Shown: positions 1 to 47,497 of the stretch, one piece after another
How the letters are laid out: the number at the start of each line of letters is the position of its first letter
Position numbering within the stretch: position 1 is the stretch's first letter
DNA from: Deltaproteobacteria bacterium
GTDB lineage: Bacteria > Bdellovibrionota > Bdellovibrionia > Bdellovibrionales > Bdellovibrionaceae
Length of the DNA stretch: 47,497 nucleotides
Direction of reading: 5' to 3'
Assembly (NCBI GenBank): GCA_017302835.1
Contig: JAFLCC010000021.1
Coordinates: 1 to 47,497 of the forward strand
Made by a program: the position numbers and the translations under genes
Notes under the pieces: generated by a model
Told to the model about the DNA's origin: nothing
Database searches by the model: none
What the model saw: only the letters and a program-made list of their open reading frames with translations

Positions 1-10
1 TGCATAAATT

Positions 11-71
11 CAGTTACCTTTTCTAGATCGTTTTGATCTTGTTTGTTTTTTGCTAAACAAAAGGGTAACTG
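11..71. other. Structured inverted-repeat element (three-way junction)
   Basis: The arms CAGTTACC (11-18) and GGTAACTG (64-71) are perfect complements. They are extended inward by T20-T22 with A60-A62. Between them lie two smaller hairpins, AGATC/GATCT (25-29 with 35-39) and GTTT/AAAC (41-44 with 55-58). The whole could fold as a three-way junction in RNA or extruded DNA. It lies just downstream of the minus-strand operon that ends at 273, at the left edge of the accessory region. It could be a recombination site, a transcript end or a small structured RNA. There is no T-run to make it a plain terminator. Confidence 0.4.
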
Positions 72-156
72 AGTTTTCCACATTCTCGCTATCCGAGATG
101 TGTCAGATCAGATCTAAACTTCTACATCTAATCCTTGAAGTCTTTTTTCAATATAA

Positions 157-175
157 AGTTTCTCCATGCGAAACT
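157..175. repeat. Short palindromic-ended repeat, copy 1
   Basis: AGTTTCTCCATGCGAAACT has 6-bp inverted ends (AGTTTC/GAAACT). An 18/19 match lies at 3561-3579 in the same orientation. The inner 16 bases (158-173) recur exactly at 1221-1236, inside the SRPBCC gene. Confidence 0.5.
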
Positions 176-231
176 CATCCAATTTAACTCAAATCCCAGG
201 TTCCAATTCCCACCATAGAATTTCACCATAG

Positions 232-270
232 TCTCCCAAAGCGCTTGATTCCTCGTTGAACCACGGCACC
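232..270. repeat. 39-bp direct repeat, left copy
   Basis: This stretch matches 6862-6900 in the same orientation at about 33 of 39 positions. The last 26 bases differ by only one base (T at 256, A at 6886). It begins a few bases beyond the stop codon of the DUF1801 gene. On the minus strand the reading frame continues past that stop and would encode VPWFNEES; the right copy would encode VPWFIEES. The two copies bracket almost the whole accessory region next to the tmRNA gene. Confidence 0.7.
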
Positions 271-272
271 TT

Positions 273-953
273 CTATTTCTTGCAGTAGCCCTTAATCGTT
301 CGCGTAACTTTGCCACGAACTTCAAGCTCTCGAAGACAGCTCATTACATACCAACCCACTGAACCCTCAAAAGTCTTCACCTTTGAACCTACTAATTTTG
401 CTAGCTCTGAGTATCGAACGGGCTTTTTGGTTAAACACTTCATTATTGCCGTTGATATGGTTTTGAATTTCTCAACAGATACTGTAGTCTGCTTTTTCCA
501 TCCTTTTCCTCGAATCGCGACACGTTCTTCATTCGAATTGCTTTTTCCATAACGTCTATTCACTTCTTTGACGGACTCAGAAATCAGCTTTTCGAGCACT
601 TTCAAGTTCACTTCACTTAGCCTTCGAATCTGAAGACATGCTTTTGCCATATTATGTTTACCGAGATTCAACAAATGTTGATTCTGGCTTTTGCCAGCCG
701 CCACCAGATAGATACTTATATTTGGCTTACCCGACGCAAAACCAGTTATGCATGAATCACCCTCTCGACCACTTTCATACTTGTAATGATAACTTCCAAA
801 ACCAATAATTTTAGAGCCCCATATTTTTGGCTTTTCACGGGTGATTTTGGTCATCATTTTTATAAGTAAAATACAGTCATTTCTTCGTTCGTCGTCAGTG
901 ATTTTCTTTAAGTGCGTCGCAATACTTGCGCTTGTTGCTTTCGTCTTCGCCAT
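273..953 (-). CDS. DUF1801 domain protein with C-terminal winged-helix-like extension
   Basis: The 226-residue protein has a DUF1801 (YdhG/YjbR-like) core at about residues 5-130. Typical family features are the GFGSYHYKYESGREGD segment, the ISIYLV strand, and the LGKHNMAKACLQIRRLSEVNLKVLEKLI stretch that ends the fold. The biochemical role of this family is not established. Residues about 165-226 form a separate basic domain (VRYSELAKLVGSKVKTFEGSVGWYVMSCLRELEVRGKV) that reads like a winged helix, an unusual extension for a DUF1801 protein. It is the last gene of the minus-strand operon. Its ATG lies 2 bases past the stop of the SRPBCC gene and has no clear ribosome site of its own, which suggests translational coupling. 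The reading frame after its TAG stays open for about 27 more codons, into the 39-bp repeat. Confidence 0.8.
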   Translation of the reverse strand: MAKTKATSASIATHLKKITDDERRNDCILLIKMMTKITREKPKIWGSKIIGFGSYHYKYESGREGDSCITGFASGKPNISIYLVAAGKSQNQHLLNLGKHNMAKACLQIRRLSEVNLKVLEKLISESVKEVNRRYGKSNSNEERVAIRGKGWKKQTTVSVEKFKTISTAIMKCLTKKPVRYSELAKLVGSKVKTFEGSVGWYVMSCLRELEVRGKVTRTIKGYCKK

Positions 954-955
954 TT

Positions 956-1396
956 TTAGTTCTTCTCAGCCGCTTTCTTTAAGTCCCTAGCAAAGTCTTC
1001 GAAGGATTGATCAAACGGCGGAATCATTTTGGCAAACAACGGAAATATCGGGCCACCAATTTTTTCAGTCATGTTAAATTTGGTTTCTCCGCCAGACTCA
1101 AAAAGAGAGTAAACCCTTAAGCCCATTGCATCTCCCCAAGCCAACCTTTTTGCTGGTTCAAACTCTTTTACTTTAAGCTTAAAGATTCGCTTAGGATCAA
1201 GTTTCGACTTCAACTTAATCGTTTCTCCATGCGAAATGTTACCTTCAATCGAAACAACGGTTGAATTCCATTTCGGATACTGAGAGGCATCTGTAAGTAG
1301 TGACCAGATCACTTTTGATGGTGCTTTGATCGAGATACTCACCGAAGTTTCTCGGCTGAATAGCTTCTTAGTTGTCGTTGCTTTGCCTTCGCTCAT
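956..1396 (-). CDS. SRPBCC family protein (polyketide cyclase/START-like)
   Basis: The sequence shows a helix-grip fold of about 146 residues. VSISIKAPSKVIWSLLTDASQYPKWN is the classic SRPBCC opening, followed by the strands HGETIKLKSKL, FKLKVKEFEPAKRLAWGD and TKFNMTEKIGGPIFPLF, and a long C-terminal helix that closes the hydrophobic pocket. Members bind small hydrophobic ligands, but the ligand here cannot be told. I chose the ATG at 1396 because GGGAGG lies 8 bases upstream; a GTG-like start at 1420 would overlap the preceding gene. It is the fifth gene of the six-gene operon. The segment at 1221-1236 is identical to 16 bases of the repeat at 157-175. Confidence 0.82.
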   Translation of the reverse strand: MSEGKATTTKKLFSRETSVSISIKAPSKVIWSLLTDASQYPKWNSTVVSIEGNISHGETIKLKSKLDPKRIFKLKVKEFEPAKRLAWGDAMGLRVYSLFESGGETKFNMTEKIGGPIFPLFAKMIPPFDQSFEDFARDLKKAAEKN

Positions 1397-1400
1397 AAAC

Positions 1401-1979
1401 CTAGCCTCCCGCTGAACCAAGTTCAGACATTTTATTTAACCACATTTTTCGTTTTACTTCGGACATACCTTTGACTCCACCGATGTGCGTAGATCGAATG
1501 GGTTTGAATCCGCAGAAAGCAAAAATCATTTTCTTAGTAACAGTGTACGGTGAATTGAAATAGGCGAACAAATTGAAAATAGTCGGCGCATCACAAGTTA
1601 CCAAGATACGGGCCGAGCGCCCTTTTAATAATTTGTCCCAAAAAGGACTCGAGTTTTGAAACTTAAATGCAAAACCAGGCAACCAACTTCGGTCAAAATA
1701 ACCTTTCGTCAATGCCGGCATAGCTCCCCACCACATAGGGTATGCAAAAACAAGATGATCACACCACAATACTAGTTGTTGGGATGCTATCAGGTCGGGT
1801 TCAAGCTGTTGTATTTCTTTATAGCCAAATTTTAGATTGGGATCAAAAACTAGGTCTCGAACATTTAGTCTCTTTATCTCGTATCCACCAGCTTTGGCGC
1901 TTTCAAAGTATCGATCGCAAAGAGACGATATAAAACTATCACTTTGCGGATGACCATCGATTAATAATATCTTTTTCAC
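1401..1979 (-). CDS. NAD(P)H-dependent FMN oxidoreductase, flavodoxin-like fold (KefF/MdaB type)
   Basis: The 192-residue protein begins MKKILLIDGHPQSDSF, the N-terminal strand and phosphate-binding loop of quinone-reductase flavodoxin folds. It continues with DLIASQQLVLWCDHLVFAYPMWWGAMPALTKGYFDRSW, which carries the family hallmark YPMWWG...P..K.Y.DR at about residues 79-98. These enzymes carry FMN and reduce quinones or nitro/azo compounds with NAD(P)H, usually in the cytoplasm. The start is GTG at 1979, and it overlaps the stop of the upstream DUF3224 gene (GTGA). It shares the operon with small-molecule-binding families (VOC, SRPBCC), which hints at detoxification but does not prove it. 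Confidence 0.85.
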   Translation of the reverse strand: MKKILLIDGHPQSDSFISSLCDRYFESAKAGGYEIKRLNVRDLVFDPNLKFGYKEIQQLEPDLIASQQLVLWCDHLVFAYPMWWGAMPALTKGYFDRSWLPGFAFKFQNSSPFWDKLLKGRSARILVTCDAPTIFNLFAYFNSPYTVTKKMIFAFCGFKPIRSTHIGGVKGMSEVKRKMWLNKMSELGSAGG

Positions 1980-2368
1980 GGCAACTCAAAATTGAAATTG
2001 TAGTAGTGCTTTCCAGCTTCAATGTTAATTTCCATTTTTCCGGTCAAACCAATCAAATCGCCCTCGCCAGAATCAGGAACCACTTCTAAGATCAGCCGAT
2101 CCTTGCCTTTGTCCATAGTTCCAAAGTGTTGAAGTACAAAACTTCCTTTTTTGTCACTCAACGAGCCTGTGACATATTCTATCGCAACATATCCAGCAGA
2201 ACCCTTAACTGAAGTCATCGCACTGAGCATTTCGCCTTTACTAGTCGCTGACAATTCTCCTCGAAAAGTCTTATCAATCGACATTCGACCTAATTTTACT
2301 CCGTTAGAGCCTTTTGCGTATGATTCTATTGGATTTAACTTAACTTCAAACTCGCCTCTAATTTGCAT
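1976..2368 (-). CDS. DUF3224 domain protein
   Basis: The 130-residue protein matches the DUF3224 pattern. It opens with GEFEVKLNP, has the central SIDKTFRGELSATSKGEML segment, and then YVAIEYVTGSLSDKKGSFVLQHFGTMDKG and a glycine-rich GEGDLIGLTGKMEINIEAGKHYYNFNFELP ending. The fold is a small allene-oxide-cyclase-like beta barrel, and no reaction is known for the family. The ATG at 2368 follows GGGATTAGA. The gene overlaps the next by 4 bases. It sits in the operon between the TfoX-like protein and the oxidoreductase. Confidence 0.82.
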   Translation of the reverse strand: MQIRGEFEVKLNPIESYAKGSNGVKLGRMSIDKTFRGELSATSKGEMLSAMTSVKGSAGYVAIEYVTGSLSDKKGSFVLQHFGTMDKGKDRLILEVVPDSGEGDLIGLTGKMEINIEAGKHYYNFNFELP

Positions 2369-2377
2369 TCTAATCCC

Positions 2378-3112
2378 TCAAAACTTTCCAAACCGTCCTG
2401 TTTTTCTCAATTTCTCCGTGTAAGCTTTAAACTCTTTCTTTTTCTTTTCAGGAATATGAGTCCAGTGAATATTGTGAATCGCCCCATAGAGTGAGTAAAG
2501 GTAAAGTGCATTACAACACTTAGCACTTCTGTTTAGGTTTAGTCGCCCTTCGAGCATTTTGATAAATGCCTTCTCAGGGCCAAGTTTGATTATTTGATCT
2601 GCGTGAGTAATTCCAACGGCATTGAAATCCTTCTCGACTGCAGGCCCTAAGTTCATCATTTTTGAGATCTTGGTTTTTTTCAGGTCAATTGACTTGGGTT
2701 TTGGTTTCTTCTTCTTCGACTTGATTTCAGGTTCAATACCAATCAGTTCATTTTTCTTTTGAATCAATTCGATTAATTGGAACATTGAAGGCTCAAAATA
2801 TTTAGATGACTGAGGAAGATAGAGCCACTTGGTGATCACTGGATGGATCGTCGTACCTTTAATTTTGGCTAATAGAGATTCATGGTGGTCTCGATGCGAT
2901 GGAATTAAACAGCCATTCCATATATCAGTTTTAAACTTCTTTCCTCGCCACTCCTTGTCGCCAGGATGCTCACATAAAAAGGCGACCATTCTTCCAAAGA
3001 CATAAATCGAAAGGCCGCCAAAAAACTTCTTACAATAAAAACTGTCTCTAGATTCAAGATCTTCAAAGAAATGACCAGCACTAAAGCTTTCGAGGGAATA
3101 CTTTTTGTTCAT
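2378..3112 (-). CDS. TfoX/Sxy-like protein (N-terminal and C-terminal domains)
   Basis: The 244-residue protein carries a TfoX_N-like half: FFGGLSIYVFGRMVAFLCEH at about residues 27-46, then WLYLPQSSKYFEPSMFQLIEL. It also carries a TfoX_C helix-hairpin-helix half at about residues 160-235, with the family pattern MNLGPAVEKDFNAVGI and YSLYGAIHNIHW.HIP. A lysine-rich linker of about 25 residues joins them. In Haemophilus and E. coli, TfoX/Sxy turns on competence genes together with CRP. Most family members outside those groups have no proven role. The ATG at 3112 lies directly beside the VOC gene stop at 3114. The N-terminal half is longer than usual for TfoX_N, so that half is the less certain assignment. 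Confidence 0.75.
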   Translation of the reverse strand: MNKKYSLESFSAGHFFEDLESRDSFYCKKFFGGLSIYVFGRMVAFLCEHPGDKEWRGKKFKTDIWNGCLIPSHRDHHESLLAKIKGTTIHPVITKWLYLPQSSKYFEPSMFQLIELIQKKNELIGIEPEIKSKKKKPKPKSIDLKKTKISKMMNLGPAVEKDFNAVGITHADQIIKLGPEKAFIKMLEGRLNLNRSAKCCNALYLYSLYGAIHNIHWTHIPEKKKKEFKAYTEKLRKTGRFGKF

Positions 3113-3113
3113 A

Positions 3114-3497
3114 TTACATCGCTGAACAAATTTCGACCAAGAGACCATTGCAGTCTCGTACGTAACTGACAGTTTGACCCCAGGGCTTTTGTGTCGGTTT
3201 ACTGACTGAAACTGCACCAGCATTTACTGCGTGCTCAAATGCATTCTCAACATTGTCAGCCACAAATCCAATTTCAAATCCAGGGGCCTTACTTTTCAAA
3301 CTCAACTTTTCATACTCAAAACCGTGCGAACCGGCGGTGGCATGATTAACAAAACCAAGTTTGGTATCGCCAGTCTTCATTTCACCATAATCTTTGGACT
3401 CATGAAGAAAACCAGCTTCAAGCCCAAACGCTTTTGAATAAAAGGCCATCGTTTTTTCAACGTCATCAACGTACAATAAGGTATATCCAAGTCTCAT
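3114..3497 (-). CDS. VOC family (glyoxalase/bleomycin-resistance-like) protein
   Basis: The 127-residue protein has the paired beta-alpha-beta-beta-beta modules of the vicinal oxygen chelate superfamily. It opens with LGYTLLYVDDVEKTMAFYSKAFGLEAGF and closes with SKPTQKPWGQTVSYVRDCNGLLVEICSAM. The PWGQ...V.D.NG..VEI pattern near the C terminus is the usual second module. Members bind a metal and act on, or sequester, small electrophiles or antibiotics. It is the first gene of the minus-strand operon. Its ATG at 3497 follows a GGGAAA ribosome site. The substrate cannot be told from the sequence. Confidence 0.85.
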   Translation of the reverse strand: MRLGYTLLYVDDVEKTMAFYSKAFGLEAGFLHESKDYGEMKTGDTKLGFVNHATAGSHGFEYEKLSLKSKAPGFEIGFVADNVENAFEHAVNAGAVSVSKPTQKPWGQTVSYVRDCNGLLVEICSAM

Positions 3498-3560
3498 AAA
3501 TTTTTCCCTTTCAGTTCATCTAGGAAAATTCCAATTCTAACCGTTTCAAACTAAAACCAG

Positions 3561-3579
3561 AGTTTCTCCTTGCGAAACT
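3561..3579. repeat. Short palindromic-ended repeat, copy 2
   Basis: AGTTTCTCCTTGCGAAACT differs from the copy at 157-175 by one base and has the same orientation. It lies between the operon's first gene (start 3497) and the recombinase-like fragment. Confidence 0.5.
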
Positions 3580-3596
3580 TAGGTTCTCCACGGTTG

Positions 3597-4105
3597 ATGG
3601 TGGACAAAAAACCTATTGAGTTTTTCAAGCTGTCCTCAATGCATCTTAGAATAGAATCAAGTATTTCGACAACTCCTCTGTTTCGTAACAAAGCGTTCCT
3701 CAATCAAAAATACGCCATCGAAGGGCTCACGGCTCGCCAAATTGCCGTCCTCATTGGGAGCAGCCATTCAACGATAAACAATGCCTTAGTGCGATTTGAA
3801 ATACTAAGAACTGCCAGAGTGTCAGGACGGGAAGTTTATGGAACAAAATCTCAAGGAGGAAACCGGGGTTTTGCACACTCGGGTGCAAAATGGTAGTCGA
3901 TAGTATACTAAGAAAACGGAGTCTAGGCTGGTCCTATAAGACAATCTCTGAGTGGCTCACGTTAAGAGGGATCAAAAGTCCCTCCAGGCAAACGCGATGG
4001 TATCATACAACCATCCGACGAATTGAAACTAGCGCCCTAGAATCTACCAAACTTACTGAAGACCTTCGTTTCGATGAGAGCCCTTCCGAATGCCTTTACA
4101 AATGA
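3597..4105 (+). pseudogene. Recombinase-like DNA-binding protein, interrupted by a frameshift
   Basis: Two reading frames join here. The first (ATG at 3597 or 3639, ending 3896) contains a helix-turn-helix, KYAIEGLTARQIAVLIGSSHSTINNALVRF. The second (ATG 3890 to 4105) reads ILRKRSLGWSYKTISEWLTLRGIKSPS followed by W..TTIRRI. The second resembles the 'recombinase' DNA-binding region of large serine recombinases (G.S...IA..L...GI.S...W...T...I). Together they read as one protein if the ribosome slips back one base at the AAAA run (3887-3890). The join would then give HSGAK-MVVDSI. I see no catalytic resolvase domain. The locus may be a decayed gene, a programmed frameshift or two coupled genes. 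Its position between the two short repeats supports past DNA mobility. Confidence 0.5.
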
Positions 4106-4139
4106 GGTCGGCGCCCTCGCATAGCTAATCGAATTTGGT

Positions 4140-4556
4140 TCAGTTCATCAGAACGAGTATCGAGCTGGTCAGAAGACTAGAAGCGAGAAAATAGGGGGCA
4201 TTGATTGCTGTATACAAAAACGGACGCGGGAAATTTGGATTGATCGCAATTGTCATTGTCATGGGAACAAAATAGCCAATTCCAACCGTCGATCCAAATA
4301 TTAGTGCATCCGAAAGAGTTTGGATATTCAGCATCTTTATAAATGCGCCACTCGTCATTGTGATAAGCAGACCGCAAACTGCTGGTCCTGCAATCATCAG
4401 GACTGAAGGCTTTTGTCTTTCCTCCTTCTCTCTTCCCATCGCGAAAGCATACATTTTAGCAATGATGACGCCAAAATAGATGCCTCCAAAAATGAAATTT
4501 ACGATTGTAACTACTATCACACCTAACCAACTTGTTTCAGTTAAAGCCGTCAACAT
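4140..4556 (-). CDS. DUF1761 family membrane protein
   Basis: The 138-residue protein has four hydrophobic segments, at about residues 10-32, 50-72, 82-103 and 116-136. The first contains the family-typical IVNFIFGGIYFG. Length and layout match DUF1761, a small inner-membrane family without a known function. The ATG at 4556 has a strong AAGGAG site. The gene is divergent from the WYL regulator at 4624, and the 67-bp spacer between them contains a perfect 25-bp palindrome. Control by the neighbouring regulator is therefore likely, as an inference. Confidence 0.8.
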   Translation of the reverse strand: MLTALTETSWLGVIVVTIVNFIFGGIYFGVIIAKMYAFAMGREKEERQKPSVLMIAGPAVCGLLITMTSGAFIKMLNIQTLSDALIFGSTVGIGYFVPMTMTIAINPNFPRPFLYTAINAPYFLASSLLTSSILVLMN

Positions 4557-4593
4557 TGTTAACTCCTTTGTTGTGAGTAATTATCTTATGTAT

Positions 4594-4618
4594 AAATATG
4601 CCATTTTATGGCATATTT
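4594..4618. promoter_or_regulatory. Operator-like perfect palindrome between divergent genes
   Basis: The arms AAATATGCCA (4594-4603) and TGGCATATTT (4609-4618) are perfect complements around TTTTA. The site ends 5 bases before the ATG of the WYL regulator and about 38 bases upstream of the DUF1761 start. Its symmetry suggests a dimeric repressor site, probably for the adjacent regulator. Confidence 0.65.
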
Positions 4619-4623
4619 GTTTT

Positions 4624-5358
4624 ATGCCAAAATCTAGCTACATAAGCCGCAAAAGTCGTCTGGACAAGCTCATTGGTCTTTTGAGGTCTCAGGAAATGCG
4701 AAATTCTTTGGAACTCAGTCAGTTGCTCAATGTAAGTCGACGAACCTTAATGCGTGACCTACAAGATTTGGAAGAAGCCGGATTTCCAATTGAATCAGAC
4801 AGAGGCCGAGGAGGTGGCATTAGACTTCATCACGGATGGGGTTTGGGCAAATTACAGTTAAATTACAGCGAAATTCTAGATCTGCTTATTGCATTGGCTA
4901 CAATGGAAAAGTTGCAGCCGACGTTTCTGATGAGCCATCTTAGAAGTATACGATTCAAAATTGCCCAATCTTTTCCCGATTCGCAAAGACGTCAGATTGA
5001 AGAGATTAGAAAAAGGATTTTAGTCGGTGATATGGCCCCAAGAAAAGTTTTGTCGAGCTTTAAATTGCCAAAAGAAAAAATTATAATCCCACTTCGAATC
5101 AGTTTTTTTGAAAGCAAGCAGCTAGCAATCACTTACGTCGACGAGAAAGGGATCAGTACCAATCGAACAATTGAGCCTCATTTTTTACTTTTTAACTGGC
5201 CTGTTTGGCACATCCTCGCTTGGGACTACCTGCGAGAAGATATTCGCTTTTTCAGAGTAGATAGAATTTCAAGTAGCGAGTTAACAAATGAACTTTTTAA
5301 GTCTAAAGACAGAGTGAAATTTAACAGGGCGATTACTGAATTTTTTGAGTCTGTGTAG
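4624..5358 (+). CDS. WYL-domain transcriptional regulator with DeoR-type helix-turn-helix
   Basis: The 244-residue protein has an N-terminal winged helix at about residues 10-62 (RLDKLIGLLRSQEM..., LSQLLNVSRRTLMRDLQDLEEAGFPIESDRGRGGG). After a helical linker comes a WYL-type domain at about residues 140-235, with the strand LAITYVDEKG and the segment PHFLLFNWPVWHILAWD. In canonical members that position reads P..L....WYL; here it is WHIL. Such proteins sense small ligands or nucleic acids and usually repress a divergent gene. I chose the ATG at 4624 because it begins the HTH properly. It has no ribosome site and sits 5 bases past the palindrome, so the transcript may be leaderless. Confidence 0.82.
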   Translation: MPKSSYISRKSRLDKLIGLLRSQEMRNSLELSQLLNVSRRTLMRDLQDLEEAGFPIESDRGRGGGIRLHHGWGLGKLQLNYSEILDLLIALATMEKLQPTFLMSHLRSIRFKIAQSFPDSQRRQIEEIRKRILVGDMAPRKVLSSFKLPKEKIIIPLRISFFESKQLAITYVDEKGISTNRTIEPHFLLFNWPVWHILAWDYLREDIRFFRVDRISSSELTNELFKSKDRVKFNRAITEFFESV

Positions 5359-5445
5359 AAGACGAGTTTAGATTTAAGAATTTATGTCACTCTGAGCTAG
5401 CCATAAGAACTTGTCCCACTCATCGTCTTAACTTGGCGTAGAGCT

Positions 5446-6141
5446 TCAACTCTTGAGGCCGTACCAGCCATTAATCATGAACGCTTGAAAAAAACGGATT
5501 GGTATAGGGATGCCGCTTTGCCTTAGCAGCGATTCGGTTTCTATGGGCGAAAGCACTGTCAGCATTTCGCGCAACACTTGAGATAAATTCGCAAGTGACT
5601 CTGGTGTTGCGCCCATCAAAATTTGAACTTCCTTCCAATTGTTTAACATCATCGGAAATTCTTGCGAGCTTAAATCATAACTGATTTCTGTATTGATCAA
5701 TACTCCATTGGTACGCAATCGACTGGACATCGCCTGATAGAAACCCAACCGTTCATCGCGCTTCACGAAGTGCCCGACCAGAATACTCAATGCCGCATCA
5801 AAATTCTCACCTGTAGGCGCATCGTTAACATATCCATGAATGAGTTCACAGCGGTCAAGGATTCCAGCCGACTTTAGTTTTTCACGACAGACATCAAGCA
5901 TTCCAACAGATGGGTCAACGCCAACAAATGTCCACTCTGGAAATTGTTTAGCGAGTGAAAATAACTCTGCTCCAGTTCCAACACCCACACAAAGAACTCG
6001 GGCACGAACGAGAGCATTTTTTAAAATAAGACGAATGAGAAAATGCATGTTGTCAGCTATGGGTGCTAACTGCTGGTTTTTCTCATCGTATACTTTGGCA
6101 GCATTTGTAAAATGGTCGATCACTGTGGGGCTTGGATTCAT
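5446..6141 (-). CDS. Class I SAM-dependent methyltransferase
   Basis: The 231-residue protein shows a Rossmann methyltransferase core. Motif I is RVLCVGVGTGAELFSLA (about residues 48-64), motif II is FVGVDPSVGMLDVCREKL (about 73-90), and the acidic/aromatic motif IV region is FDAALSILVGHFV. The N-terminal VIDHFTNAAKVYDEKNQQLAPIADNMHFLI is typical of small-molecule methyltransferases related to the CmoA/UbiE group. The substrate is unknown. Its ATG overlaps the stop of a small upstream open frame (ATGA). It stands apart from the operon at 273-3497, on the same strand. Confidence 0.85.
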   Translation of the reverse strand: MNPSPTVIDHFTNAAKVYDEKNQQLAPIADNMHFLIRLILKNALVRARVLCVGVGTGAELFSLAKQFPEWTFVGVDPSVGMLDVCREKLKSAGILDRCELIHGYVNDAPTGENFDAALSILVGHFVKRDERLGFYQAMSSRLRTNGVLINTEISYDLSSQEFPMMLNNWKEVQILMGATPESLANLSQVLREMLTVLSPIETESLLRQSGIPIPIRFFQAFMINGWYGLKS

Positions 6142-6227
6142 TCAGCAATCCCACTAACTTCAATTTTATCGACCTGCGCTTTAAGATTAGAGGTAGCTTT
6201 CAAAATTGCTTTCATATTTACAGTCAT
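6138..6227 (-). CDS. Possible small upstream peptide coupled to the methyltransferase
   Basis: A 29-codon frame (MTVNMKAILKATSNLKAQVD, then KIEVSGIAE) ends in an ATGA overlap with the methyltransferase start. A GGAG motif lies about 12 bases upstream of its ATG. The frame stays open for about 30 further codons upstream without an ATG, so it may be the tail of a decayed longer gene and not a real leader peptide. I do not recognise a family. Confidence 0.3.
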   Translation of the reverse strand: MTVNMKAILKATSNLKAQVDKIEVSGIAE

Positions 6228-6416
6228 GCTTTCTATTTCTCCATCCCCATTTCTTCTAAAAGTTGGACTGGATTCTGAATTTTCAATAAACTTTTGAATC
6301 CGAAGACTCTTCTCTCAGTGGAGAGAATATAATCTTGTTAAGACCCTAGAACCATTTGCAGGTTCCGTATATGTTGGACTCCAACTTCGGCAAGTCGAAC
6401 TCAACCGTCACCTGTC
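6228..6416. other. Intergenic stretch with a 7-bp hairpin
   Basis: No gene is convincing here. TTCTCTC (6310-6316) and GAGAGAA (6321-6327) form a perfect hairpin around AGTG. On the minus strand a TATATT sequence lies just upstream of that hairpin, so it may be the 5' leader of the methyltransferase transcript. GAACC/GGTTC (about 6350-6366) is another short inverted repeat. Confidence 0.3.
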
Positions 6417-6833
6417 TCAATTTTCTTCAGCATACTTCTTGAAGTTATTAAGTATCGATTGCCAGCCATTTTTCTGCATTTCTACCGGATTCTGATTTTC
6501 GGCATCAAAAACGGTCGTGACCTTCGTCGCATCTCCCACCCGCTCGAAACTTGTGACGACTTTTCGACCGTCAGTTAAAGTATAAGCAAGTTTCTTTTGA
6601 ATTATAACTTCGTTGTAAATAGCTTCAAAATCGAAACCAAAACTTCCGTCCTTAGCTTCCATTCTTGCTGAGTACTTTCCTCCAACGCTAAGATCATTCG
6701 TGGCTCTTGGGCAGCACCATTCTGGCACTGCAAAATTCCACTGAGTAATATGATTCGGCTCTGTCCAATATTGCCAAACCTTTGGGAGCGTTGTTGAGAT
6801 TGTTGCTTCGATTTGAATTTTTGAATTACCCAT
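6417..6833 (-). CDS. SRPBCC/AHSA1-like protein
   Basis: The 138-residue protein has the AHSA1-type helix-grip pattern: IQIEATISTTLPKVWQYWTEPNHITQWNFA at the N terminus, GGKYSARMEAKDG in the second strand pair, YNEVIIQKKLAYTLTDGRKVVTSFE, and the closing helix NGWQSILNNFKKYAEEN. Members bind hydrophobic ligands or, in a few cases, chaperones; no substrate can be assigned. The ATG at 6833 has an AAGGAG site 9 bases upstream. It is the gene nearest to the tmRNA and is separated from it by the right copy of the 39-bp repeat. It is a different subfamily from the SRPBCC protein at 956. Confidence 0.85.
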   Translation of the reverse strand: MGNSKIQIEATISTTLPKVWQYWTEPNHITQWNFAVPEWCCPRATNDLSVGGKYSARMEAKDGSFGFDFEAIYNEVIIQKKLAYTLTDGRKVVTSFERVGDATKVTTVFDAENQNPVEMQKNGWQSILNNFKKYAEEN

Positions 6834-6861
6834 TAGTGGCTCTCCTTAATTTTATCAAACA

Positions 6862-6900
6862 TCTCCCTAAACTATTGATTCCTCGATGAACCACGGCACC
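6862..6900. repeat. 39-bp direct repeat, right copy
   Basis: This is the partner of 232-270, in the same orientation and 6,630 bp away. It sits between the AHSA1-like gene and the tmRNA, 72 bp beyond the mature tmRNA 3' end. Such a position is compatible with the edge of an inserted element, but the repeat does not include tmRNA sequence. Confidence 0.7.
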
Positions 6901-6918
6901 ACGGAGGGGAGAGCCCCA

Positions 6919-6954
6919 GGAGCAAAAGCCAACAATATCATGGGCTTAAGCTCC
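6919..6954 (-). terminator. Hairpin downstream of tmRNA, possible terminator
   Basis: Going down the minus strand from the tmRNA CCA end, GGAGC-TT-AAGCC pairs with GGCTT-TT-GCTCC around a 12-base loop. It is followed by a small GGGG/CCCC hairpin (6907-6918). There is no U-run, so termination or 3' processing is only a guess. Confidence 0.4.
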
Positions 6955-6971
6955 AAATTTGGTGTCAAAAA

Positions 6972-7324
6972 TGGTGGAGGCGGGGGGAATTGAACCCCCG
7001 TCCGCAGGTGATCCACGATAAGGCGCTTCATACTTAGTCTATGTTTTAATTATGATGACTTCGCTTCCATAGACAAAATCACTGCCATCATTCCACCAGC
7101 ATTTTTAAGTTGGTGCCCTGGAGAAAACAACACTCAACCGATATGGCATTAATTACAGCCAGTTAACTCAACACCATCGATTAAGTTAGTGACCGTGGCA
7201 GCACTAAGCTGCCATTGCTACGTTTTCGTTAGCAATTAAAAGTTTGCACCTTTTTATCGAGGTCCCTGTGCGCCCCGGTATGCTCCTCATGCTTCAGCGC
7301 CCACGTCGAAGCCGTGTCGCCCCC
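6972..7324 (-). ncRNA. ssrA: Transfer-messenger RNA (tmRNA)
   Basis: The gene rescues stalled ribosomes and tags their peptides for proteolysis. The 5' end reads GGGGGCGACACGGCTTCGAC and the 3' end reads GGGGGTTCAATTCCCCCCG then CCTCCACCA, giving a 7-bp acceptor stem with one G-U pair, a T arm and an encoded CCA. The tag frame starts at the resume codon GCT (7233-7231) and ends at TAG (7206-7204). It encodes ANENVAMAA, ending in the usual Ala-Ala recognised by ClpXP. The length is 353 nt, a normal one-piece tmRNA. The region downstream of its 3' end is accessory in character, as is common for ssrA, a frequent integration target. Confidence 0.95.
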
Positions 7325-7342
7325 GTTATATTCTTTAATAAT

Positions 7343-7384
7343 GTCATAAAAAACTATGACAGATCCATTCTATCATTAGAATGG
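7343..7384. promoter_or_regulatory. Two palindromes upstream of tmRNA
   Basis: GTCATA/TATGAC (7343-7360) and the perfect 8-bp hairpin CCATTCTA/TAGAATGG (7365-7384) lie 19-60 bases upstream of the mature tmRNA 5' end. A TATTAA sequence at about 7335-7340 (minus strand) could be its -10 box. A matching -35 is weak. The palindromes could be regulator sites or the remains of a preceding transcript end. Confidence 0.4.
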
Positions 7385-7855
7385 AAAAAACAACAGAGAT
7401 TATAAAATAAACCTCTAACAAAAACTAAACCACAATCCTCTATTATCCTTAACCTAAGATCATTCCGTTTCAATTTTTCGTTCTAGTTTAACCTAAGTCA
7501 TTTATTGAGGAAAAGCTGAGCAAGATTGTTTCATTATTTGTTTCATGACATATTTGATTATTTTTATAAAATATCTAGGATAAGTTTAGAGTTGAAATTC
7601 TAATAATTTTTCTAAACTTTGAAAAGAAAAATAAACATTAAAAAAAAATAATTTCTTAGGCAAATGAAAATTACCATTTTTTACCCTAATTTTTAATAAG
7701 TTATCAACCAAACCCACAGAGTTATCCACATACTAGACTAAATTCTTTTCATATTATATATAGAAATTTAAGAACTAAAAACGCAAAGCGTCGTATATTT
7801 TTAATGATCATTCACTAAGTTTTTTAAAAAAACAAGACCCAGATCAGATTTCAAA
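7385..7855. other. AT-rich gene-free stretch
   Basis: I see no supported gene in this stretch. A perfect DnaA-box sequence, TTATCCACA, lies at 7722-7730, with a weaker TTATCAACC at 7702-7710. Without a cluster of boxes or dnaA/dnaN nearby this is not an origin call. Long A and T runs dominate the rest. Confidence 0.5.
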
Positions 7856-8890
7856 TTAGATTTGAGACTCAAAGAAGGACGCTGCTTGCAAAGCTCGTTC
7901 TGCTAAGGATTGAACAGTACTTTCTCCTTCTTCTTTCTTCTTCATCAATTCAAGATTTTTTTTAAAAATGGATAGCTGTTCTTCGCTGATTTTATTGGTA
8001 ACTGGAAATAATTGAATATTTAATTGATAAACTCGTTCGCCTTTTTTTTCTTTTCTTCCCATGGAATTATCTTTATGAATGCTTTTTCTGAGTTGTCTCA
8101 ACTTAAATTTAATATCTTCAAACTCTTCCTTTGTTAGCGACATTGTTAACGTACCAAATTCACGATCTTGGGGAGCGTCCTGATACAAAGACTCCAAGCC
8201 CAGATACATCAGCTGCGTTTGCAATTTTCGGACAAGGGCAACTGGGATTTCCTCTGGAGAATCAATCAAAGTATGTGATTTTTTTATTTCACCCGTAATA
8301 GGATCTTTTTTGATTTCGCCACTCGCTAATAATGAGTTTAAGGACGCTTCGATCTCTGCCTCAGAGGCTTTATTTCTAAGTAATTCCTTCAAGTTCTTGG
8401 TTGTAAAAGAAACACCCTCTTGATCAATCATGGCATATAAAATCCAAGCAACCCAATTGGGAATTTTTTCCCAAGTTTTGCGATCGATCTCACCGCTCTT
8501 TAGTTTTTGTTCAACCCGCACTTCTGAAATTTTTTTTAAATAAATATTTCTTTCGGAGGTATCTTCAGCTTGATTTAACTTTACAAGATAGGAAAACTCC
8601 TCGCTTTGGTCTTTGCTTAATGCCAGCGCCTTGGCAAATTTTCCGATCATGTCTTCAGAAAGATTTCTCTGGCCCTCGATAATCATTTTTAAATAATTTG
8701 GGGACTTAATATTGGCAGCTGCAGAAAAAAGTTGATAGCTATAAGGTCTGAGATCATTCTTACTGAGCTCCTTTTTAGCCTGATAAAACTCGCGTAAATA
8801 CAAACGGTAGTCGAGATAATCTGAAAGATTAGGCAATCCTTGTGAATTCTTTGATTTTTCATCACTTTTCTTAAACTGATCAACTGACAT
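7856..8890 (-). CDS. TIGR02147 family protein
   Basis: The 344-residue protein opens LPNLSDYLDYRLYLREFYQAKK, then NDLRPYSYQLFSAAANIKSPNYLKMIIEGQRNLS and IGKFAKALALSKDQSEEFSYLVKLNQA. This is the recognisable N-terminal half of the TIGR02147 family, a paralogous family known from Fibrobacter and abundant in Bdellovibrio. That half contains an Xre-like helix-turn-helix. The C-terminal half (IPNWVAWILYAMIDQEGVSF..., then MSLTKEEFEDIKFKLRQL) is also typical. The molecular role is not established. I chose the ATG at 8890 (MSVDQF) because AAGGGGTGG lies just upstream; an upstream in-frame start at 8938 adds a hydrophobic segment unlike the family. The gene follows a secreted lipoprotein on the same strand. 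Confidence 0.85.
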   Translation of the reverse strand: MSVDQFKKSDEKSKNSQGLPNLSDYLDYRLYLREFYQAKKELSKNDLRPYSYQLFSAAANIKSPNYLKMIIEGQRNLSEDMIGKFAKALALSKDQSEEFSYLVKLNQAEDTSERNIYLKKISEVRVEQKLKSGEIDRKTWEKIPNWVAWILYAMIDQEGVSFTTKNLKELLRNKASEAEIEASLNSLLASGEIKKDPITGEIKKSHTLIDSPEEIPVALVRKLQTQLMYLGLESLYQDAPQDREFGTLTMSLTKEEFEDIKFKLRQLRKSIHKDNSMGRKEKKGERVYQLNIQLFPVTNKISEEQLSIFKKNLELMKKKEEGESTVQSLAERALQAASFFESQI

Positions 8891-9082
8891 AACCACCCCT
8901 TTGTAACTAAGTACACAGAAGTAAAAAAATAAAATCAATTCATTTTTTACTTTTGTCTGGGCAGAGCACCATGGTCGAATATACTGGTGCCAAAAAGTTC
9001 AGATTTGAACTCAATCCCACTTAGATAAATAAGGAGCAAGGTTGATGCCATTAAAACTGGACTGCAATCCTCTATTCCTATT

Positions 9083-10429
9083 TTATTCCAAACTTGAAGG
9101 GAAACTCGTAGGAATTGATATACGACTAAATATAAGCAAAATCTTGTTAGATATTTTAGATTTCTTGGATTCAGTTTTAATTTCAACAGTCACATGTCCC
9201 ATGCTGTTGTTTTCAATCACCGTGGCTGATTTAAATAAATCCATAAAACTTGCATTTCCACGAGACCCTTGTGTCGAGCGGTGCACGTTAAGATCACTCT
9301 CATCAAGATTTTTTTCAACATTGTTTTGAGCTGCCGTTAAATCTCGTTTGAGCATCAATTCTGATTTCAATGAAATTATTTGATTATCTTGGCCCTTGAT
9401 GATCGCAGTAAATCCTGCCCTTCCATTAACAATTTCAAATGAATTAAAATAAACTTCCTCAATTCTATTATGTCTATTATGCTTCATTTCCTCTTGAGCT
9501 TCATTACCTCTTTTGCTGTCTCTGTCTGTACTGGAGTTTTTTAAAAATTGAAATAACTCATTATACTCGGCATCCTCCACATTATAATGCCAATACTTTA
9601 TATTAGCGTTCGAATGTCTTAAAATGGCATGGGACTGCGCCCCCTCATTTTTAATTTTAACCACTAAATTCGAGCAATCGTCTGAATATTTATATGAATC
9701 CACACACTGAGCAGTCACAAAGAGGTTCGCCTCGCTCATTTTCATTAATGAATTTTCTTTAAAAGCAGTTTGAAGCCGAATATCACTAATTTCATTCCCT
9801 GTCCTTAAAGTAATATCAATTGTTATCTGCTTCGTTTTGTCGACTAAATAACTCATCTCCATTAACGAGCCAGCAAGTATCTTATTCAGTTGAGCTTGTT
9901 GTGCGGTCACTTTATTTTCTTCCGAAATTAAAAATTTCAAAATCGAATCATTAGAAGCGCCAGAGTAAATGAACCCTAAATCATTTCCCCCACCAGTTAA
10001 GATTGCTGAGCTAGCGGTTATCTTTGAACTATTTGAAGCTACAAACAGATTATCACTGCTGGACGGATCCTTTGAATTAAAAGAGTAATTTGGTGCTGAG
10101 GTTCTCGCTTTTAATTTTTCTGATTCCTTTTGTTCGGCAGAAAGCTTTTTGGTCATTTTCTTGGACGTTCTATTTGATAAATCGAGACTATCTCTTCCTT
10201 GTTTATCTTTAACTTCATTTTTTGGTAAAGGTTTGGTCTCTTTTGCCGTCGAAGGCGGAGCAGAGGGTGGCAATTGAGGAGTAGGTGCTGGCTGTTCTGC
10301 TGGTGCTGGTGTTTGCGTCGCGGGAGGCGTTTCAACTTTAGAAGGCTCTTTTTTCACCCCACATGAAGTTACAATTAAAGAAATTCCCATCAAAACTATG
10401 GCTTTCTGCCATTTCAATTGCCATTTCAT
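9083..10429 (-). CDS. Predicted outer-membrane or periplasmic lipoprotein
   Basis: The N terminus (MKWQLKWQKAIVLMGISLIV then TSC) is a lipoprotein signal peptide with lipobox VTSC. A proline-rich linker (about residues 35-65, PATQTPAPAEQPAPTPQ) and a Ser/Thr/Lys-rich stretch follow. The remaining ~330 residues show no family I recognise, but contain QCVDSYKYSDDCSNLVVKI and an alternating-strand character. I chose ATG 10429; ATG 10450 in frame is equally well placed, since both are preceded by TTGGGGG. The C terminus enters a run that reads differently in another minus-strand frame (8947-9186, 79 residues), so a frameshift near 9150 cannot be excluded. It lies upstream of the TIGR02147 gene with no other gene between. 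Confidence 0.75.
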   Translation of the reverse strand: MKWQLKWQKAIVLMGISLIVTSCGVKKEPSKVETPPATQTPAPAEQPAPTPQLPPSAPPSTAKETKPLPKNEVKDKQGRDSLDLSNRTSKKMTKKLSAEQKESEKLKARTSAPNYSFNSKDPSSSDNLFVASNSSKITASSAILTGGGNDLGFIYSGASNDSILKFLISEENKVTAQQAQLNKILAGSLMEMSYLVDKTKQITIDITLRTGNEISDIRLQTAFKENSLMKMSEANLFVTAQCVDSYKYSDDCSNLVVKIKNEGAQSHAILRHSNANIKYWHYNVEDAEYNELFQFLKNSSTDRDSKRGNEAQEEMKHNRHNRIEEVYFNSFEIVNGRAGFTAIIKGQDNQIISLKSELMLKRDLTAAQNNVEKNLDESDLNVHRSTQGSRGNASFMDLFKSATVIENNSMGHVTVEIKTESKKSKISNKILLIFSRISIPTSFPSSLE

Positions 10430-10466
10430 TTTAAGCCCCCAATTTAACATCTTAAACCCCCAAATT

Positions 10467-10508
10467 AATTAGAAAATCTACCGTATAATTAATAATTAGA
10501 AAATCTAC
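10467..10508. promoter_or_regulatory. Pair of 15-bp direct repeats in a divergent intergenic region
   Basis: AATTAGAAAATCTAC occurs at 10467-10481 and again at 10494-10508, a 27-bp period (about 2.6 helical turns). They lie between the lipoprotein (minus) and PAP2 (plus) start sites, so they may be tandem regulator sites. Confidence 0.4.
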
Positions 10509-10635
10509 TTCGTTTTACTTTTCTGCTAACCAAGAAAAACAAACAAGCTATTGAAACAGTTGAAGCAAACAGCACGCCAACTATAAACGCAAAAGAATCG
10601 TTGTCTTTACGGTTAAATAAGTAAAAAATACATTT

Positions 10636-11313
10636 ATGTTTATTTTTAGGTCATGGGAGCTCGAGAAAACTCCATTAAAAAAAATTTATTCTTATTCAGC
10701 GATTTTAAGCGTGGTCACTATCTTTGCGGGTCTATTTTCTATCTCTTATTTAGATCAAAAAATTACCTATCTCTTCAGAGAAGATGATTGGAAATGGCTG
10801 TTTGCTCGAGAAATCACCAATGTTGGTTTGTTTTCAAATTACTTTATTGCCGCATTGACAGTTCTTGCAATTTGTTTTTACTTGATCAAATTAAAACGAG
10901 TCACTCACCCCAAAATTCATTCTGTTTATCGTAAATCTCAAGTTATGATTTATTCTTTACTTTTCTCAGGATTGTGTCTCCAATTTTTTAAATTTTTGTT
11001 TGGACGTCAACGACCCAAAATATCTCCTGATTTTGATCCCCATGCTTTTTATCCGTTTAATACCCATTGGAATTTTCATTCTTTGCCCTCTGGACATACC
11101 CAAGTGTTATTTTGCGTGGCCACTTTTTTTTCCTATTACTATCCTCAAAAAAAATATTTATTCTATTCCTTGGCTACAGCTCTTAGCTTCACCCGCGTGA
11201 TGACTCGCGATCATTTTTTTGCCGATGTTCTTATCGGCGCACTCGTTGGACATCTTACTTGCCTATGGCTATTTTATTTTCTTTCCAAGAAAGAATCTAA
11301 GCTCGTGTTCTGA
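10636..11313 (+). CDS. PAP2-family membrane phosphatase
   Basis: The 225-residue protein has all three parts of the PAP2 acid phosphatase signature: KFLFGRQRP (about residues 118-126), SLPSGH (about 150-155) and TRVMTRDHFFADV (about 187-199), with catalytic His in the second and third. Six hydrophobic segments place it in the inner membrane with the active site facing the periplasm. PAP2 enzymes remove phosphate from lipids such as phosphatidic acid, undecaprenyl pyrophosphate or lipid A (LpxE/LpxF). The substrate cannot be told here. The ATG at 10636 lacks a clear ribosome site. It converges with the metalloprotease gene, 27 bases away. Confidence 0.88.
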   Translation: MFIFRSWELEKTPLKKIYSYSAILSVVTIFAGLFSISYLDQKITYLFREDDWKWLFAREITNVGLFSNYFIAALTVLAICFYLIKLKRVTHPKIHSVYRKSQVMIYSLLFSGLCLQFFKFLFGRQRPKISPDFDPHAFYPFNTHWNFHSLPSGHTQVLFCVATFFSYYYPQKKYLFYSLATALSFTRVMTRDHFFADVLIGALVGHLTCLWLFYFLSKKESKLVF

Positions 11314-11340
11314 AAGTCGTTTCAAACACGCATTAAAAAC

Positions 11341-12099
11341 CTACAAATCTAAAAAGCCCGTTAAACCTTGACTTTTTTTTAGTTGCATTGAGATTTCTTT
11401 GTATTGTGGACAGAATTTTTCGACTAAGTTCCAAAAACTGTCAGAATGATTTAAATGTTTCAAATGAGCAAGCTCGTGGATCAATACATAGTCAATAATT
11501 TCATCTGAAAATAGGATTAATCTCCAGTTCAAATTGATAATTTTATTTGTTGAACAACTACCCCATCTGCTCTTTTGCTCTCGAAATTTTATTTGGGAAG
11601 GGTATAGCTCCATTTGTTGAGATAAATAATTAACTCTTTCAGTTAGAAAACGAATAGATTCCCTTCTGTAGAAAACCCTTAGAGTATGAATTTGATTTTC
11701 GTATTCTAATTTTTTGCTCAGAGCATGCCATTCCTTTAAAGGAACGTGTAAGAGCATAGTTCTATGAGCATTCATTTCTGGCAAAGAAACAAAATATTTT
11801 TTTCCTGGCGTGATGACAACCCTTAAAACATAATCTACGCCTCGAAAAGGAAAAACTTCATCTTCTCGAATTCTTTTTTCAGGATACTGACTTTCAATTT
11901 CTTTGATTCTTTTTATGTTTTTTTCAATCCAACCTATTTTGCTTTTCAAAAAACTCAAGATAAAATAATGAGACGTCTTTAATCCCGTTCTTACGATAAT
12001 AGGCCTCTTAGGAGCCATAAAGACCGTTACTGATCGGCGCTTTGATTTTCTTTCAATTTGAAATTCATAATTTTCAAAACGGACGATTTCTGACGACAT
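11341..12099 (-). CDS. YgjP-like zinc metalloprotease (DUF45/SprT-like)
   Basis: The 252-residue protein carries the extended zinc motif HELAHLKHLNHSDSFW at about residues 190-205 (HELxHxxH plus the NHSxxFW extension of YgjP/DUF45). It also has KFREQKSRWGSCS at about 150-162, the other invariant block of the family. The N-terminal half has the family's beta-rich layout (FQIERKSKRRSVTVFMAPKRPIIVRTG). Family members are presumed soluble metallopeptidases of unknown substrate. The ATG at 12099 lies in a weakly conserved context. No operon partner is visible; it converges with the PAP2 gene and diverges from the kinase at 12380. Confidence 0.9.
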   Translation of the reverse strand: MSSEIVRFENYEFQIERKSKRRSVTVFMAPKRPIIVRTGLKTSHYFILSFLKSKIGWIEKNIKRIKEIESQYPEKRIREDEVFPFRGVDYVLRVVITPGKKYFVSLPEMNAHRTMLLHVPLKEWHALSKKLEYENQIHTLRVFYRRESIRFLTERVNYLSQQMELYPSQIKFREQKSRWGSCSTNKIINLNWRLILFSDEIIDYVLIHELAHLKHLNHSDSFWNLVEKFCPQYKEISMQLKKSQGLTGFLDL

Positions 12100-12379
12100 A
12101 GATGGATTTTATCCTATTTTTCAGACGACATCAACCGGCACAATGAAAATCAAATTTTATCTAATATCATTAGACTTCACCAGCATCCAACGGTTATCCT
12201 CTTTAAAATCTTGAGAAAAAATGAATTCTTAGGAGAATAAAAAATGAAATGTATGGAAATGCATGGAAATGTCTGGAAAAATTATGAAATGTAAGAAAAA
12301 GAATTTAAAAAATTAAAAAAGAATTTAATAAATTTAAATAAATTTAAAAAAAACTTTTAACTGACGAGTGTGCTTAATC
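12100..12379. repeat. AT-rich spacer with degenerate short tandem repeats
   Basis: No gene is seen. At about 12243-12290 the unit TGGAAATG/TGTATGGAAATG recurs with small changes, followed by runs built of AATTTAAA at 12300-12355. It looks like slippage-generated low-complexity DNA between the divergent YgjP and SrkA-like genes. Confidence 0.5.
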
Positions 12380-13336
12380 ATGACCGATAATTTTTTTAAT
12401 TTAGATCCAGAAAATGTATTACTTGCTAGTGAAAGAGCTGGTTTTGTTCCTACTGGTTTATTTACACAGTTAAATTCCTATGAAAACCGCGTTTTTGATT
12501 TAAAAATGGAATCATCTGAAAATATTATAGCTAAATTTTATCGTCCCCAACGATGGACTTTAGAATCCATTCAGGAAGAACATGCTTTTTTAAATGAGCT
12601 GAATGCTGAAGATATTCCCTGTCTTGAGCCTTTACTTTTAAAAAATGGAAAAACCATCCTCGAACATAATGGTATCTTCGTTTCCTTTTTTCCTAAATTT
12701 CGTGGACGCATGCCTCAAGAGTTTCTCAATGATGACTTAAAAAGAATTGGCCAGCTCATGGCCAGAGTGCACAATGTAGGCGCACGAAAAATAGCATTTC
12801 ATCGTCCAACCCTTGACTCGAGTTATTTTGGTGGTTGGGAAACTTTGGACTTGTTACAAGATAAGGTACTACCAGAGCTAAGGTCTCGGTATATTAAATC
12901 AGCCGAAATTATTTTAGAATTTATTGATTATGAATTTAATCCCGCAGAGTTTATCCGCATTCACGGAGATTGTCATAAAGGAAATGTTTTACAGTTTCAA
13001 GATTTGTTTTACCTTGTTGATTTCGATGATTTTTTAAATGGCCCTGTTATCCAAGACCTATGGATGCTGCTCAGTTTTGACGATACCACTTTGGAAAAAG
13101 AAAAAGATTTGCTTGTTGAAGGTTACGAGCTTTTTCGTGAATTTCCCTTTCACCAATGGGGTTGGGTAGAAGCGCTTCGCGGATTAAGAATCTTGATGTA
13201 TGCAGGCTGGATCGCCAAACGTTGGAGTGACCCTTCTTTTCCAAAAATATTTCCCAATTTTGGCTCCTATTCCTTTTGGGCGGAAGAAACCGAAGCGCTC
13301 GAAAAGATTGCTTGGAATTTAGGAACGGCTCTTTAG
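12380..13336 (+). CDS. srkA: Stress response kinase A (SrkA/YihE-like Ser/Thr kinase)
   Basis: The 318-residue protein matches SrkA along its length. It has LNSYENRVF (nucleotide-binding region), IIAKFYRPQRWT with the catalytic Lys, EEHAFLNEL, then IRIHGDCHKGNVL with the catalytic Asp and Asn, and YLVDFDDFLNGPVIQDLWML with the metal-binding Asp. In E. coli SrkA (YihE) counteracts programmed death and envelope stress and is fused functionally to the Cpx response. Here it is single, with no DsbA next to it. I chose ATG 12380 over a GTG at 12368. The following gene, icd, begins 147 bases downstream. Confidence 0.88.
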   Translation: MTDNFFNLDPENVLLASERAGFVPTGLFTQLNSYENRVFDLKMESSENIIAKFYRPQRWTLESIQEEHAFLNELNAEDIPCLEPLLLKNGKTILEHNGIFVSFFPKFRGRMPQEFLNDDLKRIGQLMARVHNVGARKIAFHRPTLDSSYFGGWETLDLLQDKVLPELRSRYIKSAEIILEFIDYEFNPAEFIRIHGDCHKGNVLQFQDLFYLVDFDDFLNGPVIQDLWMLLSFDDTTLEKEKDLLVEGYELFREFPFHQWGWVEALRGLRILMYAGWIAKRWSDPSFPKIFPNFGSYSFWAEETEALEKIAWNLGTAL

Positions 13337-13482
13337 AGTCTTGCGCAAAAATAACTTGGGCCCTTAGGTTCATGACGCTTTGATCTTGCCTTGTCTTTCT
13401 TTTATTTAACAAAAATACTAAATTTAAACCTGGTTGCTTTCGCAACTTAATCTTAAACCTAGACTTAGTAAAAGGATAACTT

Positions 13483-14712
13483 ATGAAAAAAATTAAAGTG
13501 GCAAATCCCGTTGTAGAGCTCGATGGCGATGAAATGACAAGAATCATTTGGGCTTTCATTAAAAATAAACTGATCACTCCCTACCTTGATATCGATATTA
13601 AATACTTTGACCTGGGAATGGAAAATCGCGATAAAACCAATGATCAAGTAACTATTGACTCTGCCGAAGCCATCAAGAAATACAATGTGGGAATCAAGTG
13701 TGCCACAATTACGCCAGATGAAGAACGAGTTAAAGAATTTAAGCTAAAACAAATGTGGAAGTCTCCTAACGGAACCATTCGAAATATTCTTGATGGTACC
13801 GTTTTTCGTGAGCCTATTATTATGAAAAATGTCCCTCGCCTCGTACCTGGATGGACAAAACCCATCATGATCGGCAGACATGCTTTCGGAGATCAATACC
13901 GGGCTACAGATTTCGTGACCAAAGGAAAAGGGAAACTCACTATCACTTTCGAAGGCGAAAATGGAGAGAAAATTTCTCATGAAGTATTCAACTTCAAAGG
14001 GGATGGCGTTGCCATGGCCATGTATAACACTGACGAGTCTATTAAAGGCTTTGCAAAATCTTGCTTCAACGTCGCTTTAACTAAAAAATGGCCACTTTAT
14101 TTATCAACAAAAAACACGATTCTTAAAAAGTACGATGGTCGCTTCAAAGATATTTTCCAAGAAATCTATGAGAAGGACTTTAAAGCTGCCTTTACCTCTG
14201 CAGGTATTACGTATGAGCATCGTCTTATTGATGACATGGTCGCCAGTTGTTTAAAATGGGAAGGTGGTTTTGTATGGGCCTGCAAAAACTACGATGGGGA
14301 TGTTCAGTCAGATACCGTAGCTCAAGGTTTTGGTTCTCTCGGGTTAATGACATCCGTATTGATCACCCCCGACGGAAAAACCATGGAAGCTGAAGCGGCC
14401 CATGGGACGGTCACCAGGCACTACCGCCTTCATCAGCAAGGAAAACCAACATCCACTAATCCCATTGCCTCCATTTTTGCGTGGACCAGGGGCTTGGCAC
14501 ATCGAGGAAAATTAGACAGCAATCCAGAGCTCATTCGCTTCGCAGAAACCTTAGAGCAAGTTTGTGTTCAAACCGTCGAATCAGGTTTGATGACGAAAGA
14601 CTTAGCTGCTTGCATATACGGCGACAAGATCCCTGCCGACAAGTATTTAAACACGGAACCCTTCTTAGAAGCTATTGATAGAAATCTTTTGAAAGCCTTG
14701 AACCTCAACTAG
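13483..14712 (+). CDS. icd: NADP-dependent isocitrate dehydrogenase (eukaryote-like homodimeric type)
   Basis: The 409-residue protein oxidises isocitrate to 2-oxoglutarate, making NADPH. It carries [18 protein letters not shown] at the N terminus, [17 protein letters not shown], the substrate loop [19 protein letters not shown] (Ser and Arg contacting isocitrate), the metal-binding DDM..C (about residue 250) and [20 protein letters not shown], and the NADP-binding [11 protein letters not shown] (His and Arg contacting the 2'-phosphate). The length and these blocks match the eukaryote-type IDH-II family, distinct from the E. coli Icd type. The ATG follows AAAGGA. A large nested palindrome follows the gene. 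Confidence 0.96.
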
Positions 14713-14716
14713 ATTT

Positions 14717-14776
14717 CTATACCCGATAGGGTATAGTATTATCATTTTATTATGATACTATACCTGATCGGGTATC
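14717..14776. promoter_or_regulatory. Nested palindromes downstream of icd
   Basis: CTATACCCGATAGGGTATAG (14717-14736) is an 8-bp-armed palindrome around GATA, and ATACCTGATCGGGTAT (14760-14775) is a related 16-mer with one mismatch. The two are also inverted copies of each other, so the ~59-bp block can form one long hairpin. There is no U-run on either side. It could be a transcript end. Each arm also looks like an operator of the HipB/Xre type (TATACCC..GGGTATA). Confidence 0.6.
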
Positions 14777-14820
14777 ATTGAATCTATAAGCGAATTTGCC
14801 ATAATCAAGATTTTAGGAGG

Positions 14821-16068
14821 CTAGAAAAAAATGACTGATCTGGAAATTCGTTTTACTTTTCCATCAATAATTCTGGATTTCCCTCCGGTATGAATAGCGA
14901 CCACTTCGCCTCTTTCATTTAAAAGGGGCCCACCGCTATTTCCATGATTTGAGTCAGCAGAGCTAAAAAACATTCTGTCCAACTGCCAATAGTCCATTAA
15001 AGATTCTTGAACTTCAAAAAATGAAGCCTGACTTTTTGGTTCTAGCAAAACTCCAGAAGAAACTTTCAGCCCTTTTCCGTCTGAATTTGGTCCCGGTGAC
15101 CTATCTGCAAAATCGTTGGGATCCTCCACTTGAAAACTCTCTGGATTACATGCCGTGCAAGCTGGATAACCAAACAAGAAAATCCTCTGACCAAACAGAG
15201 GAAGCTTATCGGCAACTTTTAAGGGCTTGCCTATAGGTCTACTAAGAGACAAACCAATATAATCAGAATCTTCAGCAAAAAAAGTGTTTCTAACTCTCGC
15301 CATGTAAGTCATTGGCGGAGCCATGCCAATGGTAGCTTGGTCTAGATAGGGATTCAGCAGTAACTCACCTTCCTTGTTGAAAATAAAAACGGCAATTCGT
15401 TGCTTTTCAGAAAAGATCTTTTTAAATTTACTTAATTTTGATTTTTTTCTAAATTTTACATCACGAAATTTTTCTACAAAACTCATGAAACCATCCACAA
15501 CATGTGCATTCGTCCACAAAGTTGAGCCCTCGCCTGTCAAAAATCCTGTGCTTTTTCGAATGTCAAAGGTGATCAAGCAATTCATTTGGTAAGTAATATC
15601 CTTATTCCCTTCGCAGCTTTCAATTTGTTTGATCAAAACAGTTTTATCATTTTCATCCAGTGAGCCTGTATTCATTGAACTTGTATTTATTGAATTTGCA
15701 TCGATGGAACTTGTTTTCATTTTTCGGATATTGTCTTTAAATTTTGAACCCTGACCATTGGAAACATCCACGACCCGAAGAAGTCGGTCCTCTCCAGCGG
15801 CAAGAACTCGCAATTCGAAAACTGAGGAACCCGCAGCTCTTACAACATCAGGCAATCCCTTGACGTTTAATGGATAAAAGCCTCGAGGGTTATCAAGATT
15901 CAAAGTCAATTGAGAATCAATTGGAAAATCAGCGGGCTTTTTCGTTTCTACTGAGTTTTTCGGTTCTATTGATTCACGTGATCCAGTTACTTGTTTGGAA
16001 GATTTTCCACACCCAACCAGGCACTCTAAAATAAAAAACGCACTTATTGGCAGAATAAAATATTTCAA
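14821..16068 (-). CDS. Trypsin-like serine protease lipoprotein
   Basis: The 415-residue protein starts with a TTG codon (16068) preceded by AGGGGGATCAA. The leader MKYFILPISAFFILECLVG then C is a lipoprotein signal with lipobox LVGC. The trypsin-fold triad is visible: His in TNAHVVDGF (about residue 188), Asp in FFAEDSDYIGLSL (about 270), Ser in SNHGNSGGPLL (about 370). A CTAC pair (ACTACN) suggests a disulfide. Residues 120-145 hold degenerate repeats (SSIDANSINTSSMNTGSLDE) built from a ~24-base unit. Secreted trypsin-like enzymes of this kind are numerous in predatory Bdellovibrio-like bacteria, but no substrate can be given. It converges with icd. Confidence 0.88.
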   Translation of the reverse strand: MKYFILPISAFFILECLVGCGKSSKQVTGSRESIEPKNSVETKKPADFPIDSQLTLNLDNPRGFYPLNVKGLPDVVRAAGSSVFELRVLAAGEDRLLRVVDVSNGQGSKFKDNIRKMKTSSIDANSINTSSMNTGSLDENDKTVLIKQIESCEGNKDITYQMNCLITFDIRKSTGFLTGEGSTLWTNAHVVDGFMSFVEKFRDVKFRKKSKLSKFKKIFSEKQRIAVFIFNKEGELLLNPYLDQATIGMAPPMTYMARVRNTFFAEDSDYIGLSLSRPIGKPLKVADKLPLFGQRIFLFGYPACTACNPESFQVEDPNDFADRSPGPNSDGKGLKVSSGVLLEPKSQASFFEVQESLMDYWQLDRMFFSSADSNHGNSGGPLLNERGEVVAIHTGGKSRIIDGKVKRISRSVIFF

Positions 16069-16103
16069 TTGATCCCCCTGTCATTAAAATGATCCCTAAG
16101 CTA

Positions 16104-16511
16104 TTAGAAAACAAAGTCTTGGTATCTGTTTAAATCTTCAATTCTTTTTTCGGTCATATCTAGAAGACAAGACAGAACTTGCAAACCTTGTCCAGATCCT
16201 CCGTACATTTGCATGCCTTCCAATTCACATGTTGTATCCTTAAAAGTAATCCACGCTCTTTGCGCTTTCACAAGCCGAGACAACAATTCTTTGTTTTCCT
16301 CAAGAGAGCTGGTTTTAAGTTTGGAAACTAGTTTTTGATATTTCAGATTTAACTGGACGTCTGTTTCTTTAAATACATCATCCAAACACATTCCTATGGA
16401 AGCGTTATCTGGCATGTCTTGACAGTCGGTCAGAGTCTTTGAAAAAGAACTCTTCCCACTTAAACTAATTATAAAAAACGAAACTAAGAAAATCACTTTT
16501 TTTAAATTCAT
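16104..16511 (-). CDS. LprI-like secreted protein (DUF1311)
   Basis: The 135-residue protein has a Sec signal peptide (MNLKKVIFLVSFFIISLSG then KSSFS). A DUF1311 domain follows, with the family pattern DCQ......MC......D..LN..Y..L at about residues 30-65, then VKAQRAWITFKDTTCELEG and the second Cys at the end (LSCLLDMTEKRIEDL). The prototype, LprI of Mycobacterium, inhibits lysozyme; most members are unstudied. I chose ATG 16511 because GGGGGA lies just upstream; a longer frame to 16700 gives an improbable N terminus. It lies between two trypsin-like protease loci, which is suggestive but not proof of a shared job. Confidence 0.82.
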   Translation of the reverse strand: MNLKKVIFLVSFFIISLSGKSSFSKTLTDCQDMPDNASIGMCLDDVFKETDVQLNLKYQKLVSKLKTSSLEENKELLSRLVKAQRAWITFKDTTCELEGMQMYGGSGQGLQVLSCLLDMTEKRIEDLNRYQDFVF

Positions 16512-16916
16512 AAAATCCCCCATATTATCTAGTTGATAATGTTTAACCTTGTTATTTTTAATGTTACTTTTAATGCTACGTTTAGTTGTTGCTAAAATCG
16601 TTGATAAAATCATTCTCCGCTTATAACAGAAATTCTCTGAAATGGTACTGACTAAAAATATTACATATAAAAAAGTATTTATTCTCTGTAAATAAAACAT
16701 GAATTTAAAATAGGACTCTGAAAAATTTATCTTATATTATTTTTTGGAGCAGAAATTGAAGATAATACGATGAAGTTGAATCTGTTATTATATTTTTTGC
16801 AGACTGCAAATTACCGTACAAAACAAATTCAGTATATTAATTCAAATTTTCTTGTTACTGATTAACCAATTCATATGACAGATAGTCTTAATATATGAAG
16901 TAAATGGGCGGGTTGT
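16512..16916. other. Gene-free stretch, possible small RNA region
   Basis: No protein gene is convincing. The stretch is AT-rich and ends at a hairpin with a U-run on the plus strand (16917-16965), so a plus-strand RNA ending there is possible. I could not identify a confident promoter. Confidence 0.3.
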
Positions 16917-16965
16917 AAGGCATCTAACTTTCAAAATCTTCTTGGTTAGATGCCTTATTTTTTTT
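16917..16965 (+). terminator. Intrinsic terminator on the plus strand inside the cyclase 3' end
   Basis: AAGGCATCTAAC (16917-16928) and GTTAGATGCCTT (16945-16956) are perfect 12-bp complements around a 16-base loop, followed by A and eight T residues on the plus strand. No U-run follows on the minus strand. The stem overlaps the last codons and the stop of the minus-strand cyclase gene. It would therefore end plus-strand transcripts running against that gene. Confidence 0.6.
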
Positions 16966-19032
16966 CTCTAAGATCGTTTTCTCTAAAATAGAGGCTCTTA
17001 ACCTTACCATCTCATTTTGGTGACCCAATAATTTAAGTCCTTCCTGCTTTAGTTTTGCCAAAAAATCATTCGTAGTATAGACCACTTCATCTTTTTTATA
17101 GTAATGGCTAATCAGTTCTTCTATTAAATAGAGCGCACTGGCTTGAAACAAAGGTGTCCCCGACTTAATCCATTGTATCACGGTTTCAGTTTCCTTTTTA
17201 GCTAGCTCTTTTTTAAGTTGAGCCAAAACAAGATTGGCTGAAATTCTATTGTTATCTTTCCAATTTATTAAGATGTTTTTGACTTCAGATATTTGTTCAT
17301 GAAAGATAAAATAAACTTCCGACGCATTCGCAACTATCCTTGGATTTGAAGAAAGTAAATAGTTCTGCAACAAAGAGCTCCAAGAATCCGACCACATTTC
17401 TTTGTTAATAAAATGAGGGATTAAATTCAAAATGCCTGATAAAAATAAGTTTTCGGTCTGTTTTCTTTGAATAACTTCAAAATGGTCTGACAATATTTGA
17501 TACAGTCTCTGACATATTAAAGCATCAGGAACCGAAACAGAGATCTTCTTTAAAGATTGTAATAGATAGAAAATGGGCTCCATTTTCTCTGCCTGAAAAT
17601 ATTTATCAATTAGAACTAAAGACTCTAAAATATCATTTTGACTTCTAAAGTAATCTAAATAATTCATTTTATATCTAAAAATTTCTCTATCCTCTTCCCT
17701 TAACACATTGACAAAGTAAGCATCTAAAGACACAAATTCTTTGATTTCAACTACAGGAACTGTTTCTTCAAAACCTTTTAATTGAACCATTTTTCGGTTA
17801 ACACCTTGAAAAAAATTATCCCAATGATGATAGCTCGCCTCTAGAACAACCAAGGAATTTTCAGACTTATCTGAAACACAGCCCAGTAGCCTCACCGACT
17901 CAATTAACGGCACACCGGCAAAAGCAAAACCTGTATTTAGTTTAACAAATTTTAGGTTTCCATTCGAAATCGATGATTTTAACAAAAATCGGTGACCAAA
18001 TTGATCATTCACTTTTTTGTCCAGTTTCTTTGCCCACTCAAATATGGATTTCACCGCAAATAGCGCTTTCAGCTCTGGAACCAAAGGATCACTTTTATGA
18101 CCTTTAAAAATAAAAATAACCTCATCTCCGATAATTTGATAAATTTCACCGTGATAGCGGTTGATGATATCATTTGTTACTTCAAAATATTCATTTAATA
18201 TTGAAACAATATGTTCCTCTTTTTTTTCAAGAAAGATTTGCGTGTAACCATTCAAATCAATGCGCACCACACTCACTTGAAGGCTGGTCAAACTGGGTGT
18301 CTTTTTGCGAATCTCCGACGCCAGGGCCTCACCCACCGTATTTTGTAGCAAATGAATACTTTGCCGACTGTGAAGATTTATTTTGTCCAACATCCTGGTC
18401 GAATCCAACAACGTCTGCGCTTCCTTGCTGGATGTTTTGAGTCTAGCCAACTTCTCTTTATTTCCACTCTGTAATAGTTGTTCTATAATTACAAAATCTT
18501 TTAAAATCAGAAAAATAAGCAAGCCGACAAAAATCGTAATTATAAAAACGTCTTTTATAAATGGTATTAGATTCTCTTTATGTTCCCATTTCAGAAAATG
18601 AATTAAATTGGAACTGTACCCCACAATAAGAATATAGTTATCAATTTTAATAGGTTTTACTGTCCTTAAATCAAACACATGAAATTGATCAAAATGAATG
18701 AAATTATAGGTATCAAGTATTTTACAAGCAGATCTGTTCGTATCTAAATACATCTCTTGAAGAACTTTTTCGCCATCCTTGAAACAATAGTAATCAATAA
18801 ATTTAAGCTTAACAGCATTCTGAAGCTGTTCTCTTAAAAGATCAAAATTTTCAGATAATATAAAGTCCTTGGAGTTATTTAAAATAAAATCAATGTTCTG
18901 ATTTCGTAAATCATCAATTCTCGCCTTAGCCTGAATGGTCGTAAAGGTTGTCTGAACAATACTCAACAACATATACCCAAGCCAAAAAGCGATTAATAGT
19001 ACAACCACAAATGATTTTTTTTTAAGTATCAT
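16924..19032 (-). CDS. Membrane-anchored class III adenylate/guanylate cyclase-like protein
   Basis: The 702-residue protein has an N-terminal TM (about residues 8-28), a periplasmic segment of about 110 residues, and a second TM (about 150-170). Its class III cyclase domain spans about residues 245-420. Both metal-binding Asp positions are present (VVRIDLNGYTQI; YQIIGDEVIFIF), as is the substrate region LKSSISNGNLKF. The usual dimer segment G..VN.AARL reads FAGVPLIESVRLLG, so catalysis is likely but not certain. The C-terminal ~260 residues are helical and HEAT-repeat-like (IVANASEVYFIF, FQASALYLIEELI, MVRLRASILE), perhaps an interaction surface. It is the third gene of an operon and overlaps the preceding gene by 4 bases. 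Confidence 0.8.
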   Translation of the reverse strand: MILKKKSFVVVLLIAFWLGYMLLSIVQTTFTTIQAKARIDDLRNQNIDFILNNSKDFILSENFDLLREQLQNAVKLKFIDYYCFKDGEKVLQEMYLDTNRSACKILDTYNFIHFDQFHVFDLRTVKPIKIDNYILIVGYSSNLIHFLKWEHKENLIPFIKDVFIITIFVGLLIFLILKDFVIIEQLLQSGNKEKLARLKTSSKEAQTLLDSTRMLDKINLHSRQSIHLLQNTVGEALASEIRKKTPSLTSLQVSVVRIDLNGYTQIFLEKKEEHIVSILNEYFEVTNDIINRYHGEIYQIIGDEVIFIFKGHKSDPLVPELKALFAVKSIFEWAKKLDKKVNDQFGHRFLLKSSISNGNLKFVKLNTGFAFAGVPLIESVRLLGCVSDKSENSLVVLEASYHHWDNFFQGVNRKMVQLKGFEETVPVVEIKEFVSLDAYFVNVLREEDREIFRYKMNYLDYFRSQNDILESLVLIDKYFQAEKMEPIFYLLQSLKKISVSVPDALICQRLYQILSDHFEVIQRKQTENLFLSGILNLIPHFINKEMWSDSWSSLLQNYLLSSNPRIVANASEVYFIFHEQISEVKNILINWKDNNRISANLVLAQLKKELAKKETETVIQWIKSGTPLFQASALYLIEELISHYYKKDEVVYTTNDFLAKLKQEGLKLLGHQNEMVRLRASILEKTILEKKNKASNQEDFES

Positions 19033-21179
19033 TTATTCTTACTCGTTCCACGAAGTGGCTTTGAAAATCGAACTCCTTTGTCATCGATTCGAACGATGTA
19101 ACTAGGGCCAACACTGCTGGTATCGCCTGTCTCATCTGAACTATCTGTGTTACTTGTATTTTTTGGTTTAGCTGCCCTGCCAGCAACATCAGAATCACGA
19201 CCCTTAGTCGGATCAAATACGGTATTTCCCGTTCTTCCATCGAAAACTTTTACATTATATTCTTTTAAACGACCGACTAACTCTTTTTGTGCTTTTTCCA
19301 CAATTGGATCAACGTCAGTTCTAGCCCCACCCACGCGATCAGTAAATTTAGATGCCGGTCCTCGTGAGTTTCCACCTGGACTTTGATTTTGAACAAATGT
19401 ATTCTTAATCAAGTAGTCTAATTGGGGAAAGTTTTGACCATAGCGCAAGACGGTCTCAAGATCCTTTACGTTGTCTATCCTAGTAAGAGCATTAACAAAT
19501 TGATTTAATTCTTTTTTGTCTTTTGCAGTTAAAGGCCGTACTTCCGTATTTTTTTGACTTGTCGTTGACGCCGGTCCTAAACCTGAAGCAGCTCCTTTGC
19601 CTATAACTGAGCCTGAACCTACATTGCCACCCAACCGAGTCAGCCCCGCCGAACCCACTTGCAATCCACCAGATCCGGCCCCAGATCCAGCAGCGAAAGT
19701 ACTTTCTGGATTTGTCCCAGGCGGCACCCCACCTGTCTGTTTTCCATTTTGATTATCGATACTCAAGCGGCCAGCTACCTTATTTTTACCATCAAGAATA
19801 TTGACCGCCCGACCGCCATTAACTGCAGTTGAAGCAGCAACGGCATCACCAGATTCACCACCTGCAAGACCTGCCTTCACCCCTCCAGGAGCAATCGAAA
19901 TAGAATCATCTCCCGATGAACCAGCTATTTTATTTGAGGATGATGGAGGTCTTGAATTTCGTTCTTTTTTTCCAAATAATTTGGAAGCAGGAGCTCGCGA
20001 ACCATTATTTTGTGAGCTGTCATTTCCGCTTGTATCGTGATTTTGATTTCCATTTTCTTTGTGTTCTCCAGCAAAAAACTTCTCATCTAGATAATCAATT
20101 GCTTCTTGCGTTCGTTTATAAACACCAGCATTAAACATATCTCCTGCTGAAGCCGCAACTTCGGGGGTAACAATTCCACTATTTTTTTCTAACATTTCAT
20201 CGATTTTGGCTAAAGTTCCTTTGACAAGTATTGGGTCTGACATCTCAGCAGGCTTTGGAATTAGTTTGGGAGTTTGGTTTTCCAATCCGCTAGTATCCGC
20301 ACGTGCCACTTCAGCCCCAGAGTCTTTGTTTGATGCAATCAATGTATCTTTATTTGCATAACGACCATCAGCTCTTCCATTAACACAATTAATATTTTTT
20401 ATAGGTAATACATTTTGAATTTTCATACATAAAAACTGATTCATATTTAATTTACTCTCTTCAAAAAAGTGATTCATCAAACCATCACAATTTTTAAGAT
20501 CATTATCAATAAAATTTATCAGGCTCAAAGAAACTTTATCTGCAATTCTTATCTTTGAACTTTCTGAAATAGCCTTGTTTTCCCGATTTTTGATATCTGC
20601 AAAGCAGCTTTTTCTTAGATAGTCAGAATTTACAAATTTTTTAAGAAAGTTTTTTAGGTATCTTTTTTCTTTATCCTCAAGTTGCCCACAAGAATTGTTA
20701 ATTTTGTTTTCAATTTCAAATTTATCAGTCCACTGTGAAACCAACTGATCAGACAAAATGTACTTTTGAGCAATTTCAAACTTATTCTTCGAGCAACTTT
20801 CTTGATGAGCAACCTGTTCGGTTTCTTCAAAAAATCTATCTGAGTGTATTCCATTTTTGCAATCATCGATTGTTTCACATGAAATGTTTTTTCCGTGATC
20901 CAAATCACAGATTTTATGTGTTTTGTCTTGATAGGATAATTTGTTGATAGAACTAATTTTAGAATTAATGAACTGAACATTATATTTTTTAATTTCGACA
21001 TTTATATCTGCTTCACATTCGTCTCTTTCTTTATCTTCCAAGCAATTCACGCTTATTTCTTTGCCTTCACAAATAAATTTATATTCAATATTGCCTTTTA
21101 ATCCTAGAAAAAGACAATCAGCAAAGCTATAAAAGGAAAATATAATTAATAGGAAAATTAACTTATTAATGTGGTTCAC
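19029..21179 (-). CDS. Large secreted protein with Cys-rich head and Gly/Ser-rich low-complexity middle
   Basis: I do not recognise a family. The 716-residue protein opens with a signal peptide (MNHINKLIFLLIIFSFYSFA) from a GTG start. The first ~270 residues contain about a dozen Cys. Residues about 390-560 are low complexity, rich in Gly, Ser, Ala and Asn (AAGSGAGSGGLQVGSAG). A C-terminal segment with helices (KDKKELNQFVNALTRIDNVKDLETVLRYGQNF) and strands (SYIVRIDDKGVRFSKPLRG) follows. It sits between a trypsin-like protease gene and a membrane cyclase gene. Its stop overlaps the cyclase start (4 bases) and no ribosome site is visible at its own GTG. A surface or envelope-matrix role is plausible but unproven. 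Confidence 0.65.
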   Translation of the reverse strand: MNHINKLIFLLIIFSFYSFADCLFLGLKGNIEYKFICEGKEISVNCLEDKERDECEADINVEIKKYNVQFINSKISSINKLSYQDKTHKICDLDHGKNISCETIDDCKNGIHSDRFFEETEQVAHQESCSKNKFEIAQKYILSDQLVSQWTDKFEIENKINNSCGQLEDKEKRYLKNFLKKFVNSDYLRKSCFADIKNRENKAISESSKIRIADKVSLSLINFIDNDLKNCDGLMNHFFEESKLNMNQFLCMKIQNVLPIKNINCVNGRADGRYANKDTLIASNKDSGAEVARADTSGLENQTPKLIPKPAEMSDPILVKGTLAKIDEMLEKNSGIVTPEVAASAGDMFNAGVYKRTQEAIDYLDEKFFAGEHKENGNQNHDTSGNDSSQNNGSRAPASKLFGKKERNSRPPSSSNKIAGSSGDDSISIAPGGVKAGLAGGESGDAVAASTAVNGGRAVNILDGKNKVAGRLSIDNQNGKQTGGVPPGTNPESTFAAGSGAGSGGLQVGSAGLTRLGGNVGSGSVIGKGAASGLGPASTTSQKNTEVRPLTAKDKKELNQFVNALTRIDNVKDLETVLRYGQNFPQLDYLIKNTFVQNQSPGGNSRGPASKFTDRVGGARTDVDPIVEKAQKELVGRLKEYNVKVFDGRTGNTVFDPTKGRDSDVAGRAAKPKNTSNTDSSDETGDTSSVGPSYIVRIDDKGVRFSKPLRGTSKNK

Positions 21180-21210
21180 ATATAATTAATCGGAGAAAAA
21201 TAAGAAAAAG

Positions 21211-22251
21211 TTAATTGCAATTTTCTGCAATTTTATCTAGACCATAGCCAAGTTCTTTTTTCATTCTTTTATCAAGAATATGAAACAAAGACAGATATCT
21301 AGCAGCCCCGTTTTCAATATTCCCCTCAGAAAATTTCAAATTTGGCATAATATATTTGCCATTAATGTCTTCTGAAAATCCATTACTTACGACAGCAAAT
21401 ACTTCTTCTGGCTTATTATTTAATGAACAAGATCCGCCCGACATACCCGCTGATGAGGCTAAGTTTGTACTTAAACCATATTTCTGGTGATTATCAAAAA
21501 TACGTGCATTCTTTTGTTCCCATAGAAATTCTGCTCCAGAACAATTGCCATATGTTTTATCCACCGCATGTGATGGTGATCCCTGACATGAAATTTTTTC
21601 TCCTATATTTGGGTTTATGGAGGAAAATGATTTAGGATCTCTTACAACAATTTTTTTAAAATTATCATCAGCTTTTTCCAGTTTTAAAATTACCAAATCA
21701 TTATGTCCCTTAAAGGTTCTAACTTGTTTATTCCCATTTAATGTTTTTAACTCAAAATCTTCTTTTTCGTTAGTCATCTTAAAAAACACTTTAGCATTAA
21801 CTGAACCAAGTCCGGAATTTCCACCCCTTTCAAATTTGATTTTACCATTAAATTCATTATAATCTCTGTCATTTACTGACACATCTAAAGATTCAAACAA
21901 AACATGTGCAGAAGTTATAACACAACTCTTTCCAATTTTAAAACCTGATCCAATTCTTAGCTGACCACCATTAGAACTACTAATTACTACATTTCCTACT
22001 GTGTTATATTCAATTTGACCATTTTGGTTTGTTGGGTTAATAGGTTTCATAGCACGGGAAGCCTTCATTTTTTGTATTTCAGGTTTATAATCACTGCTTA
22101 TAGATTCATATCTTGAATCATCGCCAAGTAAACTTTCAACTTCATCTGCAAGTAATATAACTCGCCTAATGGCTTCATTATTATAATCACAAGCTCTTGA
22201 TTGTGTGCTTAAAACTTGTATCAATGTGAGAATGATGATTAAAGTTTTCAT
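21211..22251 (-). CDS. Secreted trypsin-like serine protease
   Basis: The 346-residue protein starts at ATG 22251 after GGGAG, with a signal peptide MKTLIIILTLIQVLSTQSRA. The trypsin fold is identified by IGSGFKIGKSCVITSAHVLF (catalytic His), GHNDLVILKLEKAD (catalytic Asp) and ASSAGMSGGSCSL (catalytic Ser within GMSGG). Several Cys pairs (KISCQGS, GNCSG, GSCSL) suggest disulfides. It is not a lipoprotein, unlike the protease at 14821. It is the first gene of the operon protease, low-complexity secreted protein, cyclase. The preceding 700-bp spacer divides this unit from the plus-strand signalling cassette. Confidence 0.88.
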   Translation of the reverse strand: MKTLIIILTLIQVLSTQSRACDYNNEAIRRVILLADEVESLLGDDSRYESISSDYKPEIQKMKASRAMKPINPTNQNGQIEYNTVGNVVISSSNGGQLRIGSGFKIGKSCVITSAHVLFESLDVSVNDRDYNEFNGKIKFERGGNSGLGSVNAKVFFKMTNEKEDFELKTLNGNKQVRTFKGHNDLVILKLEKADDNFKKIVVRDPKSFSSINPNIGEKISCQGSPSHAVDKTYGNCSGAEFLWEQKNARIFDNHQKYGLSTNLASSAGMSGGSCSLNNKPEEVFAVVSNGFSEDINGKYIMPNLKFSEGNIENGAARYLSLFHILDKRMKKELGYGLDKIAENCN

Positions 22252-23005
22252 TTTGGCTCCCTTTAAGCGTCTTTTGTATTTATATTCATACAATAATAAA
22301 GCCTGTCTCAAATGGATATTAATTTGTTGAAATCTAAAATATTACAATTGGTACATTTTTTGTTAAAAATAGGAACCCATTTTACGCCCACAGAGACCTT
22401 TTTTGTCTGTCTCCCCCTCGAAATTCAATAGTAAAAATTGAAAGTAATTACTAAGTAACAGTCTGTTGTTATGTTACTCATTAACTCATTACTAAGAAAA
22501 CATCTGCAGCCTAACGTCGCCAAACAAAGTACTTATTGAAAAAAGTCGGTCAAATCAAATTATTGTGTTTAAAAATAGCCCATCAAAACAATCAGATGAT
22601 TAAGTCGACTAAAGAAGTCAAGTTTGAACAATCAGAAATATTTGTTCAGTGTCTACGTATTGAAATCAAGAATTGAAAGTATATTTCATGCAACCAAAAA
22701 GGGGGGGTAAAGGATTCCGCAGTAAAAAATTACTTCAATAAAAAATTCGGTAAGACAAATAGCACTTTATTAGTTCTATTCGAAAAAGTTTGTAATGGTA
22801 AGAACAGATTAATCAGCAAAAGTATGAATAAAATACAGGGATGGGGGTTAATATTTTATCGATAACCAAGAACTCATTTGTTTCTTTACTGTTTTTCAGA
22901 AATTGTCTCTTTTTTTTAGAAAATACTGGCTGTTTTTGACTTCTTAATATAGAAAAAGCCACCAAATCCTTTATTACAAGGGTTATTAAACTAAAAGGGG
23001 GAATT
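22252..23005. other. Long intergenic stretch between divergent operons
   Basis: About 750 bp contain no gene I can support. A 26-codon frame begins at about 22594 without a ribosome site. A run of seven G residues lies at about 22701-22707. The last part (about 22900-22990) is T-rich and precedes the strong AGGGGG ribosome site of the 55-residue peptide. The size suggests promoters for both sides, but I could not place them with confidence. Confidence 0.4.
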
Positions 23006-23173
23006 ATGAATAAATCACTTAGTCAAAATGTTGAATCAGTTTCAATTACTGCAGAAAAAAAACGTTTAAGGTTTTCAAAGTATTTTGCAACCTCATCATT
23101 AATTTCATGGATATTAGTATCAATTGTTTTTACTATTTCAGTCTCTGCAAACGCAGCTACAAAAATCAAATAG
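23006..23173 (+). CDS. 55-residue hydrophobic peptide, first gene of signalling cassette
   Basis: ATG 23006 has a strong AGGGGG ribosome site 5 bases upstream and encodes 55 residues to TAG at 23173. Residues 1-26 are polar and basic (MNKSLSQNVESVSITAEKKR then LRFSKY). Residues 27-47 are a hydrophobic helix (FATSSLISWILVSIVFTISVS), followed by ANAATKIK. The ANA-A boundary resembles a signal-peptidase site, so the chain could be cut to release a short ATKIK-type tail, or stay as a single-pass membrane peptide. I find no known family. Its stop is 5 bases before the ATG of the hydrolase gene, so it is very likely in one transcript with that gene, the acyltransferase and the histidine kinase. It may be a peptide signal precursor or a small membrane partner. 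Confidence 0.6.
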   Translation: MNKSLSQNVESVSITAEKKRLRFSKYFATSSLISWILVSIVFTISVSANAATKIK

Positions 23174-23178
23174 ACCCT

Positions 23179-23907
23179 ATGAAGCAAGAACTGCAGTTTT
23201 TTGAAAATATTATATACAATGAAAAATATTTCTCGGCAGAGAAATCAGAGGAAGCAGTTCTAATGCTACATGGATATCCTTCACCAGAAGGAAAAAATGA
23301 ATACATTGCTGAATTTATCTCTTCTTATCTTAAAAAAGATGTTTTTCTAATTCACTACGCAGGGTTAGGAAAAAGTAATTTAAACTTTTCCTTTCCGAAA
23401 TCAATCGAGGATTCTATTAACTACTTTAATTGTTTAAATGAAATTAAAAAATATAAATCCTTTTATTTGATAGGTCACTCTTGGGGGGGGCTCATAGCCT
23501 TAAATATAATTAAGCATGTTAATACTAATAATATTAAGTCAGTTCTTTTGCTTTCACCGTACACTTATTTCCCGAGCGGTTGCGACCTCAATCAACTTAT
23601 TCAACTTGTGTACAATGAGTCTAAAGAATTTTTTAGAGGTTCTTATGCTGAGATGGCGAACCAAGTTCAAGAAATTATTTTACATTATCAACCACAATTG
23701 TTTCTCGATAAACTTAAATCATTTACTGGGGTTATAAACATCATTCAAGCAGCAAATGATATTGAAGTATTGCCTTCAAATACTAAATTGTTTTTTGATT
23801 CACTTTCTAATAGGGCTAGTTATTTTGAAATTAATTGTGACCATGGTTTTAATCAAAATAGAGAAGATTTGCTATTACTTATTCATGATTTATTAGGTAA
23901 ATCATGA
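23179..23907 (+). CDS. Alpha/beta hydrolase
   Basis: I chose ATG 23179 because an upstream start would overlap the 55-residue gene. The 242-residue protein has the oxyanion segment VLMLHGYPSPEG (about residues 26-37), the nucleophile elbow LIGHSWGGLIAL (Ser at about 103), an acid in QAANDIEVLP (about 195) and the catalytic His in NCDHGFNQN (about 223). The layout matches lipase/acyl-hydrolase proteins of the alpha/beta superfamily. There is no signal peptide, so it acts in the cytoplasm. It overlaps the acyltransferase start by 4 bases (ATGA). Its place between a small peptide and an acyltransferase suggests a role in making or breaking an acyl or ester molecule. Confidence 0.85.
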   Translation: MKQELQFFENIIYNEKYFSAEKSEEAVLMLHGYPSPEGKNEYIAEFISSYLKKDVFLIHYAGLGKSNLNFSFPKSIEDSINYFNCLNEIKKYKSFYLIGHSWGGLIALNIIKHVNTNNIKSVLLLSPYTYFPSGCDLNQLIQLVYNESKEFFRGSYAEMANQVQEIILHYQPQLFLDKLKSFTGVINIIQAANDIEVLPSNTKLFFDSLSNRASYFEINCDHGFNQNREDLLLLIHDLLGKS

Positions 23908-24548
23908 ACTTTATTTCTAGATTTTTAATTTTAAGAAAAGTTAAAGTAAATAATGGATTATTCCTTTTTTCAAAAAATGTTACTATTAAACTTCAAAAAG
24001 GGGCTAAATTAATTATAAATAATGGAATTTTTCGTGCTGGTTATTCAATAAGTGATGATTGTTTTTCTTGCTTTGAAAAAACAAATATTTACTTAGATGA
24101 GAATTCCATTTTAGAAATTAATGGTGATTTAAACATAGGACCAGGTACCTCCCTAATTTTAAATAAAAATTCACATATGATCTTTGGTGGTTCAAATATT
24201 ATTGCCCATAATAATACGTTTTTTTGTTTTAGAAAGATTGAATTTGGTAAAAACACATGTACTTCGTGGAATTGTCAGTTCATGGATTCTGATGGTCATG
24301 ATCTTTATTCCGCAAGAAATGGAGGCCATTTTCTAAAACCGCTATATAAGCCTCTAGTTGTCAAAGAAAATGTCGGTTTCCAAATGAATGTAACTATACC
24401 CAGAGGAATTACAATCGGAAAAAATGCATTAATATCTACAGGAGCCATTTTGAGAGAAGATATTCCCGCTGAATCGCTTGTTATAGTAGAGCAAAACTTA
24501 AAAATAAAAAAAGGAATTATGACTCCTTATGGAAAAGAAATTAATTAA
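23904..24548 (+). CDS. Left-handed beta-helix (hexapeptide) acyltransferase
   Basis: The 214-residue protein has repeated strands of the hexapeptide type: VTIKLQKGAKLIINNGIF, NSILEINGDLNIGPGTSLIL and SHMIFGGSNIIAHNN. Then comes CTSWNCQFMDSDGHDLY (about residues 128-144), with the catalytic His typical of surface-polysaccharide O-acyltransferases. The closing stack is FQMNVTIPRGITIGKNALISTGAILREDIP. Members transfer acetyl or similar groups to sugars or other small molecules from acyl-CoA in the cytoplasm. It overlaps both its neighbours: the hydrolase by 4 bases and the kinase by 20 bases. The tight overlap points to joint expression. Confidence 0.85.
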   Translation: MNFISRFLILRKVKVNNGLFLFSKNVTIKLQKGAKLIINNGIFRAGYSISDDCFSCFEKTNIYLDENSILEINGDLNIGPGTSLILNKNSHMIFGGSNIIAHNNTFFCFRKIEFGKNTCTSWNCQFMDSDGHDLYSARNGGHFLKPLYKPLVVKENVGFQMNVTIPRGITIGKNALISTGAILREDIPAESLVIVEQNLKIKKGIMTPYGKEIN

Positions 24549-26385
24549 AACACAAGCCGTAGCAATAGCATTAACTTCAGTGGGTTTAATGTTTTTTGTG
24601 TTAAGTGCGTTTCAATATCAATCAGAAGTATTTTTTAATTTGCTGATTTCAACTCGAATTTTAGTAGTTTTTACTGGGTTTTCGTTGTCGGCTTTATTGT
24701 TTTTTAATAAGATAAATTCAAGTAAAATTGAAACGTATTTCTTTTTATTTTGTTTAATTATGCAGGCATTTCATGGAATTATTGAAGGCTCAAATTCAAT
24801 TTCCTTTTACTCTTTCACTGGTCCATGGCTGATATTAAGTTCCCTATCTTTAAGAGAGACCTTTAAAAGTTGGTTAAAGTTCACATTTCCAACTCAATTA
24901 ACGGGTTTCATTGTTCCTTTGTTTTTTAAAAATCCAAAATATTTTACGTCAATTGGTCATTTTATCGATAATTTTAGCCTTCCCGTTTCAGGTATGCTCG
25001 TAGGACTAGTATTAGCTAAAATTACGTCAGATCGTTTCGAAGCTGTAATTAGTAATGTTGAAACCCAAAAAAAGCTTAATGATCTATTAGCCAAAGATTT
25101 AAATCGAGAAATCGAAATGAGATCAATTATTGAGTCAGAATTAACTTTGGTAAAAAATGAAGTTGAGAAAGCGGCCGGATTAAAGATCATGGCAGAAATA
25201 GCCTCCCAAGTCTCTCATGATATTCGATCGCCACTTTCAGTTCTTAATATGATTATTTCTCAAATTACAAATATTTCAGAAGAAAAACGAATCTTATTAA
25301 GGACCTCTGTTAACAGAATTAATGATATTGCCAACACTTTATTAGAACGCTCTAAAGCGCAAGTAACAAATTATTCGACGAATTCGTCTCAAAATTCAGG
25401 GCGTGCTTCAGGTGCAGATTATAAACTTGAGGTCGAACTGATTCCGCCGTTAATTGAATCGATTGTTTCGGAAAAAAGGGCGCAGTATAGGGATAAAACA
25501 AATATTGAATTTGAGTCAGATCTTAAAGATTCATATGGTGCTTTTGCAAAAATTAATGTTGCAGAAATTAAAAGGGTTTTATCAAATTTAATAATAAACT
25601 CAGTCGAGTCAATTTCAGAGGCCAATGGTAAAGTGGAACTCAACCTTGTTTTAGAAAATACGTGTTTAACAATTATTGTAAAAGATAACGGTAAAGGGAT
25701 GCCGGAAGATATCCTTAATCGTTTGGGTGAATTGGGAGTCACCCATGGTAAAGAAGGTTCACAAAGTGGATCAGGACTAGGTTTATATCATGCAAAACAG
25801 ACTGTAAACAAATGTGGAGGTGAATTTCTTGTAAAAAGTGAATTAGGAAAGGGCACAATAATAATGTTGAGATTTCCGCGGGTTCAGGCTCCTGCCTGGT
25901 TTGTTGAAAGGTTAATTTTGAAACCGAAACAAATCATTATTTCACTTGATGATGATTGTACTATTCATGGTATTTGGAAAGAAAGAATTCAATTTTTAAA
26001 TGTAATTCAACATCAAATTGAATTTCTATCATTTACTTCTGGTTTAGCGTTTAAGACATGGTTTCTTAAGCAAAAAGAACTGAATTCTTTTTTGAGCTTA
26101 AATAATTATTTATTTTTATTTGATTATGAATTGCTTAATCAAAAACAGACTGGTTTAGAAATCATTGAAGAACTAGAAATAGAAGAAAGAAGCATCTTAA
26201 TTACAAGTAGATATGAAGAGAGTTTTATTAGAAGTAAATGCCAGTCTTTAAAGGTTAAGCTGTTGCCAAAAATGATGGCCAGTCTTATCCCTATCGAGCT
26301 TGCAAATGAAAAAGAGTACAGTAAAGTATTTAGCAACAATGAATATGTAAATTTTAAAACCAGACTTGAGTATACACTTCCTTAA
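24529..26385 (+). CDS. Six-TM hybrid sensor histidine kinase with divergent C-terminal receiver
   Basis: The 618-residue protein starts with about six TM helices (residues 7-165) with almost no loops, like the sensors CqsS/LqsS that read small hydrophobic signals. A coiled coil (about 170-220), HisKA with ASQVSHDIRSPLSVL (His at about residue 230), and a GHKL ATPase follow. The ATPase shows N box NLIINSVESI, G1 DNGKGMP and G2 GSGLGLYHAK (to about 455). The C-terminal ~150 residues read as a receiver: IISLDDDCTIHGIW with acidic cluster, LFLFDYELL with the phosphoacceptor Asp, ILITS and LLPKMMASLIPI with the conserved Lys. No partner response regulator lies next to it. It shares the transcript with the peptide, hydrolase and acyltransferase. 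Confidence 0.85.
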   Translation: MEKKLIKTQAVAIALTSVGLMFFVLSAFQYQSEVFFNLLISTRILVVFTGFSLSALLFFNKINSSKIETYFFLFCLIMQAFHGIIEGSNSISFYSFTGPWLILSSLSLRETFKSWLKFTFPTQLTGFIVPLFFKNPKYFTSIGHFIDNFSLPVSGMLVGLVLAKITSDRFEAVISNVETQKKLNDLLAKDLNREIEMRSIIESELTLVKNEVEKAAGLKIMAEIASQVSHDIRSPLSVLNMIISQITNISEEKRILLRTSVNRINDIANTLLERSKAQVTNYSTNSSQNSGRASGADYKLEVELIPPLIESIVSEKRAQYRDKTNIEFESDLKDSYGAFAKINVAEIKRVLSNLIINSVESISEANGKVELNLVLENTCLTIIVKDNGKGMPEDILNRLGELGVTHGKEGSQSGSGLGLYHAKQTVNKCGGEFLVKSELGKGTIIMLRFPRVQAPAWFVERLILKPKQIIISLDDDCTIHGIWKERIQFLNVIQHQIEFLSFTSGLAFKTWFLKQKELNSFLSLNNYLFLFDYELLNQKQTGLEIIEELEIEERSILITSRYEESFIRSKCQSLKVKLLPKMMASLIPIELANEKEYSKVFSNNEYVNFKTRLEYTLP

Positions 26386-26516
26386 AATCTCTTTTTGAGA
26401 CATCCTAAAACAAAGTAACACGCCGACTCAATTCGAACTGATTTGGAACACCCCCATAGAAAAATATTTTTTATTTTTTAAAAAGCTTTACACTAACATG
26501 AGTAATATTTATCGCA

Positions 26517-26960
26517 GTGGAGTTGGTTGTGCATACAAAAAAACTAAGTTTTTTTACCCCAATAAATGTCTTTAAAGTTATGACTGTATTTTCCTTCGTA
26601 GCCACTTCATTTGCTGAGGAGCTTGATAGGAATGCGCTTTCTGAAGCGCAAGGCCTTCTGAAGGATAGAAGTAAAGTTGAAACAGTTCTTAGTGCTGACC
26701 CAAAGGCTAGGAAAGCAGATGACTTTGCAAAGCAAGTTGGAGGATCTGATGAGAATGTTCAGCAAATGTATTCTATTGCAGCGGATATTTTGCCGGTTTT
26801 ATTGGAAATGAATGAGAACAATCAAGAAAAAGCATTAAACTCACTTCAAGAATATAGTAAAAATCCTAAAGAATTTTTGGCTCGTCTTCCAGCTGGCACC
26901 CGTAAAAAAATTGAAAATTTAGCTAGTAAAATAGAATCAGAGAAACCCAGAAAGCCTTAA
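26517..26960 (+). CDS. Small secreted protein, unrecognised
   Basis: The 147-residue frame opens at GTG 26517, and a shorter in-frame start is ATG 26580. Residues 10-33 (SFFTPINVFKVMTVFSFVAT then SFA) look like a signal peptide cut after SFA, leaving EELDRNALSEAQGLL. The mature chain is alpha-helical, with charged repeats (LKDRSKVETVLSADPKARKA; ENNQEKALNSLQEYSKNPKE) and a lysine-rich end. No Cys is left in the mature part. No family is recognised. It lies 130 bases after the histidine kinase and before a likely terminator at 27081, so it could be a separate transcript or the tail of the cassette. Confidence 0.6.
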   Translation: MELVVHTKKLSFFTPINVFKVMTVFSFVATSFAEELDRNALSEAQGLLKDRSKVETVLSADPKARKADDFAKQVGGSDENVQQMYSIAADILPVLLEMNENNQEKALNSLQEYSKNPKEFLARLPAGTRKKIENLASKIESEKPRKP

Positions 26961-27080
26961 AACAAACCAACTCACTTTTTACAACTCAATCTTCCATCTA
27001 CGGCAGGACATCTTCGGCAGAACATCTGCGCAATGACAACGGCGAGGGAAGTTTTTTACTTGAACCTATGTCCAATCCCA

Positions 27081-27131
27081 AGGCTTGCCCACAAAAAGAA
27101 GAAAAAGGCATAAGCCTGTCTTTTCTTTATT
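27081..27131 (+). terminator. Likely rho-independent terminator
   Basis: AGGCTT-GCC (27081-27089) pairs with GGC-AT-AAGCCT (27107-27117), leaving a two-base bulge. GTCTTTTCTTTATT follows on the plus strand. It lies 120 bases past the small secreted protein stop. Confidence 0.5.
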
Positions 27132-27254
27132 CAATCTTGAAAATATAACAGGGTTTACCCTTTTTTGCTATTCTGTGAGTCCTCTATAGTGTTCTATGGA
27201 AGGCATGAGGCTTGCTAGTTAACAGCCTAGGGTTAATTTTTGGGGGAAGTTATT

Positions 27255-28976
27255 GTGGTTCGTTTGGGGTGTAGGGTTATCTCTTTAGTTATTACTATCA
27301 TAGTTATTTTTTTGTTCTTCGGTGTTTTTTATCACAGCAATGGCGATAACTATAAAAAAACCAACGAGAGCCAGGATGATACCTTAAATAGAAACTCAGG
27401 GCTTTCTATTGAGGAGAAATGGCGAGAAACGGGTCTTCAAGTTAAAGACATTGAAAATTTGTTTTTAAATAAAAAATGCCAAGCTTCTCAAAGTGTTTTT
27501 TTGTCCTGCATGAATGCTCTGATGACAATTGCCGAAAAAGAGGGGAAAGAAATTTTACTCGATGGAAAAGTTGTGACGGTATTAAATAGCACAACAGCAA
27601 GTAAAATGGGTCCACATTCTCAATCATCTCAATCATCTCAATCATCTTATGCTTCAACATCTCGTTCTTCAATTCCTGTTTCCAATAAGTTTTCTCATAT
27701 GAATGAAAAAGAAAAACTCAAAGTTTGGGAAAGTGTTTTTAGGAAACAAAAAGCTTCCCAAATTCCTGTTGAGGCTATTTGGCTTGAGATTTCCAGATCC
27801 TTTAAAAATCGGAATTACGAGTCTCTACGCGTGGCCCAAGCTTTTAATTCCTACCTGTCTGTTTACAAGGATCCTCATACTTATATTTTACCCAAAGAGT
27901 ATTTTGAAAAAGTGACAGCACAAAGTCAAAATGTCATGAATTCCTATGGATTTATCGTAAGTAAATCCAATAACAAGTTTATTTTTACACGCATTTATTC
28001 AGATACTCTTTTTGAAAAAGCTGGAATTCAAGAAGGTGATGTTTTGGTTGAGGTAGATGGCCTATCGGTGTCTCACTTGACGAACGAGGAATTACTAAGT
28101 CTATTTAAAGGAAAGCAGAGGAACTCTTTCCTTATTTCGCAAGATGAAAAATTTGTCCAACTCACGCTCGTGAAAGAAGACCAAGTATTAAAATCAGTTC
28201 AGCTTCATAAGTTAATATCTGGAAACAACAAATCTCATTGGCACATTTCAATCTTTAAAATTGCCGATGGAGTTTGTAAACAGACCGAATCTCTTTTAAC
28301 AAAAGCACAACAACAGAATGTCTCAGGAATCATTTTAGATCTGCGTGATAACTCTGGTGGCTCTATGGATGAAGTGCTTTGTCTGGCTGGCTTATTTGTT
28401 GGTGATAGAAAAATATATGAGCTTAAGTATTTTAAGCAAAATACTCAAAAAGAAATTGAATCGTTTTTTGCCTCTTCAAAGCAAGTTTATTTTGGCCCCT
28501 TGGCCGTGTTAGTTAATCAAGGCACAGCTAGCAGTGCAGAGATATTGGCTGGAGTTCTTCAGGACTACCATAGAGGACTAGTTATTGGGGAAAGAACCTT
28601 TGGTAAGGGGACTTTCCAAGAAGGCGAAGCTTGGTATAAAAATCCGAAAATATTAATCTTTCAAACTAAGGGATTGTTTACACTTCCCTCTGGAAATTCT
28701 CCTCAACTTATCGGAATCATTCCTGACATCATGATAAATTCCTGGGACATTGCTGAGGGAAGAGAGGAAGATCTCTACTATAACCCGGTTTATAATTTTG
28801 TATCTTCAGATAGAGGTTCTTTGCAAAAGGATTCTTCAACGAAGAGTTCGTTCGAGGTTGCAAAAAATACTCCTAAAAATCATTTAAAAATTAAAAACTG
28901 TGAAGGCCGCAGGGTTCCTGCACGGATGGCTGATCCCCAGGTGGGAAAAGCCCTCGCGGTTTTATCTTGTTCATAA
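27255..28976 (+). CDS. S41 family C-terminal processing peptidase (CtpA-like)
   Basis: The ~573-residue protein begins with a membrane anchor or signal (RLGCRVISLVITIIVIFLF). A PDZ domain spans about residues 225-300 (RIYSDTLFEKAGIQEGDVLVEVDG). The S41 core has ILDLRDNSGGSMDEVLCLAG, the nucleophile Ser in NQGTASSAEILAGVL (about residue 425) and the general-base Lys in GERTFGKGTF (about 452). These are the Ser-Lys dyad positions of CtpA/Prc, which trim periplasmic proteins. Between the leader and the PDZ is an SQSSQSSQSS tandem run made of a 9-base repeat at 27622-27648. GTG 27255 follows GGGGGAAG, so I prefer it to a TTG at 27240. Confidence 0.88.
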   Translation: MVRLGCRVISLVITIIVIFLFFGVFYHSNGDNYKKTNESQDDTLNRNSGLSIEEKWRETGLQVKDIENLFLNKKCQASQSVFLSCMNALMTIAEKEGKEILLDGKVVTVLNSTTASKMGPHSQSSQSSQSSYASTSRSSIPVSNKFSHMNEKEKLKVWESVFRKQKASQIPVEAIWLEISRSFKNRNYESLRVAQAFNSYLSVYKDPHTYILPKEYFEKVTAQSQNVMNSYGFIVSKSNNKFIFTRIYSDTLFEKAGIQEGDVLVEVDGLSVSHLTNEELLSLFKGKQRNSFLISQDEKFVQLTLVKEDQVLKSVQLHKLISGNNKSHWHISIFKIADGVCKQTESLLTKAQQQNVSGIILDLRDNSGGSMDEVLCLAGLFVGDRKIYELKYFKQNTQKEIESFFASSKQVYFGPLAVLVNQGTASSAEILAGVLQDYHRGLVIGERTFGKGTFQEGEAWYKNPKILIFQTKGLFTLPSGNSPQLIGIIPDIMINSWDIAEGREEDLYYNPVYNFVSSDRGSLQKDSSTKSSFEVAKNTPKNHLKIKNCEGRRVPARMADPQVGKALAVLSCS

Positions 28977-29118
28977 AATGGTTTTTTCCTTGGAGATAAA
29001 ACTTTACACTCATGGCTTAATTTGTTGAGTTTCCTCTGTTTTGATCCTATATTCGATCAAAGTGTGTCTGAAAAGTCTTCAAACACACTCTGCCATTTAT
29101 TTAATTGAGGGTAGACCG

Positions 29119-29799
29119 TTGGTTACAAAAATTAAAGTTCAAAATAAATCTCAGGTATTCTCTTTAACGCAAAAACATTTTCAATATAAATTTATTCCTT
29201 CTAAAAAGAAATCCAAAAAGCTTATGATTGTTTTGCATGGCAGGGGTGATAGCCTAAGACCATTTCGCCACTTTGATAATGAATTTAACTTGCCAGAAAT
29301 GAATTATTTGCTATTAAATGCTCCTAGAAAATACATGACTGGTTTTTCCTGGTACGGAGAACCTCCCTATCAGAAAGAAGGCGTTCTTAAAATCAGAAGT
29401 AAAATGTTTGATCTGATAAACGAGTTGAATACCTCCGGTTGGAAAGCAAAAGATATTTTTCTTTTTGGATTCTCGCAAGGTTGTCTGATTAGTGCAGATA
29501 TTGCTCTTAATTATCCAAAAAAATTAGGAGGAGTCATTGGCATAAGCGGCTATTTTCATTTTTTTCCAAGATGGAGAAACTCACTAACTGCAAAAACTAA
29601 AAAAACTCCCTGGATACTTACCCACGGGTATCATGATGATATTTTAAAATATAGTGATACGAAATTTGGTGTCGAAAAATTATTAGATGCAGGATTGAAT
29701 ATTGAGTTTATTTCTTTAAATAAAAAACACGATCTTGAAGAAGAAGAGTTTCCAATTATTCGCAGATGGATAAAAGCCCAGAGTGTTGAAAACACTTAA
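29119..29799 (+). CDS. Phospholipase/carboxylesterase-type alpha/beta hydrolase
   Basis: The ~226-residue protein (TTG start at 29119 after GAGGG) has the PF02230-type esterase pattern. LMIVLHGRGDSLRPFRHF is near the N terminus, LLLNAPRKYMTGFSWY follows, then DIFLFGFSQGCLISADIAL with nucleophile Ser in GFSQG. The acid is in HGYHDDILKYSD and the His is in NKKHDLEEEE. Such enzymes split short acyl esters and are usually cytoplasmic. Neighbours upstream and downstream do not suggest a partner. Its TAA overlaps the convergent SelO-like gene by 4 bases, sharing the sequence TTAA so that each strand reads a stop there. Confidence 0.8.
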   Translation: MVTKIKVQNKSQVFSLTQKHFQYKFIPSKKKSKKLMIVLHGRGDSLRPFRHFDNEFNLPEMNYLLLNAPRKYMTGFSWYGEPPYQKEGVLKIRSKMFDLINELNTSGWKAKDIFLFGFSQGCLISADIALNYPKKLGGVIGISGYFHFFPRWRNSLTAKTKKTPWILTHGYHDDILKYSDTKFGVEKLLDAGLNIEFISLNKKHDLEEEEFPIIRRWIKAQSVENT

Positions 29800-31643
29800 A
29801 TCTCTTCCCGATACTCGTGTAAATTCATAACAATTTTATCCCATATTTTTTTCTCGGTCAGACTCTCTTTATTTGTTAAAGAATAGAAATGTCTTTGTCG
29901 ATTGAAAAAACTTTCTCCATGGGAGTAATCTATGAGTTTTTCGATTAGGTTTTGTACGGTATCAGGCTTATGTGTGAGTGCATATCCGCTTATAATGTCA
30001 TCAACACAATGAATTAAGGAATTACCCGTTAAAAAACTTTCAGGATGAATTTGATTTACTCTTTGATTCACTTTTTCTAGCGTGTTTGAATTGGATATTA
30101 TTTTTAATTTTTTAAAAAGTGATTTATAATTATCAAAGAAACTTAAGTAGCGATTTTTATTCTGTAAAAAGATTTTTTCATCTTTCGGTTTACAAAATTG
30201 TGTCTGCGCTAATTTAACAAAATCATAAATTGAAAATTCCTCATTTTGTGAAAACAAAGTGGGAAACTCTCTGGCCACCGTACGCATATTTACTAAGGGG
30301 AAATAATTAATTCCATCAGGAACTTTGACTCGCCCTTTAGACGTTTTTAAGTCTTCCCAGAACTTAAAGTCTTCTTTTAGATTGCTTAACAGTGTGGCAA
30401 GCTTTGGATCTTTTAAACATACTTTTATCTGATGATTTGAAAGTCCAATTTTTTGAGCAAAATAAAATAAAGAATATTGCTTCAAATAAGTATGAAATAA
30501 ATCTAAAGCAGAATGATTGTTAAGGTTCCTTAGGGGAGTTTTCGAGCTTGTTTTTAAGTACTCAACAGTTTGAATCATCTCCTTGACCAAGAGTTGCGCT
30601 TTGTTTTTTTGTTCACTTAGATTTGTTGAGAATCGATCCACATCATCATATTTATACCTATTATGACAGGTTCCAAAATGACGGATGCTTCCATAATCAA
30701 TTATTCCTGCGTCAAATAACAAATTATCTCCATCCCAATCTAACCAAACAAAAATATAATTTTCCTCAATAAAAGCCACAAACTTGGCCAGTCTCTTACA
30801 GTAATCTTTCAGGAAAAGATCGTATTTTTGGTTTGCAAACGCGGTACTCAGACTCACTAATTTTTTATTTATGATTTGCCTTTTTATATAATAATCAATC
30901 ACTTTTCCTAATTCATTTTTTCTATTTTGTTTTAGAAAAAGAAAAGCATGTGCTGGACGAATGAGGTTTTTACCTGCGCGAACGCCAATCCCCACGCCTT
31001 TTCCCAAATCAATGACACACAGGACTCTTTCTGTATGAATTCCTTTTCGGTGCAGAACTTCAGACATAATCGCGGAGCCAATCAATTCATCTAGCTCTGC
31101 CTGTCCACAACCATATCCCGTATCTGTATTTCCTGTTTTTAGGGGCTTTTTTTTAATCGAAGCCCCAGGTGACAATACGGTTACCCCCGTTCCCCGAGAT
31201 GAAATATCCCAGATGACGCCTTCATTCATAAGGAAACCATTCCAAATACTGCGTCCATCACCCGATGTGAGGCCTTTTTTACTTTGATGTTGTAGCTGTA
31301 AGTATCTGGTCGCCATGTATTTTTTGGGTTTAACATTTTTTTTGGCGACTCGCTTTTTATTTAGAATATCGTATTCATTTATAATTTGCAGAGAAAAAGT
31401 CTCGATGAGCTTTTGATGTAAAGAAACATTCATTTCAGATTTGTGATCAGTGCTGATTAATCCCATTTCTTTTGCTAAGGCAAAATTAAAATAAACGACT
31501 TTACCTTTATTTAATTTCAGAACTTCATAATCCACGTATCCATGTTTACCTAATTCGCGATAAGGATGATCGCCATCAATCTTATCAAACGGGGAATACT
31601 CAAGCTCAGTGGTGTATGAAATGTTAGATCCAATTCTCATCAT
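29796..31643 (-). CDS. Divergent SelO-like (YdiU) pseudokinase-fold protein
   Basis: The 615-residue protein keeps the order of SelO blocks in diverged form. GDGRS (about residues 128-132) and SSRGTGVTVLSP (148-159) resemble the KGSG..P.SR.GDGR region. ELDELIGSAIMSEVLHRKGIHTERVL (183-208) resembles EFL.SEAM..LGIPTTRAL. GVRAGKNLIRPAHAFLF resembles VR.A.S.LRFGHF. WLDWDGDNLLFDAGIIDYGS (311-329) resembles MNTDN....TIDYGP, with metal-binding and catalytic Asp kept. SelO transfers AMP to protein Ser, Thr or Tyr in redox stress. The C-terminal ~260 residues have no match I recognise. Function as an AMPylator is inferred, not shown. Confidence 0.65.
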   Translation of the reverse strand: MMRIGSNISYTTELEYSPFDKIDGDHPYRELGKHGYVDYEVLKLNKGKVVYFNFALAKEMGLISTDHKSEMNVSLHQKLIETFSLQIINEYDILNKKRVAKKNVKPKKYMATRYLQLQHQSKKGLTSGDGRSIWNGFLMNEGVIWDISSRGTGVTVLSPGASIKKKPLKTGNTDTGYGCGQAELDELIGSAIMSEVLHRKGIHTERVLCVIDLGKGVGIGVRAGKNLIRPAHAFLFLKQNRKNELGKVIDYYIKRQIINKKLVSLSTAFANQKYDLFLKDYCKRLAKFVAFIEENYIFVWLDWDGDNLLFDAGIIDYGSIRHFGTCHNRYKYDDVDRFSTNLSEQKNKAQLLVKEMIQTVEYLKTSSKTPLRNLNNHSALDLFHTYLKQYSLFYFAQKIGLSNHQIKVCLKDPKLATLLSNLKEDFKFWEDLKTSKGRVKVPDGINYFPLVNMRTVAREFPTLFSQNEEFSIYDFVKLAQTQFCKPKDEKIFLQNKNRYLSFFDNYKSLFKKLKIISNSNTLEKVNQRVNQIHPESFLTGNSLIHCVDDIISGYALTHKPDTVQNLIEKLIDYSHGESFFNRQRHFYSLTNKESLTEKKIWDKIVMNLHEYREEI

Positions 31644-31797
31644 AGTTATTCTCGGAAGTAATATAAAAAGTTAAAGAAATCCGAAAGAATCTCGACTTAG
31701 GTCAGGATTAAATCCGTTGTTCACTTTCCCTATGCAGACGTCTTTACTTTCTTGATAGACTGATTAAGAATTAAATTTTTTGCGACAGGGAGGTCCA

Positions 31798-32301
31798 ATG
31801 AAAATTACACCCATAGATATTGCCCATAAAGATTTCTCAAGGAAACTCATGGGTTTTGACAATCAAGAAGTTGGTGATTTTCTACAACAAATCTCTTCCC
31901 AAATGGAATCCCTTATTCATGAAAGAAACCAACTGAAGGAAATCTTACGTGAAAAGGAACTGTCACTTTTGGAATACAAAGAACGCGACAAACTGTTAAA
32001 AGATACGATTACAACAGCATCTCAGATGTCTGAGAAAATGCGCCTTGAGGCCGATCGAGAAGCCAAATTTATTCTTGCCGAAGCACAACAAAAAGCTGAA
32101 TTTATTACTCGCGATGCCAAAGATTCTTTAAAAAAGACCTATCAAGAAATCGTGGATTTAAAGAAAACCCGAATTCAATTTGAGGCGAATCTTAAAGCCC
32201 TTGTACAAGCTCATCTTTCAATTTTAGAACAGGGCGAGAAATATGTTCCTTCTGTGAATTATGCTATTGATCATAATAAAAATCAAAATTCTCACCTCTA
32301 A
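31798..32301 (+). CDS. divIVA: DivIVA-domain cell-pole/division protein
   Basis: The 167-residue protein starts at ATG 31798 with a strong AGGGAGGT site. The N terminus MKITPIDIAHKDFSRKLMGF then DNQEVGDFLQQI is the DivIVA membrane-binding motif (I-x-I-x-x-K-x-F-x-x-x-x-x-G-Y/F-x-x-x-E-V). A long coiled coil (about residues 25-145, rich in Leu/Lys/Glu heptads) follows. DivIVA marks curved membranes and organises division or polar growth. It is followed by a YggU-family gene, a recurring neighbour of division genes. Confidence 0.9.
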   Translation: MKITPIDIAHKDFSRKLMGFDNQEVGDFLQQISSQMESLIHERNQLKEILREKELSLLEYKERDKLLKDTITTASQMSEKMRLEADREAKFILAEAQQKAEFITRDAKDSLKKTYQEIVDLKKTRIQFEANLKALVQAHLSILEQGEKYVPSVNYAIDHNKNQNSHL

Positions 32302-32321
32302 AACCTATCTAAAGCTAACAG

Positions 32322-32648
32322 ATGAGTTTTACCATGGATGAAATAAAAAACTGTTATCAGCAAAAAGAAAATAGTTTTTTACTTTCCATCCTGATTCAGC
32401 CAAATTGTAAAAAAAATGAGATTCAAGGAATTCATAGTGGTAAAATCAAAATGAGAATTCATTCTCCTCCAATCGAAGGAAGGGCAAATGAAGAACTGAT
32501 CCTTTATTTGGCTGAAGTTTTTCATCTTAAACGAAATCAAATTGAAATTGTCAAAGGACATTTAACTCGCCATAAACAAGTAAAAATATGTCCAAACGAC
32601 GCTCAAAAATTCGAGCAGGATCTGCATCATACGCTCTTACAAAAATGA
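32322..32648 (+). CDS. DUF167 (YggU) family protein
   Basis: The 108-residue protein matches DUF167. LLSILIQPNCKKNEIQGIHSGKIKMRIHSPP, IEGRANEELILYLAEVF and HLKRNQIEIVKGHLTRHKQVKI are the family hallmark (EGRAN, then G..R.K.V.I). The role is unknown; in many bacteria the gene lies near division genes such as YggS, YggT or DivIVA. ATG 32322 lacks a clear ribosome site, and an internal ATG at 32334 is possible. It lies 20 bases past the DivIVA stop and is likely in the same transcript. Confidence 0.88.
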   Translation: MSFTMDEIKNCYQQKENSFLLSILIQPNCKKNEIQGIHSGKIKMRIHSPPIEGRANEELILYLAEVFHLKRNQIEIVKGHLTRHKQVKICPNDAQKFEQDLHHTLLQK

Positions 32649-32678
32649 GATTGGTTGAGATGAGTTGCGTTGAATTTC

Positions 32679-33779
32679 TTATCTTTTCTTTTTTTTCTTT
32701 TTATTGGATTTTAATTTAATGCTCATTTCAGCTTCGTCGAGTTGAGATTGCAGATCGGCATCGGATACCACTTCTTTTTGTTTTTGATCGGATCTAACGG
32801 GAGCCTTTGGTATTTCAGGCTCTTTTTGAAATAAATGTTGATCAACACCATCTTCAGTTTGAATTTTATATTTTTCCTCTTGAGTTGTTTCATGGTATTC
32901 TGGCTGCTTCCTTGAAAAAGCATCAAATAATAGAGTTATTCCAAGTCCAGCATACAGTCCACTCGAGAAATTTTGTCCTACCAAAGAAGTAGCTACAAAA
33001 GATTTAAGAACAATACCTCGTGAAAAGCCCAAATCGATATTTAAACTGGCTTTGGTCTCTGATGGATTCACAGAGTAAAAACGATAACTTCCTCCGTTTA
33101 CTTTCTGTACCAGAGAATACCTGGCTGATTCCAAAGTCCCTTTATCGGGGTCGTCCATCACACTTTGAAAACCACTGACTTCGATGCCAACAAAGGATTG
33201 TCCCCATCGAACCCCTCCCCCCACATTCCATGGGAACAAGCTGGATCTTTCATTGCGATAATTAAATCCACATCCCAAATAATAAGAGAACCAAGAGTAA
33301 CTGTTTTGTGCTTTTAGCATAGCCATGAGCTCCATGACGCCTTCATCGGTCATGACTGTATCTTGATTTTTTTCAATGGGATCTAGGGAGTAACTAAAAG
33401 CCAACTCTGGAATAAAATCCATAAAGCCTCGATAAACCATATAATCCGCGGCCAGCGAAAGCTGACTAAATGTTGAGTTTGTCCTCACAAAATCAGAGTT
33501 TTTACTTTCTGCATTTGAAACATTTGCGGACGCAGACATCGACCACGATCCTGGAAAAACATATCTTGATGTCACAAAAGAAGTAAACAAAGTGTATTTA
33601 TTGCTACCGATAAGATTGACTTTATTCCCATCACTATTAAAATTGGCACTTGTATCAAGATAAGTCGTTCCTGCTCCAATTTCAAAAGTTCTTGGCTCAT
33701 AATTCTTAAGTTTGTTGAAAGAGTTCGCTTTATACGTTACACAAAGAATGAAAATTAAATAAATATAAAATTTCTTCAT
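32679..33779 (-). CDS. Predicted outer-membrane beta-barrel protein
   Basis: The 366-residue protein starts at ATG 33779 with a signal peptide (MKKFYIYLIFILCVTYKANS). Strands with alternating hydrophobic and polar residues and aromatic girdles (FEIGAGTTYLDTSANFN; YTLFTSFVTSRYVF; WFSYYLGCGFNYRNE; GLYAGLGITLLFDAF) fit a beta barrel of about 12-14 strands. A charged C-terminal tail of about 70 residues ends in a poly-lysine run, unusual for a barrel and perhaps periplasmic. No family name is given. It is convergent with YggU and divergent from the MFS gene. Confidence 0.7.
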   Translation of the reverse strand: MKKFYIYLIFILCVTYKANSFNKLKNYEPRTFEIGAGTTYLDTSANFNSDGNKVNLIGSNKYTLFTSFVTSRYVFPGSWSMSASANVSNAESKNSDFVRTNSTFSQLSLAADYMVYRGFMDFIPELAFSYSLDPIEKNQDTVMTDEGVMELMAMLKAQNSYSWFSYYLGCGFNYRNERSSLFPWNVGGGVRWGQSFVGIEVSGFQSVMDDPDKGTLESARYSLVQKVNGGSYRFYSVNPSETKASLNIDLGFSRGIVLKSFVATSLVGQNFSSGLYAGLGITLLFDAFSRKQPEYHETTQEEKYKIQTEDGVDQHLFQKEPEIPKAPVRSDQKQKEVVSDADLQSQLDEAEMSIKLKSNKKKKKKR

Positions 33780-33819
33780 TAGGAATATTATGACCAACAT
33801 ATACAAAGAGGTAAAGTAA

Positions 33820-35046
33820 ATGTCCTCCGCAAATAAAAAAACTCAACTTGTAGTTATTTTCATTACTGTTTTTATCTATCTTCTAGGTTTTGGTATTATC
33901 ATTCCCATTTTACCAATCCTTAGTCGAGATTTTGGGGCCACAGCTTTTGAAACTGGGCTTTTAATGTCGATCTATTCTTTAGCTCAATTTCTTTTTGCTC
34001 CTTTTTGGGGAAGACTCAGCGATCGAAAGGGCAGAAAGCCGATTTTACTCTTTTGTCTTCTTGGTGAAGGGCTTTCTTATATTATTTTCGCTTTAAGCAG
34101 AGATCTCTATTTACTCTTCCTTGCAAGAGCCATGGCTGGTTTTTTTGGCGGTAGTATTTCGACAGCGTCAGCCTATATTTCAGATATCACTCCTCAAAAT
34201 GAAAGATCTAAAGGGATGGCATTAATTGGAGTCGCCTTCGGATTGGGTTTTGTTTTTGGCCCAACTATTGGTGGTCTATTAACTCAACTTGGAAGTCAAC
34301 TTTCGAGTGAACCCTTTTTTAATACCTCCTTTGCTTCTTTTTTCGTAGCTGGAATTTGTGGCCTTACTTTTCTATTTGGATATTTTAAATTAGAAGAATC
34401 TTTAAAAGAAAAAAATATAAACCATGATAGAAAAAATCGATTCCTTGTCATATTCGAAAAACTAAAAATTCCAATTGTGAATAAATTAATTGTCATTTTT
34501 TTCTTACTTTCATTTGCTATGTCTTCAATGGAAGCTACTTTGATTTTATTTATGGGTTCAAAATTCAATTGGGGAGTCAAAGAAGTCAGTTTTGGTTTTG
34601 GCTATATCGGACTCATGATGATTTTCGCACAAGGATTTCTTGTTCGAAGGCTTATCCCTAAATATGGAGAAAGGGTTGTACTTACCATTGGATCAATTTG
34701 TTTTTTTTCAGGACTAGGTTTGATTGCTGTAGCAGATTCTATTTCATTCATGGCCATTTGTATGACCTTGCTTGCCCTGGGTAATGGACTTTCCAGCCCT
34801 TCCGTCCTTGGCAGCATCAGCTTGTTAACTGAAAGCACCGAACAAGGAGGAACTATGGGGGTCACACAAAGTCTTTCATCACTGGGTAGAATTTTGGGCC
34901 CAGCCCTTGGAGGTTGGCTATTTTATAAGTCCACCCAAACCAGTCCCTTTATTTTTTCAAGTTTGCTAGGAATGATCTCGTTCATAGTTTTACTCAGCAT
35001 TTATTCAAAAATTCCAGTCAAGGGAAAACATCATGAGCCTACTTAA
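33820..35046 (+). CDS. MFS transporter (multidrug/tetracycline-like)
   Basis: The 408-residue protein has about 12 TM helices. The MFS motif A between TM2 and TM3 is WGRLSDRKGRKPILLF (about residues 66-81). The TM5 motif C region is GVAFGLGFVFGPTIGGLL (about 136-153), a hallmark of drug:H+ antiporters. The end GGTMGVTQSLSSLGRILGPALGG is a repeat of the same signature in the second half. Such carriers export small molecules from the inner membrane. The ATG at 33820 follows AGAGGTAAAGTAA. It overlaps the next (rhodanese) gene by 14 bases. Confidence 0.9.
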   Translation: MSSANKKTQLVVIFITVFIYLLGFGIIIPILPILSRDFGATAFETGLLMSIYSLAQFLFAPFWGRLSDRKGRKPILLFCLLGEGLSYIIFALSRDLYLLFLARAMAGFFGGSISTASAYISDITPQNERSKGMALIGVAFGLGFVFGPTIGGLLTQLGSQLSSEPFFNTSFASFFVAGICGLTFLFGYFKLEESLKEKNINHDRKNRFLVIFEKLKIPIVNKLIVIFFLLSFAMSSMEATLILFMGSKFNWGVKEVSFGFGYIGLMMIFAQGFLVRRLIPKYGERVVLTIGSICFFSGLGLIAVADSISFMAICMTLLALGNGLSSPSVLGSISLLTESTEQGGTMGVTQSLSSLGRILGPALGGWLFYKSTQTSPFIFSSLLGMISFIVLLSIYSKIPVKGKHHEPT

Positions 35047-35428
35047 TAAAATAAGCTTTTATCAGTTAGAAAATTTAATTTTGCAAAAAGTTCCTTTTAA
35101 ATTTATAGAGTTTTTTCAGAACTCAAGTCCTGAAGAGCTTACCAGAGAGTCCACGCTAGATGCCTTTAAACATTTAAATCCTTACTATCAAAGATTCTTT
35201 AAAGAACAATTTCTTGCAGCTGATTTAGATCAGCTTGTAAAGGGCTCAAACAACATTAGCCTTACAATGGAATCTCCTATCATTTTAATTTGTCAAGATG
35301 GTTTGTCTTCAAATGAATTTGCTCTGGCTTTGGAAAAAGTAGGTTATAAAAATATTTATCTCATCGAAGGGGGACTGACTCAACTCTTAACAGATGCCAA
35401 GATGGCCGCCCATCCAAATTCCTGTTAA
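35033..35428 (+). CDS. Rhodanese-like domain protein
   Basis: The 131-residue protein has a rhodanese active-site loop, ILICQDGLSSNEFALAL (about residues 84-100, Cys-x-x-Gly-x-x-Ser), followed by VGYKNIYLIEGGLTQLL, the family-closing strand and helix. The N-terminal half is degenerate (LENLILQKVPFKFIEF..., DAFKHLNPYYQRFFKE). Rhodanese-fold proteins move sulfur or act in stress responses. Catalysis depends on the Cys, which is present. It starts inside the MFS gene and is followed by a 14-bp tandem repeat. Confidence 0.8.
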   Translation: MSLLNKISFYQLENLILQKVPFKFIEFFQNSSPEELTRESTLDAFKHLNPYYQRFFKEQFLAADLDQLVKGSNNISLTMESPIILICQDGLSSNEFALALEKVGYKNIYLIEGGLTQLLTDAKMAAHPNSC

Positions 35429-35480
35429 GGAACTACTTAAAAGGAACTACCTAAAAGGAACTGTCTAAAAGGAACTGTCT
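35425..35480. repeat. Four copies of a 14-bp tandem repeat
   Basis: Units TTAAGGAACTACTT, AAAAGGAACTACCT, AAAAGGAACTGTCT and AAAAGGAACTGTCT run end to end, the first containing the stop codon of the rhodanese gene. Each unit carries an AAGGA sequence that resembles a ribosome site without a start codon. Confidence 0.85.
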
Positions 35481-35572
35481 AAAATTAAGTTGGACACTTT
35501 CAAATCAGAAATTATTTTTTCTTGAGCCCTGGTTATTTTTTATGCTATCGTTCTTCCATCAAAGGAAATTCC

Positions 35573-38293
35573 ATGGATGAAAATAAGCACTCTGATAAAT
35601 CTGATAAATCTGAAAAAATAGAAATTTCTGACAGATATCACCCAGCAGAAGTCGAATCCAGAATTTATAGATGGTGGGAACAGTCGGGTTACTTTAAGTC
35701 TTCAGACCAATCCCATAAACCTCCATTTTCAATAATATTGCCTCCTCCTAATGTGACAGGATTTCTTCACATGGGTCATGCTTTGGATCACACCATTCAA
35801 GATTTATTAGTACGCTGGAAGCGTATGCGTGGTTTTAATGTCATGTGGTTGCCAGGAACTGATCACGCAGGAATCGCAACCCAAACAGTTGTGGAGAAAG
35901 AGCTTAGAAAACAAAACACAAATCGACACGCTTTAGGCCGTAAAGTTTTCGTAGAAAAAGTATGGGAGTGGAAACATCAGTACGGAGACAGAATCTACAA
36001 TCAAATGCGCCGCCTAGGTGATTCCTGTGATTGGGATAGGGCGTGTTTTACTCTGGATGAAGGCGTTTCAAAATCTGTAAGAAAAGTGTTTGTAAGCTTG
36101 TACAAGAAAAACTGGATCTACCGGGGTAAAAGATTAGTGAATTGGAGTGGTCCATTAGAAACAGCTATCTCTGACCTGGAAGTTGAGCATAAACAAGTCA
36201 AAGGAATTTTATATCACATTAAATATCAACTTAGTGATAAATCAGATTTTTTAGTTGTCGCCACGACCCGTCCAGAAACAATGCTAGGAGACACGGCTCT
36301 CTGTGTGCACCCAGATGATGAAAGGTATCAACATCTTATTGGCAAAACGGTATTGATTCCTTTGATTGACAGACCCATTAAAATTATTTCAGATCCCTAT
36401 GTAGATAAAGCGTTTGGATCTGGGGTTGTAAAAATCACACCTGCCCATGATTTTAATGATTATAAAATTGGTATAGCTCACAAATTAGAATTTATAAATA
36501 TTCTTACCAAAAGTTGCGAGCTAAATGAAAAAGCCGGCCCTTATCAAGGACTGAAGATTAATGAAGCTAGAAAAAAAATCGTTGAAGACTTAAACCTTAA
36601 ACATCTGTTAGAAAAAGAAGAGCCCCACTTACATTCCGTGGGTCACTGCTCTCGATCAGGGGCTGTGGTTGAGCCTTTCCTATCTGAACAATGGTTTGTG
36701 AAAACTGAAAATTTATCTGTTCCTGCGAAGCGGGTTGTTGAAAGTGGCACCATTAAATTTTCTCCAGAATCATGGACAAAGGTTTATTTACACTGGATGA
36801 ATATTATTGAAGACTGGTGTATCTCGCGACAACTTTGGTGGGGCCATCGTATTCCTGCTTGGTTTTGCGATAATTGTGACCATATCAGTGTCTCTGAAGT
36901 AGATTTGGTTCAGTGTGAAAAATGCCAAAGTTCAAAAATCCACCAAGATGAAGACGTTCTGGATACCTGGTTTAGTTCGGCGTTGTGGCCTTTTTCAACC
37001 ATGGGTTGGCCACAAGATACCGAGACTTTGAAAACATTTTATCCCACAACTTATTTGGTGACTGGTCATGATATCATTTTTTTCTGGGTGGCTCGGATGA
37101 TCATGATGGGATTGGAGTTTATCCGTGATGTCCCGTTTCGAACCGTCTACATCCATGGACTGGTGAGGGACTCACAGGGAAGAAAAATGTCTAAGAGCCT
37201 AGGTAACTCTATTGATCCCGTAGAGATGATTGATAAACATGGCGCAGATGCTTTAAGATTTACTTTTTTGGCCCATCTTTTCTCTGGCAAAGACTTAAAA
37301 TTTTCTGAACAGCGTTTAGAAGTCTATCGGAATTTTATGAATAAAATTTGGAATGCCACACGGTACGGTTTATCTCACTTAAGTGATTTTAAAGTTCCAA
37401 CTGCTGGAGTCAAAGCCTTGCCAGTTAAGGCCGATATTAGCATCTACGATCAATGGATTCTGAGCAAGCTTTACCTCGTTGAAAAAAACATTGACGAGGC
37501 TTTAGAGCAAGAGCGATTTTCTGATGCCGCAAATAATCTGTACCAGTTTATTTGGAATGAATTCTGCGATTGGTACATTGAATTTTCTAAGCCTATTCTT
37601 AGCGGTCCCGCCTCTCAAGAAAGAACGGCCACTCAATTGATTCTAGCACAGGTTTTAAATCGCATGCTTAGATTGCTTCATCCATTTTGTCCTTTTATCT
37701 CTGAAGAATTGTACCAAAAACTTCCTATTAAAAACAATGCCTGCATTATCGATCAGTATCCCCATATCCGATTGGATAAAGAGTTATTGGAATTAAGCTC
37801 TGCCACTGCGGCGAAGGAGATTGATCTTATTAAAGAAGTGATCACAGGAATCAGAAATATTCGCGGTGAAAATAGAATTTCTCCCGCTGAAATATTAAAA
37901 ATTAGAATTTCAGTTTTGGATGAAAGAACGCAAAAAGTAATTGGTGAAAATAAAGGAACCATTCAAAGTATAGCAAGGGTTGAGATCACTGAAATTGGCA
38001 GCGATGGAAACTTGTCAAAATGTGCTGTAAACTCAGTAGGAATGGGAGAATTCCAAGCCAAAGTTGTTATTCCCTTAGAAGGCTTGGTTGATTTCGCAGA
38101 AGAAATAAAAAGAATTCATAAAACAATTGAAAAGTTGCAAAAGGATATCAGTATTCTGAATGGGAAATTAAACAACGAAAAATTTATTAAAAATGCGGAA
38201 GAGGATGTTATTCTCGCCGATAAAGCCTTACTGGCCCAATCAATGACTCAAATTCAATCCCTTCAAGAAGTGCTATTGAGATTTCAAAATTAA
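35573..38293 (+). CDS. valS: Valyl-tRNA synthetase
   Basis: The 906-residue enzyme charges tRNA-Val. ATG 35573 follows AAAGGAAA. It has the HIGH motif PPPNVTGFLHMGHALDHT (about residues 55-72). The CP1 editing region carries TTRPETMLGDTALCVHPDDERY and the zinc-knuckle-like CDNCDH/CEKCQS. Next are GHDIIFFWVARMIMMG, KMSKS in RKMSKSLGNSIDP, the anticodon-binding domain and a C-terminal coiled coil (LVDFAEEIKRIHKTIEKLQ). Length is normal for bacterial ValRS. The N terminus has an extra SDKSDKSEK tract encoded by repeated TCTGATAAA units. The 3' end overlaps a convergent gene by 21 bases. Confidence 0.97.
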   Translation: MDENKHSDKSDKSEKIEISDRYHPAEVESRIYRWWEQSGYFKSSDQSHKPPFSIILPPPNVTGFLHMGHALDHTIQDLLVRWKRMRGFNVMWLPGTDHAGIATQTVVEKELRKQNTNRHALGRKVFVEKVWEWKHQYGDRIYNQMRRLGDSCDWDRACFTLDEGVSKSVRKVFVSLYKKNWIYRGKRLVNWSGPLETAISDLEVEHKQVKGILYHIKYQLSDKSDFLVVATTRPETMLGDTALCVHPDDERYQHLIGKTVLIPLIDRPIKIISDPYVDKAFGSGVVKITPAHDFNDYKIGIAHKLEFINILTKSCELNEKAGPYQGLKINEARKKIVEDLNLKHLLEKEEPHLHSVGHCSRSGAVVEPFLSEQWFVKTENLSVPAKRVVESGTIKFSPESWTKVYLHWMNIIEDWCISRQLWWGHRIPAWFCDNCDHISVSEVDLVQCEKCQSSKIHQDEDVLDTWFSSALWPFSTMGWPQDTETLKTFYPTTYLVTGHDIIFFWVARMIMMGLEFIRDVPFRTVYIHGLVRDSQGRKMSKSLGNSIDPVEMIDKHGADALRFTFLAHLFSGKDLKFSEQRLEVYRNFMNKIWNATRYGLSHLSDFKVPTAGVKALPVKADISIYDQWILSKLYLVEKNIDEALEQERFSDAANNLYQFIWNEFCDWYIEFSKPILSGPASQERTATQLILAQVLNRMLRLLHPFCPFISEELYQKLPIKNNACIIDQYPHIRLDKELLELSSATAAKEIDLIKEVITGIRNIRGENRISPAEILKIRISVLDERTQKVIGENKGTIQSIARVEITEIGSDGNLSKCAVNSVGMGEFQAKVVIPLEGLVDFAEEIKRIHKTIEKLQKDISILNGKLNNEKFIKNAEEDVILADKALLAQSMTQIQSLQEVLLRFQN

Positions 38294-38539
38294 TTGGAGT
38301 TGGTTAACTTCATTTTCTATTTTCTGAATTTGAGCTTCAAGATCCTTCGGGATTTTTGAATGCGGTTTTATTTTTTTTAACTGTTCTAGGGATTTAACAA
38401 CATTGAGTTTTTTTTCGTTTTTCTGGTAATACGCAGTCAATTTTGTTATCTTTGAGATATCCTGAACTGCTTCTTCTGCCTGGCAAGGTGGATAGAAAAT
38501 CCCAAAGCTTAGTATAAATATAAAATGATGAATTTTCAT
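38273..38539 (-). CDS. Small secreted helical protein, unrecognised
   Basis: The 88-residue protein starts at ATG 38539 with a signal peptide (MKIHHFIFILSFGIFYPPCQ then A). The mature part is one alpha-helical, Lys/Gln-rich segment (LTAYYQKNEKKLNVVKSLEQ...KIENEVNQLQLILKSQ). No family is recognised. A longer frame to 38581 gives a poorer leader. It overlaps the end of valS by 21 bases on the opposite strand, so its true extent needs care. Confidence 0.5.
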   Translation of the reverse strand: MKIHHFIFILSFGIFYPPCQAEEAVQDISKITKLTAYYQKNEKKLNVVKSLEQLKKIKPHSKIPKDLEAQIQKIENEVNQLQLILKSQ

Positions 38540-38638
38540 TTGAATCGAAGCCTTCAAATGAAATACCCAGGTGAATAGCAACTCATTTCATTTTAACAAA
38601 GTAAAGTCTCCGAATAATGGAAATTCCTAAAATCCTCA

Positions 38639-39523
38639 TCAATTTATTTTTTGAGACTTTAATACTTCAACAAGAAAAGAATTCGGAACAAATGCCTTTT
38701 TTCCAAAAATTGAATTTTCAAATTGAAAATTCAGACTTATCAAACTGCTCCACTTTTCATTTTTCCCAGAAGAATCAATGCATTGATAAGTTAACTCTAA
38801 AGCGAATTTACCTTTGGAAATATCTGTCCTGTTTTGAAAGTCAATCCACTGATCATTTGCATAATCAGTTACTAGCGAAGGCACAAAGGAATTAGAACAA
38901 GGTAATTTTTTTAAAATTTCAAAAGTCAGTACATGGGCCTGAATATTATCAAGCAACATGACTCTGATCTCTTTATTTTTAAAAATAAGCATCTCAATGG
39001 ACTCTTCATTAAATTTTAAAGGTATATCTGATTTAAATTTAGATACCCAAAAAGCGCTCACTTTTCTGCTAGTTTGAAGACTTTGGTCCCAACTGTTGGT
39101 CATTTGAAAAAACAAGGAGCCAAGGACATACTCAATAACTTTATCAACCCCAACGAGTCTTACCAAGGGCTCCAAAAGCCGGTCTGTATTGACATTAATA
39201 ACAGCTCCCTTTTGATTCGTGGTGCCGACGACTTGGTAGGCCCCTTTGAGGTCTCTTAAAAACAAATTAGGATTCTGAGACGAGGACTGAAATTCAAGAC
39301 CTGGGTAGATTTTTGAACTATTTATTATATCCAGACCAACTCTTGTTTCGGTAGAATTAAAATGACAGGAATTCTCGGAAATCACACAGGGCTTTAGAAA
39401 CATATCTCGATTTGAAAAAACAATTTGAAACTTTAATTGAATCAAATTCAAATTAGCAGGCTCCGTTGACTGAGCCAAAGCCCAAAGTGTAAAGAAATAG
39501 ATAACAACCAATAACTTAACCAT
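38639..39523 (-). CDS. Secreted protein of unknown function
   Basis: The 294-residue protein has a signal peptide (MVKLLVVIYFFTLWALAQ, cut before STEPA). The mature part is beta-rich (LIQLKFQIVFSN; YPGLEFQSSS; GAYQVVGTTNQKGAVINVNT) with six Cys, possibly three disulfides. No family is recognised. It may be a periplasmic or surface domain. It is on the same strand as TrmO, 119 bases downstream of that gene. Confidence 0.6.
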   Translation of the reverse strand: MVKLLVVIYFFTLWALAQSTEPANLNLIQLKFQIVFSNRDMFLKPCVISENSCHFNSTETRVGLDIINSSKIYPGLEFQSSSQNPNLFLRDLKGAYQVVGTTNQKGAVINVNTDRLLEPLVRLVGVDKVIEYVLGSLFFQMTNSWDQSLQTSRKVSAFWVSKFKSDIPLKFNEESIEMLIFKNKEIRVMLLDNIQAHVLTFEILKKLPCSNSFVPSLVTDYANDQWIDFQNRTDISKGKFALELTYQCIDSSGKNEKWSSLISLNFQFENSIFGKKAFVPNSFLVEVLKSQKIN

Positions 39524-39642
39524 CTAAGAATGGTCATAATCCTAGTTAAAATTTTTAGCAATTATTTTTCTTTGTGTTTTAAACACTCTCTTAAGAGGCC
39601 TAATGGAACAGTTCTTTTTGAAAAAATTTCCATCATTTCAAT

Positions 39643-40359
39643 CTACGGAAGCAAGCTGATTTTTTGAACTAAAATTTCAGTACTCGATAGAAATTCGAAA
39701 TGGATATCATAGTCCATGATTCGAACTGCATGCTGAGACCTATAGGGTGAATTTTTTTCTTCCTCAAATCCTCTATAAACTACAGGTCTTGGATCTAGTT
39801 TTAAAGTATCTTGAATTAACTTGCGAAAATTTTTTTCTGGATACTTAGTCTCAAAATAAATAAGTTCTTTCTCTGCTTCGGTCGAAAATTTCACTTCAAT
39901 TTCAAGGACTTTAGCGCTGGCGGCCCAACCAGATTTAGCTTCAGGAAAAGACTCAACGTAAGGCAAGTAGGGCTTGATATCCAGAACGGGAGTTCCATCA
40001 ATCAAATCTATTTCTTTAATAAAGATAATGCCATTTTCTATTTTTTCCAATTTAACCAGAGATAACCCAATGGGATTTGGGCGATGGGGAGAGCGGGTGG
40101 CAAAAACACCTTTTGATTCACCCAACAATCTGGGTGGATGAACCTTGGCGTGAAACCGATGATTTGTGTTTTTGTGAAATAAAAAAATAATCCAAAGATG
40201 ACTAAATTCTTCCAAGCCCTGTAAGGAAGCTTCAGGTTGAAATTCAGGCTTTAGAATGATTTTAGCACAAGAGTCAGCGACCAGGCCACTTTGTCGAGGC
40301 GTTCCGAACTTATCTAAATAGCAGCTTTTGACGTGACCGATAATTTTAAGATCTTCCAT
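39643..40359 (-). CDS. trmO: tRNA (N6-threonylcarbamoyladenosine(37)-N6)-methyltransferase TrmO
   Basis: The 238-residue protein has the TsaA/VirR fold, with IGHVKSCYLDKFGTPRQSGL (SAM-binding), LEEFSHLWIIFLFHKN, GVFATRSPHRPNPIGLSLVKL (the family signature, about residues 95-115) and DIKPYLPYVE. The C-terminal extension (about residues 165-238) contains the KLDPRPVYR motif (here LDPRPVVYRG) typical of full-length TrmO. The enzyme adds a methyl to t6A37 in tRNA-Thr. It lies 48 bases downstream of the Crp/Fnr-like gene on the same strand. Confidence 0.92.
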   Translation of the reverse strand: MEDLKIIGHVKSCYLDKFGTPRQSGLVADSCAKIILKPEFQPEASLQGLEEFSHLWIIFLFHKNTNHRFHAKVHPPRLLGESKGVFATRSPHRPNPIGLSLVKLEKIENGIIFIKEIDLIDGTPVLDIKPYLPYVESFPEAKSGWAASAKVLEIEVKFSTEAEKELIYFETKYPEKNFRKLIQDTLKLDPRPVVYRGFEEEKNSPYRSQHAVRIMDYDIHFEFLSSTEILVQKISLLP

Positions 40360-40407
40360 TTTGGTTAAAGTTCCATCGTTTTCTTTACTTTCTTATTTCT
40401 AAAAAAT

Positions 40408-41130
40408 TTACTTCTTAAAATTACCTGATTTGATCATCAAACCGTCTTTATCTTTAATTAAAATTTCTTTCCCATTAATATCTATGAGTCCTTCGTTTTT
40501 AAACTCAGTAAGATGACGCGAAAGAGACTCGTTGATTGTACTTGCCAGCTGGGCAAATTCATTTCTTGTTAATTTTAAATTTAATGCTGTCCCCTTTTCT
40601 AAAGGCACTCCAAATTTTTCAGAAAGAATTAGCAACTGATGAGCAATTCTTTCTTGAACAGAAGCCAGATAGTGAAGCTGATTGGTGGTTTCATAAATTT
40701 CTAAATCATCAATGGCTTGTATTAAAAGAGATCTAATAAACGGGCTGGAAGATTCAATAGCCTGCTCAACAGCTTGTTTTGAATACAACCACAGAGTGCA
40801 TGGTTTAACAGCCATGGCGCTTGAAAGAGAATAACCTTTTCTGACAATAGCTTTGTAACCAAAGAACTCCCCAGGCCCTACGATCTTTGTGATGTACTCA
40901 GAAGAAGTGGTTCGTCCTCTTGATTGGGCTCTGTTGACAAGCATTTTAACGCATCCAGAGTGTATATAATACAACCCTTTTGGCATATCACCTTCTTTAA
41001 AAATCAGCTCTCCCATGCCCACTTCCAAGGTCTGATAAGGAAGAGCTTCATGGTTGTTCTTCACTTCAGGATCAAAAGTATTTGCGAGAACATTACTTAA
41101 TCCCCTTTTTAATACTGTCGCCTTTTCCAT
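40408..41130 (-). CDS. Crp/Fnr family transcriptional regulator
   Basis: The 240-residue protein has a cyclic-nucleotide-binding-type domain at about residues 32-130 (MGELIFKEGDMPKGLYYIHSGCVKML, IVGPGEFFGYKAIV), a dimerisation helix, and a C-terminal winged helix with LTRNEFAQLASTINESLSRHLTEFKNEGLI (about residues 188-218). The Arg that contacts cAMP phosphate is not obvious in this domain, so the ligand may differ or be absent. No N-terminal Cys cluster of Fnr type is seen. It diverges from the BMP operon across 150 bases and could regulate it; that is only inferred from position. Confidence 0.9.
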   Translation of the reverse strand: MEKATVLKRGLSNVLANTFDPEVKNNHEALPYQTLEVGMGELIFKEGDMPKGLYYIHSGCVKMLVNRAQSRGRTTSSEYITKIVGPGEFFGYKAIVRKGYSLSSAMAVKPCTLWLYSKQAVEQAIESSSPFIRSLLIQAIDDLEIYETTNQLHYLASVQERIAHQLLILSEKFGVPLEKGTALNLKLTRNEFAQLASTINESLSRHLTEFKNEGLIDINGKEILIKDKDGLMIKSGNFKK

Positions 41131-41207
41131 AAAAACCTCCCTAGGAATGTCTGTACAGCATGCGTATTATAACTGAGATTTAATTATATTTTAAAATATT
41201 ATTTACT

Positions 41208-41236
41208 TTGACCCGAATTGAACAATTTATTATACC
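41208..41236 (+). promoter_or_regulatory. Sigma-70-like promoter of the BMP/ABC operon
   Basis: TTGACC (41208-41213) and TATACC (41231-41236) are separated by exactly 17 bases and lie 44 bases upstream of the ATG at 41281, facing the operon. It is the clearest promoter I could place. Confidence 0.55.
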
Positions 41237-41280
41237 TAAGGGGGATCTTCTTAAACTCTTAAAATATTTAGGAAATTCAA

Positions 41281-42285
41281 ATGCTTAGAGTCGTTTTTAA
41301 TAAATCTGTTTGTTTTCTTTCACTTTATTTACTTTTGTTGACAGCTGAAGTTTTTTCGGCTGAGAAGCTGAAAATTGGTTTGGTTCTAGATAAGGGTGGT
41401 AAAGATGATAAATCCTTTAACTCTGCGGCTTTTGCAGGGGCTACTCAGGCTGAAAAAGATTTAGGTATCGAGCTGAAATATGTGGAAGCTACAGATGTAA
41501 ATTCCTTAGAAAATCTTCATCGTCAGTTCGCGAAAAAAAATTATGATTTAGTTATCGGAATTGGCTTTGCACAATCTGATGCGGTAAAAAAAATTTCAGC
41601 TCAATTTCCAAAAGTGAATTTTGCCATCGTCGATGGAGAGGTCAAATCTACGAATGTACGCTCCCTTTTATTTGAAGAGCATCAAGGTTCCTTTCTCGTA
41701 GGCGCTTTGGCTGTGATGAAATCTCATGGCTCTAAAATTGGTTTTATCGGTGGAATGGATATTCCTTTGATTCGACGTTTTTCAATGGGCTATGAAGCCG
41801 GTATGAAACAAGCTTCCTCTAAGGGCCAGCTGATCCAAAATTATATTGGAATTTCTAGTGAAGCTTGGAACAATCCGGCCAAAGCCAAAGAACTGGCTTT
41901 AAATCAGTATAATCAAGGTGTCGATGTGATCTTTGTCGCTGCGGGGGCCTCAAACTCTGGAGTATTTGATGCCGCTGAAGAGAAGAAAAAATTTGCTATC
42001 GGAGTGGATAGCAATCAAAATTGGATAAAGCCAGGATTCATTTTAACATCGATGTTAAAAAGAGTCGATAAGGCCGTTTATTCAACTATTGAAGATTTAA
42101 AAAATGGCAAATTTACCTCTGGAGTTGTGAGGTACGGATTAAAAGATAAAGGTGTGGACTATTCTGTTGATAAGTTTAATGAAAAATTAATTAGTTCTGA
42201 ACAAATAAAAACACTTGAAGCGCTTAAAGTAGATATTATTAATGGAAAAATTAAAGTTCCTGATTACTATTTAGAAAAAAAATAA
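41281..42285 (+). CDS. BMP family ABC transporter substrate-binding protein
   Basis: The 334-residue protein has a signal peptide (MLRVVFNKSVCFLSLYLLLL, cut before AEKL) without a lipobox. It is a BMP/PnrA-type periplasmic binding protein: KIGLVLDKGGKDDKSFNSAAFAGATQA, DLVIGIGFAQSDAVKKISAQFP, NVRSLLFEEHQGSFLVGALA, and the nucleoside-pocket region GVDVIFVAAGASNSGVFDAA. BMP proteins of this family bind purine nucleosides. It is the first gene of five, and its stop is adjacent to the ABC ATPase start. AGGA precedes the ATG. Confidence 0.9.
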   Translation: MLRVVFNKSVCFLSLYLLLLTAEVFSAEKLKIGLVLDKGGKDDKSFNSAAFAGATQAEKDLGIELKYVEATDVNSLENLHRQFAKKNYDLVIGIGFAQSDAVKKISAQFPKVNFAIVDGEVKSTNVRSLLFEEHQGSFLVGALAVMKSHGSKIGFIGGMDIPLIRRFSMGYEAGMKQASSKGQLIQNYIGISSEAWNNPAKAKELALNQYNQGVDVIFVAAGASNSGVFDAAEEKKKFAIGVDSNQNWIKPGFILTSMLKRVDKAVYSTIEDLKNGKFTSGVVRYGLKDKGVDYSVDKFNEKLISSEQIKTLEALKVDIINGKIKVPDYYLEKK

Positions 42286-43953
42286 ATGAACTCTGAATAC
42301 GATAAGCCATTCCATAAAAATAATATTATTGTCGAATTTAAGTCTATTTCCAAAAAATTTGGAAATAGATTGGCAAACAAAGATATTTCTTTTTCCATTG
42401 AGAAAGGTACTGTTCACGGGATCATTGGTGAAAATGGCGCCGGAAAGTCCACCATTATGAAAATCCTTTTTGGTCTTTATCAGTCTGACGAGGGGGACAT
42501 TCTACTTCATAATAATTCCGTTGTCATTAAATCTCCTTTGGATGCTTTTAAACATAAAATTGGAATGGTTCACCAGCATTTTATGTTGAGCCCGGAACAT
42601 ACGGCTCTAGAAAATATTCTCTTGATTCAAGATGAACAAAAATTCTTTGAAATTTTCTCAAAAAAATCAAAGATTGAAAAGATAAAAGCTAAAGCGAAGG
42701 AATATGGTTTTGAAATTCCCTGGGATCAAAAAGTTAAAAACTTAGCAGTGGGTATTCAACAACGTATCGAGATTCTAAAATTATTAAATCTGGATCACGA
42801 AATACTCATTTTTGATGAGCCCACGGCGGTCTTGACCCCTCAAGAAGTGGAAGATTTGTTACTCCAACTTCAGGAATTGAGGGCCAAAGGAAAAACCGTT
42901 GTCTTAATTACGCATAAACTGAAGGAAGTTAAAAAGATTTGTGACCAAATTACGATTTTTAAAAAAGGTCAGTGCCTAGGTACCTATAAAAATGAGGAAC
43001 TTTCCGTGGCTCAGATGGCTGAAAAAATGGTGGGCCATCATGTTGAGCTTCACAAACGAGAATTTAAAAAAACGACTCTTTCTGGCAACGTTTTAAATTT
43101 GAAAAATATTTTGTTTTCATCTGAAAAAGGTTCTTATCGTTTTAATTTTTCCCTTCAAAAGGGCGAGATTTTAGGAATTGCAGGCATTGAAGGAAATGGA
43201 CAAAATGAATTGATCCAGTTTCTCTTAAACCCCACCCAATTCAAATTACAGAAGTCAGAGAAATTAGAGAGATTACAGAAGTCAGAGAAGTCAGAGAAAT
43301 TAGAGAGATTAGACATTAAATCTAAATCTGAATTAGACTCAACTTCTGACGCAGACTCTGAATTATTTTCTGCTCCCATGGAATACCAATTTTTAAATCA
43401 TTCTCTGCTTAATGATAGCAAAGAAAAAATTCGTGAAAATTCTTTTGGAGTGTTCCCAGAGGATCGTCTTCGTTTGGGAGTTGTCGCTAATCGACTCGGT
43501 TTTGAGAATTTTATTCTTGGATATCAAAGAAATCAAAGATGGTATCAAAAAGGATTTTTAAATTGGAAACTAATTAAAGAACTGGCCTTCAAACAATTTG
43601 CTGAATTCAACGTCGAGCCAGCGACTATCGAATTGAGTTTTCAATCCTACTCTGGTGGGAATCAACAAAAAATAGTCGTGGCCAGAGAGCTATTCAATCA
43701 ACCAAGATTTATTTTGGCTTCTCATCCTACCCGTGGGGTTGATATAGGGGCTATCGAATTTATTCATGAAAAATTGATTCAAGCACAAGAAAACGGCGCT
43801 GGAATTTTGCTGATTTCCAGTGAGTTAGATGAATTAACCAAATTGTCTGATCGAATTTTAGTTATAAGAAATGGTCATTTTGTGAAAGAATTTTCACGAG
43901 AAAGTTTTGACGAAAATGAACTTGGCGCTTACATGTTAGGATCTAAATTATGA
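42286..43953 (+). CDS. Double ABC ATPase of nucleoside importer (YufO/NupO-like)
   Basis: The 555-residue protein has two ABC domains. The first has Walker A GENGAGKSTIMKIL (about residues 46-59), a Q-loop, NLAVGIQQRIEILK in place of the LSGGQ motif and Walker B LIFDEPTAVL. The second has a Lys-less Walker A (GIEGNGQNELIQF, usual in this family) and SYSGGNQQKIVVARE. Between them, after about residue 320, lies a stretch of about 60 residues with KLERLQKSEKSEKLERLD repeats that replaces the usual short loop before FPEDRLRLG. The ATG follows the upstream stop directly (TAAATG). Its stop overlaps the permease start by 4 bases. Confidence 0.9.
   Translation: MNSEYDKPFHKNNIIVEFKSISKKFGNRLANKDISFSIEKGTVHGIIGENGAGKSTIMKILFGLYQSDEGDILLHNNSVVIKSPLDAFKHKIGMVHQHFMLSPEHTALENILLIQDEQKFFEIFSKKSKIEKIKAKAKEYGFEIPWDQKVKNLAVGIQQRIEILKLLNLDHEILIFDEPTAVLTPQEVEDLLLQLQELRAKGKTVVLITHKLKEVKKICDQITIFKKGQCLGTYKNEELSVAQMAEKMVGHHVELHKREFKKTTLSGNVLNLKNILFSSEKGSYRFNFSLQKGEILGIAGIEGNGQNELIQFLLNPTQFKLQKSEKLERLQKSEKSEKLERLDIKSKSELDSTSDADSELFSAPMEYQFLNHSLLNDSKEKIRENSFGVFPEDRLRLGVVANRLGFENFILGYQRNQRWYQKGFLNWKLIKELAFKQFAEFNVEPATIELSFQSYSGGNQQKIVVARELFNQPRFILASHPTRGVDIGAIEFIHEKLIQAQENGAGILLISSELDELTKLSDRILVIRNGHFVKEFSRESFDENELGAYMLGSKL
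43245..43307. repeat. In-frame tandem repeat within the ABC ATPase gene
   Basis: A 27-bp unit (43245-43271) is followed by a second copy of 36 bp (43272-43307) that differs by one extra internal 9-bp AAGTCAGAG. All lengths are multiples of 9, so the reading frame is kept. Confidence 0.8.
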
Positions 43954-44993
43954 ATTTAATAAAATCCTCTCTGGGCTTTCTTATTGGACTTACCTGTGCT
44001 TTGTTACTCACCCTCATCGTTGGAGAAAATCCTTTTCATGTTTTTGGGATTATTATCAAAAGTAGTTTTGGAAGTTCCTATGATTTAGGCTTAACTTTGT
44101 TCTACACGACGTCTTTAATTTTCACCGGACTTTCTGTTTCCATCGCTTTCAAGGGCGGCCTGTTTAACATCGGAGCCGAAGGCCAGCTCTCTATGGCCGC
44201 CTTGGGAATGGTTATTTTTGCAAATACCTTTCCCCATATCCCGGAGCCCTTTAGTTATCTTTGTATTTTTATTGTTGGATCTTCTGTGGGAATCCTATGG
44301 GGAATCGTTCCTGGTTTATTAAAAGCATTCCGAGAAAGTCACGAAGTCATTGTGACCATGATGATGAATTTTATAGCCGCAGGAATCACCAGCTATTTTA
44401 TTGTGAATGTGATTCCCAATCCCCAGTCACAAAATCCAGAAAGCATTGTCATTGGAAATTCTTATCGCTTTAATCAATATGATTTTGTAAATAAATTTTT
44501 TCCAGATTCGCCAGCAAATGTGTTTTTACTGCTGGCTATTTTATCTGCATTTACTTTGCATTTTTTCTATAAGAAAACAGCGCTTGGATATGAATTGCAA
44601 ATGGCAGGTGAAAACAACCTCGCTTCCGAGCGAGCTGGCATCAGTTCAAAAAAAATGATGATTTTAGCCATGGCCATGGCTGGTCTCTTTGCTAGCGGTT
44701 CTGGAATGAATGAAGTTTTAGGCTTCAGTGGTCAATATAAAATGGGATTTTCCCCCGAGTTCGGATTTATAGGAATCGCGGTCGCTTTGATGTCCAACAA
44801 CAACCCCTTGGGGATAATCTTAAGTGCTTTTTTAATGGGAAGCTTGCATAAAGGATCCTCTGATTTAGATTTTGAAACAAATACCATCACCAGAGATTTT
44901 TCAAAAATACTTCAAGCCATGATTATTTTAGGAGTTGGATTTCAATATTTCTTAAACAAGAAATTCTTTAGGAGACATGATGGAACTAACTAA
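43950..44993 (+). CDS. ABC importer permease 1 (YufP/NupP-like)
   Basis: The 347-residue protein has about eight to ten TM helices. The conserved cytoplasmic loop (EA-like) lies around residues 105-145 (FNIGAEGQLSMAALG earlier; GLLKAFRESHEVIVTMMMNFIA). These segments match the BMP-type nucleoside importer permease family. It starts 4 bases inside the ATPase gene. It forms the membrane channel with the second permease. Confidence 0.9.
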   Translation: MNLIKSSLGFLIGLTCALLLTLIVGENPFHVFGIIIKSSFGSSYDLGLTLFYTTSLIFTGLSVSIAFKGGLFNIGAEGQLSMAALGMVIFANTFPHIPEPFSYLCIFIVGSSVGILWGIVPGLLKAFRESHEVIVTMMMNFIAAGITSYFIVNVIPNPQSQNPESIVIGNSYRFNQYDFVNKFFPDSPANVFLLLAILSAFTLHFFYKKTALGYELQMAGENNLASERAGISSKKMMILAMAMAGLFASGSGMNEVLGFSGQYKMGFSPEFGFIGIAVALMSNNNPLGIILSAFLMGSLHKGSSDLDFETNTITRDFSKILQAMIILGVGFQYFLNKKFFRRHDGTN

Positions 44994-45855
44994 TTTTCTA
45001 TCATTTAGTTTTTTGATTAGCGCTCTAAGAGTTTCAGTTCCTTTGGTTTTCGCTGCTCAAGCCGGCTTGCTGAGTGAGCGTTCCGGTGTCGTACAAATAG
45101 CTCTAGAGGGTTTTATGCTGGTCGGAGCTTTTTCAGGAGCCGTGTTTGGTTTTCATTTTAACTCGGCACTTGTGGGATTTTTATTTGCATTTTTATTTGG
45201 TTCTGCATTTAGTTTGTTATTTAGTCTTTTCACCATCAAATTTAAATCTGATCAAATTGTTATTGGTACCGCCTTCAATTTACTGATTGCTGGATTGATC
45301 CCTTTCATCAGCAAATATCTTTATAACTCTACAGGCTCAACCCCCTCCTTACCTATGGAAGTTCGTTTTATTTTTGAACCCCTTATTTTTTCAGTTGTTA
45401 TGGTTATTCTCGTTCACTTTGGCCTCACCCGATGGCGCTCAGGTTACTGGATTCAATTTGCCGGAGAACATCCTGAGACTCTCTTGAGCGCCGGTGTCAG
45501 CGTGGATAAGGTCCGCTGGGTGAGTTTGTTTTTATGTGGGGGCATAGCAAGTCTTGGCGGCGCCAGCTTATCTTTATTTCTTTCTTCAAATTATTCGCCG
45601 CTCATGACCGGGGGCAGAGGCTTTATTGCTTTGAGTGCGGTGATTCTTGGCAAATGGAAACCGGTGCCTACCTATCTAGCCTGTTTATTATTTGGAGCCC
45701 TAGATGCTCTGCAAATTCGATTGCAAGGGGTCGAAGTTTTAGGGTCCAAAATTCCTGTTCAATGGATTCAGATTTTGCCCTATCTTTTAACTATTATTAT
45801 TTTAGCTGGGTTGTTTGGCAAAAGCCGAGCCCCCACATTTTTAGGTAAAAAGTAA
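44977..45855 (+). CDS. ABC importer permease 2 (YufQ/NupQ-like)
   Basis: The 292-residue protein has about eight TM helices. It has the typical FAAQAGLLSERSGVVQIALEGFMLVGAFSGAV segment and GGIASLGGASLSLFLSSNYSPLMTGGRGFIALSAVILGKWKP, the family signature for the second nucleoside permease. It overlaps the first permease by 17 bases and starts at ATGATG just after GGAGAC. Together with the first permease and the ATPase it makes the complete importer. The nuclease begins 27 bases after its stop. Confidence 0.9.
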   Translation: MMELTNFLSFSFLISALRVSVPLVFAAQAGLLSERSGVVQIALEGFMLVGAFSGAVFGFHFNSALVGFLFAFLFGSAFSLLFSLFTIKFKSDQIVIGTAFNLLIAGLIPFISKYLYNSTGSTPSLPMEVRFIFEPLIFSVVMVILVHFGLTRWRSGYWIQFAGEHPETLLSAGVSVDKVRWVSLFLCGGIASLGGASLSLFLSSNYSPLMTGGRGFIALSAVILGKWKPVPTYLACLLFGALDALQIRLQGVEVLGSKIPVQWIQILPYLLTIIILAGLFGKSRAPTFLGKK

Positions 45856-45882
45856 TTTTTTTGCCAGGAAAGGTTTCGATTT

Positions 45883-46953
45883 ATGAAATTTTTAATTTCG
45901 ATCTTCCTTGTTTTTACTTCACAAGATGCTTTTTCCTGGGGAGGTCGAGGACATCATGCCATTTGTTCGGCGGCAACTCATCTTTTAAAAAATTCTGCTT
46001 TGAAAGATTTTTTAAATTTAAGAGGACACACAATGGGACATTTATGTAATATCCCCGATATTTATTGGAGATCCTTAGGACACAAAGCAAATGAATATGG
46101 GAGTCCAGCACATTTTATAGATCCTGAAATTATTGGCTTGAAAATTTCAGAAATTCCTTTGAATTACAAGGAAATCCAAGAAAAATACACGGGTTCTCCA
46201 AATAAATTAAAAAATGGAAAAACTATTTTTTCTATACCCAAAGAATTGGGATCCCTCTGGTGGCGGGCCAATCAGTTTTTTGAAACCATATTAAATTTAA
46301 AAAATAGTTTTGTTGCTATCTCTGCAGCAAAAGATTTTCCAAAAAACTCAAAGGAAGAACAAGATGAAAATCACCCCTATAACTCGGCTGTCTATAAAAT
46401 GATGACCTCTATGGGCCTGATGGGTCATTTTGTTGGCGATGCCTCACAGCCCTATCATGCATCTGCTGATTATGACGGGTACCTCTCTGGACATGGGGGG
46501 ATCCATGGTTATTATGAAGAAACCGTCGTGGGTCAGTTTGATGAAGGGCTAGAAAAAGAGATTGTAAAAGCTGCTAAAAAAATGAAAATAAAAAGCTTTC
46601 TTGATGGCGGATCAATTCTACAAAAAATGCAAAAACTCTCCCAAATAAGCCTGTCAGAACTCGAACTGATTCAAAAACTAGATCCTTTAATTCAAAAATC
46701 CACTCTCAAAAATGAGAAAGGGATGGAAATGAAAACAGTTGCCATAAGAAAACCAGCAAAGGAAGGATTTAAAGTTTTTAAAGAGATGATTGTGCAGCAA
46801 ATGGCCAGATCAGCTTTATTACTCGCTCATCTTTGGGATCGATCCTATGAAGACAGCGGCGCTATCGATTTGTCATTTTATCGTAGTTACCGCTATCCCC
46901 TAACTGTTGAGTACGTCGAAGTGGATTATACCAACCCTATCAATACGAATTAA
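45883..46953 (+). CDS. Secreted S1/P1-type zinc nuclease (phospholipase C/P1 nuclease family)
   Basis: The 356-residue protein has a signal peptide (MKFLISIFLVFTSQDAFS) cut before W. The mature N-terminal Trp-Gly (WGGRGHHAIC) gives the amine and carbonyl zinc ligands of P1 nuclease. Further ligands lie in DIYWRS..., HFIDPE, GHFVGDASQPYHAS (HxxxDxxQPxH) and GGIHGYYEE (HxxxE). Three-zinc P1 enzymes cut single-stranded nucleic acid to 5'-nucleotides. Its place next to the nucleoside importer suggests supply of nucleosides in the periplasm or outside. The inferred partner would be a phosphatase, not present here. Confidence 0.87.
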   Translation: MKFLISIFLVFTSQDAFSWGGRGHHAICSAATHLLKNSALKDFLNLRGHTMGHLCNIPDIYWRSLGHKANEYGSPAHFIDPEIIGLKISEIPLNYKEIQEKYTGSPNKLKNGKTIFSIPKELGSLWWRANQFFETILNLKNSFVAISAAKDFPKNSKEEQDENHPYNSAVYKMMTSMGLMGHFVGDASQPYHASADYDGYLSGHGGIHGYYEETVVGQFDEGLEKEIVKAAKKMKIKSFLDGGSILQKMQKLSQISLSELELIQKLDPLIQKSTLKNEKGMEMKTVAIRKPAKEGFKVFKEMIVQQMARSALLLAHLWDRSYEDSGAIDLSFYRSYRYPLTVEYVEVDYTNPINTN

Positions 46954-46974
46954 CAGAAATTGGTGGTATTTTTT

Positions 46975-47004
46975 TAAATTTTAGGTTTTGTTTTTTAAAA
47001 TTTA
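46975..47004. terminator. AT-only inverted repeat, possible bidirectional terminator
   Basis: TAAATTTTA (46975-46983) and TAAAATTTA (46996-47004) are perfect 9-bp complements between the nuclease and the convergent outer-membrane fragment. It is pure A/T and weak, so this is tentative. Confidence 0.35.
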
Positions 47005-47384
47005 TAAATCATTCCTACATTTGAAAGAAAGGCCGCATCCGAGCCAAGTCTGCCTGTTGTCGAAGCTACTAAGGCCCCATCCACGATAAATTTACCCAAC
47101 TTCAATCCAAGTCCTCCCGCAAATTTGGTATCATCGTTTAAAGAGGTTTCTGTCGTAGTGGAAGTATCATTGCTTGTCTTATTAGAACCAATCAAAATAG
47201 ATTGACTTACAGATCCTCTGATTACCAACCAAGGAGTGGCTTCTGCCTCAATTCCAATAAGGACAGGTAATTTACTTGTTTCTGTCTTAGTTTTTGTGCC
47301 CTCTTTATCTTTAGTCAAAGTAGAATTATATTCAATACCATAAAAGAAATCAGATCTATCTTGTTTATGAGAATTGGGAACTTT
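46995..47384 (-). pseudogene. C-terminal part of an outer-membrane beta-barrel protein, 5' end broken or out of frame
   Basis: The frame is open from 47384 (just after a TAG at 47385-47387) to 46995 and reads QDRSDFFYGIEYNSTLTKDK, then LPVLIGIEAEATPWLVIRGS, GLGLKLGKFIVDGALVASTT and FLSNVGMIYKF. The alternating strands and the terminal Phe are typical of an outer-membrane barrel. No ATG or GTG precedes the first strand; the only start is a TTG at 47318, inside a strand. Upstream, another frame reads YFGIKLKSGPVKT before a stop. The gene is therefore likely a decayed or frameshifted barrel; the rest may lie beyond the window edge. Confidence 0.55.
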
Positions 47385-47497
47385 CTAAAATTAGTGGGAA
47401 ATATGTGGAAAACTAGGTTTAGATAATTTCAACTTTTACTTAAAGTAAGACTTTAAGTTTTAACAGGTCCAGATTTCAATTTAATTCCAAAGTATAA

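Follow-up and report, generated by a model that had tools for sequence, protein, structure and literature searches.

Four genes coding for a small hydrophobic peptide, an alpha/beta hydrolase, a hexapeptide acyltransferase (AT) and a six-TM hybrid histidine kinase (HK) form a conserved cassette in Bdellovibrionota. We favor, tentatively and with somewhat less than even confidence, its interpretation as a self-contained signalling module of this phylum: The AT and the hydrolase may act on an acyl ligand which is sensed by the six-TM kinase, and the peptide would be the likely backbone of this ligand or an obligatory partner of the sensor. The cassette was found in a contig of a Bdellovibrionaceae genome (JAFLCC010000021.1), whose whole analyzed stretch of 47,497 nucleotides is called here the window. 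A sequence-only reading had proposed a shared role for these genes. Such a role is well supported: Seven complete copies agree in gene order and overlaps, and sensor, peptide and enzymes stay together where the kinase core has been exchanged. In the papers searched we found neither this cassette nor a signal-production system described for predatory or related Bdellovibrionota.

Organization of the Cassette

All four genes are located in the forward strand at the positions first read, with junctions of +5, −4 and −20 nt. The peptide ORF (23006..23173, 55 amino acids) has a basic N-terminus, one hydrophobic helix and a short polar tail (...SANAATKIK). A Shine-Dalgarno-like AAGGGGG lies at 22995..23001, before the ATG. 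A comparison of ribosome binding sites in the seven cassettes did not find a comparable site at the start of the hydrolase, which suggests that translation of the hydrolase is coupled to the upstream peptide ORF. No Rfam leader RNA was found 5' of the peptide, and promoter and terminator scans gave matches which are no more frequent than in shuffles.

The hydrolase (23179..23907, 242 amino acids) is of the esterase / S33 type. It matches PF00561 (Abhydrolase_1) with E 1e-10 and has the full triad that had been claimed (S101, D194, H222), whose Ser, Asp and His are invariant in the six cassettes aligned. The AT (23904..24548, 214 amino acids) has a conserved SWN...MDxDGH motif. Its hexapeptide repeats fall under the Pfam cut-off; the family, left-handed beta-helix, was confirmed with an alignment profile which matches polysialic acid, galactoside and maltose O-acetyltransferases in the PDB (E 8.5e-22 to 1e-15). 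An AlphaFold2 model of the AT shows strand repeats, with modest confidence (pLDDT 64).

The HK gene occupies 24529..26385 (618 amino acids). Its six-TM sensor with short loops (24529..25062) is predicted by AlphaFold2 with a mean pLDDT of 90.8 (helices 2-30, 36-58, 67-85, 94-106, 112-133 and 142-214), and R43, E86 and K134 are among the residues invariant in an alignment of nine sensors (A9). The core (25192..25881), also supported by an alignment with paralogues, contains HisKA (E 0.002, H230 in SHDIRSP) and HATPase_c (E 6e-19); HATPase_c_5/GHKL is below cut-off (E 0.012). The designation as hybrid kinase is correct, though not obvious: The receiver (REC, 25864..26307) is diverged, the window kinase does not match Response_reg (PF00072), which matches 9 of 35 family members, and receiver matches in the PDB are weak (best E 0.07). 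Nevertheless, alignment A13 shows D474/D475, D532, T559 and K581, and this catalytic set (DD, D, T/S, K) is invariant or nearly invariant in the 35 family members.

Conservation in Other Genomes

A scan of GTDB 220 with the AT profile gave six loci outside the window. Whole-genome searches also gave five of these loci, where the sensor adjoins the enzyme; the sixth, L197, is a complete copy. The full order peptide, hydrolase, AT and six-TM kinase recurs in six further genomes or records that represent at least four families, and one additional copy is interrupted by a contig end. AT and HK overlap by 20–35 nt in every one of the seven complete copies. The peptide has counterparts in other genomes, and the kinase is not always found alone.

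L197 retains peptide, hydrolase, AT and sensor, with an unrelated kinase/REC core; the unit thus follows the sensor. The four genes move as a unit between distantly related Bdellovibrio-type bacteria. In seven taxa there is a weak correlation of sensor identities with hydrolase identities (69/5040 permutations) and with peptide identities (159/5040). No distance correlation was found between hydrolase and AT or between AT and peptide, one AT copy being split by a frameshift.

The six-TM sensor is present in 10 of 369 genomes of the phylum. One more distant kinase, L184, has the sensor without the cassette, and two further matches, L185 and L186, are marginal (E ~2e-4). In the window's genus no orthologue of the cassette was found. 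Hydrolases of sister species have 29–32% identity and stand without the cassette, beside gamma-glutamyltransferase-like or other genes. An initial search of genome contigs with the hydrolase alone gave no match.

The Peptide

A hydrophobic ORF of 43–55 amino acids with a ribosome binding site is found just 5' of the hydrolase in all seven complete cassettes, compared to 4 of 503 control genes. Leave-one-out profiles show that five of the seven peptides recognise one another, with 0–3 of 500 segment-preserving shuffles equally good. The window peptide has no detectable sequence homology to the other six (207 of 500 shuffles score as high), and profiles do not relate the L197 peptide to the remaining five. 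The window peptide is tied to those of the other cassettes by its position and layout, without detectable sequence homology.

The peptides have a single span, and in six of the seven a PxxS motif lies within the helix, outside the tail. AxA-like sites for type I signal peptidase are found in the peptides of the window, L143, L179 and L182. A general release of a pheromone of 3–7 residues by this peptidase was discarded, since the tails of L181 (VINDVDKGT) and L197 (LRSGTDA) are unsuited. The peptide is a candidate for either a signal precursor or a membrane co-factor.

A Variable Site and a Larger Family of Kinases

In sister species of the window's genus, the site beside one conserved operon contains other kinase cassettes, where the kinases adjoin GNAT, GNAT and nitrilase, methyltransferase or YcaO-like genes. 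These kinases belong to a family which shares one receiver domain, with up to 11 members per genome, often beside different enzymes that modify small molecules or peptides. Among 100 partner proteins scanned just upstream of the kinases there are 33 SBP_bac_5 and 11 YcaO. The phylum seems to have many exchangeable cassettes that make and sense a signal, and the one described here looks like a member of this set. They are not described in the papers on YcaO, histidine kinases or quorum sensing in Bdellovibrionota that were covered, which include few subscription journals or preprints.

Possible Functions

In the signalling module that we favor, the AT and the esterase-like hydrolase would add or remove the acyl group of the ligand, the six-TM kinase would detect this ligand within the membrane, and the phosphate would then be relayed via its own receiver domain. 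The co-translated membrane peptide of 43–55 amino acids would most likely be the ligand backbone, otherwise a membrane partner that the sensor requires. We infer the action of the enzymes on the ligand, as well as peptide modification or export and a regulated target. Observations in favor of this module include the conserved order and overlaps, the exchange of the kinase core under constant sensor, peptide and enzymes, the mutual recognition of five peptides, the weak correlations of sensor identities, the replacement of whole cassettes at the syntenic site, and the SBP_bac_5 and YcaO genes upstream of related kinases. Points against it are the missing homology of the window and L197 peptides to the other five, signal peptidase sites that suit only part of the peptides, the AT homologues in exopolysaccharide clusters, the hydrolase relatives outside the cassette, the solitary sensor of L184, and the weakness of correlations from seven taxa.

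Another possibility, though rather doubtful, is a ligand that functions like CAI-1 or LAI-1, an acylated small molecule or lipid which the hydrolase and the AT make or turn over. The peptide would then not be its backbone, but a small subunit in the membrane with a tuning effect on either the sensor or the enzymes. The sensor has the design of CqsS/LqsS, and the conservation of PxxS in the helix, not in the tail, suits a membrane subunit. CqsS and LqsS are six-TM, nearly loop-free sensors with intramembrane binding of lipophilic ligands, and CqsS can replace the membrane anchor of Rv1625c (PMC4821796). In the VIA structural comparison the sensor resembles Rv1625c in its six-TM domain (129 residues, rmsd 3.3), but the Z of 7.9 is of a size that common helical arrangements also reach; Foldseek found nothing below E 0.4 for the sensor in the PDB. 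The cassette also lacks a thiolase-, PLP- or LuxI-like synthase; the absence of a CqsA/LqsA-type PLP synthase from the four proteins, noted in the sequence-only reading, was confirmed with Pfam and NCBIfam.

The likeness to CqsS/LqsS suggested in that reading stands as a six-TM architectural analogy, it does not hold by sequence: The profile-comparison probability is 1.6%, and membership of CqsS/LqsS is rejected by sequence. A9 was compared with eight CqsS/LqsS-type sensors from plasmid records (A12); a CqsS sensor served as bait only, the compared sensors came from database records. A single in-register match of 38 columns was found at the TM2 arginine (score 19–20, compared to at most 12.3 in column shuffles). 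The PQxYENLxLR segment before TM2 is present in A12 and absent from A9.

An envelope module is unlikely. In this case, AT and esterase would attach O-acyl groups to a cell-surface glycan or lipid and take them off again, and kinase and peptide would monitor the membrane state and control both enzymes. The closest solved relatives of the AT are polysialic acid and galactoside O-acetyltransferases, those of the hydrolase are acyl esterases (cinnamoyl/feruloyl esterases). Second-tier AT homologues in the phylum are located in exopolysaccharide, glycosyltransferase/flippase clusters, so a polysaccharide substrate is possible. On the other hand, cassette copies form the top-scoring AT group in 369 genomes, with at least 144 bits compared to at most 90 for the exopolysaccharide homologues, and no cassette copy has an overlapping glycan gene. 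Fellow kinases of the family pair with enzymes without a known envelope role (YcaO, radical SAM).

A response to a foreign molecule, with a compound of prey or competitor origin detected by the kinase and inactivated by the two enzymes, seems very unlikely. The AT profile also reaches the xenobiotic acetyltransferases Vat and CatB, at lower scores, and cassettes vary among sister species at one site, a pattern shared with resistance or defence genes. However, the order of peptide, enzymes and kinase is fixed and the genes overlap, so that there is no separate regulated unit, the conserved co-translated peptide would have no role, and PADLOC found no match in the cassette. Finally, each of the four families is common in bacteria, but chance neighbours with unrelated roles are hardly credible, contradicted as they are by seven complete copies with identical order and overlaps in at least four families.

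Comparison with Known Systems

The polysialic acid, galactoside and maltose O-acetyltransferases share the left-handed beta-helix family with the cassette ATs. The latter form a separate, higher-scoring group, and the overlapping unit has no sugar-metabolism gene.

The alpha-hydroxyketone systems CqsA/CqsS of Vibrio and LqsA/LqsS of Legionella have, like the window cassette, a histidine kinase whose six-TM sensor has short loops, encoded together with candidate ligand enzymes. REC is fused to the kinase in CqsS, as in the window kinase. In the window cassette there is no CqsA/LqsA; hydrolase, AT and peptide stand in its place.

The SBP-linked cassettes of the phylum, with YcaO, GNAT, nitrilase, radical SAM or methyltransferase, are built on the same REC and usually on the same core (the window kinase has 48% identity to a paralogue in its own genome). 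Their enzyme genes overlap the kinase start as in the window, and a small secreted peptide is often found upstream. In the window cassette, where no periplasmic solute-binding protein adjoins the kinase, the six-TM sensor replaces the binding protein and the periplasmic sensor, while the hydrolase and the hexapeptide AT replace the enzyme. The cassette gives entry to a larger family of kinases with replacement at one syntenic site.

Agr (AgrBDCA) and ComQXPA of Firmicutes combine in one operon a peptide of about 45–55 amino acids, one or more processing-type enzymes and a polytopic sensor kinase. The cassette likewise has a gene for a precursor-sized peptide in its operon in all seven complete copies, its role as precursor being putative. 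Pfam and NCBIfam found no AgrB protease or ComQ prenyltransferase among the four window proteins. The AgrC core is of the GHKL type (HPK10); the window core matches HisKA and HATPase_c, and GHKL below the cut-off. Unlike Agr and ComQXPA, the window cassette is not accompanied by a separate response regulator; that of L197 is. A Gram-negative counterpart of Agr/ComQXP is conceivable, with considerable doubt: AT and hydrolase would acylate or trim the peptide of 43–55 amino acids, the six-TM kinase would sense it, and the cassette would be one of the alleles at a hypervariable locus for signalling, with YcaO, GNAT, nitrilase or methyltransferase on the same kinase chassis in sister species. This compact conserved unit combines a receptor with a peptide and two enzymes, and may be transferred to a laboratory host and tested there. 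If the enzymes make ligands, the cassettes would provide a private signal set in a Gram-negative phylum, like the specificity groups of agr.

The four-gene cassette

The window is one complete contig (C21) from a 3.6 Mb genome of Bdellovibrionota type. Four ORFs, which a sequence-only reading had grouped as a unit for signal production and sensing, are confirmed on the forward strand: a peptide (23006–23173), a hydrolase (23179–23907), an acyltransferase (23904–24548) and a kinase (24529–26385), with junctions of +5, -4 and -20 nt. A strong Shine-Dalgarno-like sequence lies upstream of the peptide ORF. The hydrolase, which starts 5 nt past the peptide stop, has no notable sequence of this kind.

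The hydrolase is of the Abhydrolase_1/S33 type (Pfam), its closest solved structures are cinnamoyl/feruloyl esterases and S33 hydrolases, and residues S101, D194 and H222 are unchanged in an alignment of six cassettes. Profile searches place the acyltransferase among the hexapeptide proteins as a diverged member, with polysialic acid, galactoside and maltose O-acetyltransferases as its closest relatives. Nearly all copies retain a SWN...MDxDGH block. The kinase carries HisKA and HATPase_c domains (Pfam), and its sensor is confidently modelled as a six-helix bundle (AF2). Its C-terminal domain has no Pfam match in the window protein itself. In an alignment of 35 relatives the residues expected of a receiver (D474/D475, D532, T559 and K581) are conserved in this domain, and nine of the 35 have a Response_reg match.

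Cassettes were collected from matches to a six-TM sensor profile, which hit ten of the 369 phylum genomes searched, and from a GTDB scan with an acyltransferase profile, whose named relatives are Bdellovibrionaceae, Bdellovibrionales, Bacteriovoracaceae and Oligoflexia. Seven are complete: the window and loci L143, L179, L180, L181, L182 and L197 from other genomes. An eighth, L183, is ended inside the acyltransferase by the contig end. Carriers span at least four families. The acyltransferase and kinase genes overlap by 20–35 nt in all seven complete cassettes, and the hydrolase-acyltransferase junction ranges from -8 to +3 nt; in L180 the acyltransferase ORF is broken in two by an assembly frameshift. 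Order and overlaps are kept, so the four genes were rightly taken together: The cassette is a real, conserved signalling unit. It is a two-component system with candidate signal enzymes encoded alongside, and has probably not been described before. In the limited range of literature searched, neither the cassette nor the kinase family at large is described.

All seven complete cassettes have an ATG ORF of 43–55 aa that has a ribosome-binding site and encodes a hydrophobic core; it ends shortly 5' of the hydrolase start or overlaps it. Under simple, fixed criteria, a comparable neighbour occurs beside only 4 of 503 control genes. In leave-one-out profile tests against segment-preserving shuffles, five peptides are recovered (0–3 of 500 shuffles are equally good), but those of the window (207/500) and L197 (128/500) are not. 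A PxxS motif is found within the peptide helix in six cassettes, the window peptide lacks it. There is therefore good evidence that a small conserved membrane peptide belongs to the cassette, but the evidence which places the window peptide in the same sequence family is positional.

The wider kinase family

A common diverged receiver domain defines this family in 87 of the 197 relatives searched, with up to 11 kinases per genome, mostly as the last gene of an overlapping cassette. Of 100 partner proteins encoded upstream and scanned with Pfam, 33 were SBP_bac_5 solute-binding proteins, 11 were YcaO, two were radical SAM and two were GNAT proteins; methyltransferases and other binding proteins were also among them. 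In L089 (1565–6875) and L118 (2193–6034) the kinases are fused to an MFS-like domain, and an acyltransferase related to that of the window lies directly 3'. These hexapeptide acyltransferases have a (M/I)DYDGH motif; in L089 an alpha/beta hydrolase is also next. L243 (1553–4444) has a similar acyltransferase, then a binding protein and the apparent start of a sensor protein (a truncated membrane protein).

A recurrent five-gene cassette is found in L038 (7142–12706): a sigma-54-type response regulator, a secreted peptide of about 90–160 aa (terminating in GGTHPTTICVGASGITK in L038), an SBP_bac_5 binding protein, a YcaO-like protein and a two-TM kinase of this family. It is also present at L102, L105, L111, L122, L124, L128, L130, L132–L134, L137, L141, L145, L146, L151, L153–L156 and L162–L164. 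It looks like a RiPP-type set of signal precursor, modifier, binder and sensor. Other family kinases have no TM helices (L104, 268–5214; L159, 2087–6407); that of L104 adjoins a radical SAM-like protein, and 148–156 aa proteins beside both resemble hotdog thioesterases by eye. L150 (2504–7014) encodes a five-TM kinase of the family; upstream of it lie another alpha/beta hydrolase, of 274 aa, and an oxidoreductase-like, FAD-dependent protein of 459 aa.

Next to the window cassette lie conserved genes (16924–22311), which encode a trypsin-like protein, a secreted protein of 716 aa and a protein of 702 aa. The genus has five other species, and in four of these the same neighbourhood has a kinase with different partners: GNAT and a binding protein in L221, a methyltransferase in L223, GNAT and a nitrilase in L225, and a binding protein and a YcaO-like protein in L222. 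In the fifth (L224, genome G003) only a binding-protein-like ORF is seen nearby. The gene 3' of the kinase (26517–26960) is common to the window and L222. Compared with that of the window, the kinase cores at this site are 36% identical in L225 and 42–45% in the other three species. By this comparison, the window hydrolase and acyltransferase occupy the slot of other modifying enzymes in sister species. The 702-aa protein (16924–19032, reverse strand) has no Pfam match; by eye, its stretch DLNGYT...NEYF...GDEVIFIF resembles class III nucleotide cyclases.

Proposed role

L197 retains the sensor, peptide, hydrolase and acyltransferase, while its kinase and receiver core is of a different type. 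The L179 kinase has no receiver domain, nor has the L182 kinase ORF, which is followed by a short receiver-like ORF. The enzymes and the peptide thus stay with the six-TM sensor, as a ligand-related role predicts. Related sensors are also seen elsewhere: L184 (3821–5062) has one on a kinase, with no peptide, hydrolase or acyltransferase alongside, and L185 (2877–4466) and L186 (5945–7114) give weak matches.

We infer that a module which makes or edits its own ligand is the best-supported account. The acyltransferase would add an acyl group to the ligand (O- or N-acylation), the hydrolase would de-acylate or process it, and the six-TM kinase would detect it, with output via its own receiver domain. 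The peptide may serve as the ligand backbone, which would resemble Agr/ComQXP, or it may partner the sensor in the membrane. The two strongest rivals are a ligand that is an acylated small molecule, with the peptide in a helper role, and a module for envelope acylation. With the acyltransferase profile, the cassette proteins are the highest-scoring acyltransferases among the 369 genomes, and the second-ranked group is found in exopolysaccharide clusters or adjoining other family kinases.

Comparison with known systems

The window sensor shares its six-TM design with CqsS and LqsS, whose ligands are reported to be lipophilic (PMC4821796, PMC3376566). A profile built from eight sensors of CqsS/LqsS type in plasmid records does not match the window-type sensors, except for a short stretch that aligns in register at the TM2 arginine. 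The parallel with CqsS/LqsS drawn earlier thus holds as an architectural analogy, but not as membership. On Paraburkholderia caribensis plasmid 2 (L203, 906–4547), a gene resembling ketoacyl-ACP synthase III lies immediately 5' of a CqsS-like kinase; in this case the enzyme next to a CqsS-type receptor is not CqsA. The layout of the window cassette is like that of Agr and ComQXPA, but the enzymes differ.
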